Shown here: piece by piece, positions 1 through 64,000 of the stretch
Position numbering within the stretch: position 1 is the stretch's first letter
Layout: the number at the start of each line of letters is the position of its first letter
Assembly (NCBI RefSeq): GCF_023518235.1
Contig: NZ_CP090423.1
Location: forward strand, 3,037,001 to 3,101,000
Direction of reading: 5' to 3'
Length of the DNA: 64,000 nt
DNA from: Stenotrophomonas maltophilia
GTDB lineage: Bacteria > Pseudomonadota > Gammaproteobacteria > Xanthomonadales > Xanthomonadaceae
The notes under the pieces: generated by a model
Databases searched by the model: none
What the model was told of the DNA's origin: nothing
The model's input: the letters and a program-made list of their open reading frames with translations, nothing else
Program-made: the position numbers and the translations under genes

Positions 1-176
1 CACGGGTTGCGCGGGCCATCCAGGTTGCCCACATCGCGCACGTCCACGCCGCGCGCTTCCAGCGCCTCCGGCAGGCCGGCCACGCGCAGCGCTTCCGGCC
101 CCAGTCGTGCACCGCGATGGCCCGCACCCACGTCGGTGGGAACGCCGATCAACGATACGGAAATGGGATGGGCCAT
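1..176 (-). CDS. rocF: arginase (5' part, cut by window edge)
   Basis: The visible 58 N-terminal residues read like the start of a ureohydrolase: a SLIGVPTDVG strand followed by GHRGARLGPEALRVAGL, the substrate-channel segment of bacterial arginases, which hydrolyse arginine to ornithine and urea. The metal-binding histidine and aspartate motifs lie beyond the left edge and cannot be checked. The ATG at 174-176 is preceded on the minus strand by AGGAGG with 7-base spacing, so the start is secure. Agmatinase is the main alternative, but the N-terminal wording fits arginase better. Confidence 0.8.
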   Translation of the reverse strand, partial: MAHPISVSLIGVPTDVGAGHRGARLGPEALRVAGLPEALEARGVDVRDVGNLDGPRNP

Positions 177-448
177 GGGTGCCTCCTGCGGGGGAAAAAG
201 AAGCACAGTCTAGCCAGAGCTGTGTGACACCACTCGCGGCGGTGCAGCAGGCAAAGCGCCCATCGGTGTAGCCAGGAAAGCAGCCCCGGTCAGTTGTTAC
301 CGCGCTGAGGGGTCAGGAACCGGGCCTTCTGCGATCGGCCTCACATCCGCGTCGGTATCGCCTCTTCTGCCACGCCACGGCCACCGCCACCCTGCGTCGG
401 CACCCTGAGGGTGCCTCTGCAATGTCCCATCTTTGGAGAACGACCCCT

Positions 449-898
449 ATGAAACATGCATTCATTGGATCTGCGGTACTAGTGATGGCCCTGGGCACAC
501 TGCTTGCGGCAGGCGCCAGCGCATCCTCGCAACGCATCACCCATACGGTGACCTCGGATGCGTTTGCGATGCAGACCACAGGCGCACGTCAGGTGCTGGA
601 CTGGGTGGCCCAACGCGTGCGCCCGTCGTTCGCCCCCCAGGGCTACGGCCATGTGCAGGTGGAACGGCGCGCGGTCTCGGTAGGGCGTGCCGCTGCGCGT
701 TCGGATGAATCGATCCCGGGAAAGCTGCCGGAGCAGGGTCTGCCCGGTGAGATCTACCGCGTGGAGAACCTCCTTCCCGACGGCTCCACCCAGAGCTGGG
801 AGTTCACCTGGGTGCAACCCTCCTCCGGGCATGGCGGTGGTTGGGAAATCACCGCCTACACGTACAAGAAGGGCAACGACCCGGAAAACCCGCGCTGA
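449..898 (+). CDS. small secreted protein of unknown function
   Basis: I do not recognise the family. The 149-residue product begins MKHAFIGSAVLVMALGTLLAAGASA, a clear Sec signal peptide with a probable signal peptidase I site near residue 25. The mature part is soluble and rich in charged and aromatic residues, with a WEFTWVQP and WEITAYTY pattern suggesting beta strands, and has no cysteines. I chose ATG 449 over the in-frame ATG at 422 because GGAGA lies about 9 bases upstream and the signal peptide then begins correctly. The gene is monocistronic, with the next gene 90 bases away. Confidence 0.65.
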   Translation: MKHAFIGSAVLVMALGTLLAAGASASSQRITHTVTSDAFAMQTTGARQVLDWVAQRVRPSFAPQGYGHVQVERRAVSVGRAAARSDESIPGKLPEQGLPGEIYRVENLLPDGSTQSWEFTWVQPSSGHGGGWEITAYTYKKGNDPENPR

Positions 899-987
899 CC
901 TTCGTCCTGGCGTGCCGCGGCGGTGCAGCGGGCCATTGGCATGGCATGATGCCGCGCGGACCCGCCCACCTTTCATGGAAGACTGCG

Positions 988-1335
988 ATGTCGCCCTTCA
1001 TCAACACCGCCTGGCCCCGCTTCTTCATGGGCGCGCTGCCCATCGCCGTTTTTGCCGTTCTGTTGAGCAGCTCGATCGATGCGTCGCCGTACCGCTGGCT
1101 GATGCAGGCGACGCTCCTGCTGACACCCTTTTCGCTTCTGGTGTTCCTCGGGTTCGGCTGGCAGCGTCTGCGCAAGGCACACGCTGCGTATCCGATCCTG
1201 ACCAGCGAACTGGACCGCATGCTGGCGGCACTGATCGGCAACGTGAAGGTGGCCGCGCTGTGGTTCGGCCTGACCATCGTCGGCATGTTCGCTCTGATGC
1301 TGGCGTGGGTGCTGCTGTACAGGTCCGGCGGCTGA
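988..1335 (+). CDS. small inner-membrane protein of unknown function
   Basis: This 115-residue protein has three predicted transmembrane segments, roughly residues 12-32, 38-60 and 92-112, joined by a short basic cytoplasmic loop (WQRLRKAHAAYP). No catalytic motif is visible and I cannot name a family. The ATG at 988 follows GGAAGACTGCG, an acceptable ribosome-binding site. An upstream in-frame extension to 841 would run through the end of the preceding gene and encodes no membrane-compatible sequence, so I rejected it. Confidence 0.55.
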   Translation: MSPFINTAWPRFFMGALPIAVFAVLLSSSIDASPYRWLMQATLLLTPFSLLVFLGFGWQRLRKAHAAYPILTSELDRMLAALIGNVKVAALWFGLTIVGMFALMLAWVLLYRSGG

Positions 1336-1356
1336 CGCCGGATCTGCCCCTCGCGC

Positions 1357-2127
1357 TCAGCGTCCGCGGCGGCGCACAGGCGTCACGCTCTGCACCTGGC
1401 CGTTATTGCGCATCATGCACAGGAAGCGGCCGTCGGGATAATCGATGATCAGTTCCTGGTAATCGCTGCCCACCGGCATCTGGGTGACCAGGGCGCCCTG
1501 CGCACCCTTGCGCACATTGCAGGCCCCCAGTGCGGTATCGCCTGACGGCGCCGGGGTGGTCACCGAAGACACATTGCGGAACACCGCGCGGCAGCCGCCA
1601 TTGACCCACACCGAATGCCGCGACAGGCCCCAGTTCTTGCCTTCCTCGCAGCGGGTGCGGCTGAGCTGGCGCACGATCTCCACATTGCCACGGGTGTTCA
1701 GATCGCACGACACCTGCTGCTGGCCGGTGGATTCACAAGTCACTTCGCGCGGCAGCGCGGCATCCCCGGTGGCAGCGTCGCCAGGGCGGGCGCTGTTTGT
1801 GGCGGGCGCGGGCGCACCACGGCTGTTGACCTGGCAGATGCCATTGGCGCCGCCTCGGCCGGTGTAGCTGACCTGCGGCGAGCCGTCATCGTTGCGGCTG
1901 ATCGACAGGGTGATGCCGCTGTTGGTATCGCGTGCTTCGAAGTAGCGGTCGTTGAAGCGCTTCAACGCCGTCTCGCGGCCCTGCACGTAGACCGGGCCGC
2001 CCTCATCGGCATGCACATCGATGCCGCCCGGGCAGCTGGCGTTGAAGAACGGCACAGCGGCCATGGCCGGGGCTGCGAACGCGGCGGACAATAGTGCGAC
2101 GGTGAGCGGCAGGGCGTGGCGACGCAT
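1357..2127 (-). CDS. secreted hypothetical protein, cysteine-rich
   Basis: The 256-residue product starts with a signal peptide (MRRHALPLTVALLSAAFAAPAMA, cleavage near 23). The mature chain carries about nine cysteines (in ASCPG, GICQV, VTCES, VSCDL, TRCEE, GGCRA, GACNV, FLCMM), consistent with disulfides in the periplasm or outside the cell. The CEEGKNWGLSRHSVWVNGGC segment resembles proteins annotated as DUF3011 (lectin-like fold), which I suggest tentatively. It converges with the membrane-protein gene at 988-1335 with only 21 bases between stops. No operon partner is evident. Confidence 0.65.
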   Translation of the reverse strand: MRRHALPLTVALLSAAFAAPAMAAVPFFNASCPGGIDVHADEGGPVYVQGRETALKRFNDRYFEARDTNSGITLSISRNDDGSPQVSYTGRGGANGICQVNSRGAPAPATNSARPGDAATGDAALPREVTCESTGQQQVSCDLNTRGNVEIVRQLSRTRCEEGKNWGLSRHSVWVNGGCRAVFRNVSSVTTPAPSGDTALGACNVRKGAQGALVTQMPVGSDYQELIIDYPDGRFLCMMRNNGQVQSVTPVRRRGR

Positions 2128-2712
2128 GGGCAGGTCCCGAAAGGTGTGTGACCGCAGTATGCGGCGGGGAGTCGGGAGCGGTGTGTGAGGAGAATCAGTA
2201 TCCGGGCGCGCGTTTTTGGGGGTTGTGTTTGCTATGGTGGCTGTGGCGCCTTCACCCGGGCTGTTAAGCCAGCTTCACTTTGTAGGTCTTTCCAGGCCTT
2301 GCAACAGCGCCGACGCCTACCGATTTCCAGCGGATGATCGCATTGCGCGATATGTCGCTTTCGGCATCGCAGTGGCGGGAACAGGCCAATCGCGATAATT
2401 CATTTTTCCTTTCAGATCACCCGATGCCATCGAAACAATCGACTGGTAGGCGGGGATTTCGCCTGCGCATGATGAAACGCCACCTGCAAAGGTGGTCGGG
2501 TCTTCCAAGCCCGTGTAATCGAAGCTGTATACGCTTGCCAGCCGGCGTCGTCCTCCCAAGAGCGGCGTCGGCTGGCAATCCGTTCGCCGATCAACGGCGG
2601 GCGGTGCGTGGGGGCCTTGTGCCCGCCGGCTCATCGATTCCCGGTCTTGGAAGCCACGCATCGCCCGCCACCCTATCGTGGCGGCGCCTCTGTGCCTGAC
2701 GAGGATGCCCGC
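2128..2712. other. 585-base gap with structured, lower-GC sequence
   Basis: No convincing gene. GC content falls visibly between about 2280 and 2530. Two structures stand out: an imperfect 13-bp-arm inverted repeat around 2538-2578 (GCCAGCCGGCGTC ... GGCGTCGGCTGGC), and on the minus strand a short CACCT-TTGC-AGGTG hairpin around 2481-2494. A minus-strand open frame (2317-2661) crosses it, but has no ribosome-binding site and shows a composition break midway. It could be a decayed gene or a small RNA locus. Confidence 0.35.
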
Positions 2713-3120
2713 ATGTCCAAGACGCTATACCCCTATCTGACCGCCACGCTGGGCGACGCCGCCCTGCATCTGCCGCTCGAACTGGCGCAACCGCTGGAAG
2801 CCGCCTTCGCCGCTGCCAACGATGCACCCGCGCCCATCAACCTGCCCGTCTGCCTGCGCCGCATCCAGGCCGGAGATGCCGCCGACGGACAGCCGTGGCA
2901 GGGGCCGGCAAGCACAGCCGGCGACGCCGTGGCTGCCGCACGCAGGGATCGCGCCGCCGTAGGGCTGGTGTCACTGCTGGAGCTGTACCACGCCAACGAG
3001 CGCGTGCGCGTGGATGGGGATGAGAAAGATGATATCGGCGACGGCGTGCGCGAAGGGCTGATGCTGGCCTGCCGGGGGCTGGCCGAGTATGTGGCGTTGC
3101 AGGCGCGGGGGGCTCAATAA
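2713..3120 (+). CDS. hypothetical cytoplasmic protein
   Basis: I do not recognise this 135-residue, acidic, alanine-rich soluble protein. It has no signal peptide or membrane segment. The ATG at 2713 was chosen because GAGGATGCCCGC precedes it and the in-frame codons upstream look non-coding. The stop overlaps the start of the following gene (TAATG at 3118-3122), a translational-coupling arrangement that makes both genes more credible and suggests a two-gene operon. Confidence 0.5.
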   Translation: MSKTLYPYLTATLGDAALHLPLELAQPLEAAFAAANDAPAPINLPVCLRRIQAGDAADGQPWQGPASTAGDAVAAARRDRAAVGLVSLLELYHANERVRVDGDEKDDIGDGVREGLMLACRGLAEYVALQARGAQ

Positions 3121-3524
3121 TGCAGAACAGTGGGATTCCCAATGCACAGGTTCAACGCGTCGCTACCCCGACTATCGAATCAGCCGGAACCGCTGCTGGC
3201 ATGAGCACACCCTATCCAAACCTGAAACCTGTTCTCGTTGAGCTGCGGCTGGACGAAGTGGATTCGCGCGGCGGCGCTGTTGCCGAGATGATCGCCTCCA
3301 CCGCGCGCCCCATGGCGCTTTCGATAAGCCCCGAACTCATGTGGTACAGCTTCGTGCTGAATGATCGCGCCATCACCCGCATCGCGCCGGGAACGCGGGC
3401 ACACTGCACGATCTCATTCATCAACCATGACGGTGCGAAAGAGGTATTCCGCTGTGGCACGGTGGCCGCTTTCGGAAACGGATCGGTAACACGAGGGTTG
3501 ATCCGCATCATTCGGTTTGATTGA
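3120..3524 (+). CDS. hypothetical protein, translationally coupled
   Basis: The 134-residue product is unrecognised and soluble. Its start overlaps the stop of the upstream gene (TAATG), with GGGGGG just upstream as a possible ribosome-binding site. An internal ATG at 3201 (MSTPYPNLKP) begins a better-ordered region, and the first 27 residues may not be translated. The core alternates hydrophobic and polar residues (LVELRLDEVD, CTISFINHDG, GLIRIIRFD), compatible with a small beta-rich domain. No function is proposed. Confidence 0.45.
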   Translation: MQNSGIPNAQVQRVATPTIESAGTAAGMSTPYPNLKPVLVELRLDEVDSRGGAVAEMIASTARPMALSISPELMWYSFVLNDRAITRIAPGTRAHCTISFINHDGAKEVFRCGTVAAFGNGSVTRGLIRIIRFD

Positions 3525-3581
3525 ACCTGATCGCAGCGGACTTCTTGAGGTAGCAGAATTGGAGCGCAGTGCCTTGATGCC

Positions 3582-3884
3582 TCAAACGGCACTGGCATGC
3601 AGGCGCACACCCAAGGCACGGGTCACCTTCAGGATGGTGGCGAAATCAGGACTGCGCTTGCCCGAGAGTGCGCGGTACAGACTCTCTCGTGACAGGCCCG
3701 CCGCACGCGCAACCTTGCTCATGCCCTGAGCGCGGGCGATATCGCCCAGCGCTTTGGCAATGAATGCAGAATCGCCATCGCTTTCCTCGATGCAGGCGTC
3801 GAGATAGGCGGCCATTTCTTCGGGTGTCCGAAGGTGTTCGGCCACATCAAATGCTTTTAGTTCGACTTTTTTCTTGGTGGCCAT
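3582..3884 (-). CDS. HigA-type antitoxin / XRE-like DNA-binding protein
   Basis: This 100-residue protein carries a helix-turn-helix in its C-terminal half (IARAQGMSKVARAAGLSRESLYRALSG, about residues 53-77), typical of the probable addiction-module antidote family that pairs with small RelE-fold toxins. The N-terminal part (FDVAEHLRTPEEMAAYLDACIEE) is the usual family opening. I placed the start at ATG 3884 (MATKKKVEL) rather than the longer open frame. The gene follows the toxin gene on the same strand after a 58-base gap, the toxin-first order of HigBA-like modules. It should neutralise the toxin and repress the operon. Confidence 0.8.
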   Translation of the reverse strand: MATKKKVELKAFDVAEHLRTPEEMAAYLDACIEESDGDSAFIAKALGDIARAQGMSKVARAAGLSRESLYRALSGKRSPDFATILKVTRALGVRLHASAV

Positions 3885-3942
3885 GGTGGGACAGCTCCAG
3901 TGCTTCGGTATTGAGTCGTTTCGCCTACAGCCGGTTCGACGC

Positions 3943-4230
3943 TCACAGGGCATGCGCAATCTCCCTGGCCTTTTCGATATCCCGCTGCTGCGAACCTTTG
4001 TCGCCTCCGACCAGGAGAATCAGCAACTGCCTGCCGCGCTGGGTGTAGTACACGCGGTAGCCCGGTCCTGCATCGATACGCAGTTCGGAAACACCGTCCC
4101 CCAGATAGCGGTGATCACCCGGATGACCTTCGGCGAGCCGACCGATGCGGGCCAGGATGCGAGCGCGCGCGGTTACGTCCTTGAGAGCGTCAATCCATGT
4201 CGCGAACTGGCGGGTACGCTGGATCTCCAT
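3943..4230 (-). CDS. RelE/HigB-family addiction-module toxin
   Basis: The 95-residue basic protein matches the phage-derived Gp49-like/HigB killer-protein family: RTRQFATWIDALKD at the start, RIGRLAEGHPGDHRYLGDGVSELRID in the middle and GYRVYYTQRGRQLLILLVGGDKGSQQRDIEKA at the end. These proteins fold like RelE and cleave mRNA on ribosomes, and the Arg/Tyr-rich YRVYY segment sits where the active site does. It precedes its antitoxin gene in one transcription unit, with a short palindrome just upstream of the start (4238-4255). It sits about 190 bases outside the tRNA-Thr remnant island. Confidence 0.82.
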   Translation of the reverse strand: MEIQRTRQFATWIDALKDVTARARILARIGRLAEGHPGDHRYLGDGVSELRIDAGPGYRVYYTQRGRQLLILLVGGDKGSQQRDIEKAREIAHAL

Positions 4231-4237
4231 GGAGGAC

Positions 4238-4255
4238 TGTAGCCTACTGACTACA
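4238..4255. promoter_or_regulatory. possible toxin-antitoxin operator palindrome
   Basis: TGTAGcctactgaCTACA is an 18-base inverted repeat directly upstream of the toxin ATG (minus strand, 4230). Toxin-antitoxin operons are usually autorepressed through such sites by the antitoxin. The assignment rests on position and symmetry only. Confidence 0.35.
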
Positions 4256-4419
4256 CCCTTTCAACCATGAGACATGGGAAACGCATGCTGGGAAAAGCAC
4301 AGCGACGCATGACGCGCCGGATACCAGAACAGCAAGGGAAGGAGGAAAAAGACGGGGCAGGGAGCAATGCTCGACCAACGACCGCGCCGCCGCTTTGCGG
4401 GGGCCAATCTAGTTGCTTG

Positions 4420-4472
4420 GTGGTGCCGCTTATCCGAATCGAACGGATGACCTACTGTTTACAAGACAGTTG
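4420..4472. repeat. attL: 53-bp copy of the tRNA-Thr 3' half
   Basis: These 53 bases are identical to 6678-6730, which cover the tRNA-Thr gene from the anticodon arm through the encoded CCA end plus one flanking base. Homology stops abruptly on both sides (the base at 4419 and sequence from 4473 differ). A partial duplicate of a tRNA 3' end at the far side of an integrase-bearing segment is the hallmark of site-specific integration. This copy lacks the D-arm and 5' acceptor strand, so it is not a working tRNA. Confidence 0.88.
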
Positions 4473-4716
4473 GACTAAGCCCTAGAATCATTGACTTACG
4501 TAGCTCTATTTTCCCGGTCGCGGTTCGTGAAACACTTGCTATTGCTGGTGGCTCAGGACCATTTTCCCGGTGGACCTTCGCGTTGAGGGAGGTGTCTTTC
4601 GCTGTCATTCAACAGGGACGACAGGTGTCGCCCTGCGGCCGGTTGTCTAGTGCCCCCTCCCTGTTGCATGGGCCTATGAGACAAGGGGTGGATGTCCAAC
4701 GAACATGGAGAGAGAG

Positions 4717-5388
4717 ATGTCAGAGTGGCTGGGTAGTTGCACGCTATTAGCAAGCGTGGTCGTGCAAACAACTGTTGAGGGAGCTGCCAAGCCAGAGACT
4801 ACTTGGCTGCAGGCTTACGGACAGCTCATAGGCGTAGCGATAGGCTCCGTCCTGACTGGCGTGGTAGCGGTTTTGCTCGCGTTTTTGAACAACCGAAGCA
4901 GTGACCTCAGACTGCGGATGCAGCAGACCCACGATCTGCAGCGCGAGAACCAACGCATTACGCGAGATAGGCTTGAGGAGCTCTACGTCCTTGCTGGGCA
5001 CTGGATATCCGCCCTTGAGCAGTACGGAATTCTGGGGCTACGGCTCGCGAGAGGTCTGCTCACCTACAAGCAGTACGTCGATCTTCAGCTCAAGAATGGG
5101 GAGAAGTCCCAGGTCCAGAAGTCGCGCATGGAACTGCTGCTAGACGTGTATGGATCACCCGAGGTCAATGACTCGGTAGCAGCGGTTAAGGAGGCCCAAA
5201 GCGCCTACTTCACTCGGATTCATTCCGTAGAGCTGATTGCCCAGAGTCCTGATAGGTTGAGCGAGGTCGTAGTCAGTCATCCGCCTGCAGATGCCGAGCT
5301 CTACGCGAAGCTCGATCAGCTTGCTGGCGACGTCGGCAAAGCAGGAAGGAAGCTTCTTGCGGCTATCGCCGAGCAGGCCAAGAGCTAG
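4717..5388 (+). CDS. island cargo: membrane-anchored helical protein, unknown function
   Basis: I do not recognise this 223-residue protein. Residues about 33-58 form one hydrophobic membrane segment (QLIGVAIGSVLTGVVAVLLAFL), and the remaining 160 residues are charged and helical, with a coiled-coil-like stretch right after the membrane (RLRMQQTHDLQRENQRITRDRLEEL). The topology suggests a single-pass anchor with a cytoplasmic helical domain. I chose ATG 4717 because GGAG lies 6 bases upstream; an ATG at 4705 is in frame. Codon use is less GC-biased than in neighbouring core genes, consistent with transfer. A phage-defence role is possible but unsupported. Confidence 0.6.
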   Translation: MSEWLGSCTLLASVVVQTTVEGAAKPETTWLQAYGQLIGVAIGSVLTGVVAVLLAFLNNRSSDLRLRMQQTHDLQRENQRITRDRLEELYVLAGHWISALEQYGILGLRLARGLLTYKQYVDLQLKNGEKSQVQKSRMELLLDVYGSPEVNDSVAAVKEAQSAYFTRIHSVELIAQSPDRLSEVVVSHPPADAELYAKLDQLAGDVGKAGRKLLAAIAEQAKS

Positions 5389-5391
5389 GAC

Positions 5392-5676
5392 TTATCCCAT
5401 CCAGCCGAAGGGTGGCGGGGTCTTCAACTTGGCTAGCCTGTTCGCGCGCACAGCCTCCCGCCAGCGGTTGATGGTTGCCACCTCCTCGCGGAGCCGTGCC
5501 TCATGCCTGGCCACCCACAGCTCAGCGCCGGCGCGACCCTGCTCATAGCTGGTGCACAGCCGGGAAGGGCCACCCGGGCCATTGCGATGCCGATCCAGCA
5601 ACGCGATCCAGGTCCCGTCATCAACGCGCTGCGACATTGCGACCACCCACACCCCATCGCAAGCGACCACAGTCAA
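5392..5676 (-). CDS. island cargo: small hypothetical protein
   Basis: This unrecognised 94-residue protein begins 8 bases after the stop of the upstream gene on the same strand (5685-6266), so the two probably form one transcription unit. Its middle is rich in Arg, Glu and Trp (ELWVARHEARLREEVATINRWREAVRANRLAKL), predicted to be helical, and it ends PPPFGWMG. It has no signal peptide and no membrane segment. Its stop lies 3 bases from the stop of the convergent gene 4717-5388. Confidence 0.45.
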   Translation of the reverse strand: MTVVACDGVWVVAMSQRVDDGTWIALLDRHRNGPGGPSRLCTSYEQGRAGAELWVARHEARLREEVATINRWREAVRANRLAKLKTPPPFGWMG

Positions 5677-5684
5677 CGTCGGGT

Positions 5685-6266
5685 CTATTCGTACGGGTAG
5701 TCGAACACCTCGGTGCTTGCGTTCGGCGACAGCAAGTCACCGACGACCCGCCACCGATTGGCACCGTCGTCTTCTGCGCCGAAGAGCCACAATCCGCCCA
5801 AGTTCAGCCCCGACAGATCCAGCTCGCTCACCAGCACACGCATGTTGCGGTTGAGGTGGATGGCCACCGTTAAATCACCGGATCGCGGATATCTGACCTT
5901 CAAACGGTCGATCTGCTGCTGTAGATCCTTCGTTCCTGCTCCCATGTCGGGTGGAAGCTCCTTCATCTGCACAGGGCTATACCGCACCTCATCCCCGAGT
6001 CGCCACCGCATGACCGCGTCATAGTCCGACTGTTCAGAGTAGGCAACCGCGATAAGCGTCCCCGTTACCTTTCCCATCAGGTACGCGAAGATGGCGCATT
6101 GTCGACGCTCCAAATACGGTTTTAGCTCTCTAGTTCGCAGGTGCTTCACCTTCGCCGGCAGACCATCGAGCACGCCGCTTGTCTCCATCTGGCGCAGCTG
6201 GATCAATACTGGCTTCGGATCATAGAAGTCCAGCCGTTGCCACTCTCTCAATCTCAGATTGCCCAT
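5685..6266 (-). CDS. island cargo: hypothetical protein
   Basis: The 193-residue soluble product is not recognised. It begins MGNLRLREWQRLDFYDPKPVLIQLRQME and contains alternating strand-like segments (DLTVAIHLNRNMRVLVSELDL) and a Trp/Leu/Phe-rich end (GGLWLFGAEDDGANRWRVVGD). ATG 6266 is preceded on the minus strand by a long purine run (GAAAGGGGGCGGGGG), a better translation signal than any of the in-frame starts further upstream (up to 6374). It is the first gene of a two-gene unit inside the tRNA-Thr island. No cysteines or catalytic signature stand out apart from one Cys in RRQCAIF. Confidence 0.5.
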   Translation of the reverse strand: MGNLRLREWQRLDFYDPKPVLIQLRQMETSGVLDGLPAKVKHLRTRELKPYLERRQCAIFAYLMGKVTGTLIAVAYSEQSDYDAVMRWRLGDEVRYSPVQMKELPPDMGAGTKDLQQQIDRLKVRYPRSGDLTVAIHLNRNMRVLVSELDLSGLNLGGLWLFGAEDDGANRWRVVGDLLSPNASTEVFDYPYE

Positions 6267-6418
6267 CCCCCGCCCCCTTTCAGCTGCTGCCACCATCGGG
6301 TGATCCACGGCGAATATACGTGACACATACATAGCCGGTGACAGGCTGGCGCCATGTGCGTCCGCTTCGTCCAACGTCCCATCCTCGACTTCGACCTGCC
6401 GTCATTGGTCGACCTTGC

Positions 6419-6577
6419 AAGGACCAGCAGTTCGCGCTCCATGGCTTGAAGCATCGGGGCATCACCGACACCGAGGACAAGAGCGCTGGCGGCCACGTGA
6501 GCGAGGCCATGCGTCAGCTGTACGGCCATTCCGTACCAGTGGTGAAGGCGCCCGTGAAACCAAAAAAGAAGGGCTAA
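6419..6577 (+). pseudogene. tyrosine integrase, C-terminal fragment only
   Basis: The last 52 codons resemble the C-terminus of tRNA-targeting phage integrases: FALHGLKHRGITDTEDKSAGGH, where the H-x-x-(K/R)-H-R-G box supplies catalytic residues, followed by the GH segment and a Tyr in QLYGHS. Upstream of 6419 the reading frame loses all similarity and has no ribosome-binding site, so about 85% of the gene is missing. It ends about 100 bases from the tRNA-Thr 3' end, reading towards it, the normal position for an integrase next to its att site. The product cannot be functional. Confidence 0.78.
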
Positions 6578-6606
6578 TTTTACCGGCAATTTTACCGGCG
6601 GATGCC

Positions 6607-6636
6607 AAAAGGCCAGCGCACTGCGCTGGCCTTTTT
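6607..6636. terminator. bidirectional rho-independent terminator
   Basis: AAAA, then a perfect GGCCAGCGCA/TGCGCTGGCC stem with virtually no loop, then CTTTTT. The symmetry makes it work on either strand. It sits between the integrase stub and the tRNA-Thr 3' end and could end transcripts of both. Confidence 0.75.
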
Positions 6637-6677
6637 CGTTGAAACCCCTATTTTCAAGGCGCTTCGGTGCTTCCCGA

Positions 6678-6730
6678 GTGGTGCCGCTTATCCGAATCGA
6701 ACGGATGACCTACTGTTTACAAGACAGTTG
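6678..6730. repeat. attR: direct repeat within tRNA-Thr
   Basis: This is the second copy of the 53-bp direct repeat, identical to 4420-4472. It contains the anticodon loop, T-arm and 3' acceptor of the functional tRNA-Thr gene, and marks the tRNA-side boundary of the remnant island. Confidence 0.88.
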
Positions 6731-6754
6731 CTCTACCAACTGAGCTAAAGCGGC
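6679..6754 (-). tRNA. tRNA-Thr (anticodon UGT)
   Basis: On the minus strand the 76 bases fold as a complete tRNA. The acceptor strands GCCGCTT and AAGCGGC pair, the D-arm contains AGCTCAGTTGGTAGAGC, the anticodon loop reads CTTGTAA (anticodon TGT, Thr), the T-loop is TTCGATTC, the discriminator base is A, and CCA is encoded. The 3' half (6678-6730) is also the right-hand att site of the neighbouring remnant element, which regenerated an intact tRNA on integration. Confidence 0.95.
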
Positions 6755-6795
6755 ATGGGTGCATCACCGGCGGCAGCGCCGCGGTCCGGGGGATT

Positions 6796-7626
6796 CTAGC
6801 GCAACCGTGCGCATTCCAGCGACCGGCTCTGTGCCGCACCGCTGCGCTGCTGGGCCTGGGCCGGCTGCGTGCCCGCCGCCAGCTGCCCTTCCAGCCACCA
6901 CTGGCCGGCGTCGCCGCTGGCCACCAGGCGCGGCTGGAAGCCGGCGGCCTGCACGGCGGCCATGCGCCGCTCGGCGCCTTCGCGGTTGCGGTACTGGCCC
7001 AGCGCCACGGCGTTGGCGTCCTCGCCCTGGCTGATGATGTAGTAGTCGCTCAGGCCGGCGGCGACGATGCGCTTCACCGTGGCCTGGGCTTCTTCGCGGT
7101 TGGCGGCGGCCGGCAGCAGCACCCGGTAGCGGGCGCTACCGCTGGCGGCAGGCTGTTCGCGCAGGCGCACCTGGCTGATCACGCTGCCGGCCTTGCCCTG
7201 CGCACCGGCGGCGGCGGCGCGGTCGGCGAACGGACCAAGCGCAACGCAGCGCGGCGGTTCGGCGGCGGCAGGCGGGGTCGCGGGCTTTTCCGGCGCTGGC
7301 GTCGGCGTCGGCGCGGGCGGCGTCACTGGCTTGGCCGTTGTGGCAACCGGCGCGGTTTCGGGCTTGGCGGGCGCAACGGGCGCAGGCGTCGCCGCCACAG
7401 CCGTCTTCTCAGCCGGTTCGCGTTCCATCAGCGGCGCGGTCGGCGCGGCGGCCGTGGCTTCGGCAGCGGCGGCGGCATCCACGCCACCGGGCACCCAGCG
7501 CAGCTCGGCCACGCCGGGCGCTTGCGGCGGCGGCGCAGGCTTCTGCGGCGCATCGCGCAGCAGCCACCAGCAGGCGACGCCAAGATTGAGAATGGCCAGT
7601 ACGACGATCAGGGCACGGGTCAGCAT
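6796..7626 (-). CDS. SPOR-domain inner-membrane protein
   Basis: The 276-residue protein has an N-terminal membrane anchor (ALIVVLAILNLGVACWWLL, residues 5-23), a long low-complexity Pro/Ala linker (about 30-125) and a C-terminal SPOR domain (about 127-248). The SPOR domain shows CVALGPFADRAAAAG, YRVLLPAAANREEAQATVKRIVAAG and ALGQYRNREGAERRMAAVQAAGF. SPOR domains bind denuded glycan strands at the division septum. The start lies 9 bases downstream of the coaX stop on the same strand, so it probably forms an operon with birA and coaX. No catalytic domain is present, so an accessory septal or cell-envelope role is inferred. Confidence 0.85.
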   Translation of the reverse strand: MLTRALIVVLAILNLGVACWWLLRDAPQKPAPPPQAPGVAELRWVPGGVDAAAAAEATAAAPTAPLMEREPAEKTAVAATPAPVAPAKPETAPVATTAKPVTPPAPTPTPAPEKPATPPAAAEPPRCVALGPFADRAAAAGAQGKAGSVISQVRLREQPAASGSARYRVLLPAAANREEAQATVKRIVAAGLSDYYIISQGEDANAVALGQYRNREGAERRMAAVQAAGFQPRLVASGDAGQWWLEGQLAAGTQPAQAQQRSGAAQSRSLECARLR

Positions 7627-7635
7627 GCGCGGATA

Positions 7636-8367
7636 CTAGCCTGCGGGCTGGTGCACCGCCCAGCGGGCGAGGCCATCGAGCACCAGCGAGGGGTGGTAAT
7701 CGGCGCCCGGCAGCAGCGGCATCAGCGCCGGTGCGCCGCCGCCGTGCACCAGCAGCGACGGTGCCACGCCCAGCAGCGCATGCGCCTGCTGCGCACTGCG
7801 TTCGATCAGCGCCACGGCGGCACCATCGCAGCCGGAGGCCAGCGCATCGGCGGTGTCGTTGGCGAATTCGCTGTAGTCACCACCGGTGGCGGGCAGCTGC
7901 ACCGCGCGTGCGTGCAGCGCTTCGCGCATGGTGGTGGGCGATGCGGAAATGCGACCACCGTGGTGCTGGCCGTCGGCGTCGAGCAGATCGATCGTCAGTG
8001 CGGTGCCCACGCCGACCACCAGCACCGGGCGCTGCGCCTTGGCCGCAGCCAGCAGCGCCAGAAAGCGGTCTACACCGAACTTTTCCGGCTTGGCATAGGC
8101 GATGCGCACGCCGGCGCATTCGGCGCTGGTGCGCACCACGTGCACGTGTTCGAAGCGGCGCTGCAGCTGGTCCAGCATGGCGCTGGTCAGCGACGGCGCG
8201 GCCACGCTGGCCACGAACGCGGTGCGGCCGCTGGGCAGGCTGTGCGGCGGCTGCCCGGCCATGCCTTCGGCACCATGTGCCCAAGCCTGTACGTCGCCGG
8301 CACGGTCACCCTGCAACGGCGCGAACTTGAAGCGCGAGTTGCCCAGGTCGAACAACCAATCGCTCAT
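7636..8367 (-). CDS. coaX: type III pantothenate kinase
   Basis: The 243-residue product phosphorylates pantothenate in the first step of coenzyme A synthesis. It shows the ASKHA-fold landmarks of CoaX: DLGNSRFK at residues 7-14 (nucleotide-binding, the D-x-G-N pattern), VGVGTALTIDLLDADGQHHGG in the middle, and a C-terminal VHGGGAPAL segment. Its ATG overlaps the birA stop by 4 bases (ATGA at 8364-8367), indicating coupled translation. The birA-coaX pairing is common in gammaproteobacteria and supports the call. Length is typical for the family. Confidence 0.93.
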   Translation of the reverse strand: MSDWLFDLGNSRFKFAPLQGDRAGDVQAWAHGAEGMAGQPPHSLPSGRTAFVASVAAPSLTSAMLDQLQRRFEHVHVVRTSAECAGVRIAYAKPEKFGVDRFLALLAAAKAQRPVLVVGVGTALTIDLLDADGQHHGGRISASPTTMREALHARAVQLPATGGDYSEFANDTADALASGCDGAAVALIERSAQQAHALLGVAPSLLVHGGGAPALMPLLPGADYHPSLVLDGLARWAVHQPAG

Positions 8368-9344
8368 GCCGCCCTCACGCTGACTTCGCCGGCGTGCAGC
8401 AGGCGCTCGCGGCCGTCGATGCGCACGCGCAGCGCGCCGTCATCGGCCAGGCCAAGCGCGGTACCGTGCTGCCACTGCCCGTCCAGTTCCACGCGTACTT
8501 CGCGACCGGCCAGCATGTCGAAGGCGGCGTAGCGCGGCAGGAACGGCGCCAGCCCTTCGCGATCGAATTCCTCCAGCGCCGGCAACAGGCGCGCGAGCAC
8601 GGCGGCGACCACCACGTTGCGGTCCACCGGCGTGCCCGCCAGCGTGTCCAGATCCACCCACGGCTGGGTGATCTGTTCGGCGAACGACGGCGGCATGTGC
8701 GTGTTGATGCCGATGCCGATCACCGCGCGCGCCGGGCCGGCATATTCGCCGCCGCCCTCGGCCAGCAGGCCGACCAGCTTGCGCTTGCCATCGACGATCA
8801 GGTCGTTCGGCCACTTCAGCTGTGCCTGGGTGAACCCGAGGTCGTGCAGGGCTTCGGCCACCGCGATGCCGGCCACCAGGCTCAGCCCGGCCAGGCGGCC
8901 CAGGCCACCGGAGAACAGGCGCAGCACCGACAGGTACACGTGAGCGGCCAGCGGCGAGGCCCAGCTGCGGCCACGGCGGCCACGGCCGCCGGTCTGGCGC
9001 TCGGCCAGCAGCACACTGACCCCGCGCTGGGGCGCGCTGCAACGCAGCAATTCGGCATTGGTGGAGTCCACCGTCCAGGCCACCTGCAGGTCGTGCAGCA
9101 GCGGCAGCACTTCGGGCGGCAGGCCGGCGCGGATGGCATCCGGGTCCAGCAGGTCAACCGGGCGGGTCAGGCCATAGCCCTCGCCGGCACGGCCCTCGAT
9201 GTCCACACCGGTGGCCCTAAGTCCTTGAATACGCTTCCAAATGGCCGCCCGGGTCTGGCCCAGCTCACGGGCCAGGGCGTCGCCGGACAGACGACCGGCA
9301 GCGAGTTTGGCCAGCAATTGGCGATCGTCCACGGCAGCTTCCAC
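8364..9344 (-). CDS. birA: bifunctional biotin ligase / biotin operon repressor
   Basis: The 326-residue protein has an N-terminal winged helix (LLAKLAAGRLSGDALARELGQTRAAIWKRIQGL), so it is the repressor-type BirA. The central catalytic domain contains the biotinyl-AMP loop RQTGGRGRRGRSW and the LKWPNDLIVDGKRKLVGLL and VIGIGINTH segments. A C-terminal SH3-like domain follows (REVRVELDGQWQHGTALGLADDGALRV). It attaches biotin to carrier proteins, including the biotin-dependent MCC alpha subunit encoded at 51630-53645. It heads the birA-coaX-SPOR unit and is divergent from the gene at 9468. Confidence 0.95.
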   Translation of the reverse strand: MEAAVDDRQLLAKLAAGRLSGDALARELGQTRAAIWKRIQGLRATGVDIEGRAGEGYGLTRPVDLLDPDAIRAGLPPEVLPLLHDLQVAWTVDSTNAELLRCSAPQRGVSVLLAERQTGGRGRRGRSWASPLAAHVYLSVLRLFSGGLGRLAGLSLVAGIAVAEALHDLGFTQAQLKWPNDLIVDGKRKLVGLLAEGGGEYAGPARAVIGIGINTHMPPSFAEQITQPWVDLDTLAGTPVDRNVVVAAVLARLLPALEEFDREGLAPFLPRYAAFDMLAGREVRVELDGQWQHGTALGLADDGALRVRIDGRERLLHAGEVSVRAA

Positions 9345-9467
9345 GAAGTCAGGGTGGAATTATGCGGGAAAGCCGCCAGCGACGCCCGCCACGCTGGGTT
9401 CTGCGGGGGCTTCCAACGGAGCGCCGGGTTCGGGCTAGAATCGGGAACTCACCCTCCCTTAACGTGG

Positions 9468-9755
9468 ATGTCGTCAATGCGCCGTTATGCCCATTGCCTG
9501 ATCCTGCTGACGATGCCCTTCGCGGCGTCTGCAACGGCAGCGCTGGACGACAGCCGCGGAGCGTGTGTGTCCTCCAACGGCGATGCGGCCTCGCAGCGCG
9601 CACCGACCGCCACGGCATCGGCCGCCCCGCCCAAGCCGGCGGCGGTACGCCCGGCCGCCAACACCAGCACCGGCGGCGGTGGCAGCGACGACGACGTGCT
9701 GCAGCGCATCCGCGCCCCGAAGTGGCACAGCTACCTGCCGGGAATGTTCCGCTGA
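9468..9755 (+). CDS. small secreted hypothetical protein
   Basis: The 95-residue product has a signal peptide (MRRYAHCLILLTMPFAASATA after an optional MSS) and a low-complexity mature part with a GGGGSDDD stretch, ending IRAPKWHSYLPGMFR. Start codons at 9468 and 9477 are both possible. The PKWHSYLPGMFR end is a recognisable tail of short xanthomonad proteins, but I cannot assign a function. The stop TGA at 9753-9755 overlaps the probable start of the next gene, so translation is likely coupled. Confidence 0.6.
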   Translation: MSSMRRYAHCLILLTMPFAASATAALDDSRGACVSSNGDAASQRAPTATASAAPPKPAAVRPAANTSTGGGGSDDDVLQRIRAPKWHSYLPGMFR

Positions 9756-10510
9756 TCAAGTCGTTGCTGCAGTGGCTGCGGCCTGCGCCGCGGCCGATTG
9801 ACGATGCGCTTTGGGATGACGCCTGCCGCCGCGCGGCCTGGCTGCACGGCCTCGACGATGCGCGCCGCATGCGCCTGCGCACGCTGGCCACGCGCTTCCT
9901 GCATGAGAAGACCCTCACCCCGATCGGCGAGTTGCAGTTGCAGCCCGGCGATGGCGTGCTGCTGGCCGCGCTGTGCTGCCTGCCGTTGCTGGAATTTGGT
10001 GAGGTGGGGCTGGAAGGTTGGTCACAGCTGATCATCTATCCCGATGCGTTCCGTGTGCACCGCAGCCACCTGGATGCGGCCGGCGTGCTGCACGAATGGG
10101 ATGACGAGCTGATTGGCGAATCGTGGGACAGTGGTCCGCTGATCCTGTCCTGGGCCGATGTGCAGGCCGACCTTGATGCGCCGCACGAGGGTTACTGCGT
10201 GGCGGTACATGAGATGGTGCACAAGCTGGATGCGCTGGATGGCGCGATGGACGGCACGCCGCCGCTGCCGCGCGAATGGCAGCGTGAGTGGGCGGCCATC
10301 TTCCAGCGCGCCTACGATGCGTTCTGCGCGCAGGTGGATGCGGGCGAAGAAGTGCTGATCGATCCGTATGCGGCCGAAGCGCCGGAAGAATTCTTCGCGG
10401 TGGCCAGCGAGTACCACTTCTCCGCACCGGATCTGCTGCAGCAGGCGTTGCCGGAAGTGGCCGCGCAGCTGCGGCGGTTGTATGGCGAGCCGCCGAAGAT
10501 GGCCGGTTGA
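9752..10510 (+). CDS. mtfA: MtfA family zinc peptidase (Mlc titration factor-like)
   Basis: The roughly 250-residue protein matches MtfA along its length: RTLATRFLHEKTLTPIGELQL, LCCLPLLEFG, WSQLIIYPDAF, the zinc-binding VHEMVHKLD (an HExxH metal site) and AAEAPEEFFAVASEYHFSAPDLL. In E. coli MtfA binds the glucose repressor Mlc and has peptidase activity; here only the family is certain. No ATG exists at the 5' end. CTG at 9752 overlaps the upstream stop (CTGA), aligns with the E. coli MIK start and has GGGA 8 bases upstream. TTG at 9764 is the nearest conventional alternative. Confidence 0.85.
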   Translation: MIKSLLQWLRPAPRPIDDALWDDACRRAAWLHGLDDARRMRLRTLATRFLHEKTLTPIGELQLQPGDGVLLAALCCLPLLEFGEVGLEGWSQLIIYPDAFRVHRSHLDAAGVLHEWDDELIGESWDSGPLILSWADVQADLDAPHEGYCVAVHEMVHKLDALDGAMDGTPPLPREWQREWAAIFQRAYDAFCAQVDAGEEVLIDPYAAEAPEEFFAVASEYHFSAPDLLQQALPEVAAQLRRLYGEPPKMAG

Positions 10511-10520
10511 TTCATCCGTA

Positions 10521-10539
10521 CGCCGGGCCATGCCCGGCG
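10521..10539. repeat. REP-type palindrome CGCCGGGC-CAT-GCCCGGCG
   Basis: A 19-base palindrome between the convergent mtfA and phoQ stops. It can form a stable hairpin in either transcript and may limit read-through. The same motif recurs at 32431 and 38760. Confidence 0.6.
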
Positions 10540-10546
10540 ACGTTGA

Positions 10547-11974
10547 TTAGGGCCCCGGGGGCAGGCGCACTTCGAAACGGGCGCCGCCCAGTTCGCTGGA
10601 ACGGCCCACGGCCAGTTCACCACGGTAATCCTTGATCAGGTCCTGCACGATCGACAGGCCGATGCCGTGCCCCTGCACGCGCTCGTCGCCACGCACGCCA
10701 CGCTGCAACACCTTGCCGATGTCATCCGGGGCGATGCCGGGGCCGTCATCGTCCACCGCCAGCAGCAGGCCGGCACGGCGCGCATTCGGTGCCGGCAGCG
10801 GCTGTGCGGTCAGCAGCACGCGGCGCTTGGCCCACTTGAAGGCGTTTTCCAGCAGGTTGCCCAGCAGCTCCTGCAGGTCACCCGGCTCGCCGTGGAAGCG
10901 CGCGGCCGGGTCGATGTCGAATTCGCACAGCACGCCCTTGGCCGCATAGACCTTCTCCAGGCCACGCACGATTTCCTCGGCGTTGGATTCGATCGGCAAC
11001 GGTGCGGAGAACAGCTTGTGGCCCGAGGAGGCCGCGCGCGCCAGCTGGTAGGACACCAGGTTGTTCATGCGTTGCAGCTGCACGTCCAGTTCCTCGCGCA
11101 GCGCGCCATCGCCGGCACCGCTGTCCATCTGCGTGCGCAGCACCGCAATGGGGGTCTTCAGGCTGTGCGCGAGGTCGGCCAGGGTGTTGCGCTGGCGTTC
11201 GAGGTTCTCGCGCTCGCTCTCAATGAAGGCGTTGATGCTGTCGGTCAGCGGCTCCAGCTCGCGTGGGTGGCGCTCGCTCATGCGCTCGGTCTCGCCGCGC
11301 TGGACCTTGGTCAGCTCGGTGATCACCCGGCGCAGCGGGCGCAGGCTCCACTGCAGGATGACGGTCTGCAGCAGCAGCAGGATCAGGCCGATGCCGCCCA
11401 GGTAGAACCAGACACGGCCGCGGAACACACGCAGCTGCGCACCCAGCGCGCGCGAGTCTTCCATCACGTAGATGGTGTACGGGAATTCGGTGGCCGGATC
11501 GGCGTCGGCATCCCACACCAGGCCCAGGCCATAGCGGTACACCGAGCCCTGGCTGCCGTCGATCTGGATCATCGGCAGCGGGCCTTCGAACACTTCCTGG
11601 CGCGGTGCCAGCAGGCCGCCGCCGGCGGTGGGCAGCATCGGGCCTTCGGCCGACATCGAATTGCCCTTGCCGTGCGGCATCACCACCTGCAGGTACAGGC
11701 CGCTGCCGGGCACGTCGAAGCGCGAATCCGGCGGCTGCTCGCGGATGTACAGGGAGCGGTCGCGGGTGAAATCGATGCCGGCCGCGTAGGCGGTGGCGTA
11801 ATTCTTCAGGCGCTCGCGCAGGTTCGCCTTGGCCGTATCGGCAAAGGCGGCGTCAAGCGCATAACCGGCCAGCGCCAGGAACGCGACCAGGCCCACGGAC
11901 GCGGCAAGCATCTGGCGCGCCTGCAGGGAGCGCGGCCGCCAGCGTCGGAAGAACCACAGACGGCCGGACATCAT
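10547..11974 (-). CDS. phoQ: PhoQ-type sensor histidine kinase
   Basis: The 475-residue kinase has a first membrane segment at about 23-43, a periplasmic sensor loop of about 140 residues, a second membrane segment at about 188-208 and a HAMP linker. The H-box LADLAHSLKTPIAVL holds the phosphorylated His. The ATPase domain has an N-box (LGNLLENAFKW), G1 (DDDGPGIA) and G2 (GHGIGLSIV). It is encoded 22 bases after phoP in the same direction. Family knowledge ties PhoPQ to Mg2+/antimicrobial-peptide sensing and lipid A modification. The acidic patch typical of PhoQ is not conspicuous here, so the ligand is uncertain. Confidence 0.88.
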   Translation of the reverse strand: MMSGRLWFFRRWRPRSLQARQMLAASVGLVAFLALAGYALDAAFADTAKANLRERLKNYATAYAAGIDFTRDRSLYIREQPPDSRFDVPGSGLYLQVVMPHGKGNSMSAEGPMLPTAGGGLLAPRQEVFEGPLPMIQIDGSQGSVYRYGLGLVWDADADPATEFPYTIYVMEDSRALGAQLRVFRGRVWFYLGGIGLILLLLQTVILQWSLRPLRRVITELTKVQRGETERMSERHPRELEPLTDSINAFIESERENLERQRNTLADLAHSLKTPIAVLRTQMDSGAGDGALREELDVQLQRMNNLVSYQLARAASSGHKLFSAPLPIESNAEEIVRGLEKVYAAKGVLCEFDIDPAARFHGEPGDLQELLGNLLENAFKWAKRRVLLTAQPLPAPNARRAGLLLAVDDDGPGIAPDDIGKVLQRGVRGDERVQGHGIGLSIVQDLIKDYRGELAVGRSSELGGARFEVRLPPGP

Positions 11975-11996
11975 GGTGTCGCCAGGCGGAGCCGGC

Positions 11997-12680
11997 TCAG
12001 CCCTCGTTGCGCGGGATCGCGAAACGGTAGCCGCGACCGCGCACGGTCTCGATCGGCTTCAGTTCGCCATCCGGGTCCAGCTTCTTGCGCAGGCGGCCGA
12101 TGAACACTTCCAGCACGTTCGAGTCGCGGTCGAAGTCCTGCTGGTAGATGTGCTCGGTGAGGTCGGCCTTGGAGACCAGTTCACCGGCATGCATCATCAG
12201 GTACTCCAGCACCTTGTACTCGTAGCTGGTCAGGTCGACATTGCTGCCGGCCACGCTGACCGTCTGCGCTGCCAGATCCAGGGCAACCGGGCCGCATTCC
12301 AGGGTCGGCTTGCTCCAGCCGGCCGCGCGGCGCAGCAGCGCGTTGACGCGGGCCAGCAGCTCTTCGACGTGGAACGGCTTGACCAGGTAATCGTCGGCGC
12401 CCTGCTTCAGGCCCTCGACCTTGTCCTGCCAGCTCGAACGCGCGGTCAGGATCAGCACCGGGAACTTCTTGCCTTCGTCACGCAGGGCCTTGATCAGCTC
12501 CATGCCCGACATCTTGGGCAGGCCGAGGTCGATGATGCCGACATCGAACGGCACTTCACGGCCCATGTAGAGGCCTTCCTCGCCGTCCTGCGCAGCATCG
12601 ACGGCAAAGCCTTCGCGCTTGAGCCGGGCTGCCAGGGTCTCACGCAGCGGGGCTTCGTCTTCGACCAGAAGGATACGCAT
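11997..12680 (-). CDS. phoP: PhoP-type OmpR-family response regulator
   Basis: This 227-residue regulator has a receiver domain (MRILLVEDEAPLRETLAARL, phosphoacceptor Asp51 in IIDLGLP, Lys in YLVKPF) and a winged-helix DNA-binding domain (residues about 130-225, with LTSYEYKVLEYLMMHAGELVSK and RDSNVLEVFIGRLRKKL). The sequence closely resembles xanthomonad PhoP. It is followed by phoQ and preceded by a PepSY-like gene 73 bases upstream on the same strand, suggesting one autoregulated locus. Confidence 0.92.
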   Translation of the reverse strand: MRILLVEDEAPLRETLAARLKREGFAVDAAQDGEEGLYMGREVPFDVGIIDLGLPKMSGMELIKALRDEGKKFPVLILTARSSWQDKVEGLKQGADDYLVKPFHVEELLARVNALLRRAAGWSKPTLECGPVALDLAAQTVSVAGSNVDLTSYEYKVLEYLMMHAGELVSKADLTEHIYQQDFDRDSNVLEVFIGRLRKKLDPDGELKPIETVRGRGYRFAIPRNEG

Positions 12681-12753
12681 GAACTCTCCCTAGTGTCCTG
12701 GGTGTGGCCCGGAGGCCTGTGGGGTACGGGTTGATAGCGACAACTATCCCTGT

Positions 12754-13128
12754 TCAGGGGTTATCGCCGCGTAGTGATGACATATCCGACCGCGGCGTGC
12801 GCGGCTGTGAACGCGACGGGGCGGGGTCGTCCATGTAGCGGACCCGGCCCCGGTCGTCCATGTACTTCACCCGGTTGATGTCACGCCCATCGAACGGCAC
12901 GCGCTCGGCGCCGAGGATGTGGCCGCCGGTGGTGCGCTGCACACGGCGCACGGCATCGGACAGCGAGCGCTCGTCGCCACGGCCACCGCGCTCGCCCCGC
13001 TCCATCATCTCCGCGCGCCCCTGATCGCCACGCGGCGGCTGTTGCGCCAGCGCCGAAGACAGCGGCGCAGCCGCCAGCACCACGCAGATGGCCAGGGCAA
13101 TGCGGCAATGGAAGGGAGCGGAAGACAT
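12754..13128 (-). CDS. secreted PepSY-like protein upstream of phoPQ
   Basis: The 124-residue product has a signal peptide (IALAICVVLAAAPLSSALAQ), a low-complexity Arg/Gly/Glu linker and a PepSY-like segment (SDAVRRVQRTTGGHILGAERVPFDGRDINRVKYMDDRGRVRYMDD), in which the helix plus two strands of the fold can be traced. PepSY-like proteins next to two-component systems often act as periplasmic modulators of the sensor. I set the start at 13128 because the signal peptide then follows directly; a start at 13164 is possible. It is co-directional with phoP. Confidence 0.72.
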   Translation of the reverse strand: MSSAPFHCRIALAICVVLAAAPLSSALAQQPPRGDQGRAEMMERGERGGRGDERSLSDAVRRVQRTTGGHILGAERVPFDGRDINRVKYMDDRGRVRYMDDPAPSRSQPRTPRSDMSSLRGDNP

Positions 13129-13276
13129 CGATGCGATCCTAGCCGAGCACGGCGATTCGTTCAAAAGTCGTAAATCCGGGAGCCGGGTGCGGGACCCGGC
13201 CTTTACAATTCCTTTGCAAATTCTTGGTTTAGGGCAGTGAATCCGATCTGAACTTTTCCGGGTGATGCCGCGAGTC

Positions 13277-13292
13277 GTTCATCTAGGTGAAC
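13277..13292. promoter_or_regulatory. near-perfect palindrome in the PepSY-phoPQ promoter region
   Basis: GTTCATCTAGGTGAAC is a 16-base near-palindrome about 150 bases upstream of the PepSY-like gene start. On the minus strand GTTCAGATCGGATTCA follows about 30 bases downstream, a tandem TTCA pair spaced 11 bases apart, reminiscent of direct-repeat boxes used by PhoP-type regulators. The proposed autoregulation is inferred from position. Confidence 0.3.
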
Positions 13293-13340
13293 ATTCGGGA
13301 CGAAAGCGCTGGCCTTGTCAAGTCAGGAATGTGACGAGCA

Positions 13341-14345
13341 TCACGCTGCGGCGCGATCGGCATCGCGTTCGGTGACCGCCAGCGCCTGCTCGACCAGGGT
13401 CCAATCCGCACCCGGGCGGTGTGCGCCCTCGCTCAGCACCTGGCGGAACGCGCGGCCACCGGGCTGGCCGTGGAACAGGCCCAGCAGGTGGCGGGTGATG
13501 TGCTTGAGCGCCAGACCTTCGGCCAGCCGCGCTTCCACGTAGGGGCGCAGCGCGCGCAACAGGTCGCCACGCGGCTGCAGGGGGGCGCCGGTGTGCAGCG
13601 CCTCCAGCTGATGCAGCAGGTAGGGGTCGTGGTAGGCCGCGCGGCCCAGCATCACGCCATCGACGTGCGCGGCCTGCGCCTGCACCGCCTCGATGCTGGC
13701 CAGGCCGCCGTTGATCACCACCGGCAGTGCCGGGCGCTCCTGCTTGAGGCGGTAGGCCCAGTCGTACTTCAGCGGCGGAACCTCGCGGTTCTCCTTCGGC
13801 GACAGGCCCTTGAGCCAGGCATTGCGCGCATGCACCACGACCATGCTGGCACCGGCGGCGACCTGGCGGTCGACGAAGGCGGCGAACACGTCGTAATCGT
13901 TGTCTTCGTCCACGCCCAGGCGGCATTTCACCGTCACCGGGATGTCGACCGCATCGACCATCGCCGCCACGCACTCGGCCACCAGCACCGGCTCGCGCAT
14001 CAGGCAGGCGCCGAAACGCCCGGCCTGCACGCGGTCGGACGGGCAGCCGCAGTTGAGGTTCACTTCGTCGTAGCCCCACTCGGCGGCGATGCGTGCGGCC
14101 TGTGCCAGCAGCGCCGGATCGCTGCCACCGAGCTGCAGCGCCAGCGGCTGTTCGCTTGCATCGAAGCCGAGCAGGCGCTCGCGGTCGCCGTGGATGACCG
14201 CGTTGGCGTGCACCATCTCGGTGTACAGCCGCGCGCCCGGCGCCAGCACGCGATGGAACACGCGGCAATGGCGGTCGGTCCAGTCCATCATCGGGGCAAC
14301 GGACAGGCGCAGGGAATCGGCGTAACGGGCGGTGGCGGACGTCAT
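13341..14345 (-). CDS. dusA: tRNA-dihydrouridine synthase A
   Basis: The 334-residue FMN enzyme reduces uridines 20/20a in the D-loop of tRNA. DusA-specific features are visible: LSVAPMMDWTDRHCRVFHR at the start, the catalytic Cys in NLNCGCPSDRVQAGRFGACLM, VTVKCRLGVDEDNDYD, VHARNAWLKGLSPKENREVPPLKYDWAY, and VINGGLAS plus VDGVMLGRAAYHDPYLL for FMN binding. I chose ATG 14345 (MTSATARYADS); ATG 14372 is an in-frame alternative. A short palindrome, ACTGGCATTGCCAGT, lies at 14364-14378 over the upstream start. Confidence 0.93.
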   Translation of the reverse strand: MTSATARYADSLRLSVAPMMDWTDRHCRVFHRVLAPGARLYTEMVHANAVIHGDRERLLGFDASEQPLALQLGGSDPALLAQAARIAAEWGYDEVNLNCGCPSDRVQAGRFGACLMREPVLVAECVAAMVDAVDIPVTVKCRLGVDEDNDYDVFAAFVDRQVAAGASMVVVHARNAWLKGLSPKENREVPPLKYDWAYRLKQERPALPVVINGGLASIEAVQAQAAHVDGVMLGRAAYHDPYLLHQLEALHTGAPLQPRGDLLRALRPYVEARLAEGLALKHITRHLLGLFHGQPGGRAFRQVLSEGAHRPGADWTLVEQALAVTERDADRAAA

Positions 14346-14564
14346 CGGAGTGTTGATCGTGGAGACTGGCATTGCCAGTGAGATCAATAGTTTACACCGG
14401 GTGGCTGAATGACGCCGGGGCGTCAGGCGATGTGCGAAGCGTCGGTGCCCCATTGCCGGTGTGGCACACGCCCGCCACCTCATCAAATACGAATGCGAAG
14501 TGATATCATTTGAGCGCCGCATAACGATGTGCGGCATGGATGTCCCAAGCAAACGGAACATGTA

Positions 14565-14807
14565 ATGCAGCAACGCACCTATATCGAACTGGTCCTGGAG
14601 TTGTTCGGCTTCATCAGCCTGTGCATGGCGATGACGACCTCCGGCACCCCGGTGCTGGTTTTTGGTCTCACGACCATCCTGCTCACGGTATGGATACCCT
14701 TCCAACGGCGCGAGATTCATCGCTTCACCCGCGCCGTGTCGATTGCGCTGGTCATTGCGTCAGTAGCCAGGATCGTCATTCATTTCCTACCCAATCCATC
14801 CATCTAG
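14565..14807 (+). CDS. small two- to three-helix membrane protein, unknown
   Basis: The 80-residue hydrophobic protein has predicted membrane segments at about 8-24, 27-44 and 56-74 and a basic loop (FQRREIHRFTRA). The family is unrecognised. ATG 14565 is preferred over the GTG at 14529 because the membrane protein begins there. The stop is 12 bases before the start of the secreted-protein gene at 14820, so they probably share a transcript. Upstream sequence is AT-richer (ATCAAATACGAATGCGAAGTGATATCATTTG), a plausible promoter. Confidence 0.5.
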   Translation: MQQRTYIELVLELFGFISLCMAMTTSGTPVLVFGLTTILLTVWIPFQRREIHRFTRAVSIALVIASVARIVIHFLPNPSI

Positions 14808-14819
14808 GAATCGAATTCG

Positions 14820-15716
14820 ATGAGGCTGTTCCGATACGCCACTGCGGTTGCGTTGTTGCTCTGTGCGCAGGGAGCGCACGCGCAGGTGAAGCAGATACAA
14901 GATATCCCGTGCGAAGGGTGTTCATACGCTCAGATGCAGGCGGCCGCGCTGTCGGACGTCGACGTCGGCGGTGCACTGGTAACCAGTATTTCCACTGGAG
15001 AGATACGGAAGTTCGTCATCCTGTGGGATCGCAGGATCCAGGAGCTGCCGATCGAACAGGACCTGGAAGACTACTTCGTAGCCCTGGTCCGCTTCTGGCA
15101 CGCGAATGGGCGCAGCCTTGAAATGAACTACGACGTTGCATCGAACACGTGGAGACTCCCCCAGCAAGCGATGGCGACTGCACGCGTGCGACGGGCACTG
15201 GCGGCTCCCGCCGCAGACCGGCCGGTTCCGGCAACCGTATACGATGCATTGCAGAGCCCGGCCAGGATGAACAACGCGATCGAGCAGTTGAATGCCTCCT
15301 GGCTCGCCCGCGGGTATGCGGCGCACATGACGTTCGTCAATTCGGTGAGGGGAAAGAACATCTCGCTGACTGCGGGCCGCCCGGTGACTACCCTGAACTT
15401 CGCCGATGGTTCCAGGATCAAGGCCTCCTACGACATCGAGATGAAAAGCTGGGCGCCCATTCCCGGCACCGGCCGCGACGTTCACGGGAACCCGGTTCCA
15501 GAGACCAAAGCAGACGTTGCCAAGGACGGCAAGCCGGTGGTGTACGAGTTCCCCGGTGGCATCACCAGTGACGCCTACATGGACTTCAGTCGCTACCTCT
15601 TCGATCTGGGCGTGCGCCCCAACATCGGCCCGGGCGACAACCAGATGATCTGCACCAGCGAAGTAATGGACGCCGACATGCGGGTGGAGGTCAGGTGCAT
15701 GGGCCGCAGGCACTGA
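14820..15716 (+). CDS. secreted hypothetical protein with CxxC motif
   Basis: The 298-residue protein has a signal peptide (MRLFRYATAVALLLCAQGAHA) and an early C-E-G-C motif near residues 31-34. It is otherwise soluble, with strand-rich repeats and two further C-terminal cysteines (MICTS, VRCMG). I do not recognise a family. It follows a small membrane-protein gene by 12 bases. The CxxC could be a disulfide or metal site, but no thioredoxin-like context supports a redox enzyme. Confidence 0.55.
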   Translation: MRLFRYATAVALLLCAQGAHAQVKQIQDIPCEGCSYAQMQAAALSDVDVGGALVTSISTGEIRKFVILWDRRIQELPIEQDLEDYFVALVRFWHANGRSLEMNYDVASNTWRLPQQAMATARVRRALAAPAADRPVPATVYDALQSPARMNNAIEQLNASWLARGYAAHMTFVNSVRGKNISLTAGRPVTTLNFADGSRIKASYDIEMKSWAPIPGTGRDVHGNPVPETKADVAKDGKPVVYEFPGGITSDAYMDFSRYLFDLGVRPNIGPGDNQMICTSEVMDADMRVEVRCMGRRH

Positions 15717-15727
15717 TGCAACAACGC

Positions 15728-15805
15728 GGGTGACCGCCGCTGCGGTCACCCGGATGCCCCCGGTCGAATCAAAGGCAGATGCCAGTGCATGCCCTGGCAT
15801 CTGCC
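15728..15805. terminator. two strong hairpins between convergent genes
   Basis: GGGTGACCGC-CGCT-GCGGTCACCC (15728-15751) has a perfect 10-bp stem just after the plus-strand gene stop. GGCAGATGCCAG-TGCATGCC-CTGGCATCTGCC (15774-15805) has a perfect 12-bp stem, followed on the minus strand by TTTG. Neither has a full U-tract, but together they probably separate the secreted-protein gene from the convergent sulP gene. Confidence 0.5.
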
Positions 15806-15861
15806 GAAGCGCTTATGGACCCATGCTCCAGCACAGATGGCGGCGATTGATGAGTGCGAAC

Positions 15862-17316
15862 TCAGTGTCCGCCGCCGCGTCCACCCACCTGCTCGATCAA
15901 CGTCCGGCTGGCGGCATTGAGCCCCACCACCGCTACCTCGGCGCCATGCGCGGCCAGTTTTTCCTGCGCGCGCTCCAGTGCGGCCACGGCGGTCAGATCC
16001 CATAGATGGGCATCGCGCAGATCAATCTGCACCTTCGGTGCCACGTGCTGGTAGTCAAACGTCGCGCCCAGCTGGCCGGCGGAAGCAAAGAACACCTGGC
16101 CGCGCACGCGGTAGACCTGCGTGTCGCCGGCCTCCTCGCGCTGCACCTCCAGCAAGCGGCCGACCTTGCGCGCGAAGAACAGCGCCGACAGCAGCACGCC
16201 GCTGAGCACGCCCTTGGCCAGGTCGTGGGTGGCCACGGTGACCACCACAGTCAGCAGCATCACCGCCGACGAACTGCGTGGATGGGTGCGCAGGTCGCGC
16301 AGCGAGCGCCAGCTGAAGGTGCCGATGCTGACCATGATCATCACCGCCACCAGCGCCGCCATCGGAATCTGCCGCACCAGGTCGCTGCCGTACACCACCA
16401 GCACCAGCAGCAGCACGCCGGCCACCAGGCAGGACAGGCGGCCACGGCCACCGGAGGTCACGTTGATGATCGACTGGCCGATCATCGCGCAGCCGGCCAT
16501 GCCGCCGAGGAAGCCGGTGACCGTGTTGGCCACGCCCTGGCCGACGCATTCGCGGTTGCGCTCGCTGGGGGTTTCGGTGATGTCCTCGACGATCTGCAGG
16601 GTCATCATCGATTCGAGCAGGCCGACCACCGCCAGCGTGGCCGACACCGGCAACAGAATGCGCAGCGTTTCCCAGGTGAGCGGTACGTCGGGAATGAGGA
16701 AGTACGGCAGGCTGTCGGGCAGCTGGCCCATGTCGCCGACGCTGCGCACGTCGATGCCGAAGCCGATCACCACGGCAGTGAGCACCACGATCGCCACCAG
16801 CGGCGACGGCACCACCCGGGTGATGCGCGGCAGCAGGTAGATGATCGCCAGCGCGGCCGCACACAGCACGTACACGGCCGGGCCGCGGCCAACCAGCTCG
16901 GGCAGCTGGGCGAGGAAGATCAGGATCGCCAGCGCGTTGACGAAGCCGGTGATGACCGAGCGCGAGACGAAGCGCATCAGCGAACCCAGCCTGAACACGC
17001 CGGCCAGCACCTGCAGCAGGCCTGCCAGGATGCTGGCGGCGAACAGGTACTGCACGCCGTGGTCCTTGACCAGATCGATCATCACCAGCGCCATTGCGCC
17101 GGTGGCGGCGGAGATCATGCCCGGACGGCCGCCGGCAATGGCGGTGATCACCGCAATGGAGAACGCGGCATACAGGCCGACCTTGGGGTCGACACCGGCG
17201 ATGAGCGAGAAGGCGATGGCCTCGGGAATCAGGGCCAGGGCGACGACGATGCCGGACAGCAGGTCGCCACGGAGGTTGCCGAGCCATTGCTGGCGCAGCG
17301 GATAGGACGTTTGCAT
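15862..17316 (-). CDS. SulP family anion transporter with STAS domain
   Basis: The 484-residue protein has about 10-12 membrane segments and a cytoplasmic C-terminal STAS domain (from about residue 400: [41 protein letters not shown]). The family signature region [36 protein letters not shown] is at the N-terminus. SulP proteins move sulfate, bicarbonate or dicarboxylates, usually with Na+ or H+. The substrate cannot be read from sequence, and no sulfate or carbonic anhydrase genes are nearby. It is divergent from the CDF transporter gene at 17549. Confidence 0.9.
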
Positions 17317-17548
17317 GGGAAAACTCCGCGCACACGCGGGCGTGGCCGCGAGGCGCTGCAGTGGAGGGACACGGGTTCCTGAGCCGGGCGGGCCGGCTGC
17401 CGAGGTACGGCAAGGGTCAGGGTGGCGTGATCACTGCAGGGCGGGGTGGGTGCGTGGGAGGGGCGCAGTCTACGGGAAGTGGCTACATGAGGGTAGCGCG
17501 GTCAGCCGCGAAAGGCAGCGAAGCATGGCTCCGCTCTACAATCCAGGC

Positions 17549-18505
17549 ATGGCCAATGACCGCGCGCACTTCTTCGACCCCACCACCGAGCAGGGCGTGC
17601 TGCGCCTGTCGATCGCCGGCGCACTGCTGCTGGCGGTGGCCGCGGTGGTGTTCGGCCTGCTGGCCAATTCCTCGCTGATCATCTTCGATGGCATCTACGG
17701 GCTGATCGACGTGGTGATGACCTGGCTGTCGCTGCTGGTGGCGCGGCTGATTGCGCTGTCCACCAATACCGATGCGCTGCAGTCGCGGCTCAACCAGCGC
17801 TTCACCATGGGCTTCTGGCACCTGGAGCCGATCGTGCTGGGGGTCAGCGGCACGCTGATGATCGGTGCGGCGCTGTATGCGCTGGTCAATGCGGTGGATG
17901 CGCTGATGTCCGGCGGCCGCCACATCGCGCTGGGCCCGGCGATCATCTTCGCCGGCCTGTCGCTGGTGGCCGAGACTGCACTGGGTTGGTTCGTGCTGCG
18001 CGCCAACCGCCGCATCGGTTCGGAATTCATCGCACTGGACGCGAAGAACTGGGTGGTGGCGGCCAGCATGTCGGCCTGCTATCTGCTCGCCTTCCTCGGC
18101 GGCGTGCTGGTGCAGGGCACGTCGTGGGCATGGGTAGGGCCGTACATCGATCCGGCCATCCTCGCCTTTGTCTGCGTGCTGGTGATGATCGCCCCGCTCG
18201 GCACCGTGCGCCGGGCACTGGCCGGCATCCTGCTGGTCACCCCGCCGGAACTGCAGGCGCACGTGGATGCGGTGGCACGCGGCATCGTTGCCAAGCATGG
18301 CTTTGTCGAGCACCGCAGCTATGTGGCGCAGGTCGGCCGTGGCGAGCAGATCGAGCTGTTCTTCGTGGTGCCGGAGAACGACCCGCCCCGGCCACTGGTG
18401 GAATGGGACCAGCTGCGCGACGAGATCGGCGAGGCGCTGGGCGAGGCCTCGCCGGACCGCTGGCTGACCATCCTGTTCACCACCGACCGTGAGTGGACGA
18501 TCTAG
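17549..18505 (+). CDS. cation diffusion facilitator-type transporter
   Basis: The 318-residue protein has six predicted membrane segments and a C-terminal cytoplasmic domain of about 80 residues. Landmarks include FDGIYGLIDVVMTWLSLLVARL, where the Asp residues correspond to the metal site of CDF exporters, and IALDAKNWVVAASMSA in the fifth segment. It resembles the predicted Co/Zn/Cd transporter subgroup. I chose ATG 17549 (MANDRAHFFDPTTEQ). An ATG at 17525 lies in sequence resembling the local CATGGCTC-GGCTCTAC repeat and is probably not coding. Its stop overlaps the convergent gene at 18502 by 4 bases. Confidence 0.82.
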   Translation: MANDRAHFFDPTTEQGVLRLSIAGALLLAVAAVVFGLLANSSLIIFDGIYGLIDVVMTWLSLLVARLIALSTNTDALQSRLNQRFTMGFWHLEPIVLGVSGTLMIGAALYALVNAVDALMSGGRHIALGPAIIFAGLSLVAETALGWFVLRANRRIGSEFIALDAKNWVVAASMSACYLLAFLGGVLVQGTSWAWVGPYIDPAILAFVCVLVMIAPLGTVRRALAGILLVTPPELQAHVDAVARGIVAKHGFVEHRSYVAQVGRGEQIELFFVVPENDPPRPLVEWDQLRDEIGEALGEASPDRWLTILFTTDREWTI

Positions 18506-19434
18506 GCCGGCTGTCTTTCGCTCGGCAGATCTACGGATCGGGATTTAAGACGTATGCGAGGCTTCGTTGAAGGCCCTGTCGGGGCGCTGCATGTTTCCGT
18601 TGAGGGAAAATCAAACGCACTGGAATCGAAGAGCGTGCCCCAAGCAATGTCGTCAACACGAATCACCCGGTTCAGATTTCCGGATGCCTGGCCCGACTGC
18701 AGGACTGCACCGTAAACAACCGACTTGACGACTTGGTTGCTGGCACCATCTCTGTAACCCGTCCAGATGGGAGCGATCATCACAAAATCAGGTACTGCCG
18801 TAGTCACTTTGATCTGGGTCACGAATCCGACGATCACCTTGCCATCGCGCATCTGCAGCATTACTGATCGTGAGGTATCCCCTGCGTCGAGCGAGAAAAG
18901 CTCGATTGTCCGGAATCTTTGCAGGACCGCGATCATGCTAGGCAGCCGCCACCACTGCGTCCATGACACAGCACACAAAGTACTAGTCAAAACGCTCTTC
19001 GCGACTCTGCACGTGAAGAGGGCCGGACCAGGGACCGAACGCTGCGAATCGCCCAGCAGTGCGCGCCAGAGGATCTCGCTCATCAGGTCATAATTTCCAC
19101 GATGGTAGAGCCACCGCGCTGCCAGTGATTCGTCGACAAAGAAATTACTGAGCGCAATAAGCGCACCTGCAAGCACCAATGTTCCCAAAGCGGTTCCGAC
19201 ATAGGGAAACGGGGCGATGGAGTAAAGCGTTTCGCCCAGCAACTGCCCCAGCCAAGCCTTCTTGGCGAAATAGCATGAGATCCGGCTAGCTACCAACAGC
19301 ATCAATCCAGATAGAGATGCATGCAGAAGCAATTGTTCTTTGCTCAGCCGTACTGTCGAATACGCACGTATGTTGCTCCGGGCCAGAACAAGATAGCCAG
19401 CCAGCAAAGGAAGCAGCAGCAGGTTGAAGGGCAT
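18502..19434 (-). CDS. membrane protein of unknown function in a low-GC islet
   Basis: The 310-residue protein has membrane segments near residues 2-18, 37-53 and 80-100, then a soluble part with strand-like stretches (MLQMRDGKVIVGFVTQIKV, PDFVMIAPIWTGYRDG). I do not recognise it. GC content and codon choice are clearly lower than in the flanking transporter and mmsB genes, suggesting acquisition. It follows the 65-residue gene at 19449-19646 after 14 bases, as a two-gene unit, and its stop overlaps the CDF gene by 4 bases. Confidence 0.6.
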   Translation of the reverse strand: MPFNLLLLPLLAGYLVLARSNIRAYSTVRLSKEQLLLHASLSGLMLLVASRISCYFAKKAWLGQLLGETLYSIAPFPYVGTALGTLVLAGALIALSNFFVDESLAARWLYHRGNYDLMSEILWRALLGDSQRSVPGPALFTCRVAKSVLTSTLCAVSWTQWWRLPSMIAVLQRFRTIELFSLDAGDTSRSVMLQMRDGKVIVGFVTQIKVTTAVPDFVMIAPIWTGYRDGASNQVVKSVVYGAVLQSGQASGNLNRVIRVDDIAWGTLFDSSAFDFPSTETCSAPTGPSTKPRIRLKSRSVDLPSERQPA

Positions 19435-19448
19435 CTAGCTCTACCCGC

Positions 19449-19646
19449 TCAGCGCGCAGGCGGCACCTTTTTCGTCAACTTCAATGCACGTTCAAGCGAA
19501 CTCTTGCCACCTGTCGAATTCAGGAATCCAACCAGATCCAGCTTCAAGTTTCGCTCGTGAGCGGACACATGAGTACCCTGCCTGCTGATCTGGGCATCCA
19601 GCAACTTCAGTACTTCGCTGATGTCACGTTGATGGCTCTTGCTCAC
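19449..19646 (-). CDS. small hypothetical protein, GTG start
   Basis: The 65-residue basic protein (MSKSHQRDISEVLKLLDAQISR...) is unrecognised and predicted helical. A GTG start at 19646 is chosen because AAGGAG sits 6 bases upstream; a TTG start at 19685 would add 13 residues and lacks such a signal. It is the first gene of the low-GC pair with 18502-19434, and the 14-base gap suggests coupled expression, perhaps a small partner of the membrane protein. Confidence 0.5.
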   Translation of the reverse strand: MSKSHQRDISEVLKLLDAQISRQGTHVSAHERNLKLDLVGFLNSTGGKSSLERALKLTKKVPPAR

Positions 19647-19913
19647 CCGAATCTCCTTGTCCGACGCTGGCAGCGCGTCCCTCAATGGAAGTCATGCTAG
19701 CAGGGTCGAATGTCGGTCGACGAGATGACTACGACAAACGCAGGCGGAGTTAAACCGCGCTTGCGGAAGCGTGCACTCGATCACCCCCTGCTGTCCGATA
19801 ACGCCACACAGGACTATTGATCAAATATTCAGGATTTTAAGTGACCAAAAATCCCAAAAATTTAGGCAGAGTAGCTCCAACGAAACACCCACCCACCGAC
19901 CAGGAGCATCCCG

Positions 19914-20339
19914 ACGTCCATCGAAAAGGTTCTGTACACCGCCCAGGCCACCTCCACCGGCGGCCGTGAAGGCCGTTCCGTCTCCTCCGACAACGTGCTG
20001 GACATCCAGCTGTCGACCCCGCGCGAGCTGGGCGGCGCCGGTGGCCCGGGCACCAACCCGGAACAGCTGTTCGCCGCCGGTTATTCGGCCTGCTTCCTGG
20101 GCGCGCTGAAGTTCGTGGCCGGCCAGGCCAAGGTCGCGCTGCCGGCCGACACCACCGTCACCGGCAAGGTCGGCATCGGCCAGATCCCGACCGGTTTCGG
20201 CATTGAAGCGGAGCTGACCATCAACGTGCCGGGCGTACCGCACGAGCAGGTGGAAGAGCTGGTGCAGAAGGCCCACATCGTCTGCCCGTACTCCAATGCC
20301 ACCCGCGGCAACATCGACGTGACGCTGATCGTTGCCTGA
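19914..20339 (+). CDS. ohr: organic hydroperoxide resistance protein with ACG in place of ATG
   Basis: The 141-residue product is a typical Ohr thiol peroxidase that reduces organic and lipid hydroperoxides using dihydrolipoyl partners. Both catalytic cysteines are present (Cys60 in YSACFLGAL, Cys124 in [12 protein letters not shown]), as is the conserved Arg18 in GGREGR. The codon aligned with the usual initiator Met is ACG (19914-19916), 7 bases after AGGAG. Reading upstream, no ATG, GTG or TTG occurs before the TAG at 19872-19874. GTG 19995 (codon 28) would remove the conserved N-terminal strand and Arg18. Either ACG initiates poorly or this is an ATG-to-ACG mutation or base-call error. 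Confidence 0.85.
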
Positions 20340-20344
20340 TGCGG

Positions 20345-20484
20345 TGCTGCCGGCCAGCGGCCGGCACTACCAACGTGAAGAGAAAAAAATGGGCGGATGC
20401 CGGTCGAAACCGGGCATCCGCCCATCCCACCTTCGTTGTCCCACGCGGGGGCATGAGGTTGCCGGCCAGCGGCCGGCACTACCC
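20345..20484. repeat. two same-orientation SMAG/REP units
   Basis: GCCGGCCAGCGGCCGGCACTACC occurs at about 20349-20371 and again at about 20461-20483 in the same orientation, flanking the operon terminator. These belong to the abundant S. maltophilia-type intergenic palindromes; divergent pairs are found at 47269 and 59175. Confidence 0.75.
20383..20424 (-). terminator. terminator of the valine-catabolism operon
   Basis: On the minus strand a perfect 12-bp stem, TGGGCGGATGCC (20413-20424) with its complement (20390-20401), is followed by TTTTTTT (20389-20383). It lies about 60 bases beyond the mmsB stop and has the form of a rho-independent terminator. Confidence 0.8.
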
Positions 20485-20486
20485 GG

Positions 20487-21377
20487 TCACTTCTCGCTGG
20501 TGATCAGCTGCACGACGCTGGAGAAATCCAGCTTGCCGCGACCGGCCTGGTGATTCATCGAGTACAGGTTGCGGGCCACTTCGCCCAGCGGAATCGAGGC
20601 GCCGACGCTCATCGCCGCTTCCACCGCCAGGCCCATGTCCTTGAGCATCAGATCGCTGCCGAAGCCACCGCTGTAGCCACGCGAGGCCGGTGCATTTTCC
20701 AGCACGCCCGGCCACGGGTTGCACACTTCGGTGGCCCAGCTGCGGCCGGTGCTGACGGCCATCATCTGCGACAGCACCTTCGGGTCCAGGCCGTGCGCCA
20801 CGCCCAGCGCGATGGCTTCACCGGTCACCGCCATGATCACGCCCAGTGCCATGTTGTTGCACAGCTTGGCGACCTGGCCGGCGCCGCTGGCACCCACATG
20901 GAAGATGTTCCTGCCCATCGCCTGCAGCACCGGGCGCGCGCGTTCCAGCGCGTCCTCTTCACCACCGACGATGAAGGTCAGGGTGCCGGCCTGGGCACCG
21001 GCGGTACCGCCGGACACCGGCGCGTCGATCATCTGCAGGCCGCGCGCGGCAGCCGCTTCCGAAACTTTGCGGGCGCTGGCCGGGGCGATGGTGCTGCAGT
21101 CGATGACCAGCGCACCGGGCGGGATCGCGGCGAGGATGCCGTCATCGCCCAGGTACACGCCTTCGACATGGCGGCTGGCCGGCAGCATCGAGATCACGAC
21201 CTCGGCATCGGCGAGAGTTTCGCGCGCCGATGCGGCCGCGCTGGCACCGGCATCGACGGCGGCCTGCACCGCGGCGGGCACCAGATCGAACACGCGCACG
21301 CTGTGGCCGTTCTTGACCAGATTGGCGGCCATCGGGCCGCCCATGTTGCCCAACCCGATGAATGCAATGCGGCTCAT
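20487..21377 (-). CDS. mmsB: 3-hydroxyisobutyrate dehydrogenase
   Basis: The 296-residue NAD-dependent enzyme oxidises 3-hydroxyisobutyrate to methylmalonate semialdehyde in valine breakdown. It has the Rossmann motif [22 protein letters not shown] at the start, the substrate-binding [22 protein letters not shown], and [19 protein letters not shown] containing the catalytic Lys (AKLCNN). It is last in a five-gene operon, and its ATG overlaps the stop of the preceding hydrolase gene (4 bases at 21374-21377). Its product feeds MmsA, encoded first in the same operon. Confidence 0.94.
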
Positions 21378-22549
21378 GCCAGGCTCCTTTCAGCAAGGGG
21401 AGTTCCCAGGTCGGCCAGCGGATGTGCGGCCTCGGACCAGGGCGAAACAAAGAAGGTGTCGGCCCACGCGCCGGTGGCATCGGCCAGGGCGGCCGGGTTC
21501 CACTGCGGGTTGCGGTCCTTGTCGATCAGCAGCGCGCGGATGCCCTCGGCGAAATCGCCGTGGGCGGCGCAGTGCAGTGCGGCGATGTATTCCAGACGGT
21601 ACACGCTGGCCAGGTCCTGGCCGGCGCTGCGGCGCTGCAGCTCGAAGGCCAGCCGCGCCGAGCCCGGCGCGCCAGCGGCGAGCGTCTTCTGCGCGGCCTG
21701 CAGCCAGGCATCGTCGGTCTGCAAAGCGCCGATGCGCGCGATGATTGCAGGCAGGTCATCGCCTGCGCACAACGCATCAACCTGCGCAGCATGGGCCAGC
21801 AGCGGGCCAGTGGCGGCATCGCTGGCATGCGACTGCAACAGATGGCTGAGGCGTTGGTGGTTGTGCGCGGCATCGCTGGACCAGGCCACCTGCAGCAGCG
21901 CGTCGAACACCGCGCTGCGGCGTTCTTCGGCCACGTGCACGTCGGCCAGCCCGGCATAGATGGCGTCACCCGGGTTGAGCAGCGCGCCGGTCAGGGCCAG
22001 GAACAGGCCGCCCTTGCCGGGCACGCGCGGCAGCAACCAGCTGCCACCGACATCGGGGAACAGGCCGACGGTGATTTCCGGGAAGGCCAGCTTGGAACGC
22101 TCGCTGACCACACGATGGCTGGCCCCGGACATCAGACCGATGCCGCCGCCCATCACGATGCCATGGCCCCAGCACAGGATCGGCTTGGCGTAGGTGTGGA
22201 TGAGGTAATCGACGCGGTATTCGACATCGAAGAACTCGGCGGCATAGCCGTTGTCGCGGATATCGCTGCGGCCTTCTTCGCGGAAGGCGACCATGGCCTT
22301 GTACAGGCTGTGCAGGTCGCCGCCGGCGCAGAAGGCCTTCTCGCCAGCGCCCTGCAGCACCACCATGGCGATGCCATCGTCGTCGGCCCAGGCATTCAAC
22401 TGCTTCAGCAGCAGGTGCGCCATCGGCAGCGAGAAACCATTGAGCGTACGCGGCGCATTGAGCGTGGCGATGCCGATGCGCGTGCCGTTGCCGGCCACGC
22501 GCTCTTCGAACAGCACCGGTGCGTCGTCGGCAACGGTGTCGGTGCTCAT
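21374..22549 (-). CDS. 3-hydroxyisobutyryl-CoA hydrolase (enoyl-CoA hydratase/isomerase family)
   Basis: The 391-residue protein is a long crotonase-fold member of the HIBCH type: LNAPRTLNGFSLPM, the oxyanion-hole GAGEKAFCAGGDLHSLY, GHGIVMGGGIGLMSGASHRVVSERSKLAFPEITVGLFPDVGGSW and a C-terminal ECH_2 region. HIBCH releases 3-hydroxyisobutyrate from its CoA ester, the step between the hydratase and MmsB. The glutamate in LAFPEITVGLFPDVGGS corresponds to a conserved catalytic position. ATG 22549 overlaps the upstream gene's stop by 4 bases (ATGA). Size and context favour hydrolase over hydratase. Confidence 0.88.
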   Translation of the reverse strand: MSTDTVADDAPVLFEERVAGNGTRIGIATLNAPRTLNGFSLPMAHLLLKQLNAWADDDGIAMVVLQGAGEKAFCAGGDLHSLYKAMVAFREEGRSDIRDNGYAAEFFDVEYRVDYLIHTYAKPILCWGHGIVMGGGIGLMSGASHRVVSERSKLAFPEITVGLFPDVGGSWLLPRVPGKGGLFLALTGALLNPGDAIYAGLADVHVAEERRSAVFDALLQVAWSSDAAHNHQRLSHLLQSHASDAATGPLLAHAAQVDALCAGDDLPAIIARIGALQTDDAWLQAAQKTLAAGAPGSARLAFELQRRSAGQDLASVYRLEYIAALHCAAHGDFAEGIRALLIDKDRNPQWNPAALADATGAWADTFFVSPWSEAAHPLADLGTPLAERSLA

Positions 22550-23343
22550 GCGTTCTTCCACTGTGCGGCGCGCTTTTCCAGGAAGGCAGTCACGCCCTCG
22601 ACCTGGTCGGCGGTGTCGAACAGGTCGACGAACGCTTCGCGCTCGGCCACCAGCGCCGAGGCGTGGGTGCCGGTGCGGGTGGACTGCACCAGGGTCTTGC
22701 AGGCGGCAATGCTGGTCGGGCTCTGCTTGCCGGCCTTCTTTGCCCATTCCAGCGCCAGCGCCTTGGCTTCGCCCTTGCCGACCTTTTCTTCGGCCAGGCC
22801 GATGCGCAGTGCGGTCTCGGCGTTGATGCGCTCGCCGAGCAGGATCATGCGCTTGGCCCAGCCCTCGCCGACCAGGCGCGGCAGGTTCTGGGTGCCACCG
22901 GCGCACGGCAGCAGGCCGACGGTGGCCTCTGGCAGCGCGACCTGGGCGTGCTCTTCGATGATGCGCAGGTCGCAGGCCAGCGCGCACTCCAGGCCGCCGC
23001 CCATCGCATAGCCGTTGATGGCGGCAATCGACACGCCACGGAAAGCGGACAGCGCTTCGAAGGCTTCACCGAAACGGCGTGCAGCCTCGCGTGCGGCGGC
23101 CTTGTCGCCGGAGGCGAACTGGTTGAGGTCGGCGCCAGCGGAGAAGAACTTCTCGCCGTCACCGGTGATCACCAGCGCGTAGATCCCGCGGTCTGCGTTG
23201 AGCGCGCCCACCAGGTCGCGCAGCGCCGACAGGCTGTGCACGGTCCAGGTGTGTGCCGGCGGGTTGTGCAGGGTGACCACGGCGGTGTGGCCATCGGCCT
23301 CGACCTTCAGGCCCACGTGCTCCTGGGTACGCCAATCCTTCAT
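22546..23343 (-). CDS. enoyl-CoA hydratase
   Basis: The 265-residue crotonase-fold protein shows TLHNPPAHTWTVHSL, the oxyanion-hole GEKFFSAGADLNQF, and GYAMGGGLECALACDLRIIEEHAQVALPEATVGLLPCAGGTQNLPRLVG, which contains both catalytic Glu positions of hydratases. In this operon it would hydrate methacrylyl-CoA to 3-hydroxyisobutyryl-CoA. Its start overlaps the acyl-CoA dehydrogenase stop by 4 bases and its stop overlaps the hydrolase start by 4, so three consecutive genes are translationally coupled. Confidence 0.9.
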   Translation of the reverse strand: MKDWRTQEHVGLKVEADGHTAVVTLHNPPAHTWTVHSLSALRDLVGALNADRGIYALVITGDGEKFFSAGADLNQFASGDKAAAREAARRFGEAFEALSAFRGVSIAAINGYAMGGGLECALACDLRIIEEHAQVALPEATVGLLPCAGGTQNLPRLVGEGWAKRMILLGERINAETALRIGLAEEKVGKGEAKALALEWAKKAGKQSPTSIAACKTLVQSTRTGTHASALVAEREAFVDLFDTADQVEGVTAFLEKRAAQWKNA

Positions 23344-24506
23344 CGCAGTTCCTCTTCGGTGTTGAGCAGGTGACGGGCAACGATCACCCGCATGATCTCG
23401 TTGGTGCCTTCCAGGATCTGGTGCACGCGGCAGTCACGCAGCAGGCGCTCGATCGGGTATTCGCGGATGTAGCCGTAGCCACCGTGGATCTGCAGCGCTT
23501 CGTTGCAGACGTTGAAACCGGCATCGGTGGCGAAGCGCTTGGCCATCGCACACCACACGTTGGCATCGCTGGCACCGGCATCGAGCTTGCGCGCGGCGGT
23601 GTGCACCATCTGCCGCGCGGCCACCAGTTCGATGGCCATGTCGGCCAGCTTGAACTGCAGCGCCTGGAACTCGGCCAGCGCCTTGCCGAACTGGCGGCGC
23701 TCGCCCATGTAGCGGCGCGCGGCATCCAGTGCGCCCTGCGCAGCACCCAGCGAGCAGGCGGCGATGTTGATGCGACCGCCGTCCAGCCCCTTCATTGCCA
23801 GCTTGAAGCCGCCGCCTTCCTCTCCCAGAAGGTGGCTGACCGGCACGCGGACGTTTTCAAAGGTGATGCCACGGGTGGGCTGGCTGTTCCAGCCCATCTT
23901 CTCTTCCTTGCGGCCGAAGCTGACGCCCGGCAGGTCCGACGGCACCGCGATGGCGCTGACCCCGCCGGCACCGGCACCGCCGGTACGCGCCATCACCACC
24001 AGCAGTTCGGTGGCACCGGCGCCGGAGATGAAGGCCTTGGCGCCGTTCAACACGAAGTGGTCGCCGTCGCGCACCGCCGTGGTCTTCAGCGAGGCTGCAT
24101 CGGAACCGGCGCCCGGTTCGGTCAGGCAGTACGAGGCCAGCTTGCTACCCGAGGACAGATCGGTGCCCCATGCTTCGCGCAGGGCCGGCTGGCCCCACTT
24201 GGACACCATCCACGAGGCCATGTTGTGGATGCTGATGTAGGCCGCGGTTGACGGATCGACGTTGGCGAGCTCCTCGATGACGACGGCGGCGTCCAGTCGG
24301 CTCAGGCCGCTGCCGCCCACTTCCGGATCCATGTACAGACCGCAGAAGCCCAGTTCACCGGCCTTGGCGATCGCCTCGCGCGGAAAGATGCCCTCCGCAT
24401 CCCATCGCGCGGCGTGCGGCGCCAGTTCGGCCTGTGCGAAGTCGCGCGCAGCCTCGCGGTACGCTTGCTGTGCTTCTTCCAGTTCCGTCGTCATCGAGTG
24501 GCTCAT
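23340..24506 (-). CDS. isobutyryl-CoA (short/branched-chain acyl-CoA) dehydrogenase
   Basis: The 388-residue FAD enzyme has the acyl-CoA dehydrogenase signatures CLTEPGAGSDAASLKT and QIHGGYGYIREYPIERLLRDCRVHQILEGTNEIMR. The glutamate in the LEGTNE segment is the catalytic base position of short- and medium-chain and isobutyryl-CoA dehydrogenases, unlike the isovaleryl type encoded at 48837. In the operon it oxidises isobutyryl-CoA to methacrylyl-CoA for the next enzyme. It lies 14 bases after mmsA. An in-frame ATG 4 codons downstream (MTTELEEA) is a plausible alternative start. Confidence 0.9.
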   Translation of the reverse strand: MSHSMTTELEEAQQAYREAARDFAQAELAPHAARWDAEGIFPREAIAKAGELGFCGLYMDPEVGGSGLSRLDAAVVIEELANVDPSTAAYISIHNMASWMVSKWGQPALREAWGTDLSSGSKLASYCLTEPGAGSDAASLKTTAVRDGDHFVLNGAKAFISGAGATELLVVMARTGGAGAGGVSAIAVPSDLPGVSFGRKEEKMGWNSQPTRGITFENVRVPVSHLLGEEGGGFKLAMKGLDGGRINIAACSLGAAQGALDAARRYMGERRQFGKALAEFQALQFKLADMAIELVAARQMVHTAARKLDAGASDANVWCAMAKRFATDAGFNVCNEALQIHGGYGYIREYPIERLLRDCRVHQILEGTNEIMRVIVARHLLNTEEELR

Positions 24507-24520
24507 GGCTGCTCCTGCCG

Positions 24521-26026
24521 TTACTTCAGGCTGATCGTGGTGTTGACGCCGTGGCTCAGCGTTTCGTCATCGAACCAGCGCGCGGTGACCGTCTTGGTCT
24601 GGGTGTAGAACAGCACCACCTGCTTGCCGTACGGGCCCAGGTCGCCCAGCTTGGAGGCGCGCGAACCGGTGAACGAGAACAGCGGCACCGGCACCGGGAT
24701 CGGCACGTTGATGCCGACCTGACCGACGTCGATGTCTTCCTGGAACTTGCGTGCGGCCGCGCCGGACTGGGTGAACAGTGCGGTGCCGTTGCCGTTGGGG
24801 TTGCTGTTGACCATCGCGATGGCGTCTTCCAGCGTTTCCGCTTCGAGGATGACCAGCACCGGCCCGAAGATTTCTTCCTGGTAGATGCGCATGTCGGTGG
24901 TGACACCGGCAAAGATGGTCGGGCCGACGAAGTTGCCCTTCTCGAAGCCATCCACCTGCGGCTTGCGGCCATCGAGTACCAGCTTGGCGCCCTGCTCCAC
25001 GCCCGAGGCGATCAGGCCTTCAACGCGCTCGCGGGCGCTGCAGGAAATGACCGGGCCGACATCGGTGCCGGACACGGTGCCGCCGCTGACCTTGAGGGTC
25101 TTGGCCTTGCTGACCAGGTCCTGCACCCAGTTGCGTGCTTCACCGACCAGCACCAGGGTGGAGGCGGCCATGCAGCGCTGGCCAGCGGCACCGAAGGCGG
25201 CGCCGACCATGGCGTTGAGGGTCTGCTCCTTGTTGGCGTCCGGCAGCACCACGGCGTGGTTCTTGGCGCCCATCATGCACTGCACGCGCTTGCCGGCCAG
25301 CGAGGCACGGTTGTAGACGTGGGTGCCGACACGGGTGGAACCGACGAACGACACCGCCTTGATGTCCGGGTGGTCGCAGATGGCGTTGACCACTTCCTCG
25401 CCACCGTGGACGACGTTGAGCACGCCCTTGGGAATGCCGGCTTCCAGCGCCAGTTCCACCAGGCGCATGGTCACCATCGGGTCCTGTTCGGACGGCTTGA
25501 GGATGAAGGTGTTGCCGGTGGCGATCGCCATCGGGAACATCCACAGCGGGATCATCGCCGGGAAGTTGAACGGGGTGATGCCGGCGCAGACGCCCAGCGG
25601 CTGCATGATCGTGTAGGTGTCCACGCCATTGGCCACGTTGTTGGCCAGTTCGCCCAGCTGCAGGTTGCCGATGGCGGCGGCGTGCTCGACCACTTCCAGG
25701 CCGCGGAACACATCGCCTTCGGCGTCGGGCAGGGTCTTGCCCTGTTCGGCGGTGAGGATGTGGGCCAGCTCGCTCATGTTCTCGCGGATCAGCTGCTGGT
25801 ACTTCAGGAAGATGCGCGCGCGGGTGCCGATCGGGGTCTTGCGCCAGGTCTTGAAGGCTTCCTTGGCGGCAGCGACGGCGGCGTCCACTTCACCGGCGGT
25901 GGCGAACGGCACCTGGGCCAGGACGTCCTGGGTGGCCGGATTGACCACATCCTGCCAGTGGGAGGTGGCCGATTCGATGAACTGGCCATCGATCAGCATG
26001 CGGATACGGGGCGCTGCAACAGTCAT
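24521..26026 (-). CDS. mmsA: CoA-acylating methylmalonate-semialdehyde dehydrogenase
   Basis: The 501-residue aldehyde dehydrogenase converts methylmalonate semialdehyde plus CoA and NAD to propionyl-CoA, the last step of valine breakdown. Family hallmarks are present: [71 protein letters not shown] and the nucleophile in GQRCMAAS. I chose ATG 26026 ([11 protein letters not shown]). It is the first gene of the five-gene operon, divergent from the XRE/IrrE-like regulator gene, and a CTGTGAATAAT motif lies 35 bases upstream of its start. Confidence 0.95.
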
Positions 26027-26060
26027 GACGACAATCCCACGGGCTCGAAAGATGCTTGGC

Positions 26061-26149
26061 ATTATTCACAGCGCTCACCTCGATTTCCGGCCTGAATCCG
26101 CTTAATCTGGCCAACACGCCAGACGATTCCTGTTAATTCTGTGAATTAT
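26061..26149. promoter_or_regulatory. divergent control region with mirrored CTGTGAATWAT motifs
   Basis: CTGTGAATAAT reads on the minus strand at 26061-26071, in front of mmsA. CTGTGAATTAT reads on the plus strand at 26139-26149, spanning the GTG start of the regulator and overlapping a palindrome, TAATTC-TGT-GAATTA (26135-26149). Mirrored copies at both ends of an intergenic region between a catabolic operon and its likely regulator suggest binding sites of that regulator. Confidence 0.5.
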
Positions 26150-27508
26150 TCAGCTGCCCAGCGACAACTCGGCCTGCGCCTGCTGCGGCTGCGCGAACAG
26201 CGCGGCTACAGCCAGGCCGATCTGGCGCGGGCGCTGGGGCTGTCGGCCAGTTATCTGAACCAGATCGAGCGCAACAAACGCCCGCTGACCCCGGCCGTGC
26301 AGAAGAAGCTGGGCCAGGTATTGGGCGACGTTTCCGCGCTTTTCGACGAAGATGAGCCCGCCGCGTTGCAGGAGGCGCTGGGGGAAACCCTGCGCGACCT
26401 GGGCCTGGCCGAGGTCAGCGCCACCGAACTGCGCGCATTAGCCGGCAACCTGCCGCAGGTCAGCCGCGCCCTGCTCGATCTGCACCGCCGCCATCTGGCG
26501 CTGCGCGAGCATGCCGCCGCACTGGAGTTCCAGCTCGGCGAGCCGGGGGCCGGCAGCACCCTGCCGGCCGGCGACCAGGTGCGCGAGTTCTTCAACCGCA
26601 TGCACAACCACATTCCCGAACTGGACGAGCTGGCCGAACGCCTGTTCGCCGAGTGGGGATTGTCGCCCGGGCACGTGGCGCCGCGCCTGCGCCAATTGCT
26701 GGCCGACCGCCACGGGGTGCTGGTGGAAGTGGCCGCGCTGCAGGCCGGGCGCGAGAAGCGCCAGTACGACGCCGGTACACGACGATTGTGGCTGCCCGAT
26801 TATCTGGAACCGGGCCAGCAGGCGTTCCAGATGGCGGCCGAGCTGGCCCTGCACGGCTACCTGCCGCAGATCGATGCGGTGGTGGCGCGTGCCGGTTTCA
26901 ACGATGAGGCGCGCATCGCGCAGGCGCGGGTGGGTCTTTCGAACTATTTCGCCGGTGCGCTGGTGATGCCGTACATGCGTTTCCTGCGTGCGGCCGAAGC
27001 CAGCAACTATGACATCGAGCTGCTGGCGCACCAGTTCGGCGTGGGCTTCGAGGCGGTCTGCCACCGCTTGAGTACGCTGGCACGGCGCAGTGCGCCGGGC
27101 CTGCCGTTCTTCTTCATCCGCGTGGACCGCGCGGGCAATGTGTCCAAGCGTCATTCGGCCACCGACTTCCACTTCTCGCAGGTGGGCGGCTCGTGCCCGC
27201 TGTGGATCGTGTACGAGGCATTCAACCAGCCCGGGCGCATCCTCACCCAGACCGCGCGCATGCCCGATGGCCGCCGCCATTTCTGGCTGGCGCGGCAGGT
27301 CAGCAGCGGACCGGTGGGACATGGCCAGCCGCGCAAGACCTTCGCCGTGGCGCTGGGCTGCGACCTGCAGCACGCCGAGCGGCTGGTGTATTCGCTGGGG
27401 CTGGATGTGCAGAGCCCGGGCAACTCGGTGTCGATCGGCCCGGGCTGCCGGGTGTGCCCGCGCGAGGACTGCATGCAGCGCGCGTTCGCGCAGTTGCCGG
27501 GGCGTTGA
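26141..27508 (+). CDS. XRE/IrrE-like short-chain acyl-CoA regulator
   Basis: The 455-residue protein has an N-terminal helix-turn-helix (LGLRLLRLREQRGYSQADLARALGLSASYLNQIERNKRPLTP), a central ImmA/IrrE-like domain (about 160-270) and a C-terminal DUF2083-type region with cysteines (SCPLWIVYEAF, CRVCPREDCMQRAF). This architecture is that of RamB/ScfR-type regulators that sense short-chain acyl-CoA. The protease-like HExxH of IrrE is not seen, so it is probably a sensor only. The start is GTG 26141. It most likely controls the divergent valine operon. Confidence 0.85.
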   Translation: MNYSAAQRQLGLRLLRLREQRGYSQADLARALGLSASYLNQIERNKRPLTPAVQKKLGQVLGDVSALFDEDEPAALQEALGETLRDLGLAEVSATELRALAGNLPQVSRALLDLHRRHLALREHAAALEFQLGEPGAGSTLPAGDQVREFFNRMHNHIPELDELAERLFAEWGLSPGHVAPRLRQLLADRHGVLVEVAALQAGREKRQYDAGTRRLWLPDYLEPGQQAFQMAAELALHGYLPQIDAVVARAGFNDEARIAQARVGLSNYFAGALVMPYMRFLRAAEASNYDIELLAHQFGVGFEAVCHRLSTLARRSAPGLPFFFIRVDRAGNVSKRHSATDFHFSQVGGSCPLWIVYEAFNQPGRILTQTARMPDGRRHFWLARQVSSGPVGHGQPRKTFAVALGCDLQHAERLVYSLGLDVQSPGNSVSIGPGCRVCPREDCMQRAFAQLPGR

Positions 27509-27515
27509 TGCCGTT

Positions 27516-27556
27516 GGGGTCAGATCCCTTTTGCCCTGCAAAAGGGATCTGACCCC
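27516..27556. repeat. 41-bp palindromic element, copy 1
   Basis: Two perfect 17-base arms (GGGGTCAGATCCCTTTT and its complement) surround a 7-base centre. The same 41-base design recurs at 28599-28639 and 47991-48031. It lies between the regulator and the DUF1028 gene and could form a strong hairpin in transcripts. Confidence 0.8.
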
Positions 27557-27631
27557 ATGACGGGATGCGCGGGACTAAACCTTTCGTGCGCCGGCTGCAT
27601 CCCAATCGGGATGCCCGCCCTGGAGACACCC

Positions 27632-28585
27632 ATGTTCCTGCTACGCCCTTGCCTGGCCCTGCTGCTCGCTGCCGTCTGCGCACCGGCGTGGGCGACGTTT
27701 TCCATCGTGGCCTGCAACGAGGCCGGCGACTGCGGCGTGGCAGTGGCCACGCACAACCTGGCGGTCGGTGGCGTGGGTGTGCCGTGGGCGCAGGCAAAGG
27801 TCGGTGCCGTCGCCAGCCAGTTCGAAACCAATCCGACCTACGGGTCGAAGGGCCTCGCATTGCTGGCCAAGGGCCGCACGCCTGCGCAGGTGCTCAAGCA
27901 ACTGCTCGATGAAGACGGCGACTTCGATGGCACCACGCTGGCCGAGCGCCAGGTGGGACTGGTCAGCGCGCGCGGCGGCAATGCGCAGTACACCGGTGCC
28001 AGCGCACGACAGACGGACTGGGCCGGTGCATACGGTGAGGGCATGCTCAGCGTGCAGGGCAACGGCCTGGCCGGGCTGGAGGTGCTGGCCACCATGCAAC
28101 GCAGCTTCCAGGCATCACACGGCGCACTGGCGGCGCGCCTGCTGGCGGCACTTGAAGCCGGCCAGGCGGCGGGGGGCCAACGCAGCGGGCAATGGTCGGC
28201 GGCGTTGCTGGTGCGCACCCCCGGCGGCGACTGGCAGGACACCGACCTGCGCGTGGACGCCGATCCACGCGCGGTAGCGCGGCTGCGCGAGCTGTACGAC
28301 ATGCGCCTGTCCAACGACGCGATCATCCGTGCCGAGCAACGCTGGGAGAAAGGCGATGTGGCCGGTGCGCGCGCCGCGCTGGCGACGTCGCTGTCGCTGG
28401 CACACGGCTGGGACCGCACCTGGGCCCGGGCTGCGCGGCTGGCCATGCGCCAGGGCGATGCCGCGCTGGCACGCGAGTATCTGGCCGGCCTGCGCACGCT
28501 CAACCCGGGCTGGGTAAAGCAGGAGCTGGCATTGCCGCTGTATGCGCCGCTGCAGGGTGATGCGGTGGTGGAGGCGTGGCGCTGA
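27632..28585 (+). CDS. DUF1028 family secreted protein
   Basis: The 317-residue product has a signal peptide (MFLLRPCLALLLAAVCAPAWA) directly followed by TFSIVACNEAGDCGVAVATHNLAVGGVGVPWAQAKVGAVASQ, the beginning of DUF1028 proteins, which have an Ntn-hydrolase-like fold. The domain runs to about residue 225, followed by a TPR-like helical tail. After signal cleavage the Thr next to the Ala-rich end would be near the mature N-terminus, as in Ntn-type enzymes, but no activity is established. ATG 27632 has GGAG 6 bases upstream. Confidence 0.82.
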   Translation: MFLLRPCLALLLAAVCAPAWATFSIVACNEAGDCGVAVATHNLAVGGVGVPWAQAKVGAVASQFETNPTYGSKGLALLAKGRTPAQVLKQLLDEDGDFDGTTLAERQVGLVSARGGNAQYTGASARQTDWAGAYGEGMLSVQGNGLAGLEVLATMQRSFQASHGALAARLLAALEAGQAAGGQRSGQWSAALLVRTPGGDWQDTDLRVDADPRAVARLRELYDMRLSNDAIIRAEQRWEKGDVAGARAALATSLSLAHGWDRTWARAARLAMRQGDAALAREYLAGLRTLNPGWVKQELALPLYAPLQGDAVVEAWR

Positions 28586-28598
28586 GGCGCGCCGGGGA

Positions 28599-28639
28599 GG
28601 GGTCAGATCCGTTTTCCTGGGGAAAACGGATCCGACCCC
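28599..28639. repeat. 41-bp palindromic element, copy 2
   Basis: GGGGTCAGATCCGTTTT faces a 16-of-17-matching complementary arm across CCTGGGG. It lies between the convergent DUF1028 and patatin genes and is the same length as the copies at 27516 and 47991. Confidence 0.78.
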
Positions 28640-28675
28640 GATTGCCCTCGAGGCGGGGATCTACCGAGCATCGAC

Positions 28676-30550
28676 TCAGTAGATCGGCGTCACCTTCATC
28701 TGCGGCAGTGGCCGCGGCGCCCCATCGGTGAGGTCGGGGCCGAGGTCATCCCAGCTGCGGCCCTGTTCGACCATCAGCCCCCACAGCTGCTGTGACCCCA
28801 ACCGTTTGTCCTCCGAGCCCAGCTTGTACGACGGTGGTGCCGGCACGCCGCTGGCGACCATCGAATAGGCTGCGCGATATGCCAGTACCTGCTGCGCCGG
28901 ATCATCGGTACGCGCCACTTCCAGCGTGTAGCGCTGGTAGGCCGAGGCCAGGTTGCGCCAGCGGATCCAGTAGTGGTTCTCGAATGAGAACGCACAGAAG
29001 CGTGCACCGGCCAGGCTGCCCTTGTCGGCAATGCGGGTCAGCACCTCCTGCGGCATGTCCAGGTTCATTCCCCCCTCGTCACCCTGCAGGCTGACGTGCA
29101 CGATGCGGTCGCGGTAGCCCGGCGCCCGTGCCTGCAGCAGGTCGCGCCAGTTCTGCATGGTCGCCACCACCGCGAACAGGAAGCGGCCCAGTTCGGCGGC
29201 GGCCAACGGCGTGGCGATCGACTGGTAGGTGCGCTGCCAGCCGTGACGGTTTTCGGTGGGCAGGAACACGGCGTGTTCCAGCGCCTGGCGGTCGCTGCCA
29301 CCGTGACCGACGGCCTCGGCATGCTGCGGATAGACCAGATTGATGGCGAAGGTCGGCCAGCGCGGCAGCGCGGCGTCGAACAGATGGATCGGGAAGTTGC
29401 TGCTGATGCCGCCGTCGGAGAACCAGCAGATGCGGAAGGCGGTGATCACCGGTCCACAGGCCTGCCCCGCACTGGTCAACCCTTCCATGCTGTCGGCGAC
29501 GTTGTGCTCCGGGTCGGCTGCCGCGGCCGTCGGCTCGCAGCGTCGCTCGCGGCGCGACGGCTCATGCAACGGCACCGCACTGATCAACAGCGGGAAGCTC
29601 AGGCTCATGCGCGTGGCCACCAGCACCGGCAGCTGCGGGCCCTGCGGCAGGCGGTGATAGTGCCGCCCGTCCACCTCCAGCGGCGGCCCGGCGTGGTCCA
29701 CCAGCCACTGCACCACGCTGGCCGGGAACAGCTGCGCAAACTCCTCGCGCAGGAACCAGAACTGCGCCCCGCCCAGCGGCAGCGTGCGCGGCTCGTTGTG
29801 CGAGACACAGGTGGTGATCATCTGCAGGCTGATCGCATGCGGGCTGTCGGGCTCACCGGCGTAGCGCGGCGCGTCGTGCAGGTCGGCGAAGGTCAACGGC
29901 GCGTCCAGTGCCTTGCCCGACAGCTGCTGCAGGCAGGTGTGCAGCCACTCGGTCAGTGCCGGCCTGGAGCGGTCACGCCCCAGACCACTGCACAGGCCCA
30001 GCAGGTTGCGCCGCGCCACCCGCGCCACCCGCAGCGCAGCGCCGGCCACACCCGCCCCGTACGCGCACAGCAGCGACGGCACCAGCGTGGCCGCCATGCC
30101 GCTCCAGCCACCGCCCCACCACCCCAGGCCAAGCAGCAGCGCCAGCGAGACCAGCACTTCCAGCGGTGCAATGGTGAACACCGCGATGGCCAGGCACAGC
30201 AGCTTGCGCGGCAGGCCGGCATTGCCGGTAAGGACCACCAGCAGCCGGTATGCCGCACGCGCACCGCGTGCAGGCTGGAACAGCCGATAGATGAAGCCGC
30301 GCTGCGACAGCTGCGCCGACACCGCCGACAGTCCGTTGTAGCCGGCGTCATCGGGCAGGTGCTCGCCGGCCTGCTGGCGACGATCGCCGCAGGCCGCCGC
30401 CGCCGCCACTGCAGCGGCAATGGCGCCCGCCGAGGTACCGCCGATGCTCTTGAAGCGGTATTCGCGGGCCAGCGCGAGTACCGCATTGGGATACACGATG
30501 CCGCTGGTGATGCCGCCCTTCATGACCAGATCGCAATATTTGTCTGCCAC
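28676..30550 (-). CDS. patatin-like phospholipase with central membrane segments
   Basis: The 624-residue protein starts with KYCDLVMKGGITSGIVYP (oxyanion-hole Gly region). The nucleophile elbow GGTSAGA (G-x-S-x-G) follows within the first 45 residues, and the catalytic Asp lies in SDGGISSNFPIHLFDA. Between nucleophile and Asp there is an unusually hydrophobic stretch (about 95-170) with two or three possible membrane segments, suggesting membrane attachment. Such enzymes release fatty acids from lipids. I chose GTG 30550 because GGGAGA lies just upstream; a TTG at 30586 is in frame. The gene is monocistronic, with the cobalamin riboswitch on the opposite strand upstream. Confidence 0.82.
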   Translation of the reverse strand: MADKYCDLVMKGGITSGIVYPNAVLALAREYRFKSIGGTSAGAIAAAVAAAAACGDRRQQAGEHLPDDAGYNGLSAVSAQLSQRGFIYRLFQPARGARAAYRLLVVLTGNAGLPRKLLCLAIAVFTIAPLEVLVSLALLLGLGWWGGGWSGMAATLVPSLLCAYGAGVAGAALRVARVARRNLLGLCSGLGRDRSRPALTEWLHTCLQQLSGKALDAPLTFADLHDAPRYAGEPDSPHAISLQMITTCVSHNEPRTLPLGGAQFWFLREEFAQLFPASVVQWLVDHAGPPLEVDGRHYHRLPQGPQLPVLVATRMSLSFPLLISAVPLHEPSRRERRCEPTAAAADPEHNVADSMEGLTSAGQACGPVITAFRICWFSDGGISSNFPIHLFDAALPRWPTFAINLVYPQHAEAVGHGGSDRQALEHAVFLPTENRHGWQRTYQSIATPLAAAELGRFLFAVVATMQNWRDLLQARAPGYRDRIVHVSLQGDEGGMNLDMPQEVLTRIADKGSLAGARFCAFSFENHYWIRWRNLASAYQRYTLEVARTDDPAQQVLAYRAAYSMVASGVPAPPSYKLGSEDKRLGSQQLWGLMVEQGRSWDDLGPDLTDGAPRPLPQMKVTPIY

Positions 30551-30677
30551 ACGCCCTCTCCCGTCCGCTGGTGTCCAGTATGGCAAGGGACGCTCTCACA
30601 ACCTGAGAAGTGAGCCACACCACTGCACGGACTTCGGTCCTTGACCATTGCCGCCAACCGGTCCACCGTGCACACGC

Positions 30678-30880
30678 CGAAGGTATCCCTGCCCTCGCTC
30701 CGGCAAAGGCAGGGATTTGAACGGGAATCCGGTGAAGGCGCCTTGCGCGCCCATTCCGGAGCTGCCCCGCAGCGGTGAATGGAAACGAATCCTGCCAACA
30801 GCACTGGGCTCACGCCTGGGAAGCGGCAGGGAGTAGGAGGGCTTCGGCCCGTGTCCATCAGCCCGAAGACCGGCCCCGGC
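30678..30880 (+). ncRNA. cobalamin (B12) riboswitch upstream of queH
   Basis: The plus strand carries the class-defining elements in order: an ATCCCTGCC...GGCAGGGAT stem, GGGAATCCGGTGAA (30723-30736), the B12 box GAGCTGCCCCGCAGCGGTGAA (about 30759-30779), an AATCCTGCC...GGCAGGG pairing and a final GCCCGAAGACCGGCC (30860-30874). Downstream, a GC-rich hairpin, GCAGGGGCCG...CGGCGGCCCCTGC (about 31024-31055), lies just before the queH ATG and could act as the expression platform. Binding of adenosylcobalamin normally lowers expression of the downstream gene. Confidence 0.85.
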
Positions 30881-31067
30881 CGGGGGACACGACCGTCCCC
30901 TGATTCGACCTGGACTCTCCGCGGGGAGGGTGCCGGGGCTGTCGTTGTCCTGCGCACGCGGGCAGCGCGGTCGCGCGCGTCCTTTCCACGGTATCCGGTC
31001 AGACCCGTTCCCCACGCCCTGAGGCAGGGGCCGTCGCCGTTGCCGGCGGCCCCTGCGGTACCTGACG

Positions 31068-31739
31068 ATGACCGAACTCCAACGCCCCACCCTGACCCTG
31101 CCCGCCGACGGCAAGCGCCTGCTGCTGCATTCCTGCTGCGCGCCCTGTTCGGGCGAAGTGATGGAGGCGATCACTGCCTCCGGGATCGACTATGCGATCT
31201 TCTTCTACAACCCCAACATCCACCCGGTGAAGGAATACGAGCTGCGCAAGCAGGAGAACATCCGCTTCGCGCAGCAGCACGGCATTCCGTTCATCGACTG
31301 CGACTACGACACCGACAACTGGTTCAGCCGCGCGCGCGGCATGGAGAACGAACCCGAGCGCGGCATCCGCTGCACGATGTGCTTCGACATGCGTTTCGAG
31401 CGCACCGCGCTGTACGCGCATGAACATGGCTACGACACCATCAGTTCGTCGCTGGGCATCTCGCGCTGGAAGAACATGGCGCAGATCAACGACTGCGGCA
31501 TCCGCGCCGCCTCGCGCTACGAGGGCCTGCAGTACTGGGACTACAACTGGCGCAAGGGCGGTGGTGCCAGCCGCATGGTCGAGATCAGCAAGCGCGAGCA
31601 GTTCTACCAGCAGGAATACTGTGGCTGCGTGTACTCGCTGCGCGATGCCAACCGCCACCGCCGTGAAACCGGCCGCGAGCGGATCAAGATCGGCCTGCTG
31701 TACTACGGGCAGGACGCTGAGCCGGCGCAGGGCGATTGA
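31068..31739 (+). CDS. queH: epoxyqueuosine reductase QueH (B12-independent)
   Basis: The 223-residue protein belongs to the DUF208/QueH family, which reduces epoxyqueuosine to queuosine in tRNA anticodons using Fe-S and an additional metal, replacing the cobalamin-dependent QueG. Conserved cysteines are visible: [14 protein letters not shown] (Cys23, Cys24, Cys27), RCTMCFDMR and [30 protein letters not shown] and [10 protein letters not shown] are family signatures. ATG 31068 fits the family start. The gene is the first plus-strand gene after a cobalamin riboswitch, which makes biochemical sense for a B12-independent isozyme. pncA follows 56 bases later and might be co-transcribed. Confidence 0.92.
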
Positions 31740-31795
31740 CGTGCGCCCGGGGGGCGGCCACGCTGGTCGCCCCTTCAGTTTGTAGTGGATCTGCC

Positions 31796-32422
31796 ATGAC
31801 TGCCCTGCCCGCCGATGTCGCCCTGCTGGTGATCGACCTGCAGCCGGACTTCATGCCCGGCGGCGCACTGGCCTGCGACCAGGGCGATGCACTGGTGGCG
31901 CCGATCAACGCGCTGCTGGCGCAGCGCCACTACCGCACGGTGGTGGCCACCCAGGACTGGCACCCGGCCGACCATGCCTCGTTCGCCAGCCAGCATCCCG
32001 GCCAGCGCCCGTTCGAGACCATCCTGCTGCACGCACAGCCGCAGACCCTGTGGCCCGACCACTGCGTGCAAGGCAGCGAAGGCGCCGTGCTGCACCCCGG
32101 CGTGGACTGGACCTCGGCCGACCTGATCCTGCGCAAGGGCACGCGCCAACAGGTGGATTCGTACAGCGCCTTCCGCGAAAACCATGGCCCCGACGGCGAG
32201 CGCCCGGCCACCGGCCTGGCCGGTTGGCTGCACGAGCGCCGCATCCGCGAGGTGCACGTGTGCGGCCTGGCGCGTGACTACTGCGTGCTGTGGAGCGCGC
32301 AGGACGCGGTGAAATCCGGCTTCCGGGTGAAGTTCCTGTGGGAGCTGACCCGGCCGGTGACCGAGGCCAACGACGCGATGGTGCGCGAGGCGCTGGGCAA
32401 GGCGGGGATTGCGGTGATCTGA
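31796..32422 (+). CDS. pncA: nicotinamidase
   Basis: The 208-residue isochorismatase-fold enzyme deamidates nicotinamide to nicotinate for NAD salvage. The catalytic triad is recognisable: Asp in LLVIDLQPDF, Lys in DLILRKGT and Cys in VCGLARDYCV. Metal-binding DWHPADHASFAS and the PDHCVQGSEGA loop are typical of PncA. The ATG is 56 bases after queH on the same strand. It is convergent with purU, with a REP palindrome between the stops. Confidence 0.92.
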   Translation: MTALPADVALLVIDLQPDFMPGGALACDQGDALVAPINALLAQRHYRTVVATQDWHPADHASFASQHPGQRPFETILLHAQPQTLWPDHCVQGSEGAVLHPGVDWTSADLILRKGTRQQVDSYSAFRENHGPDGERPATGLAGWLHERRIREVHVCGLARDYCVLWSAQDAVKSGFRVKFLWELTRPVTEANDAMVREALGKAGIAVI

Positions 32423-32430
32423 GCAATGAC

Positions 32431-32453
32431 CGCCGGGCATGGCCCGGCACTAC
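32431..32453. repeat. REP palindrome between pncA and purU
   Basis: CGCCGGGCAT-GGCCCGGCACTAC is a palindromic unit between convergent stops (its last bases overlap the purU stop codon). It is of the same family as 10521 and 38760. Confidence 0.6.
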
Positions 32454-33301
32454 CGGAATACGACCGTGCGATGCCCGTTGAGCAGGATGCGGTGCTCCAC
32501 ATGGCGGCGCACCGCGCGTGCCAGCACCTGCGACTCGGTATCGCTGCCCAGCCGCACCAGCTCGCGCGGCGCCATCGCATGGTCGACGCGGGCCACGTCC
32601 TGTTCGATGATCGGGCCTTCGTCCAGATCCTCGGTTACGTAGTGCGCGGTGGCACCAATGATCTTGACCCCGCGCGCGTGCGCCTGGTGGTACGGCTGCG
32701 CGCCCTTGAAGCTGGGCAGGAAGCTGTGGTGGATGTTGATCGCACGGCCAGCCAATGCGCGGCACAGCGTGGGTGACAGGATCTGCATGTAGCGCGCCAG
32801 CACCACCAGATCGACGCGTTCGCGCTCGACCAGATCGATGATCTGCTGCTCCTGTACCGCGCGCGTTTCCGCGTTCACCGGCAGGTGATGGAACGGCACC
32901 TGATAGGACGCGGCCAGCGGCGCGAAGTCGGCGTGATTGGACGCCACTGCGGCGATGTCCACCTTCAGCTGGCCACTGTGGGCGCGGAACAGCAGATCGT
33001 TCAGGCAATGCCCCTGCTTGCTGACCAGCACCAGCAGGCGCGCACGGCGGCGACCGTCGTGCAGCTGCCAGTCCATGCCGAAGTCGGCCGCCAAGGTGGC
33101 CATCGCGGCGTGCACGGTGTCCAGCGGCAGGCTCGCGTCGCGGTCGAAATGCACGCGCAGGAAGAAGCGGCCGCTCTCCTCGTCACCGAACTGCTGGGCG
33201 TCGAGGATGTTGCAACCGTGGTCGAACAACAGGCCGGACACACGATAGACGATGCCGGTACGGTCGGGGCAGGACAGGGTGAGGATGGAATCGGGGCGCA
33301 T
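32450..33301 (-). CDS. purU: formyltetrahydrofolate deformylase
   Basis: The 283-residue enzyme hydrolyses 10-formyl-THF to formate and THF. It has an N-terminal ACT-type regulatory domain (LTLSCPDRTGIVYRVSGLLFDHGCNILDAQQF) and a formyltransferase-fold domain. The catalytic Asn/His/Asp set is in INIHHSFLPSFKGAQPYHQA and GATAHYVTEDLDEGPIIEQD. ATG 33301 gives the family length (about 280 residues). It is divergent from a LysR regulator gene at 33416. Confidence 0.94.
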   Translation of the reverse strand: MRPDSILTLSCPDRTGIVYRVSGLLFDHGCNILDAQQFGDEESGRFFLRVHFDRDASLPLDTVHAAMATLAADFGMDWQLHDGRRRARLLVLVSKQGHCLNDLLFRAHSGQLKVDIAAVASNHADFAPLAASYQVPFHHLPVNAETRAVQEQQIIDLVERERVDLVVLARYMQILSPTLCRALAGRAINIHHSFLPSFKGAQPYHQAHARGVKIIGATAHYVTEDLDEGPIIEQDVARVDHAMAPRELVRLGSDTESQVLARAVRRHVEHRILLNGHRTVVFR

Positions 33302-33362
33302 CGTCGCAGTGTAGGCCAGCAGGGTGTTGATCGGATCGATGGTCACCGATGCAACCGAAGGG

Positions 33363-33379
33363 CTTGGTTCTGTCCCAAG
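33363..33379. promoter_or_regulatory. possible LysR operator
   Basis: CTTGG-TTCTGTC-CCAAG is a T-N11-A type inverted repeat in the 114-base divergent gap between purU and the LysR gene, with TACTTGGCC as a further half-site nearby. It could serve autoregulation of the LysR gene. Confidence 0.35.
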
Positions 33380-33415
33380 CGATACTTGGCCGATCCCATG
33401 GCAAGCTGGTCGGTC

Positions 33416-34327
33416 ATGAACCTGTTGCAACTGATCCGCAGCTTCACCCGCACCGCAGAGACCGGCAGTATTGCCGCTGCGGCCCGCACCCTTGGCATCA
33501 GCGCCACCGCCGTCGGCCAGAACATCAACCGGCTCGAGGCCCATCTGGGCGTACGGCTGCTGAACCGCAGCACGCGACAGCTGGCACTCAGCGAGGCCGG
33601 TGCGTTGTATCTGGCGCAGGTGCGGCACATCGAAGCCGACCTGGCACGCGCGCAGGCGATGGTCACCGCTGGCGATATCGAACCGGCCGGGCCGCTGCGC
33701 ATCGCCAGCAGCAGCGCGTTCGGTCGCCATGTACTGGCGCCGTTGCTGCCCTCGCTGCAACAGCGCTACCCGCAGCTGCAGCTGGAGCTGCGCCTGAATG
33801 ACCGCGCCGTACAGCATGGCCCGGAGGCGGTGGATGCCAGCATCCGCATCGGTGCGCAGCTGGAGGATGGCGTGGTCGCACGGCAACTGGCGCGCGTGCC
33901 GTTCGTGTTCTGCGCTGCGCCGGCCTACCTGCAGGCGCACGGTACCCCGCAACGCCCCGCCGATCTGGGCAGCCATCGCGGCCTGCTGCACCGCTTCCCG
34001 ACCGATGGCCGGCCGCTGCGCTGGGGCCTGCTGAAGGACGGCCAGCGCGTGGACGCCGCGCTGCCGCCCAGCATGGTCTGCGATGACATCGATGCGCTGG
34101 CCGCTCTGGCCGCCGCCGGGGCCGGCATCACCCGGCTGGCCGCGTTCGTGGCCGAACCCTATCTGCGTGACGGCCGCCTGCGTGCGGTGTTCGACACCGA
34201 CAGCGCATGGCGCCCGGAACCGATGGACGTCTACTTCTGCGTCAGCGACCGCCGCGACTTCACCGCCAAGATCCGCGCGCTGTTCGAACACCTGCAGGCC
34301 GGCCTGGCGCCGGCCTGGCGGGTGTGA
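33416..34327 (+). CDS. LysR family transcriptional regulator
   Basis: The 303-residue protein has a winged helix at residues 1-60 (MNLLQLIRSFTRTAETGSIAAAARTLGISATAVGQNINRLEAHLGVRLLNRSTRQLALSEAG) and a periplasmic-binding-protein-like effector domain. The SFTR...GSIAAAARTLGIS wording is that of the large PA/CrgA-like LysR group. An ATG at 33398 is an in-frame alternative. It is divergent from purU and ends 3 bases before the convergent flavoenzyme gene stop. Target and inducer are unknown; control of the neighbouring oxidoreductase is possible. Confidence 0.85.
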   Translation: MNLLQLIRSFTRTAETGSIAAAARTLGISATAVGQNINRLEAHLGVRLLNRSTRQLALSEAGALYLAQVRHIEADLARAQAMVTAGDIEPAGPLRIASSSAFGRHVLAPLLPSLQQRYPQLQLELRLNDRAVQHGPEAVDASIRIGAQLEDGVVARQLARVPFVFCAAPAYLQAHGTPQRPADLGSHRGLLHRFPTDGRPLRWGLLKDGQRVDAALPPSMVCDDIDALAALAAAGAGITRLAAFVAEPYLRDGRLRAVFDTDSAWRPEPMDVYFCVSDRRDFTAKIRALFEHLQAGLAPAWRV

Positions 34328-34330
34328 GCC

Positions 34331-35431
34331 TCAGCGGGTCTTGAACACGCCGCGTGCATCGCGCGGTTCGCAGCGCAGGTACTGCGGCGCCGGTAGCACG
34401 CTCTCGCGCAGTGCGGCGGCGGCGTGCCACGGCCAACGCGGGTCGTAGAGGATGCCGCGCGCCAACGCCACAGCATCGGCATGGCGGTGGCGCAGGATCG
34501 ACTCGGCCTGCTCCGGCTCGGTGATCATGCCCACGGCGATGACCGGCATGCGCACCTTGGCCTTGATCGCCGCCGCGAACGGCACCTGGTAGCCCGGGCC
34601 GACGGCGATCTTCTGGCGCTCATCCAGCCCGCCGCTGGAAACGTGCAGGAAATTGCAGCCGCGTGCGTCCAGGACCTGCGCCAGTGCTTCGCTCTGCACC
34701 AGGTCCCAGCCACCTTCGACCCAGTCGCTGGCGGACAGGCGCACACCCACCGCGACCTTGTCCGACACCGCTGCGCGCACCGCGTCGAACACTTCCACCA
34801 GCAGGCGCAGGCGGTTCGGCAGCGAGCCACCGTAGCCATCGGTGCGACGGTTGCTCAGCGGCGACAGGAACTGGTGCAGCAGGTAACCGTGCGCGGCATG
34901 CAGCTCGATCAGCTCGAAGCCCAGGCGCTCGGCGCGCACCGCGCTGGCGGCGAAGGCGGCGACGACCTCGGCGATGCCGGCCTCGTCCAGTGCCTGCGGC
35001 GCGGGATCGGCGGCATGGAACGGCAGCGGCGACGGTGCCACCGTGGGCCAGCCGCGGGCATCGTCGGCCGGCAGCTGGCCACCGCCGTCCCACGGCCGCT
35101 TCACCGAGGCCTTGCGCCCGGCGTGGCCGAGCTGGATGCCCAGCGGCATCGGCGACCAGCGGCGGACGCTGGCCAGCACCTGCGCCAGCGCAGCCTCGGT
35201 GCCGTCGTCCCACAGCCCCAGATCGGCCCAGCTGATGCGACCGCGTGGTTCGACCGCGGTGGCTTCCAGGATCAGCAGGCCGGCGCCGGACTGCGCCAGG
35301 TTGCCCAGATGCATGGCGTGCCAGTCGCTGGCGCGGCCGTCTTCGGCGGAGTACTGGCACATCGGCGCGATGACGATGCGGTTGGACAGGGTGAGGGGGC
35401 CGAGCGAGATCGGCGAAAACAGCTGGGTCAC
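34331..35431 (-). CDS. old yellow enzyme-type NADH:flavin oxidoreductase (YqjM/XenA-like)
   Basis: The 366-residue FMN enzyme has the thermophilic-like OYE signatures: LSNRIVIAPMCQYSAEDG with the flavin-modulating Cys, IQLGHAGRKASVKRPWDGG, the substrate-binding HAAHGYLLHQFLSPLSNRRTDGYGGSLPNR segment, and a C-terminal DAVALARGILYDPRWPWHAA. It reduces activated alkenes or xenobiotics with NAD(P)H. The start is GTG 35431 (VTQLFSPISLG); another GTG at 35470 would add a poorly conserved 13 residues. It converges with the LysR gene. Confidence 0.9.
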   Translation of the reverse strand: MTQLFSPISLGPLTLSNRIVIAPMCQYSAEDGRASDWHAMHLGNLAQSGAGLLILEATAVEPRGRISWADLGLWDDGTEAALAQVLASVRRWSPMPLGIQLGHAGRKASVKRPWDGGGQLPADDARGWPTVAPSPLPFHAADPAPQALDEAGIAEVVAAFAASAVRAERLGFELIELHAAHGYLLHQFLSPLSNRRTDGYGGSLPNRLRLLVEVFDAVRAAVSDKVAVGVRLSASDWVEGGWDLVQSEALAQVLDARGCNFLHVSSGGLDERQKIAVGPGYQVPFAAAIKAKVRMPVIAVGMITEPEQAESILRHRHADAVALARGILYDPRWPWHAAAALRESVLPAPQYLRCEPRDARGVFKTR

Positions 35432-35528
35432 GGCAATGCGGGGGCAAGCGGATGGGGGAGCGTATTGCACCGCCGCACGGCCTGCGAATCAACCGTGTGG
35501 ATGGATCGCTGTTTCGCGGGGACGGGTT

Positions 35529-35612
35529 GTCGGTAGAGTCGACTGTCAGTCGACTGCTCTTGGCGGTACCGCTGAACAGCCCGCGCTGCGCGCGATAGTC
35601 GACTCTACCGAC
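35529..35612. repeat. long inverted repeat (GTCGGTAGAGTCGACT arms)
   Basis: GTCGGTAGAGTCGACT at 35529-35544 is matched by its perfect complement at 35597-35612, with an inner AGTCGACT and a GCGG-TACC-GC hairpin between. It lies between the OYE and Sir2 genes and overlaps the Sir2 gene's last codons. Confidence 0.7.
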
Positions 35613-36411
35613 TGACGAAGCCGGCCAGCGCCTCGGCGCAGTCGCGTTCATCCTTGAACTGCAGCAGGTCGTCGGCGCGGGTGCGTCCGCGGTTCAGCGC
35701 CGCTACGGGCAAGCCGGCCCTGGCGGCGGCCTGCACGAAGCGGAAGCCCGAATAGACCATCAGCGAGGAACCCACCACCAGCACGGCGTCGGCCTGCTGC
35801 AGGTGCTCATGCACGGCCGCCACGCGCTCACGCGGCACGTTTTCGCCGAATAACACCACGTCCGGCTTCAACACCCCGCCGCAGTGCGGGCACTCGGGCA
35901 CCACGAAGCGGGAGAAATCGGTCTCCAGATCGGCGTCGCCATCGGGAGCGATGCCGGCCTCCAGGGCATCCCAGCCTGGATTGGCATCCAGCAGCCGCTG
36001 CTGGAAATCCTCACGGCGGCTGCGGCGTTCGCAGCCCATGCAGCGCAGCAGGTCCAGGCGGCCATGCAGGTCGATCACGTTGTGGCTGCCGGCGCGCTGG
36101 TGCAGGCCGTCCACGTTCTGGGTCAGCAGCACCTGCAGCTTGCCACGCGCTTCCAGTGACGCCAGTGCCTGGTGGGTGCCGTTGGGCCGGGCCAGGCCGA
36201 AGCGCGGCCAGCCCAGCAGGCTGCGCGCCCAGTAGCGCTGGCGGGTGGCCGCCTCGCCCATGAAGGCCTGGTAGGTCACCGGCGGCGTGCGCTTCCACTG
36301 GCCGTCGGTGTCGCGGTAATCGGGGATGCCCGAAGCGGTGCTGCAGCCGGCACCGGTCAGCACGAACAGGCGCTGGGCGCGGTCGATGAAGTCGGTCAGC
36401 GGCGGAGTCAT
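35605..36411 (-). CDS. Sir2-family NAD-dependent protein deacylase
   Basis: The 268-residue sirtuin contains the NAD-binding LTGAGCSTASGIPDYRDTDGQW, LLTQNVDGLHQRAGS, the catalytic His in VIDLHGRLD, a zinc site of two cysteine pairs (LRCMGCERR and PECPHCGG), and VLFGENVPRERV plus VVGSSLMVYSG. It removes acyl groups from lysines with NAD consumption. ATG 36411 gives the typical length. The upstream thioesterase gene stop is 43 bases away on the same strand, so the two may be co-transcribed. Confidence 0.93.
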   Translation of the reverse strand: MTPPLTDFIDRAQRLFVLTGAGCSTASGIPDYRDTDGQWKRTPPVTYQAFMGEAATRQRYWARSLLGWPRFGLARPNGTHQALASLEARGKLQVLLTQNVDGLHQRAGSHNVIDLHGRLDLLRCMGCERRSRREDFQQRLLDANPGWDALEAGIAPDGDADLETDFSRFVVPECPHCGGVLKPDVVLFGENVPRERVAAVHEHLQQADAVLVVGSSLMVYSGFRFVQAAARAGLPVAALNRGRTRADDLLQFKDERDCAEALAGFVSR

Positions 36412-36454
36412 GGTCTTCAGGTGGGGGCGCTGGGGCGCCCCCGCAAGCATCGGT

Positions 36455-36859
36455 TCAGGGCGCAGCGGGCAGACGCGGCACGGCCGTGGGCTGGCCGTCT
36501 TCACCCAGCGCGATCATCACGAAGTGGCCGCGGGTACACAGCTGGCGCTCGCCGCTGTGCAGGTCTTCGGCAATCAGCTCCACTTCGACCTTCATCGAGC
36601 TGCGGCCGACCTCGACGATACGGCCGATGGTTTCCACCATCTGGCCGATGCGGATCGGCAATTTGAAGTCGACCTGGTCGCTGCGTGCGGTCACCACGGT
36701 GCGGCGGGAATAACGGGCGGCGGCCAGGAACGCGGCCTTGTCCATCCACGCCAGCGCCTGGCCACCGAACAGGGTGCCCATGTGGTTGGTGTGGTTGGGG
36801 AAGACGATTTCGGCCATGCGCACTTCGATGGGCGGCACGGTCTCGGGGATCGGGGTCAT
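36455..36859 (-). CDS. acyl-CoA thioesterase (hotdog fold, YciA-like)
   Basis: The 134-residue hotdog protein has the acyl-CoA hydrolase motif FPNHTNHMGTLFGGQALAWMDKAAFLAAARYSRRTVVTARSD, with the Asn, Gly-rich helix start and Asp positions used by YciA/BFIT-type thioesterases, and the strand HSGERQLCTRGHFVMIAL. It hydrolyses acyl-CoA, but chain-length preference is not readable. It is upstream of the Sir2 gene and divergent from the LysE-type exporter gene. Confidence 0.85.
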   Translation of the reverse strand: MTPIPETVPPIEVRMAEIVFPNHTNHMGTLFGGQALAWMDKAAFLAAARYSRRTVVTARSDQVDFKLPIRIGQMVETIGRIVEVGRSSMKVEVELIAEDLHSGERQLCTRGHFVMIALGEDGQPTAVPRLPAAP

Positions 36860-36950
36860 GGCGGGGATGTCGGTGTGGGGTGCGGCAATTTTAAGCCTGA
36901 CCCCGTGCAGGCGGCGCTACACTTCGCCACGCCCACTGCCAGGACTGACC

Positions 36951-37592
36951 ATGCCCGCACCCTCCGACCTTGTGGCCTTCGCCCTCATCTCGCTGGGCAT
37001 GGTGCTTACTCCCGGGCCGAACATGATCTACCTGGTCTCGCGCTCGATCTGCCAGGGCCGCACCGCCGGCTTGATCTCGCTGGGTGGGGTGGCGCTGGGC
37101 TTCGTGTTCTACATGCTGTGCGCGGCGCTGGGCATCACCGCCCTGCTGATGACCGTGCCGCTGGCCTACGACACACTGCGCATCGGTGGTGCGTTGTACC
37201 TGCTGTACCTGGCCTGGCAGGCGCTCAAGCCCGGCGGCCGGTCGCCGTTCGCGGTGCGCGATCTGCCGCCGGACAGCCCGCGCAGGCTGTTCGCGATGGG
37301 CTTTCTGACCAACCTGCTGAACCCGAAGATCGCGGTGATGTACCTGTCACTGCTGCCGCAGTTCCTGCACCCGGAAGGCCATGGCAGCGTGCTGATGCAG
37401 TCGCTGGTGCTGGGCTTCACCCAGATCGCGGTCAGTGTCAGCGTCAACGCCGTGATCGCGGTGATGGCCGGCAGCATCGCCGGCTTCCTGGCCGCGCGCC
37501 CGACCTGGCAGGCGGTGCAGCGCTGGCTGATGGGCACGGTGCTGGCCGGGCTGGCGGTGCGCATGGCGGTGGAAGGGCGGCGCAGAGCGTAG
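36951..37592 (+). CDS. LysE/RhtB-family exporter
   Basis: The 213-residue integral membrane protein has about six membrane segments and the family opening LVAFALISLGMVLTPGPNMIYLVSRSICQGRTAGLISLGGVALG, whose PGPN motif is diagnostic. RRLFAMGFLTNLLNPKIAVMYLSLLPQF is the second conserved region. Such proteins export amino acids or related metabolites. A strong terminator follows at 37655. Confidence 0.9.
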   Translation: MPAPSDLVAFALISLGMVLTPGPNMIYLVSRSICQGRTAGLISLGGVALGFVFYMLCAALGITALLMTVPLAYDTLRIGGALYLLYLAWQALKPGGRSPFAVRDLPPDSPRRLFAMGFLTNLLNPKIAVMYLSLLPQFLHPEGHGSVLMQSLVLGFTQIAVSVSVNAVIAVMAGSIAGFLAARPTWQAVQRWLMGTVLAGLAVRMAVEGRRRA

Positions 37593-37594
37593 CG

Positions 37595-37685
37595 TCGAGC
37601 TTGCTCGACGGCTTTGCGCGAACGGCAGTCGAGCAAGCTCGACCCCAAAAGAACAAAAAACCCCGGCGTTGGCCGGGGTTTTTCG
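37595..37685. terminator. GTCGAGC inverted repeat followed by bidirectional terminator
   Basis: GTCGAGCTTGCTCGAC (37595-37610) and GTCGAGCAAGCTCGAC (37629-37644) are each palindromic and mutually complementary. They are followed by AAAAAACCCCGGC-GTTG-GCCGGGGTTTTT (37655-37685), a terminator usable from both strands, which separates the exporter gene from the convergent nrdB. Confidence 0.8.
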
Positions 37686-37709
37686 TTGCAACCGGAGTGA
37701 CCGCTTCGA

Positions 37710-38729
37710 TCAGAAGTTCATGTCGAAGGCGACTTCGCCCTGCACGCCAACCTGGTAGGCCGAGACGCGGCGTTCGAAGAAGTTGGTCAGTTCCTGCACG
37801 TCCTGCAGTTCCATGAACGGCAGCGGGTTGCGCACGTTGTACTTCTTTTCCATGCCCAGCTTGGCGAAGTGCTGGTCGGCGCAGTGCTGCAGGTACTGGC
37901 GCATGTCGCGGGTCGAGATGCCCGCCACGCCGCCGGACAGCACGTCTTCGGCGAACTGCACTTCGCATTCGATGGCCTCGGCCAGCATGTCATAGACCTG
38001 CTGCTTCATCTCATCGTCGAACAGGTCCGGCTCTTCCTCACGCACCACGCGCACCGACTCGAACGCGAACTCCATGTGCGCGCTCTCGTCGCGGAACACC
38101 CAGTTGGTGCCCGAGGCCAGGCCCGGCAGCAGGCCGCGCGAACGGAAGTAGTACACGTAGGCGAAGGCGGCGAAGAAGAACAGGCCTTCGATGCACGCGG
38201 CGAAGCAGATCTGGTTGAGCAGGAACTGGCGGCGCTCGGCACGGGTCTCGATGCGCTTCAGATCCTGGATCGAGTCGATCCACTTGAAGCAGAAGTCGGC
38301 CTTCTTCTTGATCGAGTCGATGTTCTCCACCGCGGCGAACGCTTTGACGCGCTCTTCCGGATCCGGCAGGTAGTTGTCGAGCAGGGTCAGGTAGAACTGC
38401 ACGTGCAGCGCTTCTTCGTACAGCTGGCGCGACAGGTACATGCGCGCTTCCGGCGCGTTCAGATGCTGGTACAGGTTCAGCACCAGATTGTTGGACACGA
38501 TCGAATCGCCGGTGGCGAAGAACGCGACCAGGCGGTGGATCAGGTGGCGCTCACCCGGCGACATCTTGCTGTGCAGGTCGGTGATGTCGATCTGGAAGTT
38601 GATCTCTTCCACCGTCCAGGTGTTCTTGATCGCATTCCGGTACATGTCATAGAACTGCGGATAGCGCATCGGGCGCAGGGTCAGTTCAAAACCGGGATCG
38701 AGCAGCATCTGCTTGGGCTTGTCGGCCAT
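37710..38729 (-). CDS. nrdB: class Ia ribonucleotide reductase, beta subunit
   Basis: The 339-residue R2 protein houses the di-iron site and tyrosyl radical. The E-x-x-H-x-x-x-Y pattern in LYEEALHVQFY supplies ligands and the radical Tyr. The later ligands lie in CIEGLFFFAAF and in FRDESAHMEFAF. The C-terminus (YQVGVQGEVAFDMNF) is the usual tail that docks to NrdA. ATG 38729 has AAGGAAA upstream. It follows nrdA, separated by 144 bases that hold three palindromes. It works with NrdA to make dNTPs aerobically without B12. Confidence 0.95.
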   Translation of the reverse strand: MADKPKQMLLDPGFELTLRPMRYPQFYDMYRNAIKNTWTVEEINFQIDITDLHSKMSPGERHLIHRLVAFFATGDSIVSNNLVLNLYQHLNAPEARMYLSRQLYEEALHVQFYLTLLDNYLPDPEERVKAFAAVENIDSIKKKADFCFKWIDSIQDLKRIETRAERRQFLLNQICFAACIEGLFFFAAFAYVYYFRSRGLLPGLASGTNWVFRDESAHMEFAFESVRVVREEEPDLFDDEMKQQVYDMLAEAIECEVQFAEDVLSGGVAGISTRDMRQYLQHCADQHFAKLGMEKKYNVRNPLPFMELQDVQELTNFFERRVSAYQVGVQGEVAFDMNF

Positions 38730-38756
38730 GGGTGTTTCCTTGAATTCCTGGGTGAG

Positions 38757-38862
38757 CCGCCGGGCATGGCCCGGCGCTACCGTGGGTGTTTTTCCGCAGC
38801 CGAGCATGGCTCGGCTCTACAGGTGCGAGGTGTTCGAGTGCCGACCAACGGTCGGCACCCAC
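38757..38862. repeat. three successive palindromes between nrdA and nrdB
   Basis: GCCGCCGGGCATGGCCCGGCGCTAC (38757-38781), GCAGCCGAGCATGGCTCGGCTCTAC (38796-38820) and GAGTGCCGACCAACGGTCGGCACCCACC (38835-38862) are three different hairpin-forming units in the nrdA-nrdB gap. In a polycistronic message they could shield the upstream nrdA 3' end or dampen read-through into nrdB. Confidence 0.7.
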
Positions 38863-38873
38863 CGCGCGGTGTG

Positions 38874-41276
38874 TTACTGGCAGGCTTCGCAGGCTTCCGG
38901 GTTTTCCAGCGAGCAGGCGATCGCTTCGTCCGGGCTGAACACCTTGGCCGGGGCCGCGCTGCTCACCGTGGTCTTGGCGATCTTGGTGGCCGGACGCGAA
39001 CGCAGGTAGTAGGTGGTCTTGATGCCCTGCTTCCAGGCGTACATGTACATGGACGACATCGCACCGATGTTCGGGCTTTCCATGAACAGGTTGAGCGAGG
39101 CCGACTGGTCGATGAAGGCACCACGTTCGGCGGCCATGTCGATCAGCGAACGCATCGGCAGTTCCCAGGCGGTGCGGTAGACCTCGCGCAGGGTTTCCGG
39201 AATCTGCGCCACGCCGGCAATGGAACCTTCGGCCAGCTTGATGGCGTCGCGCATGTCAGCGGTCCACAGGCCCAGCTTCTTCAGCTCGTTGACCAGGTAA
39301 CGGTTGACCTGCAGGAAGTCGCCGGACAGGGTCTCGCGCTTGAACAGGTTGGACACCTGCGGCTCGACGCACTCGTAGCAGCCGGCGATCGAGGCGATGG
39401 TCGCGGTCGGGGCGATCGCGATCATCAGCGAGTTGCGCAGGCCGTGTTCCTTGATGCGGGCGCGCAGGGCATCCCAGCGTGCGGTGTCTTCGGGCACCAC
39501 GTTCCAGGCGTCGAACTGCAGTTCGCCACCGGCGGCACGGGTGTCGTTGAACGACGGGTGCTTGCCGCGTTCCTGGGCCAGCTCGCAGGACGTTTCCAGC
39601 GCGTGGAAGTAGATCGTTTCGGCGATCTTCTTCGACAGGGCGCGGGCTTCGGCGGTGTCGAACGGCAGGCGCTTGCGGAAGAACACGTCCTGCAGGCCCA
39701 TGCAGCCCAGGCCGACCGGACGCCAGCGCAGGTTGGCGCGGCGGGCGGTTTCGATCGGGTAGAAGTTCAGGTCGATGACGCGGTCGAGCTGGCGCACGGC
39801 CAGGCGCACGGTCTCGGCCAGCTTCTCGAAATCGAAGTCGTTGTGCTCGTCGAAGTGGTTGCCCAGGTTGATCGAACCCAGGTTGCACACGGCGGTTTCA
39901 TCGTTGGAGGTGACCTCCAGGATTTCCGTGCACAGGTTGGACAGGTGGATCACGTTGCCGGCGCGCAGGGTCTGGTTGCTGGCGCGGTTGCACTTGTCCT
40001 TGAAGGTCATCCAGCCGTTGCCGGTCTCGGCCAGCGTACGCATCATGCGGGCATACAGCTTGCGCGCCGAGATGGTGCGGCTGGCCTTGCCCTGCGCTTC
40101 GGCCTGCACGTAGGCCTGCTCGAAGGCTTCGCCGAACAGGTCGGTGAACTCCGGCACGACGCGCGGATCGAACAGCGACCATTCCTGGTCGGCCTCGACG
40201 CGCTTCATGAACAGGTCCGGCACCCAGTTGGCCAGGTTCAGGTTGTGGGTACGGCGGGCTTCGTCACCGGTGTTGTCACGCAGCTCGAGGAAATCCTCGA
40301 CATCGGCATGCCAGGTTTCCAGGTACACGCAGGCAGCGCCCTTGCGCTTGCCGCCCTGGTTCACCGCGGCCACCGACGAATCCATGGTCTTCAGCCACGG
40401 CACGATGCCGTTGGAATGGCCGTTGGTGGACTTGATGAGCGAACCACGCGAACGCACGCGGGTGTAGCTGACGCCGATGCCGCCGGAGAACTTGGACAGC
40501 TGGGCGATATCGCCGTACTTGGCGTAGATCGATTCCAGCGAGTCCTGCGGCGAGTCCAGCAGGAAGCACGAGGACAGCTGCTCGTGGGTGGTGCCGGAGT
40601 TGAACAGGGTCGGGCTGGACGGCAGGTAGTCCAGGTTGCCCATGCGCTTGTACAGCGCCAGGGTCTCGGACACGTCCTCGCTCAGCGCGCTGGCGATGCG
40701 CAGGAAGAACTGCTGCGGGGTCTCGATCACCTTGCGGGTGTGCGGGTGGCGCAGCAGGTAGCGGTCGTACAGGGTACGCAGGCCGAAGTAATCGAAGTTC
40801 AGGTCCAGCGAGATGTCGATGGCATCGTTGAGCTTGCGTGCGTTGGTCTGCACGAAGTTCAGCAGGCGATCGTTGATCAGGCCCACTTCGTGGCCACGGC
40901 TGACCGACTGCGAGAAGGCGTAGATTTCCTGGCCCGACACTTCCTTGGCGATGTAGTTGGCCAGCAGGCGCGCGGCCAGACGGCCGTACTCGGGCTCTTC
41001 ACCGATCAGCAGCGCGGCGGTACGGATGGACAGTTCATCCAGCTCGCGGGTCGTGGCGCCGTTGTACAGGCCGGAAATGGTGCGGGTGGCCACGCGCATC
41101 GGATCGACGGCGTGCAGGCCTTCGGAGGAACGCTGCACCGCGCGCACGATCTTGTTCAGGTCCACCAGTTCGGTGGTCCCGTTGCGCTTGGTCACACTCA
41201 TCGCGTTGGCCGTCGGCGGCGACGTCAACAGGAACTCGCTTTCCTTCTCGATGGTGGCGCTGGATTCGGTGCTCAC
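38874..41276 (-). CDS. nrdA: class Ia ribonucleotide reductase, alpha subunit
   Basis: The 800-residue R1 protein has an N-terminal ATP-cone (about 40-130) for allosteric activity control. Active-site residues are in LSSCFLLDSPQDS, HLSNLCTEI (the N-x-C-x-E triad) and TAVCNLGSINLGNH. The radical-transfer Tyr pair is in MYMYAWKQGIKTTYYLRSRPA, and the C-terminal re-reduction CxxC is in NPEACEACQ. GTG 41276 is chosen because AGAGGA lies about 8 bases upstream and the protein then has family length. It is upstream of nrdB and preceded by a likely NrdR-box pair. Confidence 0.96.
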   Translation of the reverse strand: MSTESSATIEKESEFLLTSPPTANAMSVTKRNGTTELVDLNKIVRAVQRSSEGLHAVDPMRVATRTISGLYNGATTRELDELSIRTAALLIGEEPEYGRLAARLLANYIAKEVSGQEIYAFSQSVSRGHEVGLINDRLLNFVQTNARKLNDAIDISLDLNFDYFGLRTLYDRYLLRHPHTRKVIETPQQFFLRIASALSEDVSETLALYKRMGNLDYLPSSPTLFNSGTTHEQLSSCFLLDSPQDSLESIYAKYGDIAQLSKFSGGIGVSYTRVRSRGSLIKSTNGHSNGIVPWLKTMDSSVAAVNQGGKRKGAACVYLETWHADVEDFLELRDNTGDEARRTHNLNLANWVPDLFMKRVEADQEWSLFDPRVVPEFTDLFGEAFEQAYVQAEAQGKASRTISARKLYARMMRTLAETGNGWMTFKDKCNRASNQTLRAGNVIHLSNLCTEILEVTSNDETAVCNLGSINLGNHFDEHNDFDFEKLAETVRLAVRQLDRVIDLNFYPIETARRANLRWRPVGLGCMGLQDVFFRKRLPFDTAEARALSKKIAETIYFHALETSCELAQERGKHPSFNDTRAAGGELQFDAWNVVPEDTARWDALRARIKEHGLRNSLMIAIAPTATIASIAGCYECVEPQVSNLFKRETLSGDFLQVNRYLVNELKKLGLWTADMRDAIKLAEGSIAGVAQIPETLREVYRTAWELPMRSLIDMAAERGAFIDQSASLNLFMESPNIGAMSSMYMYAWKQGIKTTYYLRSRPATKIAKTTVSSAAPAKVFSPDEAIACSLENPEACEACQ

Positions 41277-41812
41277 GGCGTGTGTCCTCTTGGCGTGATT
41301 GGGGGTGCTCGATGCATCGGGTGACGCGGCCCGGGACATGACAGCCCAGGATGGCAGGACGGCGTCGCAGGGGATGAGACCCTGCGCCTGCCACTGCCGT
41401 TGACGGTTGCGTGCGGGTATCCGGGAGACCCCGCGGCGGACCCCCATACCTGGGGTTGTTGCGACCGACGGCCACAAGATAGTGGGGGTAATGGGGTCCG
41501 TCAACGCCAAATGTAGTGAAATTCGGCAATCCCTTGCGCCGCAAGGATCGTGCCATCGACGCCCGGATCAGACGCTTCAGACCTGCCGGAACGGGCTGCG
41601 CAGTCAAGCCCGAAAGGCGTCATTACGGTGGTACAACGCACCGCGGAAACGGAACAATGACAGCTTCACATGACAGTGATGAAGCTGGCCAGGGACAACC
41701 CTGTGGATAGGTGGTGGGCATCCGGTGGGCAGCCGCTGGCGGGGTGACTTCCGGCCGATGCCGGCGCGGCCTGGCGGGCAGATGCTGCAGGCTCGTCACA
41801 CGGACTGTCGCC
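41277..41812. other. 536-base gap: nrdA leader and unannotated remainder
   Basis: Besides the NrdR-box candidates the gap holds an inverted repeat, AGCTTCA...TGAAGCT (about 41661-41685), and CTGTGGATAGG (about 41701-41711), which is one base from a DnaA-type box (TGTGGATAA). No open frame with coding character was found; the in-frame extension of nrdA upstream of 41276 lacks homology. Confidence 0.4.
41441..41487. promoter_or_regulatory. probable NrdR-box pair in the nrdA promoter
   Basis: CCCCCATACCTGGGGT (41441-41456) and GCCACAAGATAGTGGG (41471-41486) are two 16-base quasi-palindromes with starts 30 bases apart, close to the roughly 31-base spacing of NrdR boxes (consensus ACACAATATATTGTGT). 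They lie about 170-210 bases upstream of the nrdA start. NrdR represses ribonucleotide reductase operons through such pairs. Confidence 0.5.
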
Positions 41813-42649
41813 ATGGACCTGCGCCTGCCCACCCTCGCCCTGCTGTCGGCCTTGTTGCTGGCCCCCGCGCAGGCCGCCGATGCGCCGAAGCTGCGCGCGG
41901 ACCAGTGCGGCATCCGCACCGATTACGACGTGCTGGTGGACAGCGGTGGCATCTGGCTGCGGCACGGGCCGCAGGCGCCGCACGAGGTGGTGTTCCACGA
42001 TGGGGTGCTGAGCCTGGACGATACGATCGTGCCGGTCAGCGCCGCCGACGCCGCACGCCTGCGCCAGCTCGAGGCCGGCGCCCGCCAGTTGATGCCGGCG
42101 GCCACGGCGCTGGCCCAGGAAGTGAGCGGGCTGAGCTTCGACGTGCTCGACGGAGTCTATGAAAGCCTGACCGGCACCGCCAACAGCCGCAAGGTACGGC
42201 GCCTGCGCCGGCAGGCCGACGACTGGATCGGCGGCACGCTGGGCAAGGGCTACTGGGAACAAGCCGTGTTCGGGCCGGGCTTCGAGGCCAAGGTGCAGGA
42301 CATGGCCGAGTCGCTGTCCGCGTCCATCGCCCGCAGCATGCTCTGGCAGATCTTCACCGGCCGCAGCGACGCCATGGAGGCGCGCGCCGACCGCCTGGAC
42401 GCGCAGATGGAGCAGCAGCTGGAAGGCCGCGCCGAGCGTATCGAAGCCCGCGCGCAGGCGCTGTGCCCGCTGGTGCAGGCGCTGGCTGACACCCACGACG
42501 CGCTGGAGGTGCGCTACCAGGGCCAACCGCTGCGGCTGCTGGAGCGCAGCGAGGGGATCCGGGTCGAGCACGCCGCCGACACCGGCCTTCAGGTGTCGGC
42601 CGGGCCGGATGAGCGGCCACTGGGGAACGCGGTTGCGCCCACGCGGTAG
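41813..42649 (+). CDS. DUF2884 (YggN-like) secreted protein
   Basis: The 278-residue protein has a signal peptide (MDLRLPTLALLSALLLAPAQA) and then a DUF2884-type chain: CGIRTDYDVLVDSGGIWLRHG, VVFHDGVLSLDDTIVPVSAADAARLRQLEAGARQLMPAA and a long helical, Arg/Glu-rich C-terminal half. DUF2884 proteins are periplasmic and of unknown function. The gene is divergent from nrdA and is followed by a GTAGAGCCGAGC-type inverted repeat. Confidence 0.78.
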   Translation: MDLRLPTLALLSALLLAPAQAADAPKLRADQCGIRTDYDVLVDSGGIWLRHGPQAPHEVVFHDGVLSLDDTIVPVSAADAARLRQLEAGARQLMPAATALAQEVSGLSFDVLDGVYESLTGTANSRKVRRLRRQADDWIGGTLGKGYWEQAVFGPGFEAKVQDMAESLSASIARSMLWQIFTGRSDAMEARADRLDAQMEQQLEGRAERIEARAQALCPLVQALADTHDALEVRYQGQPLRLLERSEGIRVEHAADTGLQVSAGPDERPLGNAVAPTR

Positions 42650-42664
42650 CCACGCGGCGCTGCT

Positions 42665-42737
42665 GTAGAGCCGAGCCCATGCTCGGCTGCTTTTCGGCAC
42701 ATCATGCAAAAGCAGCCGAGCGTGGGCTCGGCTCTAC
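42665..42737. repeat. inverted repeat pair GTAGAGCCGAGC...GCTCGGCTCTAC
   Basis: GTAGAGCCGAGCCCATGCTCGGCTGC and its near-complement GCAGCCGAGCGTGGGCTCGGCTCTAC form a long hairpin, TTTTCGGCACATCATGCAAAA being the loop. It lies between convergent DUF2884 and zapE genes. This is a second family of S. maltophilia-type palindromes, also seen singly at 38796. Confidence 0.75.
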
Positions 42738-42751
42738 AAACGGCACTACCC

Positions 42752-43852
42752 TCACGCCCGGTGCGGGGTTCCCAGATACTCGGCGCTCTGCATCTCGATC
42801 AGGCGCGAGGCGGTGCGCTCGAACGCGCCCTGCAGGCGCTGGCCGGTGTACAGCTCGATCGGCGAGGTGCTGGCGGTGCAGACCAGATTGACGTGGCGGT
42901 CGTACAGCTCGTCGATCAGGTTGACGAAGCGGCGCGCGGCATCTTCGTTCAGGCGGTCGAAGGCAGGAATGCCGCCCAGCAGCACCGTGTTGAACTCGTG
43001 CGCGATCTCGATGTAGTCCGAGGGCCCGCGCGGGCCCTCGCACAGGGCGGCGAAATCGAACCAGGCAATGCTCTTGCCGCGGCCGCGCACCGGAATCTTG
43101 CGGCCCTCGATTTCGATGTTGCCGGGCTTGGCCGGCTGGCCGCCACTGAGTTCGGTCCAGCGCGTGGCCAGCCAGGCATCGCTGTCGGCGGCCAGCGGCG
43201 CGCGGTACACCGGCGAGCGGGTCAGCGCGCGCATGCGGTAGTCCTCGGTGCCTTCGGCGTACAGCTCCACGCAGAAGCGCTGCAGCAGGCCGATGGCCGG
43301 CAGGAAGCTCTCGCGCTGCAGGCCGTTGAGGTACAGGTTCTCCACCGCTGTGTTGGAGGTGGTGACCAGGGTCACGCCTTCGGCAAACAGGCGCTCCAGC
43401 AGCCGTGCCAGCAGCATCGCGTCGCCGATGTCGGTGACGAAGAACTCGTCCAGCACCAGCACGCGCAGGTTGCTGCGCCATTCCTGGGCGATCTTCGCCA
43501 GCGGGTCGCTCTGGCCCTGGTGCTCGCGCAGGCGCTCGTGGACGCTGCGCATGAAGCGGTGGAAATGCGTGCGGTACTTCTGCTTGATCGGCAGGCCGTC
43601 GTAGAACAGGTCGACCAGGAAGGTCTTGCCGCGGCCGACACCGCCCCAGAAGTACAGGCCCTTGACCGGCTCGGGCTTCTTCCAGAACGAAGACAGGCGG
43701 TCCAGCCAGCCGTCCTCGGCGCTGTCGACCAGGCCCCGATGGATGCGGTCCAGCTCGGCCAGCGCCGCATGCTGGGCCGGGTCGTCCTGCCAGTCGCCAC
43801 GGGCGACTCCTTCGGCATAGCGCTGCGAAGGCGTCAGCTCGGCTGCACTCAT
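42752..43852 (-). CDS. zapE: cell division ATPase ZapE (AFG1-like)
   Basis: The 366-residue P-loop protein has Walker A GGVGRGKTFLVDLF, Walker B LRVLVLDEFFVTDIGDAMLL, the sensor TLVTTSNTAVENLY, and the AFG1-specific LQRESFLPAIGLLQRFC and LNEDAARRFVNLIDELYDRHVNLV segments. ZapE binds FtsZ and affects Z-ring stability under stress in E. coli. ATG 43852 overlaps the stop of the upstream hydrolase gene by 4 bases (ATGA), so they are coupled. Confidence 0.93.
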   Translation of the reverse strand: MSAAELTPSQRYAEGVARGDWQDDPAQHAALAELDRIHRGLVDSAEDGWLDRLSSFWKKPEPVKGLYFWGGVGRGKTFLVDLFYDGLPIKQKYRTHFHRFMRSVHERLREHQGQSDPLAKIAQEWRSNLRVLVLDEFFVTDIGDAMLLARLLERLFAEGVTLVTTSNTAVENLYLNGLQRESFLPAIGLLQRFCVELYAEGTEDYRMRALTRSPVYRAPLAADSDAWLATRWTELSGGQPAKPGNIEIEGRKIPVRGRGKSIAWFDFAALCEGPRGPSDYIEIAHEFNTVLLGGIPAFDRLNEDAARRFVNLIDELYDRHVNLVCTASTSPIELYTGQRLQGAFERTASRLIEMQSAEYLGTPHRA

Positions 43853-44520
43853 GCTGCCGCGCCCAGCCAGTGCTTGACGCCGTGGGTGAGCGCGCCGCGC
43901 AGGTCGATCAGCTTGCGGTGGAAGAAGTGGCTGGTGTCGGGCATGCGCACCAGTTCGTGCGGTGCGCCCAGGGTGTCCAGCCACTGGTAGACCGCCTGCG
44001 GGTCGACGATCTCGTCCTGCTCGCCCTGGATCACCAGCCAGCGTGCCGGCGGTTGCACGCCGTCGAAATCCCAGCGGCCAGCAGGCGGTGCGATCGAGAT
44101 CAGCGCCTCCGGCTGCAGTTCACCTGCCGCCTTCAGCGAAACGAACGACCCGAAGCTGAAGCCGGCCAGCCACAGGCGATCGTCCGAGCGCTGGCTGCGC
44201 ACCCAGGCGACGACGGCCTTCAGGTCGTCCTGCTCGCCTGCGCCGTGGTCGAACTCACCGGCCGAGGCGCCCACGCTGCGGAAGTTGAAGCGCACCGTGG
44301 CGATGCCCAGCTCGCGCAGGGTGGTGGCGGTCATGGTGACCACCTTGTTGTGCAGGGTGCCGCCTTCGGTGGACAGCGGATGGCAGATGACGGCCACGAT
44401 CGGCTGCGCCGGCACATCGGCCTTGGGCAGGTCGACGACCACTTCCAGCGGACCGGCCGGGCCGTCCAGTTCGAGGCAGGCGGTTTCGCCGGGGGCGACG
44501 GGGAACAAGGGCTTGTGCAT
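43849..44520 (-). CDS. alpha/beta hydrolase (CocE/NonD-like, YfrB type)
   Basis: The 223-residue protein has an alpha/beta hydrolase fold: VAVICHPLSTEGGTLHNKVV (oxyanion region), RFNFRSVGASAGEFDHGAGEQDDLKAVVAWV, the nucleophile elbow LAGFSFGSFVSLKAAG (G-x-S-x-G), an Asp in VIQGEQDEIVDPQAVY and a His in MPDTSHFFHRKL. This is the widespread family of short hydrolases of unknown substrate. It is upstream of and coupled to zapE, and divergent from the EamA transporter gene, with 43 bases between the starts. Confidence 0.85.
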   Translation of the reverse strand: MHKPLFPVAPGETACLELDGPAGPLEVVVDLPKADVPAQPIVAVICHPLSTEGGTLHNKVVTMTATTLRELGIATVRFNFRSVGASAGEFDHGAGEQDDLKAVVAWVRSQRSDDRLWLAGFSFGSFVSLKAAGELQPEALISIAPPAGRWDFDGVQPPARWLVIQGEQDEIVDPQAVYQWLDTLGAPHELVRMPDTSHFFHRKLIDLRGALTHGVKHWLGAAA

Positions 44521-44563
44521 GGCACCATGATACCGTCCCCCGCCCCTGCCCTGTGCCCGCCTC

Positions 44564-45421
44564 ATGCTCTACCTGTCCCTGGCTGTGATCTGCAGTGTGC
44601 TGGTTTCGGTGTTGTTGAAGGTGGCCGGACGCCGCCAGCTGGATGTCGCGCAGATGGTCACCTGGAACTACCTGGTGGCGGCAACGCTCACGGCCGTGGT
44701 GCTGCAACCACCGTTGGACGCGCTGCGCGCGCCGCATGCGCCGTGGCTGTCGCTGCTGGCGCTGGCGGTGGTGCTGCCGTCGATCTTCCTGGTGCTGGGC
44801 CGCGCGGTGGCGGTGGCCGGCATCGTCCGCAGTGATGTGGCGCAGCGGCTGTCGCTGCTGCTGTCGCTGGCCGCGGCGTTCCTGTTCTTCGGCCAGACCG
44901 CTACGCCGTGGAAGCTGGCCGGCCTGGCGCTGGGCCTGGTCGCCATGGTGGCGATCAGCCTGCGCCCGCGCGGCCCGGCGATGGCGGCCTCGCCCGGCGG
45001 CTGGGGCTGGCTGCTGGGCGTATGGGGCGGGTTTGCCGTGGTCGACGTGCTGCTGAAGCAGGTGGCGCTGTCCGGTACGCCATCGATGGCGGCGGTGCTG
45101 GCCAGCTTCAGCGTGGCCTTCGTGCTGATGCTGGCGCTGCAGCTGTGGCGGCATTTCAGTGGCCGCAGCCGGCTGGCCTGGCGCAACCTCGGCGCGGGTG
45201 CACTGCTGGGCCTGCTCAATGGCGGCAACATTCTTTTCTATGTGCACGCGCACCAGGCGATGCCGGACAGCCCGGCCACCGTGTTTGCCGGCATGAACAT
45301 CGGCGTGGTGGTACTGGGTGCGCTGGTGGGTGTATTCGCCTTCGGCGAGGCCACCACGAGGTGGAACCGCGCCGGCCTGGCGCTGGCGGTGCTGGCGATC
45401 GGGTTGATCGCCTGGGGGTGA
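44564..45421 (+). CDS. EamA-family (DMT) transporter
   Basis: The 285-residue protein has about ten membrane segments arranged as two related halves, typical of drug/metabolite transporters (LVSVLLKVAGRRQLDVAQMVTWNYLVAA in the first half, FAVVDVLLKQVALSGTPSM in the second). No substrate can be inferred. The start ATG 44564 is close to the divergent hydrolase start. Confidence 0.85.
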   Translation: MLYLSLAVICSVLVSVLLKVAGRRQLDVAQMVTWNYLVAATLTAVVLQPPLDALRAPHAPWLSLLALAVVLPSIFLVLGRAVAVAGIVRSDVAQRLSLLLSLAAAFLFFGQTATPWKLAGLALGLVAMVAISLRPRGPAMAASPGGWGWLLGVWGGFAVVDVLLKQVALSGTPSMAAVLASFSVAFVLMLALQLWRHFSGRSRLAWRNLGAGALLGLLNGGNILFYVHAHQAMPDSPATVFAGMNIGVVVLGALVGVFAFGEATTRWNRAGLALAVLAIGLIAWG

Positions 45422-45722
45422 GCGTTGGTTGCGGCGGGCCATTTCCGCGCCCGCGGTGGGATGTCACTTTTCTTTTCGCGCGAAAAGAAAAGTAACCAAA
45501 AGAAACGCGCCGCCAATCGCGAGCCGGTGCTGTGCACCGGTCCCCTGCGCTTCTCGGTGAACCAGGGGACGGCGCCGAACTCGCTGCGCTCAGACATCGG
45601 CGCCTCTTCGCCCCTGATTCACCTGCGATGCTCGGCTCGCTTGAAGGCGGACTGGTAGATCAGAAGCAACGGCAGCATGCGTGCCGATCAAGATCCCTAC
45701 CAGAGCAGCTCCCCGGCGAACC
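45422..45722. other. 301-base gap with a 28-bp perfect palindrome
   Basis: ACTTTTCTTTTCGC/GCGAAAAGAAAAGT (45466-45493) is a perfect palindrome, immediately followed by AACCAAAAGAAACGCG. The rest of the gap has no gene with coding character. The palindrome with its AACCAAAAGAAA flank looks like a recurring intergenic element known in this bacterial group, and may act as a terminator for the EamA gene. Confidence 0.55.
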
Positions 45723-47171
45723 TTATTTGTCGAAGCCCAGCAGCAGCGGGTCGTGGTCGGAGCTGCGCCACGGGCCCTGCACGTTGCGGCCCTGGTAGCC
45801 GCTGGCGTCCTGCTCGTCGGCATTGCTGTGCCATTCGGCGGCACCGCGCAGGCGCTTGGCCATGCCCGGGCTCAGCAGCGCGTGGTCAAGACGGCCGCTG
45901 TAGCCGTTGTAGACGTAGCTGTAGGGGTGCTCGACCTTGGCCACCTTGAACGCGTCCTGCCAGCCCAGGTCATGCAGGGTGCGGATGGGATCTTCCATCG
46001 CGTAGGCATTGAAGTCGCCCAGCAGCACGATGTCCTTCACCTTCAGGCGCGCGGCTTCGCCATTCACCCACTGGTTGAGCTGGCGCGCCGATTCCACACG
46101 GGTGGCGTTCCAGCAGCCCTGGCCATCGTTCTGGTCGGCATCGGCACCGCTGGCATCGCGGCAGCCCTTCGACTTGAAGTGGTTGGCCACCACCATGAAC
46201 GGCGCGCCCTTGCCCTGGAAGGCCTGCGCCAGCGGCGCGCGGCTGTGTTCGGCAAACGGGCCATCGGTCCGGGTCAGCGGCTTGCCCAGCGGCTTGAACG
46301 ACCCACGCTTGTAGATGATGCCGACCCGGATCGGATTGGTGCCCGGGCCTTCGCCCGGATCCACCGCCACCCATTCGTCGTTCGGGTCGGTGCGCGGCAG
46401 TGCATTGAGCGCGGCCAGAAGTTCGGCGATGGCCGACTGCGGACCGTAGCCGTCGTTTTCCAGTTCCATCAGCGCGGCGATGTCGGTATCCAGGGCGCTG
46501 ATGGTGGCCACCAGCTTGGCCACCTGCGCCTTGTGCTCGTCCAGCGTGCGCGCGCCGCGCAGGGTCGGGAAGCCACCGCCCTGGCCATCACCATTGAAGA
46601 AGTTCTCCAGGTTGAACGCGGCGATCTGCAGGCTGCCCGGCACCTTCGGCACCGGCGGGCGCTGCAGTTCCGGCAGCTGCAACGCGCCGTCCACCTGCAG
46701 GCGGGCACGGCCCTGTGCGTCCACGCGCACGGTGCCTTCCACGTTGCGCAGCTGCATGCCGGTGCGCAGCACCGGATTGCCCGGCAGATAAGCCACGCTG
46801 CCGGGGTCGCGGGCATCGTTGCCGTCGTCCAGCAGCAGGCGGCGGCGCTGGTTGTCGGCCATCACCTGCTCACTGCCCGCGGTGCCCGGCGCGGCCACTT
46901 CGGTCGGCTGCCAGAGGCGGCCGTCGAAGGCCACCGTCAGCTCGCCGAAGCGTTCCAGGCCGTCGGTACCGGCCAGGGTCAGCGGCGCGGCGATGCGCAC
47001 GCGCTGGCCATCCAGCGCGCGCCAGTCCGAGGGCGCGGCGGTCAGCACCACGGTGGCGCTGCCGCGCGCGGCCGGCGTTACCGGGGCCGGTGCGGCCTGC
47101 GGCTGGGCCTGGGCGAAGGCGCTGGCCGGCAACAGCAGGGACAGGGCAAGGGCAAGGGAGCGGCGGCGCAT
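45723..47171 (-). CDS. secreted endonuclease/exonuclease/phosphatase-family nuclease
   Basis: The 482-residue protein has a signal peptide (MRRRSLALALSLLLPASAFA), an N-terminal beta-rich region (about 35-175) and an EEP catalytic domain. The active-site motifs appear in order: IAAFNLENFFNG, ALMELENDG, VVANHFKSKG, LLGDFNAYAMEDPI and SSDHDPLLLGF. This is the ExeM/NucH-like arrangement of extracellular DNases, which may scavenge DNA or act in biofilm turnover. The gene is followed by no obvious partner; a bidirectional terminator lies upstream at 47221. Confidence 0.9.
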   Translation of the reverse strand: MRRRSLALALSLLLPASAFAQAQPQAAPAPVTPAARGSATVVLTAAPSDWRALDGQRVRIAAPLTLAGTDGLERFGELTVAFDGRLWQPTEVAAPGTAGSEQVMADNQRRRLLLDDGNDARDPGSVAYLPGNPVLRTGMQLRNVEGTVRVDAQGRARLQVDGALQLPELQRPPVPKVPGSLQIAAFNLENFFNGDGQGGGFPTLRGARTLDEHKAQVAKLVATISALDTDIAALMELENDGYGPQSAIAELLAALNALPRTDPNDEWVAVDPGEGPGTNPIRVGIIYKRGSFKPLGKPLTRTDGPFAEHSRAPLAQAFQGKGAPFMVVANHFKSKGCRDASGADADQNDGQGCWNATRVESARQLNQWVNGEAARLKVKDIVLLGDFNAYAMEDPIRTLHDLGWQDAFKVAKVEHPYSYVYNGYSGRLDHALLSPGMAKRLRGAAEWHSNADEQDASGYQGRNVQGPWRSSDHDPLLLGFDK

Positions 47172-47220
47172 CGACGGGCGATTCCAGGGAAGAGGGGGCA
47201 CAGACTAACCCCGAAATGCG

Positions 47221-47246
47221 AAACCCCGCTTGCGCAGCGGGGTTTT
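47221..47246. terminator. bidirectional terminator
   Basis: AAACCCCGCT-TGCGC-AGCGGGGTTTT has a 9-bp stem flanked by A and T runs. It lies between the nuclease gene start and the cytochrome gene stop (both minus strand), so it ends the cytochrome transcript. Confidence 0.75.
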
Positions 47247-47268
47247 GGCCGTGGTGGGCAAAACCGGG

Positions 47269-47342
47269 GTAGTGCCGGCCGCTGGCCGGCAACCTCATGA
47301 TCTTCCTACGATGCGTGGTTGCCGGCCAGCGGCCGGCACTAC
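47269..47342. repeat. SMAG inverted pair
   Basis: GTAGTGCCGGCCGCTGGCCGGCAACC (47269-47294) and its exact complement GGTTGCCGGCCAGCGGCCGGCACTAC (47317-47342) face each other across a 22-base spacer, forming a dimeric hairpin 3' of the cytochrome gene. Confidence 0.85.
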
Positions 47343-47345
47343 CGT

Positions 47346-47864
47346 CTACTTCAGGTTGCCCAGCATCCAGTCCACGGTGGCGTGGATCTGCTCCTCGGTC
47401 AGTGCCGGGTTGCCGCCCTTGGGCGGCATGATGCCGCCGTCGGGGCCGGTGTAGCCCTCGATGGCGTGCTTGTAGAGGGTGTCCTTGCCCTGTGCCAGGC
47501 GCTTGTCCCAGTGCGCGTGATCCAGCGTCGGGGCCTGGCCGACCCCGGTGGTGTGGCAGGCCGTGCACAGGTTGTCGAAGATCACCTTGCCGTCCTTGGT
47601 GCCGCCGTAGGCCACCTGCGAGGCGGCCTTGGCCAGTGCGGCGGCCTTGGCCGCGGCCTGCGCAGCGGCGCCGGTACTGCCGGCATAGACCGCGCCGGTG
47701 GGCGAGATGCGCTGTTCGGTGCGCTTGGCTGCCGTGGGCGACACCTCGGGCGGAATCCGGGTGTGGATGTAGGCGGCAAGGAGGATCAGGCCGAGGGTGA
47801 TGGCCATCAACAGCGCGATCACCATGGAGAAGCGTTTCAGGAACTCCAGATCGTAATTCCGCAC
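47346..47864 (-). CDS. membrane-anchored c5-type cytochrome c
   Basis: The 172-residue protein has one N-terminal membrane anchor ([23 protein letters not shown]) and a C-terminal heme domain with the C-x-x-C-H site in [16 protein letters not shown] and the distal Met ligand in GGIMPPKGG. An Ala/Lys-rich linker connects them. It resembles the c5 family that carries electrons in the periplasm. The gene stands alone on the minus strand. Confidence 0.88.
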
Positions 47865-47990
47865 TCTTCGTTACCCCTGGCTGATAGTCGTTGGACCACG
47901 GCTGAGCGACTGCGTGATGGGCCGAGTATAGAACGCGCTCCGCGTGCGACAACAGGCGTCACTGCTGGTGCGACGCAACATGCAGGGGCC

Positions 47991-48063
47991 GGGGTCAGAT
48001 CGCTTTTGCCATGCAAATGGGATCTGACCCCGGCAACAGCAGCCGGCCAGCGGCCGGCTCTAC
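47991..48063. repeat. 41-bp palindrome copy 3 plus SMAG-like half unit
   Basis: GGGGTCAGATCGCTTTT...ATGGGATCTGACCCC (47991-48031) is the third copy of the 41-bp design also found at 27516 and 28599. GCCGGCCAGCGGCCGGCTCTACC follows at about 48042-48064, overlapping the 3' end of the TetR gene. Confidence 0.75.
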
Positions 48064-48677
48064 CGGCTTGCGGGGGCGCCGATCGCGCGCAGGCAGAAGC
48101 TGCAGATCGCGTCCACCAGTGCGTCCTCGTCGCGATGCGCTTCGCGGCTGGGCGCGGTCGGGCCGACCATCGCTTCGGTGAATGCACCGACCAAGCAGGC
48201 GGCGGCCACATGTGCGTCCTGCGCCGGCAGCTCACCGGCCGCCACGCCTTCTTCCACCAGCCGCAGGAACACATCGCCGAACGCGCGCCGGCCGCGCATG
48301 CGCTCGGCTTCCACATCCGGGTCGACCGGTTCGACGATGAAGGCATGTGCCAGCCCCGGCCCGGCCAGGGCGCGACGGACGAAGGCGGTGATCGCCAGCC
48401 GCAACCGCTCGCTGGCGGCCTCCGGACCCTGCGCGATGCGCTCCATGATCGCCACTTCATGGGCCACCGCGGCGTTGAGCACTTCCACGAACAGCTCGGC
48501 CTTGGACGGGAAATGGCGGTAGATCAGCCCGGTGGATACCCCCGCCTGGGTCGCCACGGCGGTCACCGGGGCGTTGCGCCAGCCGCCGGTGGCGACCAGC
48601 GCGCGGGTCGCCAGCAGGATCCGTTCACGGGCGCCCGCCAGGCGTTCTTCCATCAATGCAGAGCGTTTGTAGGCCAT
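48060..48677 (-). CDS. TetR-family regulator divergent from the leucine-catabolism genes
   Basis: The 205-residue protein has a TetR helix-turn-helix ([50 protein letters not shown], about 17-66) and an all-helical ligand domain. It is divergent from liuA with 159 bases between, so it likely controls the liu genes. It is not the MerR-type LiuR known from Pseudomonas, which is notable. Two palindromes in the shared promoter (48692-48714) are candidate operators. Confidence 0.85.
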
Positions 48678-48691
48678 GTTCTGATTCTAGT

Positions 48692-48714
48692 TTCAATTTT
48701 TGAATTCGTATTCA
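48692..48714. promoter_or_regulatory. overlapping palindromes, candidate TetR operator
   Basis: TTCAA-TTT-TTGAA (48692-48704) overlaps TGAAT-TCGT-ATTCA (48701-48714), 15-37 bases from the TetR gene start in the divergent promoter region. Position and symmetry suggest a regulator binding site. Confidence 0.45.
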
Positions 48715-48754
48715 CTTCTTACCCGAACCCCGCTACGCTGGGGCCATCGCCCGT

Positions 48755-48785
48755 GTGGATGGCGGTCCTGTACACCGCCATCCAC
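48755..48785 (+). promoter_or_regulatory. perfect hairpin in the liuA leader
   Basis: GTGGATGGCGGT-CCTGTAC-ACCGCCATCCAC is a perfect 12-bp stem ending about 51 bases before the liuA ATG. Without a U-tract it is not a classic terminator; it could protect or attenuate the leader. Confidence 0.4.
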
Positions 48786-48836
48786 TCCCCCGCCGGGTGC
48801 GTCCATTTCCCGCCATCCCGCCGTGGAGCCACCACA

Positions 48837-50000
48837 ATGCACGTGCCATCCCTGAACTTCGATCTTGGCGAAGACATCGACCTGCTGCGCCAGAGCGTGG
48901 CCCATTTTGCCGCCGCCGAGATCGCCCCGCTCGCCGCCGAGGCCGATGCGACCAACCAGTTCCCGCTGGCACTGTGGCCGAAGCTGGGCGAACAGGGCCT
49001 GCTCGGCCTGACCGTGGAAGAAGCATACGGCGGCACCGGCATGGGTTACCTGGCCCACGTGGTGGCGATGGAAGAGATCTCGCGCGCCTCCGGCGGCATC
49101 GCCCTGTCCTACGGTGCGCACTCCAACCTGTGCGTGAACCAGCTGCGCAAGAACGGCAGCGAGGAACAGAAGCAGCGCTTCCTCCCGGACCTGTGCAGCG
49201 GCGCCAAGGTGGGTGCGCTGGCGATGAGCGAACCGGGCGCCGGTTCGGACGTGGTGTCGATGAAGCTGCGCGCGGACAAGCGCGGCGACCGCTACGTGCT
49301 CAACGGCAACAAGATGTGGATCACCAACGGCCCGGACGCCGATGTGCTGGTGGTCTACGCCAAGACCGACATGGAGGCCGGCGCCAAGGGCATCACGGCC
49401 TTCCTGGTCGAGAAGGGCATGAAGGGTTTTTCCACCGCACAGAAGCTGGACAAGCTGGGCATGCGCTCCTCGCCCACCTGTGAACTGGTGTTCCAGGACT
49501 GCGAGATTCCCGAAGAGAACGTGCTCGGTGCGGTGGGCGGCGGCGTGCGCGTGCTGATGTCCGGCCTGGACTACGAGCGCGTGGTGCTGTCAGGTGGCCC
49601 GCTGGGCCTGATGGCCGCGGCAATGGACGTGGTGATGCCCTATGTACACGAGCGCCACCAGTTCGGCGAACCGATCGGCAGCTTCCAGCTGATCCAGGCC
49701 AAGATCGCCGACATGTACGTGGGCCTGGGCGCCTGCCGCGCCTATGTCTATGCCGTGGCGCGCGCCTGCGACCAGGGCCGTACCACCCGCCAGGATGCAG
49801 CCGGTGCGATCCTGTACGCCGCCGAGAAGGCGACCTGGCTGACCGGCCAAGCGATCCAGATCCTCGGTGGCAACGGCTACATCAACGAGTACCCGACCGG
49901 CCGCTTGTGGCGCGACGCCAAGCTGTATGAAATCGGCGCCGGCACCTCGGAGATCCGCCGCATGCTGATCGGCCGCGAACTGTTCCAGCGCACCCTGTAA
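48837..50000 (+). CDS. liuA: isovaleryl-CoA dehydrogenase
   Basis: The 387-residue FAD enzyme converts isovaleryl-CoA to 3-methylcrotonyl-CoA in leucine breakdown. It shows [44 protein letters not shown] and [42 protein letters not shown]. The catalytic base is in [16 protein letters not shown], the helix position characteristic of isovaleryl-CoA dehydrogenases, and the later EGTNE glutamate is replaced (IGAGTSE). It is the first gene of a unit with liuB (10-base gap) and liuD. Confidence 0.94.
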
Positions 50001-50010
50001 GGCCACCGCG

Positions 50011-51621
<1,611 letters not shown>

Positions 51622-51629
51622 CCCATGCC

Positions 51630-53645
51630 ATGACCGAGCACGCTCCCATGAAGCCCGTTGCCATGTTCACCAAGATCCTGATCGCCAACCGCGGCGAAAT
51701 CGCCTGCCGCGTGATCGCCACCTGCCGTCGCCTCGGCATCGCCACCGTGGCGGTGTATTCCGATGCCGACCGCAACGCGCGCCACGTGCGGCTGGCCGAC
51801 GAAGCCATCCACATCGGCCCGGCCGCCGCACGCGAGAGCTACCTGCGCGGCGATGCCCTGCTCGACGCCGCACGCGCGACCGGCGCACAGGCCATTCACC
51901 CCGGCTACGGTTTCCTGTCCGAAAACGCGGACTTCGCCGATGCCTGTGCCGTCGCCGGCATCACCTTCATCGGCCCGCCGGCCAGCGCCATCCGCGCGAT
52001 GGGCGACAAGAGCGCCGCCAAGGCACTGATGGCCCAGGCTGGCGTACCACTAACCCCGGGCTACCACGGCGACCAGCAGGCGCCGGACTTCCTGCGTGCA
52101 CAGGCCGATGCCATCGGCTACCCGGTGCTGATCAAGGCCAGCGCCGGTGGCGGTGGCAAGGGCATGCGCAAGGTCGAGCGCAGCGAGGACTTCGTCGATG
52201 CACTGGCCAGCTGCCAGCGCGAGGCGGCCTCGGCGTTCGGCAACGATCACGTACTGGTGGAGAAGTACGTCGAGCGCCCGCGCCACATCGAGATCCAGGT
52301 GTTCGGCGATTCCCACGGTGATGCGGTGTACCTGTTCGAGCGCGACTGCTCGGTGCAGCGCCGCCACCAGAAGGTGCTGGAAGAGGCCCCCGCACCGGGC
52401 ATGAGCGCCGAGCGTCGTGCGGCGATGGGCAAGGCCGCCGTCGATGCCGCGCGCGCGGTGGGCTATGAGGGTGCGGGCACGGTGGAGTTCATCGCCGGCC
52501 CGGAGGGCGATTTCTACTTCATGGAAATGAACACCCGGCTGCAGGTCGAGCACCCGGTGACCGAGTACATCACCGGTACCGACCTGGTGGAATGGCAGCT
52601 GCGCGTGGCGGCCGGACAGCCGCTGCCGCTGCGCCAGGAACAGTTGGCGATTCACGGTCATGCAATCGAGGCGCGTCTGTACGCCGAAGATGCCGACCGC
52701 GGCTTCCTGCCCTCCACCGGCACCCTGCGCCGTCTGCGCCTGCCGACGCCGTCGGCCAACGTGCGCGTGGATACCGGCGTGGAGGAAGGCGACAGCATCA
52801 CCCCGTACTACGATCCGATGATCGCCAAGCTGATCGTCTGGGACGTGGACCGCGATGCCGCGCTGCGCCGCATGAGCCAGGCCCTGGCCGACTGCCAGGT
52901 GGTGGGCGTGACCACCAATGCCGGCTTCCTGCGCCGGCTGGTGAACACCGATTCGTTCACCCACGCCAAGCTGGATACCGCGCTGATCGAACGCGAACAG
53001 GCGGCACTGAGCGTGCTGGGCGACAGCGACGACGCACTCTGGCTGCTGGCGGCGGTGGCGGCGGTGGCCAGCACCGCGGGCGCCAGCACCGACGCACGCG
53101 ATCCGCATTCGCCGTGGCAGGCACAGGACGGCTGGCGCCTGGGTGCCCGTGCGCCACGCGTGCTGCCAGTGCAGCAGGGCGAGCGCCGGCACAGCCTGAA
53201 GGTGTGGGCGCAGGCTGACGGCTGGCGCGTGCAGTGCGATGACGCCGCGCCGGTACTGGCCATCGGCACGGCCGACGCGCACGCACTGACCGTGCAGCTG
53301 GGCGGGCGCCGCTGGACACTGCAGCTGCTGCGCGACGGTGACCAGCTGTACCTGTTCGGTGCCGATGGCCAGCATCGTTTCACCCTGCACGATCCGGTGG
53401 GTGAATCGGACCATGCCGTGGCCGACGCTGGCAGCCTGCTGGCACCGATGCCCGGCAGGATCGTGGCCACGCTGGTCGCGGCCGGCACCGAGGTCAAGCG
53501 CGGTACGCCGCTGGTGGTGCTGGAGGCGATGAAGATGGAGCACACCCTGCAGGCACCGGCCGATGGCACGGTGAAGGGCTACCGCGCCAAGGCCGGCGAC
53601 CAGGTCGGTGATGGTGCGGTGCTGGTGGACTTCGAGGCCGCCTGA
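51630..53645 (+). CDS. liuD: 3-methylcrotonyl-CoA carboxylase, biotin-carboxylase (alpha) subunit
   Basis: The 671-residue protein has a biotin carboxylase domain (about 12-455; KILIANRGEIACRVIATCRRLGI, the ATP-grasp Gly-rich loop IKASAGGGGKGMRKV, ERDCSVQRRHQKVLEEAPAP, FYFMEMNTRLQVEHPVTE). A spacer with MCC-specific BT region follows, then a C-terminal biotinyl domain with EAMKMEH (biotin on the Lys near 636). BirA from this window should biotinylate it. Starts at 51630, 51648 and 51663 are in frame; family alignment begins at the last. No liuE (HMG-CoA lyase) follows. Confidence 0.95.
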   Translation: MTEHAPMKPVAMFTKILIANRGEIACRVIATCRRLGIATVAVYSDADRNARHVRLADEAIHIGPAAARESYLRGDALLDAARATGAQAIHPGYGFLSENADFADACAVAGITFIGPPASAIRAMGDKSAAKALMAQAGVPLTPGYHGDQQAPDFLRAQADAIGYPVLIKASAGGGGKGMRKVERSEDFVDALASCQREAASAFGNDHVLVEKYVERPRHIEIQVFGDSHGDAVYLFERDCSVQRRHQKVLEEAPAPGMSAERRAAMGKAAVDAARAVGYEGAGTVEFIAGPEGDFYFMEMNTRLQVEHPVTEYITGTDLVEWQLRVAAGQPLPLRQEQLAIHGHAIEARLYAEDADRGFLPSTGTLRRLRLPTPSANVRVDTGVEEGDSITPYYDPMIAKLIVWDVDRDAALRRMSQALADCQVVGVTTNAGFLRRLVNTDSFTHAKLDTALIEREQAALSVLGDSDDALWLLAAVAAVASTAGASTDARDPHSPWQAQDGWRLGARAPRVLPVQQGERRHSLKVWAQADGWRVQCDDAAPVLAIGTADAHALTVQLGGRRWTLQLLRDGDQLYLFGADGQHRFTLHDPVGESDHAVADAGSLLAPMPGRIVATLVAAGTEVKRGTPLVVLEAMKMEHTLQAPADGTVKGYRAKAGDQVGDGAVLVDFEAA

Positions 53646-53655
53646 GGGTGGCGTG

Positions 53656-53675
53656 GCCGGGCCCTGTGGCCCGGC
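53656..53675. repeat. palindrome GCCGGGCCCTGTGGCCCGGC
   Basis: A 20-base near-perfect palindrome between the convergent liuD and dehydrogenase stops, likely serving as a transcriptional boundary. Confidence 0.5.
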
Positions 53676-53696
53676 GACAGCGCAGGCCGCTGGCCG

Positions 53697-54860
53697 TCAG
53701 CCCGGCAGCGGCCACACGTGGCCACCCGGATCCAGTTCCGCGGTGGTCTTTTCGGCCTTGCGCCAGCCCAGCCCGCAGATGGCCAGCGCGCCTTCGGCCA
53801 TCGGCCGCAGCCCGAACGCGCGCCCGGCCTCGGCTTCGTTGATGGCGGCGGTGACGAACGCGCCCAGACCCTGTGCGGTCGCGGCCGCATACAGCGCCTG
53901 CGAGACATGCCCGGCATCGAGCGTGACCGCGCGATAGGCCTTGGCGTGGTTGCGGTACTTCCAGTAGTTGCGTTCGAACCGGCACACCAGCACCAGCAGC
54001 ACCGGCGCATCGGCGAACCAGTGCTGCCCGGCCAGCAGCCGCAGGCCCAATGCTGCCGGATCGTCCACCGGGCCGGGCAGCCGCCCCAGCTCATGCGCCA
54101 GCGCGTGGTAGTGGTACAGGCCCGGCGCCAGCCCCTCCACGTTGCGCACCAGCAGATAGGCTTCCAGCGGATGCAGGCTGCCGGCCGAGGGCACGTTCTT
54201 CTTCAGGAAGCGCACTCCCGGATCGGTTTCCACCTGTGCCTGGGCCATCAGCACCTGTTGCAGCACCCGCGCCAGCAACGGCAGCGGCAACGCGCGGGCA
54301 CGATCGAAGTTGCGGCAGGTGGCCCGTGCCTGCAACAGCGGCTGCAGCGGGTCATCCTGACAATGCGGCAGCGGCACCGCGTCGGGCAACCGCGGCGGCG
54401 CTTCCGGCGGCGGGTGGCCGAAGCTGCGCACCAGATCGCGGGCCGTCACCAGCTGGTGCTGCTCCATGTCCTGCACGCTGTCCACGCCGTCCCAGCACGA
54501 CTGCTGGTAATGCAGGGCCGACAGCGGCCACCAGTGGCTGTCGCGCAGCTCCTGCTCGGCCGCGAACACCTCGGCGTGGGCCGGGTCATCGCTGACCAGC
54601 AGCCCCTGCTGCAGCAGCGCCAGCACGCGGCTGCGTGCCTCCGGCGCCTGCGGCAACGACTGCCAGCGTTCGGCACTGCAGGCCAGCAACCATGCACAAC
54701 TGGCCGCATCGATCACCTGCACGGTCGGCAGATGCGCGGCGTGTACCTGCAGCACCGGTTGCAGCTGCACGCCCGTACCACCGGCCAGCAGCGCATCCAG
54801 GTTGAAGGCGGGGCGTTCCACCGGCTCGACGAACAGCGTCCGGCAACGACGGAATCTCAT
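53697..54860 (-). CDS. SagB-like FMN dehydrogenase, putative peptide-maturation enzyme
   Basis: The 387-residue protein has a roughly 165-residue N-terminal region without obvious homology and a nitroreductase-fold domain (about 180-380) of the SagB type: CRNFDRARALPLPLLARVLQQVL, KKNVPSAGSLHPLEAYLLVRNVEGLAPGLYHYHALAHELGRLPG and RAVTLDAGHVSQALYAAATAQGLGAFVTAAINE. SagB enzymes oxidise azolines to azoles in modified peptides. I recall an NCBI family called putative peptide maturation dehydrogenase found with the neighbouring peptide and cyclase types; this gene fits that description. It is divergent from the peptide gene with 119 bases between starts. No azoline-forming cyclodehydratase (YcaO) is visible. 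Confidence 0.8.
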   Translation of the reverse strand: MRFRRCRTLFVEPVERPAFNLDALLAGGTGVQLQPVLQVHAAHLPTVQVIDAASCAWLLACSAERWQSLPQAPEARSRVLALLQQGLLVSDDPAHAEVFAAEQELRDSHWWPLSALHYQQSCWDGVDSVQDMEQHQLVTARDLVRSFGHPPPEAPPRLPDAVPLPHCQDDPLQPLLQARATCRNFDRARALPLPLLARVLQQVLMAQAQVETDPGVRFLKKNVPSAGSLHPLEAYLLVRNVEGLAPGLYHYHALAHELGRLPGPVDDPAALGLRLLAGQHWFADAPVLLVLVCRFERNYWKYRNHAKAYRAVTLDAGHVSQALYAAATAQGLGAFVTAAINEAEAGRAFGLRPMAEGALAICGLGWRKAEKTTAELDPGGHVWPLPG

Positions 54861-54979
54861 CGCGATGGCATCCCACGGTTGTGCAGGGCGCCGATCATAG
54901 CGTGGCACGCGCGCACGCCCATCAACTTCGCGGCGTTGCCGCCGATATTTCCATTTTCCCAACCTTGCGGTCGTATCCC

Positions 54980-55264
54980 ATGTCTGCTTCGCCCCTCTCC
55001 GCCGACGTTGTCCGGCAGCTGCTGGACCGGCTGTCCAGCGATGATGCCTTCCGTGCCGAATTTGCCAGGGATCCGGGCCAGGCGCTGCTAGCGCTCGGCG
55101 CCGACGAGGAAACCGTGCGCGCCTGCCATACACCCCTGGCCTCGCTGGGCGGCAAGGCGGAGTTCGCCAAGGCCGCTGCGCGCATGCACCAGCTGCTGGA
55201 CGTGCGCGCCGCGTTCACCGTGCCGTTCCTGTTCGAAGATGGCCTGCCGGGCCTGGATCAGTAA
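54980..55264 (+). CDS. NHLP/Nif11-leader-like putative modified peptide precursor
   Basis: The 94-residue product has the leader signature of NHLP/Nif11-type RiPP precursors: VVRQLLDRLSSDDAFRAEFARDPGQALLALG (residues 10-40), the L..L..D..F...F..DP..AL..LG pattern. The remainder has one Cys (Cys49) and ends TVPFLFEDGLPGLDQ. There is no double-Gly cleavage signal at a leader/core border, although LASLGG at 53-58 could serve. I recall a family named putative modified peptide (NHLP-related RiPP). It lies between the divergent dehydrogenase and the convergent cyclase, whose stop codons are only 7 bases apart from its own. Confidence 0.75.
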   Translation: MSASPLSADVVRQLLDRLSSDDAFRAEFARDPGQALLALGADEETVRACHTPLASLGGKAEFAKAAARMHQLLDVRAAFTVPFLFEDGLPGLDQ

Positions 55265-55271
55265 ACCGGCC

Positions 55272-57785
55272 TCAGGGCGCGGCTGACGCGCCCTTGTCCG
55301 CCAGCGGCGCGGGCCGGATCGCCGTCAACCGCTGCACGTCCATCGCGTTCAGTGGAAGCAGCGCGTAGTCGCCAACATCCTCGGCAAATGCCAGGCCTAC
55401 GTGGCGTTGCAGCCACTGTGCGTGGCGCAGGGCCGTGGCGTGGTCGCCGCTGGCCGTGGCCAGGTCCATCTGCAGCACCCGCCACTGGAACAGGCTCGCA
55501 GCAGGTTGCTGGGCCAGCAGCGACTGGGCCTGCGCCAGCCGGCCCTGGTCGAGCGCGATGCGCGCCTGCAACAGGTTCCACAGCTCGCGCAGGCGCGGGT
55601 CTGCATCGCGTTCGGGCAGCGCCTGCAACGCCTCCCGTCGCTGCGCCACCACCGCGCCCTGACCGGCGCGCACGGCGTGGTAGGCCGCGGCAAGCGCGAT
55701 GAATGCGTTGCGCCGTGCCGGCGCCGGCTGCGAACGATCAACCGCCTGCAATGTCCGGTCGAGCACCTGCTGGTAGGCCTGCGACGCGGCGGACACCGGC
55801 TGCTGGCCACGCCAGGCCAGCGCCTGCAACGCCAGGATGTCGCACAGACCCGAGCCGGTCGTGCACTGCGCAGCCGCCTGCTGCATGTCATTGGCCGCTT
55901 CGCTGCGGTGATCCTGCATGCCCAGCACCGCCGCACGCAGCATGCGCGCTCCCAGCCCGGAGGACCGCATTGCCGCAAAGCCGGCATTGGCCGCATCGAA
56001 ATCACCCGACAGGGCCAGCAGCAGCGGTTCCATCGCATCCCCGTTCCAACCCGGATGCAGACGTGCGCCACGCAGGGCGGCTTCGGCGGCGGCCATCTCG
56101 CCACGCGCCAGCTGCACCCGCGCCACGAACACCAGCACCAGTGCACGGCGAGAATGCTGCCGGGCCAGCAACGGCTGCGCCGCGGCCAGGGCGCCGTCGT
56201 AGTCACCCTGGGTGTAGAGGATCTTGGCGTAGTTCATCCAACCGGCCGGATCATCCGGGTACAGCTCGGTCAGCATCCGCCAGCGGTCGGCGATGCGTGC
56301 CGGCGGAGCTCCCTGGAAATCGGCGGCCCACGCGTCCAGGTAGAGCTGGTCACGCGCGGTCAGGTGCGCACGCTGGCTGACCGCTTTCTGGTACAGCGCG
56401 GCGGCCTGCTCCAGGTTGCCCTTGGCGTGCTGGATGTTCATCTGCCCGACATAGGCAAAGGCGAACCCGGGGTCGAGCCGGGTGGCCTGTTCGAAGAACA
56501 TCAGCGCGTCGTCATAGCGCGCTGCCGCCGTGGCGTCCACGCCCTTGGCATAGGCATGCAGCGCATCGAGGTTCGCGGTGGCCACGGTCGGCAGCGGCCG
56601 CTGGTCGCGGCCGACATCGCGCAGGGCCTCGCCCAGGTCCGTGCGCAGCGCCGCGACCACGTGGTCGGTGGAGGCCAGGATCGAATCCAGCCCGCGACCG
56701 TCGGCAAAGCGGGTGTAGACGGTCTGCCCGCTGCGCGGATCGACCACTTCGACACTGACCCGCACCTTGCCGTTGAGCTCCAGCACACTGGGCACCAGCA
56801 CCGCACGCACGCCATCGCGCAGCGCCACTTCGATGGCCAGGCTGCGGTCCAGACGCGCCTGCGGCGGCCGCTGCATCAGCTGCAGGGTGTCGCGCACCTT
56901 CAGTTCGCTGAGGATGTTGACGAACCGAGACTGCCCCAGGCTGATGTACAGCGCCTGCTCCAGGCTGCTGTCCAGCTGCGGGTACGCGGTGGCGTTGTGC
57001 ACGGCCGAGACGATCACCCAGTCACGCTCGGCAAAGGCGATGGCCGGTGCCGGCCGCAGCAGCGTCCACAGCAGCACGCCCAGCGCCAACGCCAGCGCAG
57101 CCTCGGTCACCAGGGCGGCCGGGCGCCGCCACAGCGGCAGATCACGCCAGGCCTTTTCGCCCGAACGCGGTCTGCGCAGCGGCGCACTGCCCCGCAGGCC
57201 GATCTCGAAGACTTCCTGGCGCTCGCTGATACCCTTGAACCGCCAGCAGCCATGGTCCTTCCAGCGCAGCTCATCGGCCGCCCACGGCAGTTCGCCGCTG
57301 GCCCGGCGCGCCATCTTTTCCGCGCTGGCCGACAGCAGGACCTGCCCCGGCCACGCCAGCTGCATCAGCCGCGCGGCCATCGGCTTGGCCAGACCCTCCA
57401 CTTCCACCGGCTTGGCGCCGTGGGCCATGGCCTCGGCACTGTTGTTCCACAGCAGCACATCGCCCACGTGCAGCCCGGCGCGCGCGCGCAGCACGATGCC
57501 GCGTTCGCGGCCCAGCGCATCCACCGCGCTCTGGTAGGACAGGGCGAAGCCGACCCCATCGATGGTGCGCTCGAACAGCATGAACAGGCCGTCGGAGCGA
57601 TCGATCAGCTGGCCGTTCCAGCGCTGCTGCAGGCCAAGCACCAGCCGGTCGTGCTGCTGGAACAGCTCAGCGGCGCTGATGTCGCCGATGCGCTCGACCA
57701 GCTGCAGCGAGTCGCACAGGTCGGTGAACAACAGGGTCCGCACCTGCGGGCTCTGCACCGGAAGGGAATCCTGGATGCCGTCCAT
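55272..57785 (-). CDS. putative peptide-modification-system cyclase: class III nucleotide cyclase plus TPR
   Basis: The 837-residue protein has an N-terminal class III cyclase domain (about 15-180). LLFTDLCDSLQLVERIGD holds the first metal-binding Asp, LIDRSDGLFMLFERT the second Asp, and ARAGLHVGDVLLWN the next strand. The usual catalytic Asn before AARL is replaced (LAKPMAARLMQ), so activity is uncertain. A membrane segment (about 223-246) separates it from a TolB-like sheet (about 250-380) and TPR-like helical repeats (about 400-800). I recall an NCBI family named putative peptide modification system cyclase with this make-up. It starts at ATG 57785 with AGAGG upstream, 15 bases after the GGDEF gene. 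Confidence 0.78.
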   Translation of the reverse strand: MDGIQDSLPVQSPQVRTLLFTDLCDSLQLVERIGDISAAELFQQHDRLVLGLQQRWNGQLIDRSDGLFMLFERTIDGVGFALSYQSAVDALGRERGIVLRARAGLHVGDVLLWNNSAEAMAHGAKPVEVEGLAKPMAARLMQLAWPGQVLLSASAEKMARRASGELPWAADELRWKDHGCWRFKGISERQEVFEIGLRGSAPLRRPRSGEKAWRDLPLWRRPAALVTEAALALALGVLLWTLLRPAPAIAFAERDWVIVSAVHNATAYPQLDSSLEQALYISLGQSRFVNILSELKVRDTLQLMQRPPQARLDRSLAIEVALRDGVRAVLVPSVLELNGKVRVSVEVVDPRSGQTVYTRFADGRGLDSILASTDHVVAALRTDLGEALRDVGRDQRPLPTVATANLDALHAYAKGVDATAAARYDDALMFFEQATRLDPGFAFAYVGQMNIQHAKGNLEQAAALYQKAVSQRAHLTARDQLYLDAWAADFQGAPPARIADRWRMLTELYPDDPAGWMNYAKILYTQGDYDGALAAAQPLLARQHSRRALVLVFVARVQLARGEMAAAEAALRGARLHPGWNGDAMEPLLLALSGDFDAANAGFAAMRSSGLGARMLRAAVLGMQDHRSEAANDMQQAAAQCTTGSGLCDILALQALAWRGQQPVSAASQAYQQVLDRTLQAVDRSQPAPARRNAFIALAAAYHAVRAGQGAVVAQRREALQALPERDADPRLRELWNLLQARIALDQGRLAQAQSLLAQQPAASLFQWRVLQMDLATASGDHATALRHAQWLQRHVGLAFAEDVGDYALLPLNAMDVQRLTAIRPAPLADKGASAAP

Positions 57786-57800
57786 TGCCACCTCTGCCGC

Positions 57801-58844
57801 TCATGATCCGTTGTCGGGGCCATCGCCCCAGCGCAGGCAATTGCCGCCATCGCGCTTGGCCTGGTACAGCGCGCGGTCGGCGCTGGCGTACCACTCGCTC
57901 CAATCCGCCTCGGCCACCAGCAGGCTGGCACCGATGCTGACCAGGCTCACGTGCGGCGTGCCATGGCTGCGTTCGAGCAGGCCGTGCACCGCGCTGAGAA
58001 TGAACTCGGCGGCGTGCTGCACGATCTCGTGGTTGCCACGGCGCAGGATCAGGCAGAACTCATCGCCGCCGAGCCGGCAGGCCAGGTCCTGCTCACCGGC
58101 CATCGAACGCAGGATGTTGCCCATGCTCTGCAGCACGCGGTCGCCGGCCTGGTGGCCGTGGCGGTCGTTGATCTGCTTGAAGCGGTCGCAGTCGATCAGC
58201 AGCAGCGCCTGCGGCGGGCCATCGACGTGGGCGCGGCACTCTTGCAGGTACAGGGTCAGGCCGCGGCGGTTGTGCAGCCCGGTCAGCTCATCAGTGCGCA
58301 CCAGCTCGCGGGTGTGGGTGAGCTGGTGGGTGGTGATGTACAGGTTGTCCAGCGCGGTTTCCAGGTCGTGGTTGCGCCGCCGCAGCTGGCTGATCAGGGC
58401 CTGTTCGTTGGTCAGCACGCGCATGATCGTGCGGCGCAGGAAGTAGGCCACCAGGCCGGGATCGGATTCGACCAGCCGATGGAAATCGCGCGGGCCCAGC
58501 TCCAGCACTTCGCAGTCATCGAGCGCGCGCGCACTGGCGCTGCGCAGGTGATCGCCGACCAGCAGGCCCAGCTCACCGAAGAACTCGTGCTGGCCAAGCG
58601 TCTTGATCACCAGGTCCTCGCCGAAGTCCAGTTCGATCTGGCCCTGGAGGATCACATACATGCGCTCGCCACGGTGTCCACGCTGGAACAACCACTGTCC
58701 GGCATGAAGCTTGCATGGGCGGGCGAATCTGGCGAACAATGCAACCTCGGCATCGGACAGCAGCGCATGCACGATCTCGGCCATCGCCACGCGGGCGATA
58801 CCTGTCGTCACATCACTGTTCTCGGCCGCACCCCTGCCGGTCAT
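57801..58844 (-). CDS. cyclic-nucleotide-binding GGDEF diguanylate cyclase
   Basis: The 347-residue protein has an N-terminal cNMP-binding (Crp-like) domain (about 28-145: PCKLHAGQWLFQRGHRGERMYVILQGQIELDFGEDLVIKTLGQHEFFGELGLL, whose FGELGLL box is that of phosphate-binding cassettes), a coiled-coil linker and a GGDEF domain (DELTGLHNRRGLTLYL, LLLIDCDRFKQINDRHGHQAGD, active-site RLGGDEFCLIL). It should make c-di-GMP. It is directly upstream of the cyclase gene in the same direction, an arrangement in which a cyclic nucleotide from the neighbour could control it. Start codons at 58853 (GTG), 58844 and 58784 are all possible. Confidence 0.85.
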   Translation of the reverse strand: MTGRGAAENSDVTTGIARVAMAEIVHALLSDAEVALFARFARPCKLHAGQWLFQRGHRGERMYVILQGQIELDFGEDLVIKTLGQHEFFGELGLLVGDHLRSASARALDDCEVLELGPRDFHRLVESDPGLVAYFLRRTIMRVLTNEQALISQLRRRNHDLETALDNLYITTHQLTHTRELVRTDELTGLHNRRGLTLYLQECRAHVDGPPQALLLIDCDRFKQINDRHGHQAGDRVLQSMGNILRSMAGEQDLACRLGGDEFCLILRRGNHEIVQHAAEFILSAVHGLLERSHGTPHVSLVSIGASLLVAEADWSEWYASADRALYQAKRDGGNCLRWGDGPDNGS

Positions 58845-59289
58845 TCCCTGCACCCGCCGCCAGCGTCCCCTGGTGAGCCGCGGAGCATAGCACCGCTTTA
58901 AAGTGTGCGCCCTATCTCATTTTGAGCCTTTGGCCGCACGTTCGTGATGTGAAGATCCGGCGTGGCCCGTTCTGGTCACGCCTGTCCGCGCAAAACCCCT
59001 GCTGGATCAAGCCGATGGCGGATTTCACAGGGTTTCGGCCAAGTTGCGATCCCGCGGGTGCGCCGGATTGACGCGGTGCGCCGCGCGCGCCGTTGCCTGG
59101 ATACAACAACGCCGGCAGGTCCCCCGACCGGCCGGCGTTGTCTGGCCCTTCCCTGGCCACCCTGATCAGACCCGGTAGTGCCGGCCGCTGGCCGGCAACC
59201 CGTCGATGGTCCCGGAGTCCACGTGGCTGCCGGCGAGCGACCGGCACTACCGCGTCAGATCCGTTGCCCGGCGCATCAGCGTTTACCGA
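58845..59289. other. 445-base gap: hairpin and SMAG pair, no gene
   Basis: The gap between the GGDEF gene start and the aceA stop holds a GC-rich hairpin, ACAACGCCGGC...GCCGGCGTTGT (about 59105-59141), and a diverging SMAG pair (59175-59250). The hairpin is probably a transcriptional end for the aceBA message. No open frame has coding character. Confidence 0.5.
59175..59250. repeat. SMAG inverted pair downstream of aceA
   Basis: GTAGTGCCGGCCGCTGGCCGGCAACC faces GGCTGCCGGCGAGCGACCGGCACTAC. The second unit differs from the exact complement at a few positions, unlike the perfect pair at 47269. Confidence 0.75.
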
Positions 59290-60591
59290 TCACGCCGCGC
59301 GTTCGCTGCGCCCGCCGTGGAACTGCTCTTCCTCGGTGGAACCGGTCAATGCAGTCGTGGACGACTGCCCCTGCTGGATCGCCTGGGTGACCGCATCGAA
59401 GTAGCCGGTGCCCACTTCGCGCTGGTGCTTGACCGCGGTGAAGCCACGCTCGGCCGCTTCGAACTCGGCTTCCTGCAGTTCCACGAACGCGCTCATCTGG
59501 CGGCGCGCATAGCCGTGGGCCAGGTTGAACATGCCGTAGTTCAGCGCGTGGAAACCGGCCAGGGTGATGAACTGGAACTTGTAGCCGTAGCTGCCCAGCT
59601 CGCGCTGGAACCTGGCGATGGTGGCGTCGTCCAGGTTCTTCTTCCAGTTGAAGCTGGGCGAGCAGTTGTAGGCCAGCAGCTTGCCCGGGAACTTCGCATG
59701 GATCGCCTCGGCGAACTTGCGCGCGAATTCCAGGTCCGGCTTGCCGGTCTCGCACCACACCAGGTCGGCGTAGGGCGCATAGGCCAGGCCACGGCTGATC
59801 GCCTGGTCCAGGCCGTTGCGGGTCTTGTAGAAGCCTTCCACGGTGCGCTCGCCGGTGGCGAAGGGCTTGTCGTTGCCGTCGATGTCGCTGGTCAGCAGAT
59901 CGGCCGCCTCGGCATCGGTACGCGCCACCAGCAGGGTCGGCACGCCCAGCACGTCGGCAGCCAGGCGCGCGGCGTTGAGCTTCTCGATCGCCTCACGGGT
60001 CGGCACCAGCACCTTGCCGCCCATGTGGCCGCACTTCTTCACCGAGGCCAGCTGGTCTTCAAAGTGCACGCCGGCGGCACCGGCCTCGATCATCGCCTTC
60101 ATCAGTTCGAACGCATTGAGCACGCCGCCGAAACCGGCTTCGGCATCGGCCACGATCGGCTGCAGGAAGTCGATGTCATCCTTGCCTTCAGCGTGATGCA
60201 GCTGGTCGGCGCGCAGCAGCGTGTTGTTGATGCGCTTGACCACCGCCGGCACCGAATCGGCCGGGTACAGCGACTGGTCCGGGTACATCTGCCCGGCCAG
60301 GTTGGCATCGGCCGCCACCTGCCAGCCGGACAGGTAGATCGCCTTCAGCCCGGCCTTGACCTGCTGCATGGCCTGGTTGCCGGTCAGCGCACCCAGCGCG
60401 TTGACGAACTCGCGCTCATGCAGCGACGCCCACAGCTTCTCTGCACCCATCCGGGCCAGCGAGTGTTCGATGTGGACGGTGCCGCGCAGGCGCACCACAT
60501 CGGCGGCGCTGTAGTTGCGCTGGATGCCTTCCCAGCGCGGGTTGGTATCCCAGTCGTGCTGGATCTGTTCGGCAGTGGGCAGCTTGCTCAT
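59290..60591 (-). CDS. aceA: isocitrate lyase
   Basis: The 433-residue enzyme splits isocitrate to glyoxylate and succinate. It shows [20 protein letters not shown], the active-site loop [22 protein letters not shown] with the catalytic Cys, [19 protein letters not shown], and [18 protein letters not shown]. Length is typical of the short isocitrate lyase class. It follows aceB by 64 bases on the same strand. Together with aceB it provides the glyoxylate shunt, useful with acetyl-CoA from leucine breakdown. Confidence 0.96.
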
Positions 60592-60655
60592 GTCTTTCTC
60601 CAGTTCGGTTCGTGCGTGCAGCGGGGAGGGAAACGGCGGTGGACGCGGGCGGCAG

Positions 60656-62293
60656 TCAGTCGATGCGCGCGTAGGCCGGCAGGGTCAGGAAATCGGTCAG
60701 TTCGTTGCTGCGGCTCAGTTCGCCCAGCAGGGCGATGGCCTCGCCGATGCGGGCGCCACCGGGCAACGCGGCGGTATCACCCAGCCGCGCCGGCAGCTGC
60801 GCCAGCGTGGCGTCGAGCAGGGCCAGGTCGATCGCAGTGCCATCGTCGAGCTGCTGGCCCGGCGTGTGCAGCCACTGCCAGAGCTGGCTGCGGCTGATCT
60901 CGGCGGTGGCCGCGTCCTCCATCAGGTGATGGATCGGCACGCAGCCGTTGCCGTCCAGCCAGGCGGCCAGGTAGCGCACGCAGACTTCCACATTGCCGTC
61001 GAAACCGGCGCGGGTGATGCTGCCTGGCGGTCGTGCGATCAGCTCATCGCGGCCGACGCGCACGTCCTGGCGCAGCACGTTGTGCTGGTTCGCGGTAGGC
61101 ATGTGTTCGTCGAAGATCGCCATCGCCACCGGAATCAACGCCGGGTGCGCGACCCAGGTGCCGTCATGGCCGGCGGTGACTTCGCGCAGCTTGTCGGCGC
61201 GCACGCGGGCCATCGCCTGTTCGTTGGCGGCCGCATCGTTGTTGATCGGGATCTGCGCGGCCATTCCGCCCATCGCATGCGCACCACGGCGGTGACAGGT
61301 CTGGATCAGCAGCTCCGAATAGGCCTTCAGGAACGGCTGGGTCATGGTCACCTGGCCGCGCTCGGGCAGCACGCGGTCAGCATGGCGGCGGAAGGTCTTC
61401 AGGTAGGAGAAGATGTAATCCCAGCGCCCGCAGTTCAGGCCGACGATGCGATCACGCAGCGCGTGCAGGATCTCGTCCATCTCGAACACCGCCGGCAGCG
61501 TTTCGATCAGCACGGTCACCTTGATCTGGCCGTGCGGCAGGCCGAGCATGCCTTCGATGTGCGACAGCGCGGTCTCCCACAGCGCGGCCTCTTCCATGCT
61601 CTGCAGCTTGGGCAGGTAGAAGTACGGGCCGCGGTCCTTGGCCTGCAGCGTGCGCGCGTTGTGGAAGGCAAACACGGCCGCATCGAACAGGCCGCCGGCC
61701 AGCGGCTGGCCATCGATGGCCACATGCTTCTCGTCCAGGTGCCAGCCACGCGGGCGCACGATCAGCACCGCCTGCTCTTCGTAGGGGCGCAGGCGGTAGT
61801 GCTTGCCCGGCTTGCCATTGGCAGCCGGCGCAGTGAATTCCAGATCACCGCGCACCGCCGCCGCCAGCGACTGCTGCCCGGCCAGCAGGTTGCGCCAGGT
61901 CGGCGAGGTCGAATCCTCGAAGTCGGCCATGAATACCTTGGCGCCGGAGTTCAGCGCGTTGATGACCATCTTCGGGTCGGTCGGGCCGGTGATCTCGACG
62001 CGACGGTCCTGCAGCGCAGCCGGCAGCGGCGCGACGGTCCAGTCGCCGCTGCGGATGGCGGCGGTATCTTCGCGGAAATCCGGCAGGCCGCCCTGGTCGA
62101 AGAACGCCTGGCGTTCGCGCCGGGCCTGCAGCCGTGCCTGCCGGCCCGGTTCCACCGCGCGGTGCAGCGACACCAGCAAGGCCAGCAGCGGTGCCGGCAG
62201 CACGGTGTCCTGGCCGGCCACGCGGGTCGCCAGGGCGATCCCGGGGGTGGCCTTGCTGGCAGGGGTGGGAACAGCGGAAGCGACGGCGGACAT
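60656..62293 (-). CDS. aceB: malate synthase A
   Basis: The 545-residue enzyme condenses glyoxylate with acetyl-CoA. It matches form A along its length: [76 protein letters not shown] (Arg and Glu of the active site), and [18 protein letters not shown] 62293 opens the aceB-aceA unit. It is divergent from a LysR regulator gene with 109 bases between, carrying a GCAAAACAGTTTTTGC motif. Confidence 0.96.
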
Positions 62294-62349
62294 GGGGCGA
62301 CTCCAGCGGTGGGGAACGTCTCCACGGTGCCGCCGGGGCCGAGTATTTG

Positions 62350-62365
62350 GCAAAACAGTTTTTGC
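62350..62365. promoter_or_regulatory. inverted repeat GCAAAA-CAGT-TTTTGC in the aceB/LysR promoter
   Basis: A perfect 6-bp inverted repeat with a 4-base spacer lies 57 bases from the aceB start and 38 bases from the LysR start, in the only AT-rich part of the gap. It is a good candidate for the LysR regulator's site. TTGCAA followed by TAATACT could be a promoter for the LysR gene. Confidence 0.5.
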
Positions 62366-62402
62366 AATGCTCTACATAAATTGTGCTAATACTTGTGACG
62401 CC

Positions 62403-63371
62403 ATGACCACGCGCTCCTCGCCAAGTCCTCGTTTTTCCTACAAATCCGACCGGCTGAAGCCGCTGCGCGCGTTCTGCCAGACGGTGCGTCTGGGCTCGGT
62501 CTCACGGGCTGCTGAGGCGCTGTTCGTCAGCCAGCCCGCCATCAGCCTGCAGTTGCAGGCGCTGGAACGGGAGTTGGGCGTGCCGCTGTTCGAACGCAGC
62601 GGGCGGCGCCTGGTGCCCAGCCGCGAGGGCCAGCTGCTGTACGAGATGGCGCAGCCGCTGGTGGAGAACCTGGATGGTCTGGAGGCACGCTTCCGCGACA
62701 AGGTGCGCGGCCTGGACGCGGGCGAGCTGAACATCGCCGCCAACAGTTCCACCATCCTGTACCTGCTGCCGAAGATCGTCGAACGCTTCCGCCTGCATCA
62801 CCCGGACGTGCGCCTGACCCTGCACAACGCCATCAGCGCCGACGGCACCGACCTGCTGCGCGAGGACGCCGCCGACCTGGCCATTGGTTCGATGACCGAT
62901 GTGCCGGCCGATCTCAGCTATGCCCCGGCCTACCGTTTCGAGCAGGTGCTGATCGCCCCGCACGATCATCCGCTGGCCAGCGGGGGGGAGCTGGAGCTGG
63001 CTGACATCGCGCGCTATCCGCTGGTGCTGCCACCGAAGCGGCAGATCACCTACCGCCTGGTCGACCAGGTCTTCCAGCGCCACCGCATCGCCTACACCGT
63101 GGCGCTGGAAGTGGGTGGCTGGGAAGTGATCAAGCAGTACGTGGCGATGGGCATGGGCATCTCCATCGTGCCGGCGTTGTGCCTGAACGAGGCCGACCGC
63201 GAGCGGCTGGCAGCGCGCTCGATGAAGCGCTGGTTCCCCGAGCGCAGCTATGGCGTGATCGTGCGACGCGGCAAGGCGTTGTCGGCGCAGGCGCGGGCGT
63301 TCATCGAGCTGATCCAGCCAGAGCTGTTCAGCCCGCGCGATTACGACCAGAGCGGGCATTCGGAGCGGTGA
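62403..63371 (+). CDS. LysR-family regulator of the CysB/Cbl-like type
   Basis: The 322-residue protein has the helix-turn-helix at about 15-75 (LKPLRAFCQTVRLGSVSRAAEALFVSQPAISLQLQALERELGVPLFERSGRRLVPSREG) and a long effector domain (IVERFRLHHPDVRLTLHNAI; VGGWEVIKQYVAMGMGISIVPALCL). The wording of the C-terminal half is that of the CysB-related group. Divergence from aceB suggests it controls the glyoxylate shunt, which is not a standard CysB role, so the target is inferred from position only. Confidence 0.85.
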   Translation: MTTRSSPSPRFSYKSDRLKPLRAFCQTVRLGSVSRAAEALFVSQPAISLQLQALERELGVPLFERSGRRLVPSREGQLLYEMAQPLVENLDGLEARFRDKVRGLDAGELNIAANSSTILYLLPKIVERFRLHHPDVRLTLHNAISADGTDLLREDAADLAIGSMTDVPADLSYAPAYRFEQVLIAPHDHPLASGGELELADIARYPLVLPPKRQITYRLVDQVFQRHRIAYTVALEVGGWEVIKQYVAMGMGISIVPALCLNEADRERLAARSMKRWFPERSYGVIVRRGKALSAQARAFIELIQPELFSPRDYDQSGHSER

Positions 63372-63508
63372 GTGGGTTCGGCAGGGCTGCGCCCTGCACC
63401 TGCCGAGGCCGAAGCAACGGCGACAGCGGGCTATCCGTGGGATGGCGGTGCGCTGTGGGTGGGTGTCGACCTTGGTCGAGACGTCATCAATGAGCGATAT
63501 GGGCTTTT

Positions 63509-63530
63509 GTAGAGTCGAGCCATGCTCGAC
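63509..63530. repeat. GTAGAGTCGAGC-type palindrome
   Basis: GTAGAGTCGAGCCATGCTCGAC belongs to the GTAGAGNCGAGC family of short palindromes, here between two plus-strand LysR genes. Confidence 0.55.
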
Positions 63531-63590
63531 TGGCGGAAAAACGATCGAAGAAGACGCCAGGCACGGTGCCGGTCTGGCTAGACTGCACCC

Positions 63591-64000
63591 ATGTCCATCG
63601 AACTCCGCCACCTGCGCTACTTCCTCGCCGTTGCCGATACGCTGCACTTCGGCCAGGCGGCCGAGCGGCTGGGCATGGCGCAGCCGCCGCTCAGCCAGCA
63701 GATCCGCCAGCTGGAAGAACTGATCGGTGCGCGCCTGTTCGTGCGCAGCCATCGCCGCGTGCAGCTGACCGCCGCCGGCGAGCTGCTGCAGGAACGTGCG
63801 CGCGCGATCGTGCAGCAGGTGGAAGCGGCGGTGGACGAGGTGCAGCGCGCGCAGCGCGGCGAGCAGGGCGAGCTGCACATCGGGCTGACCCGGGCCACGC
63901 CGCTGTCGCCACAGATTCCACGCTCGATTCTGCATTACCGCCAGCAATACCCACAGGTGCGACTGCAGCTGAGCGAGATGAACACGCTGCAGCAGATCGA
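63591..64000 (+). CDS. LysR-family regulator (5' part, cut by window edge)
   Basis: The visible 136 codons give the N-terminal helix-turn-helix (MSIELRHLRYFLAVADTLHFGQAAERLGMAQPPLSQQIRQLEELIGARLFVRSHRRVQLTAAG) and the start of the effector domain. The LRYFLAVADTLHFGQAAERLGMAQPPLSQQI pattern is that of the BenM/CatR-like subgroup. The gene continues beyond the right edge, so targets cannot be judged. Confidence 0.85.
   Translation, partial: MSIELRHLRYFLAVADTLHFGQAAERLGMAQPPLSQQIRQLEELIGARLFVRSHRRVQLTAAGELLQERARAIVQQVEAAVDEVQRAQRGEQGELHIGLTRATPLSPQIPRSILHYRQQYPQVRLQLSEMNTLQQI

Follow-up and report, generated by a model that had tools for sequence, protein, structure and literature searches.

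The dehydrogenase, precursor-like peptide and cyclase-TPR genes found in the window, a 64,000-nucleotide stretch of Stenotrophomonas maltophilia DNA, behave in sequence comparisons as a single cassette that is exchangeable between related bacteria, next to a gene for a cNMP-binding GGDEF diguanylate cyclase (Table 1). Their joint presence or absence and their block exchange suggest that a modified peptide supplies the input so far missing from a known cGMP pathway that affects biofilm. Our favoured reading, to which we give close to even credence, is that a receptor guanylate cyclase receives a pherotype-like modified-peptide input; the enzyme activities are assigned from homology and the peptide is a candidate ligand.

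Table 1 Features of the peptide–cyclase locus, in window coordinates.
Feature	Coordinates	Strand	Description
Dehydrogenase gene	53697-54860	-	387 aa; SagB-related FMN dehydrogenase, TIGR04511
Intergenic region, dehydrogenase and peptide genes divergent	54861-54979		119 bp
Precursor-like peptide gene	54980-55264	+	94 aa; TIGR04509, NHLP-related RiPP peptide
Leader-like part, ~residues 1-74	54980-55201	+	Column conservation; inferred boundary
Variable C-terminal core, ~residues 75-94	55202-55261	+	Inferred boundary
Cyclase-TPR gene	55272-57785	-	837 aa; membrane guanylate-cyclase-type, TIGR04510, XC_0250 family
TPR region, residues 401-837	55275-56585	-	Most divergent part of cyclase; Pfam TPR and solved-structure matches
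Single predicted transmembrane segment, residues 225-243	57057-57113	-	Hydropathy, 73/73 rows
Class III cyclase domain, ~residues 1-200	57186-57785	-	Numbered XC_0250 positions
cNMP-binding and GGDEF diguanylate cyclase gene	57801-58853	-	Pfam PF00027, PF00990; XC_0249 family
Exchanged cassette, dehydrogenase-peptide-cyclase	53650-57800		Sliding nucleotide identity; approximate edges

Profile searches against NCBIfam gave 495 bits for the dehydrogenase against TIGR04511 (cut-off 240), 75.9 bits for the peptide against TIGR04509 (cut-off 34) and 933.7 bits for the cyclase-TPR protein against TIGR04510 (cut-off 400), so that the products of three adjacent genes all exceed the curated cut-offs of the TIGR04509/TIGR04510/TIGR04511 system. 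The three family names given in the preliminary description were thus right, and its layout, a peptide gene between a divergent dehydrogenase gene and a convergent cyclase-TPR gene, was confirmed. The current name of TIGR04509 is 'NHLP-related RiPP peptide'. The peptide and cyclase genes are 7 bp apart, and the cNMP-GGDEF gene lies 15 bp upstream of the cyclase start on the same strand. A consensus scan of the dehydrogenase–peptide intergenic region revealed no sigma-70-like promoter, and a terminator scan yielded one candidate against 1.5 expected by chance. The triad was not described in titles or abstract openings among the matches listed from the open-licence PMC literature, which is no proof of absence, and no open-licence PMC paper using the model names TIGR04509, TIGR04510 or TIGR04511 was found. 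The GGDEF partner, the block exchange and an actinobacterial peptide and dehydrogenase module lacking the cyclase were all absent from the preliminary description.

The co-occurrence of the triad is not chance. When checked in 200 genomes of the order, TIGR04511, TIGR04509 and TIGR04510 scored above cut-off in identical sets of 55 genomes each; matches below cut-off occurred in 10, 1 and 131 further genomes, respectively, those to the cyclase model being mostly TPR stretches. Cyclase and dehydrogenase matches share a contig in 53 of the 55 genomes, at most 1,121 bp apart, and in the five of these 53 with an inverted dehydrogenase gene the peptide gene still lies between and the three genes are still together. 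The standard arrangement was counted in 45/53, with the peptides of multi-copy genomes entered in part; genome G101 becomes standard once its second peptide is considered. Among 11 family genomes without the triad, three retain the cNMP-GGDEF gene beside an isocitrate-lyase-like gene, and in all three the cyclase, peptide and dehydrogenase are missing near it. Of the 74 named loci outside the actinobacteria, 71 have both the cyclase-TPR and the cNMP-GGDEF gene. Of 244 confirmed loci, the 80 best were kept as the locus set; a 110-locus set (L003–L112) includes genomes reached twice, judged by identical peptides. Alignment rows include the window sequence itself, and L011 was left out of alignment A3 because of an in-frame stop within the chosen stretch. 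The identical sets, the joint absence beside a retained GGDEF gene and the cohesion despite inversion all count against the idea that the cyclase is functionally unlinked to the peptide and dehydrogenase and that the genes co-travel by position at a recombination hot spot. Although the dehydrogenase and peptide also occur without the cyclase, and linkage lifts correlations among neighbouring genes, we consider this idea highly unlikely.

When species of the S. maltophilia complex are compared with one another, sliding nucleotide identity is mostly 86–96% in the flanks but only 42–79% over ~53.65–57.8 kb, with the lowest values over the TPR part adjoining the peptide gene; identity falls at the triad edges, leaving the cNMP-GGDEF gene outside the exchanged block. 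Compared with seven D457-type genomes, the window GGDEF protein is 93–95% and the carboxylase subunits are 94–99% identical, whereas the values are 39–40% for the cyclase (68–70% in the cyclase domain, 22–25% in the TPR region), 49–51% for the dehydrogenase and 29–32% for the peptide. The three genes are polymorphic between conserved flanks, as in pherotype systems, here between close species. In quick trees, 16 members of the complex, selected on flank identity once the pairwise table had been inspected, form one clade for GGDEF (SH-aLRT 99), and the 16-member clade is rejected for the dehydrogenase (delta lnL 326, AU p 7e-71), with long branches meeting there. In a mirror-tree analysis (68 rows with all genes, thinned to 61), partial Spearman correlations with peptide divergence were 0.531 for the TPR region, 0.335 for GGDEF and 0.271 for the cyclase domain, the underlying pairwise distances not being independent. 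The TPR region exceeded the cyclase domain by 0.256 (bootstrap 0.123–0.409) and, marginally, the dehydrogenase by 0.113 (0.002–0.236). Moreover, peptide divergence correlates more strongly with the TPR part distal to the peptide gene than with the proximal part (0.581 versus 0.416; difference 0.162, 0.074–0.260), which speaks against plain linkage and so against a cyclase that merely co-travels. Separately, co-variation of the leader with the dehydrogenase N-domain was considered and found unsupported (0.255 versus 0.295 for the catalytic domain).

The peptide shares with NHLP (proteusin-type) precursors, TIGR03793, a long leader with the L..L..D..F...F..DP..AL..LG signature (PMC2887384). However, it scores 11.6 bits against that model, far below the cut-off of 50.9, and matches no Nif11 model at E ≤ 1. 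Its Gly-Gly (residues 57–58) is not conserved, with Ala in 99/111 rows and Ser or Pro in 92/111, and its core is not rich in Cys, Ser and Thr: a single Thr, with neither Cys nor Ser, in 20 residues, compared with a mean of 3.3 such residues over 141 family peptides. On these scores and motifs, the NHLP/Nif11-type membership proposed earlier was rejected. Conservation extends over ~74 residues, including a LASKEE-like segment, and a Cys occurs in the middle region of 101 of the 111 primary peptides and within the last 20 residues of 52 of the 141 family peptides. Among close relatives of the window peptide VPFLFEDGLPGL is almost invariant in the core, and three recurrent core types account for the C-terminal ends of 117 of the 141 peptides, by patterns of our own written after the peptides had been seen. 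At least one peptide relative was present in all 110 dehydrogenase loci examined, as a single match in 91 and as more than one in 19. Inspection by eye revealed no secretion signal in the peptide, and neither a dedicated exporter nor a leader peptidase could be identified; of three C39-like matches, all elsewhere in the genome, two lie in ABC-transporter-like frames with a catalytic cysteine that, in our reading, looks degenerate.

Six actinobacterial loci carry the peptide and dehydrogenase with similar cores and up to five peptide matches per locus, and their genomes contain no TIGR04510 match (0/6), indicating some cyclase-independent role for the peptide. These loci, together with the 19 multiple-match loci, favour an alternative in which the modified peptide is an exported bacteriocin-like effector, the cyclase serves in its regulation or self-recognition rather than as a receptor, and the polymorphism reflects an arms race; polymorphism is also typical of antagonistic systems. 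We regard such an effector as rather unlikely, given the 91 loci with a single match and the absence of a recurrent third gene (exporter, peptidase or immunity) among the six actinobacterial loci, as judged by crude gene calling. In addition, the cyclase TPR region diverges as much as the peptide, a degree of divergence unnecessary for a cyclase with a purely regulatory part.

The RiPP-like logic of the preliminary description gains support from the dehydrogenase, which is a flavoenzyme of the SagB/ThcOx type whose N-terminal part is clamp-like. It scores 98.9 bits against the SagB model TIGR03605 (cut-off 78.4), and its predicted model has a ThcOx-like, nitroreductase-fold FMN oxidase domain; with the conserved active-site residues, these are features of SagB-type RiPP dehydrogenases. 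The N-terminal part (~residues 1–155) is a putative peptide-clamp/RRE-like domain, and ThcOx aligns from model residue 1; the match is to the second ThcOx clamp domain, described as having its site buried in ThcOx itself, and in the fold comparison four to five stand-alone nitroreductase entries rank above BmdC and McbC. ThcOx and McbC oxidise azolines formed by another enzyme. The window protein has the FMN oxidase fold in common with ThcOx (cyanobactin azoline oxidase, 5lq4/8pz5), BmdC and McbC, the WKY motif with ThcOx, and the putative clamp/RRE-like part with ThcOx and BmdC, the latter oxidising a thiazoline on an NRPS after another enzyme has made the azoline. In contrast to these systems, the window genome has no YcaO: the absence noted earlier for the window holds for the whole genome (PF02624, 0 matches; 5/14 control genomes positive), and the core has only the one Thr. 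For lack of a YcaO, azoline-type chemistry is judged unlikely, despite the family peptides with a Cys in the last 20 residues, and oxidation by a SagB-type enzyme that has no YcaO partner may represent new peptide chemistry.

In Xanthomonas campestris, XC_0250 is a guanylate cyclase and XC_0249 its cGMP-activated diguanylate cyclase, and adjacent S. maltophilia homologues were noted in the same study (PMC3770947). The earlier statement that the triad is predicted rather than characterised thus holds only in part, as the cyclase family has in XC_0250 a characterised member acting on XC_0249. By the residues named in that study, the window cyclase and cNMP-GGDEF proteins match XC_0250 and XC_0249 as counterparts, with activities assigned from homology. 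XC_0250 D41, D71, L73, A150, L157 and A161 correspond, at a constant offset of 6, to window D35, D65, L67, A144, L151 and A155; D22, D35, D65, A144 and A155 occur in 73/73 rows, L67 in 64/73 and L151 in 60/73. The D41/D71 numbering was reproduced in at least 4 of 10 Xanthomonas loci, considering the last four possible starts per locus. All seven cGMP-contact residues of XC_0249 (F73, E90, L91, H98, V142, N145 and E146) are present in the window protein; across the rows, F77, E94, L95, H102 and E150 are found in 72/72 and V146 in 70/72, and N149 (equivalent to N145) is N in 66/72 and S in 6/72. The same study termed cGMP in bacterial signalling poorly understood and left the xanthomonad cyclase TPR region without a known signal; its main text names neither a ligand nor a peptide or dehydrogenase (0 occurrences). 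There, the cyclase domain alone restored biofilm of the mutant, so a ligand is not strictly required in that system (PMC3770947).

Pfam TPR matches in the cyclase protein all fall below gathering scores, and solved TPR proteins were also matched. Lys and Arg are richer on the N side of the transmembrane segment (charge count, 73/73 rows), placing the cyclase inside and the TPR region outside; the TPR region is predicted to be periplasmic. A cytosolic partner could not touch a TPR region so placed, which weighs against a peptide that is not secreted but acts as a small cytosolic partner of a redox-sensing dehydrogenase, with the cyclase responding indirectly. The ~74 conserved residues with their LASKEE-like segment, the middle-region Cys and the lack of an identified exporter would fit such a partner, whereas the likeness of the dehydrogenase to RiPP oxidases with a peptide clamp and the recurrent core types argue against it, and we find it distinctly unlikely.

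In the receptor-input reading that we favour, the peptide would be made as a long leader with a ~20-residue core. Fold and active site suggest that the clamp-like part of the dehydrogenase would bind the leader while the core is oxidised by two electrons with FMN; our guess for this chemistry is Calpha–Cbeta desaturation at one residue of the core, a reaction of the kind carried out by AlbA, a distantly related oxidase. The core would be cut off and reach the periplasm or the outside and, as co-exchange and co-divergence suggest, bind as a ligand to the TPR region that the guanylate cyclase exposes in the periplasm. As shown for the Xanthomonas ortholog, and expected here from the conserved residues, the cyclase would make cGMP; cGMP would in turn bind the cNMP-GGDEF protein and raise cyclic di-GMP, as also shown there, with effects on biofilm and other behaviours. 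Alleles that differ would be different pherotypes. A bolder version, in which a self-made, oxidatively modified peptide activates the receptor guanylate cyclase and exchangeable pherotype cassettes let related bacteria distinguish kin from others and adjust cyclic di-GMP to match, is less likely than not; if true, it would be a functional analogue in bacteria of animal natriuretic-peptide receptors. A candidate signal and its likely maturation enzyme adjoin a putative receptor cyclase and change together with it, which offers a candidate function for an NCBI-named peptide system and bears on the inputs behind cGMP and cyclic di-GMP signalling in xanthomonads.

The window has adjacent class III cyclase-TPR and cNMP-GGDEF genes in common with XC_0250/XC_0249; its proteins are known here from sequence, and the Xanthomonas pathway was described without a peptide or dehydrogenase. 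The NCBI names of the triad already imply a peptide-modification (biosynthetic) system, whereas our evidence suggests that the cyclase is a signalling protein whose output is GGDEF, and that the three genes are exchanged as a block. Gram-positive peptide pheromone systems with pherotypes include agr and ComQXPA. In those systems, as for their candidate counterparts in this one, the signal, the enzyme that matures it and the sensor region diversify together within conserved flanks, but the sensor proposed here is a membrane guanylate cyclase of a Gram-negative bacterium and the polymorphism is seen between close species.

The names putative modified peptide, putative peptide maturation dehydrogenase and putative peptide modification system cyclase, given in the preliminary description, are right, because the three proteins (TIGR04509, TIGR04511 and TIGR04510, respectively) all score above the cut-offs of their NCBIfam models. 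In profile searches of the genome, TIGR04509 and SagB each had a single match. The dehydrogenase is computationally modelled with a ThcOx-like fold. At least one relative of the peptide was present at all 110 loci chosen by dehydrogenase (one hit in 91, two in 10, three in 7, four in one and five in one). Residues 1–74 comprise a conserved leader-like pattern, a Cys-bearing middle region and a LASKEE-like stretch, and three recurrent types of end, assigned with our own patterns, cover 117 of the 141 peptides (24 others). The peptide is presumably modified. Its earlier NHLP-type label is ruled out by score and by the Gly-Gly motif, the NHLP precursor features used for comparison being those given in PMC2887384. 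Of 111 primary peptides, 101 carry a Cys that follows the leader Gly and precedes the LASKEE-like stretch, at a position not in the presumed core.

Features of the window and of homologous loci from other genomes (L-numbers)
Feature	Sequence	Position	Strand	Remarks
Dehydrogenase	window	53697–54860	-	495 bits (cut-off 240)
Peptide	window	54980–55264	+	94 residues; 75.9 bits (cut-off 34)
Peptide residues 41–58	window	55100–55153		Cys region
Cyclase-TPR membrane protein	window	55272–57785	-	933.7 bits (cut-off 400)
Cyclic-nucleotide-binding (cNMP) domain + GGDEF domain gene	window	57801–58853	same as cyclase	15 bp upstream of cyclase start
Biotin-dependent carboxylase pair	window	50011–53645		flank; methylcrotonyl-CoA carboxylase by PF21139
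Presumed isocitrate lyase	window	59290–60591		flank; by recognition only
Cobalamin riboswitch	window	30682–30875	+	RF00174, 88.3 bits
queH	window	31068–31739	+	PF02677
C4 antisense RNA	window	2590–2675	+	RF01695, 60.9 bits
tRNA-Thr	window	6679–6754	-	
Second cyclase-family gene	L009	10888–13005		no cyclase domain; downstream of dehydrogenase
Second cyclase-family gene	L101	2382–4127		as L009; cut by locus end
Second cyclase-family gene	L102	2559–4124		as L009; cut by locus end
Cyclase-family gene	L103	2800–4149		cyclase domain looks degenerate
Second dehydrogenase copy	L082	11250–12273		across two reading frames

The co-occurrence on which the preliminary description had staked its grouping was borne out by computation: dehydrogenase, peptide and cyclase each exceeded the cut-off in 55 of 200 Xanthomonadales genomes, and the three sets of genomes are identical. 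Where cyclase and dehydrogenase lie on one contig (53 genomes), the gap between their matches had a median of 549 bp and a maximum of 1,121 bp. A scripted count over these genomes found the arrangement of the window in 45, an inverted dehydrogenase with the peptide still between in 5, and no typed peptide between the two in 3; the script used typed-in peptides and left out a second peptide of one of these three (G101), which is standard once that peptide is counted. Among 397 genomes sampled from Pseudomonadota, the dehydrogenase exceeded its cut-off in only 8, all from the same order. Eleven triad-less Xanthomonadaceae genomes held either a full-length cNMP-GGDEF ortholog (three genomes, 50–56% identity) or only GGDEF-domain matches (eight). 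In all three with the ortholog, the isocitrate-lyase-like and GGDEF genes stand side by side, and the 12–13 kb read contained no cyclase, peptide or dehydrogenase, all of which were found at a control locus. Given the identical sets and the joint absence beside a retained GGDEF gene, the triad is therefore present or absent as one unit.

The triad has also been exchanged as a unit, as computed from one genome per species of the collection, so that the exchange seen is among close species and not within one. Against seven S. maltophilia-complex genomes with another allele (D457 type), the conserved flanks share 93–95% (GGDEF) and 94–95 and 98–99% (carboxylase subunits) identity, and the triad 39–40% (cyclase), 49–51% (dehydrogenase) and 29–32% (peptide). 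Two further types are almost equally distant, the corresponding triad values being 46, 46 and 36% for a second type (SJTL3, MDMC339) and 43, 59 and 36% for a third (MAG L008); S. geniculata (L019) and SJTL3 (L070) share 99% in GGDEF and 43% in cyclase. The window protein is 68–70% identical to its D457-type counterpart in the cyclase domain, dropping to 56–58% around the membrane segment, 38–39% in the next domain and 22–25% in the TPR region. Sliding 250-bp nucleotide comparisons against D457, SJTL3 and L008 gave 79–96% outside the triad (at least 86% in 32 of 33) and 42–79% inside, with steps from 90–92 to 74% at ~57.8 kb and from 60–73 to 93–94% at ~53.6 kb, and a minimum of 42–48% at ~55.2–56.0 kb, a stretch that covers the end of the TPR region and reaches the 3′ end of the peptide gene. 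No dip over the triad was seen against L003, which carries the allele of the window. In quick trees, the 16 complex members formed one clade for GGDEF; this clade was rejected for the dehydrogenase, whose tree has long branches.

By sequence, the window dehydrogenase is about equally close to Streptomyces enzymes (45–50% identity, among the best 80 of 244 loci) and to sister species with other alleles (46–59%). Peptide and dehydrogenase were found together at five Streptomyces loci (L015, L016, L020, L022, L026) and one Kribbella locus (L033), with up to five peptide hits. Crude gene calling revealed no third gene shared by these six loci, and none of the six genomes had a TIGR04510 match. Because the pair occurs without the cyclase in actinobacteria, two genes are the smallest unit seen, in two phyla. 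Three of the actinobacterial dehydrogenases were included in the tree, where they cluster with that of Lysobacter antibioticus (SH-aLRT 96); a RiPP-like unit of two genes has probably been transferred between phyla. At L009, L101 and L102, the second cyclase-family gene retains the membrane segment, the next domain and the TPR region; judging by these copies, the sensor looks as if it were a module of its own, and they may possibly be decoys or co-receptors. The genome of L103 has five peptide hits, several near-identical, and the second dehydrogenase of L082 is apparently broken or reflects a sequencing error.

Elsewhere in the window, the cobalamin riboswitch lies just upstream of queH. QueH is an epoxyqueuosine reductase considered a substitute for the B12-dependent QueG, and a B12 switch controlling this B12-free isozyme would make sense. 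The C4 antisense RNA, a phage-type regulator, lies a few kilobases from the tRNA-Thr; five frames tried near it had no Pfam or PHROGs match.

Peptide distances were correlated with those of the other proteins over 61 thinned rows, with species signal corrected using the isocitrate-lyase-like gene. The correlation was 0.531 for the TPR region, 0.385 and 0.386 for two dehydrogenase parts, 0.335 for GGDEF, 0.271 for the cyclase domain and 0.259 for the domain between. In all seven Mantel tests run, GGDEF and the cyclase domain included, the observed value was higher than in any of 999 permutations, and significance by itself therefore does not set the TPR region apart; the differences do, at 0.256 over the cyclase domain (bootstrap 0.123–0.409), 0.197 over GGDEF (0.034–0.388) and only 0.113 over the dehydrogenase (0.002–0.236). 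Linkage could account for part of this correlation, because the TPR end adjoins the peptide gene; counting against it, the farther TPR part (401–600) correlated at 0.581 and the nearer (601–837) at 0.416 (difference 0.162, 0.074–0.260). The TPR region also stayed highest (0.476; dehydrogenase, 0.372) when only pairs with less than 93% identity in the reference gene were compared. As pairwise data are not independent, the correlation is support, not proof. The TPR region is predicted to lie in the periplasm, because in 73 of 73 rows the only predicted membrane segment is more positively charged at its N side, and we infer that the region senses there. The main rival reading, in which the peptide acts against competitors and the cyclase serves as a regulator, seems rather unlikely; the most likely account, to which we give nearly an even chance, is that a modified peptide provides the input to a receptor guanylate cyclase and that the alleles are pherotype-like.

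According to the main text of PMC3770947, XC_0250 of Xanthomonas campestris makes cGMP, and XC_0249, encoded next to it, has a cNMP domain that binds cGMP, whereupon XC_0249 produces more cyclic di-GMP; mutants of either show reduced biofilm and virulence, and S. maltophilia has adjacent homologues. A term search of that main text returned no occurrence of peptide, dehydrogenase or membrane, and a 2019 review (PMC8042644) still describes the function of the TPR domain as uncharacterised. All seven cGMP-contact residues of XC_0249 (F73, E90, L91, H98, V142, N145, E146) recur in the window protein, each shifted by four positions; the F, the two E, the L and the H are invariant over 72 rows, V is present in 70 of them and N in 66. 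Among the solved matches listed for the GGDEF protein, the best is PDB 5h5o, which on visual inspection has these residues at the same spacing; 4KG1, the entry of PMC3770947 itself, is absent among them. Compared through the residue numbers given in PMC3770947, XC_0250 D41, D71, L73, A150, L157 and A161 correspond to D35, D65, L67, A144, L151 and A155 of the window cyclase (offset six), of which D35, D65, A144 and A155 are invariant over 73 rows, with L67 in 64 and L151 in 60. An ATG giving exactly 41 and 71 was found in at least 4 of 10 Xanthomonas loci, among the last four possible starts per locus. The window locus would presumably also have cGMP as its output. At the level of residues, computation places both window proteins in agreement with the XC_0250/XC_0249 pathway.
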